NCBI GenBank assembly: GCA_002712305.1
Contig: PATE01000077.1
Span: 14,303 to 22,605 of the forward strand
Source: Gemmatimonadota bacterium
Lineage (GTDB): Bacteria > Latescibacterota > UBA2968 > UBA8231
DNA length: 8,303 bases
Direction: 5' to 3'
The notes beneath the pieces are model-generated. The model did not search any database. It was not told the origin of the DNA and worked only from the letters and a program-made list of their open reading frames with translations. A program made the translations under genes and the position numbers. Each line of letters opens with the position of its first letter. Positions within the stretch are counted from its first letter, which is position 1. Below are positions 1 through 8,303 of the stretch, in pieces.

Positions 1-153
1 CGGGCCCAGGCCTACCAACCTCAGATTTCACCCAAGTGGATTGCCGGCGACGGCCGGTCTTTCTGGCTGGTGTATACCGACTTTCAATCGGTGGACGGCG
101 GGCTCCCTTACTATTGCTTCAACTATCAGAAAGTTGAGATCCTGACAGCGTAG
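1..153 (+). CDS. C-terminal fragment of a DUF4185-like or beta-propeller-type protein (5' end outside window)
   Basis: Frame 1 is open from the first base to TAG at 151-153 and gives 50 residues. The fragment is rich in aromatic residues: it has SPKWIAGDGRSFWLVYTDF near residues 10-28 and YYCFNYQKVEIL near 37-48. The order 'PKW-I-DG-x-x-FW-V-TDF' followed by 'YY-x-FN-x-Q-K-V' resembles the last strands of DUF4185-type secreted carbohydrate-related proteins. This is recalled family knowledge and rests on a short fragment. The gene converges on the glycoside-hydrolase-like gene, whose stop lies 29 bases further on, and no terminator hairpin is visible between them. That it is coding is fairly sure. 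The family is a guess. Confidence 0.6.
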   Translation, partial: RAQAYQPQISPKWIAGDGRSFWLVYTDFQSVDGGLPYYCFNYQKVEILTA

Positions 154-182
154 GGAGTCCGGGAGGTCACGTCGGAGGATGA

Positions 183-1211
183 TCAGCCGCGGGCCACGCC
201 CGTGTAGATGTTCCTGACCACTTCTGCCTTCTCGGGGTCATCTGCGACGCTCGCGCTGGTGAATATCATCACGCCGCTGCTGTCTGCGCCCAGCCCGTAC
301 TCCAGAACTCGGGCGAGTTCGTCGGCAGACACCGGCGGCGTGGCCTGGGCCTGCACGATGGGCCACAGTCGGGGAAGGCGACCGGCTTCGGTGCGGATCA
401 GGTGGCGTTCGCAGAAGTACTCGACATACTCCTTCAGGTACTCCGGCGACATACCAGAGTGGCCGTGGTACAGCATCGGCGAGAACACATCCACGTAGGG
501 CGCCAGAGCGTCGAAGTCCAGCCCCAGGCAGCGACGACGGGCACCCCAGAAGTCCTCTTCCTTCCACGCAGCTTGGTAGTTGCCGACTAGGGCCCTCGGG
601 CGCACTTGCTTGACGGTTTCGCGGATCTCGCGCGCCCAGTCCACCAGCACCGACACCCGCCAGTCCTCCCACTGACGGGGTGCGTGGTGGAGGATCCAGT
701 CCGCCTTCTGGGCCGTCGTCTCCCCCTCGATGTCGACGTCGGACCAGCTGGTGAAAGCGGCCAGGCAGGAGTCGTTGAAGCACGTCTTGACCAGTTGCGG
801 ATACGGATCCTCGAACTGGGCATGCCAGTGTAGGTAGTCCATCCACACCCCGTCGACGTCGTATGTCTCCAGCAGGGAACGAAGTGCCTTCATGCGGCTG
901 GCGCGGAAGCCCGGATCGGTGGGGCAGGCACCCATGAACCAGGTCGCGGGGGCTGCGGGCTGGCCGTCGGCTCCGATCGGATGCGCCTCGGGGTGCTCAG
1001 CGACGTAGTCGTCGTACAGGCCGTTCAGGGTCGCGAACTCCGCGAATACGAGACAGCCCTCGTCTCGGGCGCGCTCGATCGTCTCGCCATCAAGTGACGG
1101 ACTGTCCACGAACAGAGCGTTGATGCCCAGATCTGACAGGCGCAGGTCTTTCTTCCATAGAGGGCCCGGGTGGCCGAATATACCACAGACAGGGCTCGGG
1201 ATGTCGTTCAT
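183..1211 (-). CDS. TIM-barrel glycoside-hydrolase-like protein
   Basis: This is a 342-residue cytoplasmic-looking protein without a signal peptide. ATG at 1211 is preceded by GAGGAA about 6 bases upstream, which supports this start. The layout fits a (beta/alpha)8 barrel of the putative glycosyl-hydrolase group related to GH10-like or DUF4015 proteins. An early strand reads INALFVDS (30-37). A strong motif VDGVWMDYLHWH (119-130) ends a strand with Asp125. A Cys motif CFNDSCLAAF (144-153) is typical of these families. Late strands are ALVGNYQ (207-213) and DVFSPMLYH (241-249), with a final strand GVMIFTSA (313-320). Asp125 is a plausible active-site acid, but this is inferred from its position at a strand end. 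Substrate and reaction cannot be read from the sequence. It is the last gene of a three-gene operon behind a PhyH oxygenase and a ceramidase-like hydrolase, so a role in degrading a lipid- or sugar-containing compound is likely. Confidence 0.8.
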   Translation of the reverse strand: MNDIPSPVCGIFGHPGPLWKKDLRLSDLGINALFVDSPSLDGETIERARDEGCLVFAEFATLNGLYDDYVAEHPEAHPIGADGQPAAPATWFMGACPTDPGFRASRMKALRSLLETYDVDGVWMDYLHWHAQFEDPYPQLVKTCFNDSCLAAFTSWSDVDIEGETTAQKADWILHHAPRQWEDWRVSVLVDWAREIRETVKQVRPRALVGNYQAAWKEEDFWGARRRCLGLDFDALAPYVDVFSPMLYHGHSGMSPEYLKEYVEYFCERHLIRTEAGRLPRLWPIVQAQATPPVSADELARVLEYGLGADSSGVMIFTSASVADDPEKAEVVRNIYTGVARG

Positions 1212-1256
1212 GTGTGTTCCTCGACGTCGCGTGCTCGCTTATGGTCTCGAATGCTG

Positions 1257-2075
1257 CTACCCCTGCAGCTTCTCCTCCCAACCTCGGAGCTTTTCCACCA
1301 TACCCCGGATGCGAGGCCGCTGGCTGTTGCGGAATGCTTCAGCGATCAGGCCGAAACCGCTGTCGTTGCCCCTCAGTACTTCAAAGTCTTCCTCACTGCT
1401 CGGCTCGGTCGCAAACTTCACGTACTTCGTCGTGATGAAACTCCGTCCCTCCTTTTTGCCATAGATGCCGTGGTACAGGCGGTCGTCGAACAGGACCACA
1501 TCTCCTGGCTCAACCTCGAGGGCGTGGCAGGGCAAGTCCGGTCCGGTGACGCCGAAAGCGGTCAGGCTGATATCCGTCTGGGCGTGGGAGTCCTGCCCTT
1601 CGTGAAGGGCCCACAGTTTCTCACGCAGACGCCCGTCTTGAGAGCAAGGAATCACGCGGAGGGCACCGGTTTCCTTCTTCATCGGCTCGAGGGACATCAT
1701 CATCTTAACCCGTAAGTACTCCGCCCCCTCGTTCTGGGGGCGATCGGTGTGCCATTGCAGAAGGCCTTCGTCGGTGAAGCTGCCCTTGTGTCCTTCTGAT
1801 CCCCCCCAGACGAAGTCGCTTCCCAGCAAGTCCTCGATGGCCAGATAGATCCGGTCATCGTCGACCAACTCGGCCAGCCGGGGACGATGTTCGACGAAGG
1901 GCACGACGATCTGGTAGGGGTGTCCCTGGCTCTTGGGGTCTTCCTGCCAGACCTGGTTCGCCTCGCGGGTGATGTCCGCCATTTCCGCCGCGTTGAAGAC
2001 CCCCCGAAGCGTCAGGAATCCGAAGGTCCTAAAGTGGGCGGTTTGCGCTGATGTCAACACGTTACTGTCTCCCAT
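1257..2075 (-). CDS. Phytanoyl-CoA dioxygenase (PhyH) family Fe(II)/2-oxoglutarate oxygenase
   Basis: This 272-residue protein is of normal length for the family. The double-stranded beta-helix ligands are visible: LQWHTD gives His109 and Asp111 (the HxD pair), RLYHG gives the distal His202, and GRSF gives Arg211, which should hold the 2-oxoglutarate carboxylate. The motif TGALRVIPCSQ (136-146) corresponds to the usual 'NGxLxxxPGSH' strand, although the final His is replaced by Gln. The N-terminus SAQTAHFRTFGFLTLRGVF (9-27) is the typical family opening. The frame stays open upstream to 2261, but that stretch overlaps the ceramidase-like gene and is Arg-rich shadow, so ATG at 2075 is chosen. 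No good Shine-Dalgarno precedes it, only AACAG, so translation may depend on the upstream gene, whose stop lies 37 bases away. The family hydroxylates diverse small molecules using O2. The substrate here is unknown. Confidence 0.9.
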   Translation of the reverse strand: MGDSNVLTSAQTAHFRTFGFLTLRGVFNAAEMADITREANQVWQEDPKSQGHPYQIVVPFVEHRPRLAELVDDDRIYLAIEDLLGSDFVWGGSEGHKGSFTDEGLLQWHTDRPQNEGAEYLRVKMMMSLEPMKKETGALRVIPCSQDGRLREKLWALHEGQDSHAQTDISLTAFGVTGPDLPCHALEVEPGDVVLFDDRLYHGIYGKKEGRSFITTKYVKFATEPSSEEDFEVLRGNDSGFGLIAEAFRNSQRPRIRGMVEKLRGWEEKLQG

Positions 2076-2112
2076 CTGTTTATGATTGATCTGTCGATCT
2101 ATGGCGAGACGT

Positions 2113-3435
2113 CTAGCTGTTGGACGCGATCTCGAGCGACCGGACCGCGCCCTGAGTAAGCACTCGATCCGCGTCGTCCCGCAGGCGGCGTCCCTGGTGT
2201 CTGGCCCTCGCATCGAGGACCTCGTAGCCACCGTAGGGGACCTCCTCTGACGTCGGCACATAGCCGATCGAGCCGTTGGCGTAGCCCACGGGGAGCGTCA
2301 GCTCGAAGGGGGATGCCTCGGCGATGGCGAATCCCGTCTCGACGAAGATCTCTCCGGGCAAGCCGACGAGGGCGACCTCGTCGAGGGCTACAACCTGCAC
2401 GTCCATCGGTAACCCCTCGGACACCGTGCCTGTCCGCAATGCTTCGAGACGCTCCTGGGCGGCGAAGTAGTGGCGGCAGGTCCGCCAATCCCGATGGTGG
2501 TCTCCCGCCAATTCTCGATACTTCGGTTCCCATTCCGCCAGATCACGTTCGCACTCGGCCTGGGATGGCATGGGTTCCAACGGCAGTTCGAAGGCGTGCC
2601 GGGCGCAGCGCAAGCGCCCGCTGTCACGGAGATCGGACATGTCGGCGATGGCCTGCAGCACGGCTGATCCGGCTCGCTTGCCGTGATCTCCGGCCAGTTG
2701 AAATGTGCCGCGCGGATGGGGGTTGATGTTGCCCGCGCAGCCGTTGACGAACAACGCCGTCGATCCCACCAGTTCGGATTCGATCAGACGCATGGCCGCG
2801 CCCATCCAGTCGGCGGTCCACAGGTAGTTGTCGCCCACCAGGCAGGTGCCGTGAGCGGCGTGCTGATAGATCGTCACCAAGGGTGTGCCGTCGACGTGTT
2901 CGAACCACAACACGTCGACCCACGGCGCCACGGGCCCGTCGGGATTGACGCCGATGCGAGTCGTGCCATCCGCCTGGCGTTCTCTGCGGTTGGCGCCCAC
3001 CTGCAACGGTTGACGGCCCTTGCCCCAGCGAATGGGTGTCGCTGCCCTGACCGCCTGCAGTGCCGCGCCGGCCATGTAGTGACTCACCGTTTCAATGTAG
3101 GCCGACAGGCCCGCGTCGAGCTCCGAGAAGCTGGAGTACATCAGCGGGCCACCGTGCGTGTGTGAAAAGGCGAGGAAGACGTTGGCGGCGGGCACGCCGG
3201 TGGCGGTCTGGACCAACTCCCGGACACGGGCGACCTGCTGCTCCTTCATCCCGAGCAGGTCGCTGGAGATGATAACGACCTGCGTCGTACCGTCGTCCAG
3301 AAACAGTGTGTGTGTGTTGAGGTGATCGTGCACGCCCTCGGCGCCGTGGTCACGCGCGCCGTAGCCACCCATGGGGAAGCCGATGGGTGGAGTTATGCGG
3401 GCGCCGCCGGCGCCGCCCTTGAGGTTGCCTGTCAT
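2113..3435 (-). CDS. Neutral/alkaline non-lysosomal ceramidase-type hydrolase (N-terminal domain protein)
   Basis: This 440-residue protein has the signature of the ceramidase N-terminal domain. It opens with GGARITPPIGFPMGGYGAR (10-28). SHTHGGP (91-97) gives a metal-binding His-x-His pair, HAAHGT (192-197) gives further His ligands, and NGCAGNINP (231-239) occupies the catalytic loop region. GEIFVETG (361-368) and GYVPTSEEVPYGGYE (391-405) are the usual late motifs. Known members are Zn-dependent amidases of ceramide, but this stand-alone short form lacks the C-terminal domain of true ceramidases, and many such proteins have unknown substrates. No signal peptide is seen, so a cytoplasmic location is likely. 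An alternative ATG lies 12 bases upstream at 3447. The inner ATG at 3435 is preferred because GGGAGG sits 4 bases before it. It is the first gene of the operon with the PhyH oxygenase and the TIM-barrel protein. Confidence 0.88.
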   Translation of the reverse strand: MTGNLKGGAGGARITPPIGFPMGGYGARDHGAEGVHDHLNTHTLFLDDGTTQVVIISSDLLGMKEQQVARVRELVQTATGVPAANVFLAFSHTHGGPLMYSSFSELDAGLSAYIETVSHYMAGAALQAVRAATPIRWGKGRQPLQVGANRRERQADGTTRIGVNPDGPVAPWVDVLWFEHVDGTPLVTIYQHAAHGTCLVGDNYLWTADWMGAAMRLIESELVGSTALFVNGCAGNINPHPRGTFQLAGDHGKRAGSAVLQAIADMSDLRDSGRLRCARHAFELPLEPMPSQAECERDLAEWEPKYRELAGDHHRDWRTCRHYFAAQERLEALRTGTVSEGLPMDVQVVALDEVALVGLPGEIFVETGFAIAEASPFELTLPVGYANGSIGYVPTSEEVPYGGYEVLDARARHQGRRLRDDADRVLTQGAVRSLEIASNS

Positions 3436-3465
3436 GGGTCCTCCCATCTTGTGTTGATTCTTCGA

Positions 3466-3833
3466 TCAGCAACGACTCCACCTGAGCTTCAGTTCGATCA
3501 GATGGTCCACCTGATCGCCCAGCAATGCCGCCGCATCCCGCAGCACGACGGGCAATTGCCGCAGTCGCGACGACCGCCCTTTCGTAATGTACACACTCGT
3601 ATCGTCGCATCGCACACCCCCGACGACGAAATGCACTCTTGAGCCGGGCAGCGCATGGTCGAGTTCGCCGGCGAAGAGGGGACCGGCATCGTGGTGGGTG
3701 TCCTGCTTGCGCGTCTCGTGTGGGTGCACAGTGTTGGAGCTGTAGTAGTTCCAGAAGATGCCGTCGCCCAGAATGGCGTGGCGATCTGGATGGCGAATTC
3801 ATTGTAGTAGATGTCGCGGAACAACCAGGGGCT
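3466..3833 (-). pseudogene. Frameshifted PhyH-family dioxygenase relic joined to an unrelated C-terminal tail
   Basis: Two minus-strand frames together read as the middle of a second PhyH oxygenase. One frame gives PWLFRDIYYNEFAIQI (about 3783-3830). The other continues as HAILGDGIFWNYYSSNTVHP and then QDTHHDAGPLF (about 3673-3780). The series 'YxSNTxxP...QxxHxDxGxLF' is characteristic of PhyH proteins, with the HxD iron ligands at 3688-3696. The frames join at about 3780-3788, where one base appears to have been lost. After HFVV (about 3622) the family pattern ends. The same frame runs on as GVRCDDTSVYITKG ... LIELKLRW to TGA at 3466, which does not resemble PhyH and is unrecognised. Third codon positions are GC-rich throughout, as in real genes. 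There is no start codon with a ribosome site, and the distal half of the fold is missing. It lies just ahead of the ceramidase-like gene and may once have belonged to that operon. Confidence 0.55.
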
Positions 3834-3976
3834 ACGTCGAAGAGCTGCCCACCGATGCGCTACAGATGCAGAAATAGGCGAGCAAAGTTCCGGAGACCCT
3901 CACCGATGACGAACTGACTCGTCTACTCAATCAGTGCTCCGGACAGACTCACGTCGTTTGCGGCACTGGCCGCTGA
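3830..3976 (+). pseudogene. Possible tyrosine recombinase/integrase fragment
   Basis: A plus-strand frame reads GYVEELPTDALQMQK, then TAG at 3875-3877, then ASKVPETLTDDELTRLLNQCSG before running into unrelated residues and TGA at 3974. The piece 'K-V-P-E-T-L-T-D-D-E-L-x-R-L-L' matches the linker into the catalytic domain of XerC/XerD- and phage-type tyrosine recombinases, where 'P-x-x-L-(S/T)-x-x-E-(V/L)-x-x-L-L' is the usual form. The internal stop and the small size show that it cannot be functional. Its left end meets the right end of the PhyH relic almost exactly, as at a recombination junction. No catalytic Arg, His or Tyr motif is present. This is a weak identification from about 35 residues. 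Chance similarity is possible. Confidence 0.33.
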
Positions 3977-4242
3977 TACTGGTATGTGAAAGTCGGAGAT
4001 CGGTCGACTTTGCTGGCAGGACTGCGATTTCGAGACAGGGATCCTCACCGGTGTCGAGATGGCGATCGCACCATTATGGGCACTGGCAACCCAGGGGAGA
4101 GCGAGACCAAGGATGAACTGGAGACATCGATTCAAGAGCATACGCCGTCTGGTCGGGTGCAGGACTACAGGGAATTCTCGGTGAAGTGCACGGTGGGTGC
4201 AATCGTCAACCCTGTTGCCCTGCTTCTGCAAGTGCTTCACGA
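3977..4242 (-). pseudogene. Truncated N-terminus of a secreted protein (signal peptide plus a few residues); otherwise empty
   Basis: This is the space between the recombinase-like fragment and the receptor stop. On the minus strand an ATG at 4141 begins MLLNRCLQFILGLALPWVASA, a good Sec signal peptide with an A-x-A cleavage site, followed by HNGAIAISTPV. From memory, 'AHNGA-x-A-I-A-x-PV' opens secreted or sensor-kinase-type proteins that continue with 'DGDLSDWP'. Here the expected continuation is absent after about 4046. The frame drifts through Ser- and Gln-rich sequence to a stop at about 3923. There is no clear ribosome binding site. It lies 102 bases downstream of the receptor gene on the same strand, so it could be the stump of a fourth operon gene. 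I see no terminator hairpin and no other gene between 3977 and 4242. Confidence 0.35.
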
Positions 4243-6468
4243 CTAGAAGAACGCCTTGTGCAGCACACGTACGCTGCGACCCGGCTCGGGCATGATTTCG
4301 CGGACGCGGTTCAGATGTCGCCGGTATTCGGTGTCGAGGGCGTTGTCAACGCTCAGCGTCATGACGTGTAACAGGCCGAAGGCCACCTTGTGCATCTCGG
4401 CGGACAGGTCGAGGACGACATAGCCGGAGGTGGGTGCCTCGAAGCGCCCCGGTCGGTCCTGATCATCGGCGAAACGCAGGGCGCCACCCAGATCGAAACT
4501 CGTGGCCGCCTGGTGGCGCACGCCGATGCGTCCCTGGAGGGGGGGCATGCTGGGCAGGTCGTCACCCTCGTCGAGTTCCCCGTGCACGAGGCTCACCGTT
4601 CCGTAGCTCGACAAGCGGCGCGTCAGATGCAACTGCCACCCGGCTTCCGCACCCCACATCTGCGCATCCAACCCGGTGAATCGATACAGGAGCAGGTCAC
4701 CCCGACGCAGGCTGAGCTGGCCCGTGTTCTGCGGGAAGATGTAACCGGTGATGGTGTTGCGAAACACCGCCAGCCGGGCGTCCCCTGCCGCGCCCCGCCA
4801 GTCGACGAACAGCTCCAGCCCGTTGCCTTGCTCCTCACCGATATCGGCGTTGCCGACCTCGAAGGCGTAGGCGGCCAGGTGAGGCCCCTCTGAGTAGACC
4901 TCCTCGACCTGCGGCGCCCTGAAGGAACTCATCCAAGTGACGCCAGACCGCAAGGCACTCCCGAGTTGACGCTCGACGCCGATGCCCCCGGAGGCGCCAG
5001 CGAAGGAGCGTTCGCGGATGTGGCCGACCTCATCGGAGATCTTCTCCACAGCCGGATCGAGGCGGCGACCGTCCCAACGCAGGGCAGCATTTGTGGACCA
5101 CGGTCCGTGGAGCCACTCGCCATAGATGAAGGCGGCCCCAGCCGTCTCTTCCGCATCGGGGGTGAAGACCAGCCCGGCCGTGTTGTAGTCACGGTGCTCT
5201 CCCCACAGCCCAAGTGTGACGTTGCGCAGGGGGCCGATCGGTGCCAGCCGAGCCCGGACTTCGGTGTTCGTCGTGAGGACACCAAACTCCAGTCCGATAT
5301 CGCCGGAGGCCTCGATCTCTTCCTGGAAGTAGTGGCTGTGTGCGTAGATCAACTCCAGACGACGCAGCCAGGTCCAGGTCGGCGGATGAAGCCCGACGCG
5401 CACCTCGCGATGACGACGATCGAGCCGGATGTCCACACCGCTGGGGTGTCCGCCGATGGGATCGGGAGGAATGCCGTAGTCGGAGTCGTAGAGGCTGTAG
5501 CCGATCCCCACGTGTCCCCAAGGGCGCACCCAGCCGATGCCCAGCGCGGTGTTGCCCGTGGTGAGGTCGGTGTTGAGCAGGTCACCGTCCGGCGTGCCGA
5601 TGTCGCCGGCTCCACGCAAGCTGCCATCCAGGCGGAATACCAGCGGGCCCGCCGGCAGATGCACATCGATCCCGGAGCCGATGCCACTGTTGACACTTTC
5701 CAACTGCCAACTGATGGCACCGCGTGGTCGCTCGACTCTTTCTGACGGTACGGCGCCGCGCACGACATTGACGACGCCGCCCAGGGCGTTGCCACCGTAG
5801 AGGATCGCTTCCGGACCACGGACGATCTCGATGCGCTCCGTAGTCAACGGCTCGATGGCGACGGCATGGTCAGAAGATGTCGCAGACAGATCTCCCGTGC
5901 GACCGCCATCTTCGAGGACGAGAAGGCGATCACCGCTCAAGCCCCGCAACACGGGCCGCGCCGGCGCCGGCCCCATGCTGCGCTGCGCCAGACCCGGCTC
6001 CAGGGCGATCGTCTCGGCAATGGTGCGGCTCAGATTCTGCCGCAACCGCTGATCTCCAATCACCTGCTCCGGCGCAGCCAACGCCGACACGGCGTCGTTC
6101 GACCGGTCTGCCGTCACGACCGATTCGTGGAGGGTGACCGAACGCGAAACCAGGCGCAAGGTGACCTCGGTGACAGCGCCTGCCGGAGTATTCACCGTCC
6201 ACCCGCCCGGGGAATAACCGATACGGAGCACCTGCACGGTGTGGAGGCCAGCGGGCAGGTGCTCGAGCCGGAACCGGCCCTCGGCGTCGGCGTGGGCATG
6301 GTGGTCCCGTTCGTCGAGGATGACCACCGCCCAGCCGACGGGCTCACCCGAAACGGCGTCAACCAACTGACCCTCCAAGGTCGCCCCCTCGTTGGCGAAA
6401 CAGGGACGCGTCGCGACGACGGCAAGGACCGCCGCCGCGACGGCGAACCAGTACCGGGACTCAACCAT
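4243..6468 (-). CDS. TonB-dependent outer-membrane receptor with N-terminal carboxypeptidase-regulatory-like domain, probably for metal uptake
   Basis: This 741-residue receptor is of full length. Residues 1-25 form a signal peptide ending CFA. Residues 29-108 are a carboxypeptidase-regulatory-like beta-sandwich containing DERDHHAHADAEGRF (52-66), with three His. ESVVTA (115-120) is a TonB box. The plug follows, with RPVLRGLSGDRLLVLEDG (171-188) and IEIVRGPEAILYGGNALGGVVNVV (213-236), the usual plug motif. The remainder is a 22-strand-type barrel ending in Phe741, the normal C-terminal aromatic for barrel assembly. The frame extends further upstream, but that part overlaps the lipoprotein gene and looks like shadow. 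ATG at 6468 lies inside the end of that gene (ATGGTTGA overlap), which suggests translational coupling, and no Shine-Dalgarno is near. The His-rich domain and His-rich neighbours argue for zinc or another divalent metal. This is inference. Confidence 0.93.
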   Translation of the reverse strand: MVESRYWFAVAAAVLAVVATRPCFANEGATLEGQLVDAVSGEPVGWAVVILDERDHHAHADAEGRFRLEHLPAGLHTVQVLRIGYSPGGWTVNTPAGAVTEVTLRLVSRSVTLHESVVTADRSNDAVSALAAPEQVIGDQRLRQNLSRTIAETIALEPGLAQRSMGPAPARPVLRGLSGDRLLVLEDGGRTGDLSATSSDHAVAIEPLTTERIEIVRGPEAILYGGNALGGVVNVVRGAVPSERVERPRGAISWQLESVNSGIGSGIDVHLPAGPLVFRLDGSLRGAGDIGTPDGDLLNTDLTTGNTALGIGWVRPWGHVGIGYSLYDSDYGIPPDPIGGHPSGVDIRLDRRHREVRVGLHPPTWTWLRRLELIYAHSHYFQEEIEASGDIGLEFGVLTTNTEVRARLAPIGPLRNVTLGLWGEHRDYNTAGLVFTPDAEETAGAAFIYGEWLHGPWSTNAALRWDGRRLDPAVEKISDEVGHIRERSFAGASGGIGVERQLGSALRSGVTWMSSFRAPQVEEVYSEGPHLAAYAFEVGNADIGEEQGNGLELFVDWRGAAGDARLAVFRNTITGYIFPQNTGQLSLRRGDLLLYRFTGLDAQMWGAEAGWQLHLTRRLSSYGTVSLVHGELDEGDDLPSMPPLQGRIGVRHQAATSFDLGGALRFADDQDRPGRFEAPTSGYVVLDLSAEMHKVAFGLLHVMTLSVDNALDTEYRRHLNRVREIMPEPGRSVRVLHKAFF

Positions 6469-6958
6469 CGTCGTGATCGTCGTGTGCCTCTCCGGGACCG
6501 CCCTCGGTGACGTGGATATCGATGGGGCGGGACACGAAGTCGGCGTGATCATCGTGGTTGATCTTGATGCGGATCGTCGTCTCGCCGGCGGCATGGCCGA
6601 CGATGTGGAAAGCCCAGGCACCGTCCTCCTCGTGGTGCTCGACCTCGGCGATGGCCTCATCGGCGATCTCCCAATCGAGGCTGTTCTCGTCCTCGTCGGG
6701 GACGAACAGATCGCCATCCTCGGCGATGAAGCGCAAGGTCAGCAGGGCCGTTTCGCGCTCGACGCCCACGTCGATCTCGCCGGTGACTTTGCCGGCTTCG
6801 TCGCGGGCGATCTCCTCACCTGAGTTGAGGACGACGACGCCGAAGGCTTCAGCATGCTCCTCGTCGTGGCTATCGACAGGATTGTCATCGTCGCCGCAGG
6901 AGGCCACGAACAGTGCGGTGGTTAAGGCGAGAATAGGAAGCTTCAGGATCCGGTTCAT
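6461..6958 (-). CDS. His- and acid-rich outer-membrane or periplasmic lipoprotein, metal-binding accessory of the receptor
   Basis: This 165-residue protein starts at ATG 6958, with GGAG 11 bases upstream. An upstream in-frame extension to 7255 is Arg-rich leader sequence and is rejected. Residues 1-20 form a lipoprotein signal with lipobox VAS-Cys21, followed by GDDD, which by the +2 Asp rule in enterics may favour inner-membrane retention. The mature part carries eleven His, many next to Asp or Glu: HDEEH (31-35), EHHEEDG (107-113), NHDDHADF (134-141) and EAHDDHDDG at the very C-terminus. Between them are beta-rich stretches such as FGVVVLNSGEEIA and TGEIDVGV. Similar small proteins with an 'HADF/HADY' motif occur next to TonB receptors in several uncultured phyla (recalled). 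Binding of Zn or another divalent ion and delivery to or from the receptor is inferred. It is translationally coupled to the receptor gene through the 8-base overlap. Confidence 0.85.
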   Translation of the reverse strand: MNRILKLPILALTTALFVASCGDDDNPVDSHDEEHAEAFGVVVLNSGEEIARDEAGKVTGEIDVGVERETALLTLRFIAEDGDLFVPDEDENSLDWEIADEAIAEVEHHEEDGAWAFHIVGHAAGETTIRIKINHDDHADFVSRPIDIHVTEGGPGEAHDDHDDG

Positions 6959-6980
6959 GTTCGTTACATCTCCATTTGGT

Positions 6981-7023
6981 CGGCGGCAGTGAAGCAGCAT
7001 TACTGAGACGATGCTGCCCGCCG
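6981..7023 (-). promoter_or_regulatory. Stem-loop in the lipoprotein gene leader
   Basis: GCAGCAT (6994-7000) pairs perfectly with ATGCTGC (7011-7017) across a 10-base loop. An outer stem CGGCGG (6981-6986) can pair with CCGCCG (7018-7023), leaving a 7-base bulge on one side. It ends 22 bases before the lipoprotein start codon, just ahead of its GGAG. No T-run follows on the minus strand, so it is not a standard intrinsic terminator. A translational control element, an operator or an RNA-processing hairpin are possible. Confidence 0.35.
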
Positions 7024-7110
7024 CCGAGCGTGGGAACTTTAGCACGGGGCCGAATGGCCGCGCACGAACCCACACACGGAAAAACACGCATGATATCGCA
7101 CTCCCGGTGC

Positions 7111-7129
7111 CGCCGTGCTGTACACGGCG
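7111..7129 (-). promoter_or_regulatory. Perfect 7-base stem-loop between the small membrane protein and lipoprotein genes
   Basis: CGCCGTG (7111-7117) and CACGGCG (7123-7129) form a GC-rich perfect stem around the 5-base loop CTGTA. It lies about 38 bases after the stop of the small membrane protein gene in transcript order. A run of five T occurs only some 25 bases beyond the stem, so this is at best a poor intrinsic terminator. It could attenuate transcription or protect the 3' end of the first message. Confidence 0.35.
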
Positions 7130-7166
7130 AGACCGGACTGCGGTCACGCAACTCCGATGTGGGTGC

Positions 7167-7499
7167 TTAGCTGGAGAGGAACGAGCGGTGCGGAGGGGCT
7201 CGCGGCGCCGCTGGCGTGCGATGGGCGACCCGAGGTGGCGGGGCGATCGTCGCAATGGCGTGCGACATGAACCGAGTTACGAGAAGGGACCGTGCCACGA
7301 AGCCCACCAGGACCAGCGAAAAACCGACCTGGAGGAGATGGACGGGACACTCCGATTCCGGCGCGCCCGGGGCATGGAAGGCCTCGTGCAACTGCGGCAT
7401 GGCCAGCGTTGTCGCCAGTAGCAATAGCAGGAGCAGACCAGCGGTGGTGCTCAGAGCACGTGGCCAACCTGGGCGTCTGTCGGGAGTTCTCGGAACCAT
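7167..7499 (-). CDS. Small two-segment membrane protein with His/Cys motif (DUF2946-like, metal-related)
   Basis: This 110-residue protein starts at ATG 7499. A TTG 36 bases upstream is an alternative start. Neither has a convincing ribosome binding site, although AAGGA precedes the TTG at too short a distance. Residues 17-36 are a Leu-rich transmembrane segment. A short outward loop HEAFHAPGAPESECPVH follows (His38, His42, Cys51, His54). A second segment covers about 55-70 (LLQVGFSLVLVGFVA). The tail is Pro/Arg-rich. Small membrane proteins with a His/Cys loop between two helices (DUF2946 and similar) are often found beside TonB receptors for copper or zinc. The match here is by architecture, not by clear sequence motif. 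It is the first gene of the metal operon. The 208-base gap to the lipoprotein gene contains two stem-loops. Confidence 0.65.
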   Translation of the reverse strand: MVPRTPDRRPGWPRALSTTAGLLLLLLLATTLAMPQLHEAFHAPGAPESECPVHLLQVGFSLVLVGFVARSLLVTRFMSHAIATIAPPPRVAHRTPAAPRAPPHRSFLSS

Positions 7500-7585
7500 G
7501 CTTAGGAGTATCGTCAGTGTTGAACCGAAACGCAATGTCCTTGTCAGCAGCGATCACAGAACGAGGATCAGAACAACAGAAACGC

Positions 7586-7598
7586 GAGTCAGTGACTC
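7586..7598. promoter_or_regulatory. 13-base palindrome, candidate operator of the metal operon
   Basis: GAGTCA-G-TGACTC is a perfect dyad with one central base. It lies about 87 bases upstream of the ATG of the small membrane protein, where the promoter of the minus-strand operon should be. The size and position suit a dimeric repressor site, but it does not match the AT-rich Zur or Fur boxes I know. The stop of the antitoxin relic frame overlaps it. No convincing -10/-35 pair could be assigned nearby. Confidence 0.25.
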
Positions 7599-7773
7599 AG
7601 GTCTGACGGCACCACGCCACAATTGGGCCTGCTTCGTCGCTGCCTATTTGCGTAGGGGAGCATCGCCTGTGCGCCGTGGGACGCACAATCCGACGACGAC
7701 GTGCCCCTTTCAGATCGAGATACTCGGTGATGTCATTTCCGTTCTCGAACTTCTGATCGAAGGCTTTAGCTGT
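7597..7773 (-). pseudogene. CopG/BrnA-type antitoxin relic lacking a start codon
   Basis: A stop-to-stop frame of 58 codons begins T-A-K-A-F-D-Q-K-F-E-N-G-N-D-I-T-E-Y-L-D-L-K-G-A-R-R. This closely follows the N-terminus of CopG/BrnA-like antitoxins paired with BrnT toxins, normally 'M-K-A-x-x-F-D-x-K-F-D-x-G-E-D-I-x-x-Y-L-D-L-x-x-A-x-R'. The ATG expected just before Lys is missing: a TGA stands three codons upstream. After the Arg run the frame departs from the family (RIVRPTAHRRCSP) and reaches TGA at 7597, so the ribbon-helix-helix DNA-binding part is gone. It directly follows the toxin relic, as in intact toxin-antitoxin operons. The product cannot be functional. Confidence 0.6.
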
Positions 7774-7865
7774 TCATATACAGCGACCTCTTCTTCTCTT
7801 GACCGGCGAACAGAGATGATGCGGACACGGTCGTCCCGATAGGTGATGACTGCGATAATGGCGCC
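7764..7865 (-). pseudogene. BrnT-type toxin relic (C-terminal piece only)
   Basis: The frame opens just after a TGA at 7866-7868 and reads G-A-I-I-A-V-I-T-Y-R-D-D-R-V-R-I-I-S-V-R-R-S-R-E-E-E. It continues V-A-V-Y-E-Q-L-K before entering the antitoxin relic. This is the final strand and helix of the BrnT ribonuclease-toxin fold, whose family ending is 'V-V-x-T-x-R-x-x-x-x-R-I-I-S-A-R-x-A-x-x-x-E-x-x-x-Y'. The RIIS(A/V)R core is intact. The first two thirds of the toxin are absent: the sequence beyond 7866 belongs to a GC hairpin (GGCGC/GCGCC, 7860-7875) and the leader of the plus-strand mini-gene. In this frame the sequence stays open to TGA at 7710, but the natural C-terminus should fall near 7764. 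Confidence 0.6.
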
Positions 7866-7905
7866 TCATCGCGCCTATCCGCTCCTTTGGCAGGAGGTAA
7901 ATCTA

Positions 7906-8019
7906 ATGCCGTATAAGTTACTGATGACCCACCGGGTAAAGCCTGGGCAATACCAAGAGCTTAAAAAGATGATGGATTGCCAGATACATGCCGTAAATCT
8001 ACAAATAGCGAGGAGCTGA
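7906..8019 (+). CDS. 37-residue mini-protein, resembling the start of an alpha-beta barrel (monooxygenase/NIPSNAP-like) domain
   Basis: ATG at 7906 follows a strong CAGGAGG with 8 bases spacing. The frame encodes 37 residues and ends with TGA at 8017-8019. Residues 1-23, MPYKLLMTHRVKPGQYQELKKMM, have the beta-strand then 'V-K-P-G-x-x-x-E-x-x-K' helix pattern of dimeric alpha-beta barrel proteins (antibiotic-biosynthesis-monooxygenase or NIPSNAP types), which normally run to about 100 residues. The rest, DCQIHAVNLQIARS, does not continue the fold. Either an internal deletion fused the gene start to the dehydrogenase leader, or this is a short leader peptide for coupled translation. The AGGAG of the next gene lies inside its last codons, one base before the next ATG. 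Good initiation signals make translation likely. Function is uncertain. Confidence 0.5.
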   Translation: MPYKLLMTHRVKPGQYQELKKMMDCQIHAVNLQIARS

Positions 8020-8020
8020 T

Positions 8021-8303
8021 ATGAGCAAATTAGAGGGTAAAGTTGCGGCGATTACGGGGGGCAACAGTGGATTGGGCCTGGCCATTGCCAAAAGATTTAG
8101 AGCCGAGGGAGCCTCAGTAGCCATCATGGGAAGAAATTCTGAAACCTTGGAGTCGGCGGTTGCTGAAATCGGAGAGGGTACGGTCTCGTCCAGGGGTGAC
8201 GTTCAATCACTCTCAGATCTCGATGAATTTTTCAGCAAGATCTCCGAGCACTTTGGCAGCTTGGACATCGTTGTCGCAAACGCTGGTGGCGGTAAAATAG
8301 GTT
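8021..8303 (+). CDS. Short-chain dehydrogenase/reductase (SDR), N-terminal part, runs off the window
   Basis: Ninety-four codons are visible from ATG 8021, preceded by AGGAG with 5 bases spacing. The classical SDR Rossmann signature is clear: TGGNSGLG (12-19) is the glycine-rich cofactor loop, GRN (37-39) follows the second strand and its Arg suggests NADP(H) preference, GDV (59-61) contacts the adenine, and NAGG (87-90) closes the fourth strand. The catalytic Ser-Tyr-Lys part lies beyond the window, so the substrate cannot be inferred. The gene starts two bases after the mini-gene stop and is surely co-transcribed with it. GC is visibly lower here and codons such as TTA, AGA and AAA are used more freely than in the minus-strand operons. 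Confidence 0.93.
   Translation, partial: MSKLEGKVAAITGGNSGLGLAIAKRFRAEGASVAIMGRNSETLESAVAEIGEGTVSSRGDVQSLSDLDEFFSKISEHFGSLDIVVANAGGGKIG

Follow-up and report, generated by a model that had tools for sequence, protein, structure and literature searches.

What do three head-to-tail genes on a Latescibacterota contig import, and what part does the lipoprotein encoded among them play? The window, by which we mean the whole 8,303-nucleotide stretch of DNA that was analysed, carries at positions 4243-7499 of its minus strand the genes for a small protein with two transmembrane (TM) segments, a lipoprotein, and a TonB-dependent receptor, in that order (Table 1). The initial annotation had claimed this three-gene set for a little-studied phylum, and both points held: all three genes lie on the minus strand, and where members of this family carry a name, it is Candidatus Latescibacterota. 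We consider it fairly probable that the three genes form an uptake operon for zinc or a closely similar divalent metal, in which the lipoprotein catches the metal and hands it to a receptor resembling ZnuD of Neisseria.

Table 1. Positions in the window of the three genes and of the features discussed in the text.
Feature	Position	Strand	Basis
ZnuD-like TonB-dependent receptor P0001, 741 aa	4243..6468	minus	ZnuD profile E 6e-45; PDB 4rdr E 5e-68
P0001 N-terminal carboxypeptidase-regulatory-like domain, residues 30-106	6151..6381	minus	Pfam
P0001 HHAH, residues 56-59, non-conserved	6292-6303	minus	absent from 17/17 relatives
P0001 D200 H201 in plug, equivalent to ZnuD D99/H100	5866..5871	minus	alignment to ZnuD
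P0001 short loop 3, residues 338-348, IGGHPSG, invariant H341	5425..5457	minus	opposite ZnuD chain 255-317
P0001 E384, equivalent to ZnuD E340	5317..5319	minus	alignment to ZnuD
P0001 H530, equivalent to ZnuD H499	4879..4881	minus	alignment to ZnuD
Lipoprotein P0002, 165 aa, lipobox and one Big_2-like Ig domain	6461..6958	minus	sequence, family search, predicted model
P0002 lipobox VASC (Cys = residue 21), then GDDDN, acidic at +3 to +5	6896..6907	minus	sequence
P0002 predicted Ig-like beta-sandwich, residues 38-153	6500..6847	minus	AlphaFold pLDDT ~97; Z ~10 to Big_2 domains
P0002 H135xxH138xDF motif, candidate metal site with H35 and H149	6536..6556	minus	conservation in 42 domains
P0002 acidic His tail HDDHDD, residues 159-164	6467..6484	minus	nearest family only
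Small two-TM protein P0003, DUF2946-like family, 110 aa	7167..7499	minus	sequence, family alignment
P0003 His/Cys loop HEAFH...CPVH, residues 38-54: HEAFHAPGAPESECPVH	7338..7388	minus	H38 and C51 conserved across phyla
Candidate promoter of the small gene: TTGCGT, 17 nt, GATACT	7507..7535	minus	by eye; low confidence

The receptor and the zinc ligands of ZnuD

The receptor has the Pfam domains CarboxypepD_reg, Plug, and barrel, and ZnuD is both its best NCBIfam profile (NF038289, 154 bits against a curated cut-off of 950) and its best PDB chain (4rdr, E 5e-68 when searched with the family profile). In ZnuD the high-affinity zinc ligands are H100, E340, H499, and an aspartate printed as D90 (PMC4557270); position 90 is a threonine in the numbering offset used, and we assumed D99 to be the residue meant. 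The residues of P0001 that align with these ligands, along with H341, show no variation across the 18 receptors compared, which come from several phyla. The D200/H201/E384/H530 set is complete in 18/18 family receptors, but in 0/7 of the other TonB receptors tested from this genome. The plug was not resolved in the predicted receptor model, which was therefore left aside for the geometry of the site.

The receptor is built like ZnuD and has the full set of four high-affinity zinc ligands, but it departs from ZnuD in loop 3, where His clusters bind metal in the ZnuD crystal (PMC4557270): the loop spans 63 residues in ZnuD (unaligned here) versus about 11 in this receptor family, with H341 as its one invariant His. 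This system also differs in adding the N-terminal carboxypeptidase-regulatory-like domain and a dedicated lipoprotein. Because it scores far below the curated cut-off and is without the long loop 3, we do not class the receptor as ZnuD; it is a distant relative that probably works like ZnuD with its metal site. The HHAH cluster in the N-terminal domain, which had been offered as evidence for metal, did not survive comparison: it is private to this genome, and we rejected it as a metal site.

TonB receptors with an N-terminal regulatory-like domain and an adjacent lipoprotein, as here, also make up SusC/SusD-type pairs. In contrast to those pairs, the lipoprotein here is not SusD-like, with no SusD-family match in Pfam and an Ig fold by prediction, and the predicted cargo is a metal ion.

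The lipoprotein family and the small His/Cys protein

Searches of Pfam and NCBIfam assigned no family to the lipoprotein. AlphaFold, given 42 domains from the window and the fetched loci, predicted an Ig sandwich of 11 strands (pLDDT ~97 over residues 41-150), and structure comparison of this model placed it closest to Big_2-type and related domains, with Z scores of 9.6-10.2 to domains of LigA and SbsC (domain 5 of the latter). While the predicted fold is thus that of Big_2 domains, the lipoprotein differs from them in bearing conserved metal-type ligands and in its sequence, since Pfam Big_2 gave only marginal matches (E 0.015, below the gathering score) in 3/42 domains and none for P0002. 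The domain is about 125 residues long and occurs in one to about five copies per protein. The lipoprotein is therefore a member of a family without a name in the searched libraries that joins a Big_2-like Ig domain, as modelled, to a conserved HxxHxDF motif.

The eleven His and the acidity first noted for the lipoprotein are both real (His 31, 35, 108, 109, 118, 122, 135, 138, 149, 159, and 162; 43 D+E versus 7 K+R in the mature protein), but the C-terminal His cluster stressed in that description is confined to the nearest family, and we rejected this tail as the defining site. Like the tail residues H159 and H162, H108, H109, and H122 show no conservation beyond the nearest family. The residues that are conserved across the 42 domains are H135 (98%), D140 (86%), H35 and H138 (83% each), and H149 (68%); from this pattern we propose H135, H138, and D140, with H35 and H149, as a metal site. 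A possible analogue is the cyanobacterial zinc exoprotein ZepA (PMC10957091), which likewise serves zinc uptake outside the cytoplasm and combines an Ig-like beta-sandwich with a His site, although ZepA has two domains and the motif H-x(2-9)-H-F/Y-H, and is not a lipoprotein.

Counting from the lipid cysteine, positions +4 and +5 are both acidic in 35/41 lipoproteins (CGDDDN in P0002). As far as the letters go, these resemble the signal (LES) of Bacteroidetes surface lipoproteins, the pattern C-X-K/polar-(D/E)2 at the lipid cysteine (PMC5080379), a rule drawn from Bacteroidetes and not established in this phylum.

In the small protein P0003, the loop presents H38xxxH42 and C51PVH54. Of the His clusters pointed out there initially, the part conserved across phyla is H38 with C51: among 18 small proteins spanning several phyla, both residues are nearly or fully invariant, and the same holds for a C-terminal R-x-P-P (RAPP, residues 100-103, in P0003). 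Relatives sharing the first His, the Cys, and R-x-P-P were found in Latescibacterota, Zixiibacteriota, Ignavibacteria, and one other phylum. Pfam DUF2946 matched 4/18 family members weakly (best E 0.00095) and P0003 itself not at all. The protein would display its His/Cys ligands in the periplasm, probably as a metal-handling accessory.

Distribution, neighbouring genes, and the proposed mechanism

We detected the lipoprotein in 34/194 genomes searched, and profile searches found it in 58/84 genomes of one further phylum and 4/5 of another; named matches came from Latescibacterota and from metagenome-assembled genomes (MAGs) labelled Gemmatimonadota, Zixiibacteriota, and Ignavibacteria. Among 60 genomes, 29 had both lipoprotein and receptor, 2 the lipoprotein only, none the receptor only, and 29 neither, counts that use a strong-match threshold for the receptor, with two genomes having weaker receptors without the lipoprotein. 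In both lipoprotein-only genomes the gene sits at a contig edge. Fisher's test on this co-occurrence gave p 4e-15, a value that is indicative only as the genomes share ancestry. A receptor lies on the same strand within 400 bp of 50/65 lipoprotein open reading frames (ORFs) with room for one, and several of the remaining ORFs are tandem duplicates one gene further off or are over-extended.

Among the neighbours, Pfam confirmed FUR, ZnuA, CobW, ZIP, CDF, an ArsP_1-type permease, MerC, DUF3299, and MacB/FtsX, and in another phylum the order small protein-lipoprotein-receptor-MerC-ZnuA recurs. The neighbourhood survey that the initial annotation had called for thus brought out no consistent association with glycan or peptide genes in the surveyed loci; metal genes recur instead. 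Some of the loci have a MacB-like FtsX permease, an ATPase, and DUF3299, like the zinc ABC importers ZrgABCDE and PA4063-PA4066 (PMC9820375, PMC8561739), but these loci differ in having the Ig-like lipoprotein and the small His/Cys protein, and in those inspected no ZrgA-like gene was recognised by eye. The receptor site, together with the Zrg-like and CobW neighbours, points to zinc as the likely metal. The idea of an uptake operon for zinc or a similar divalent metal is well supported by the ZnuD ligand set and the cross-phylum neighbourhoods, and loses HHAH and the C-terminal His tail as evidence; the lipoprotein, whose role had been left undefined, is in part accounted for, since its domain is of the Big_2-like Ig kind and it goes together with the receptor and with metal genes.

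We suggest that the lipoprotein is anchored in the outer membrane, probably on its outer face, where H135-x-x-H138-x-D140 (with H35 and H149), and in this protein the acidic His tail, would bind metal loosely and pass it to the receptor. The lipoprotein may in this way take over the job of the long His-rich loop 3 of ZnuD, missing from this receptor, as a metal-capturing lid. The receptor would then move the metal across the outer membrane with TonB energy via the D200/H201/E384/H530 site, and import would be finished by an ABC importer of the ZnuA/AztC or Zrg-like type, with its genes close by or elsewhere. More tentatively, the family may represent a two-component outer-membrane zinc importer of several phyla, in which a surface Ig lipoprotein with one to about five metal-binding domains replaces the metal-fishing loop of the receptor; we hold this broader reading as a possibility that falls short of an even chance.

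Several findings can be read in other ways. The lipoprotein could act in the periplasm, as a metal chaperone or a binding protein that serves an inner-membrane ABC importer in the manner of ZrgA, and not be the surface partner of the receptor. Six loci from families f147 and f148 of the other phylum suit this, having the order small protein-lipoprotein-MerC-ABC-FtsX with no adjacent receptor, as do the Zrg-like ABC genes near the lipoprotein in Latescibacterota loci, ZrgA being the His-rich periplasmic zinc protein of the zinc importer ZrgABCDE (PMC9820375). The tight co-occurrence of lipoprotein and receptor and the overlap of their genes in the window argue against it, as do the acids after the lipid cysteine, to the extent that the Bacteroidetes rule applies, and we regard a periplasmic chaperone as rather unlikely, though it is the strongest of the competing explanations.

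A change of cargo would leave the machinery as proposed. Manganese, copper, nickel, or cobalt could be the main metal: the ZnuA-like binding proteins score best against zinc AztC with manganese models not far behind, all of them below cut-off, an MntR-like regulator adjoins the genome's own ABC transporter locus, and neither DUF2946-like nor MerC proteins are zinc-specific by name. Against this, none of the ZnuD zinc ligands is missing, and the ZnuD profile matches 18/18 receptors at the threshold used while a copper receptor profile matches 5, so that we put another main metal at well under an even chance and below the periplasmic chaperone. Import of heme or another chelate, with the His clusters incidental, seems to us highly improbable: a TonB-hemin profile also matches 18/18 receptors, and a siderophore/B12-type ABC transporter was spotted by eye close to one Latescibacterota locus, but the ZnuD site is fully conserved, the neighbours are metal-ion genes, and in ZnuD this site is buried and of single-ion size and the protein does not bind heme-agarose (PMC4557270).

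Our literature searches brought up no ZnuD-type zinc receptor with a partner lipoprotein, and for Latescibacterota, zinc, and TonB combined they found a metagenome survey only. If uptake through lipoprotein and receptor is correct, it would add a receptor-lipoprotein design to zinc import and assign functions to two families, that of the lipoprotein, which has no name, and that of the DUF2946-like small proteins. It would also provide zinc-uptake markers for uncultured Latescibacterota and for MAGs labelled Gemmatimonadota, Zixiibacteriota, and Ignavibacteria, for which genetics is mostly not available.

Surroundings and upstream region of the probable operon

The end of the lipoprotein gene, with its stop, and the start of the receptor gene share 8 bp. 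Some 0.8 kb past the receptor are ceramidase-like, PhyH, and GHL10-like genes, which show no link to the three-gene set. The window is the end of its contig.

Promoter and terminator scans gave nothing in excess of shuffles, a search with Rfam found no RNA elements, and the list from the standard consensus promoter scan does not include the candidate promoter in Table 1. A Zur box upstream of the three genes gained no support: comparing relatives gave no clear shared palindrome, and a look for Fur-family regulators in six Latescibacterota genomes, the source genome of the window among them, turned up none. In one relative (L044), a Fur gene adjoins znuA. The candidate promoter stops 7 bases short of the ATG of the small gene, and the upstream regions of relatives, compared by eye, show comparable TTGCGT/TAAAAT spacing.

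Transport and regulator genes

The genome that holds the window has a single ZnuA-type locus, and its gene arrangement is TroABCD-like. A siderophore/B12-type ABC permease and ATPase, recognized by eye, lie a few kilobases from one Latescibacterota lipoprotein-receptor pair (loci L067 and L072). Searches for Fur-family genes (PF01475) found none in six Latescibacterota genomes, namely that of the window (G000), G018, G021, G024, G027 and G030, and were positive in 13 of 14 control genomes; at L044, a locus from a relative, a Fur-family gene adjoins znuA.

Lipoprotein copies and neighboring genes

In G018, a genome of the same family as the window's, fragments of a second lipoprotein copy sit between a small gene and the receptor gene and, carrying in-frame stops, are a decayed duplicate. 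The three further window genes listed below are unrelated to the metal-uptake finding.

Locations of additional features
Feature	Location	Strand	Details
GHL10-like hydrolase (weak), phytanoyl-CoA dioxygenase-like and neutral-ceramidase-like genes	window 183-3447	minus	
ZnuA-type locus of G000 (the window's genome)	L094 4169-9533		binding protein, ATPase, two ABC-3-type permeases, MntR-like regulator
Second lipoprotein copy, fragments	G018:C1:2607580-2607806, within L041		in-frame stops
1024-aa protein	L061 7672-10746		terminal lipoprotein-type Ig domain

Ig domains in other proteins

Single open reading frames at three loci (L083, L084 and L087) encode arrays of several lipoprotein-type Ig-domain copies, some of them without an adjoining receptor. 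The long L061 protein has, by eye, protease-like and WD40-like parts and carries one such domain at its end.
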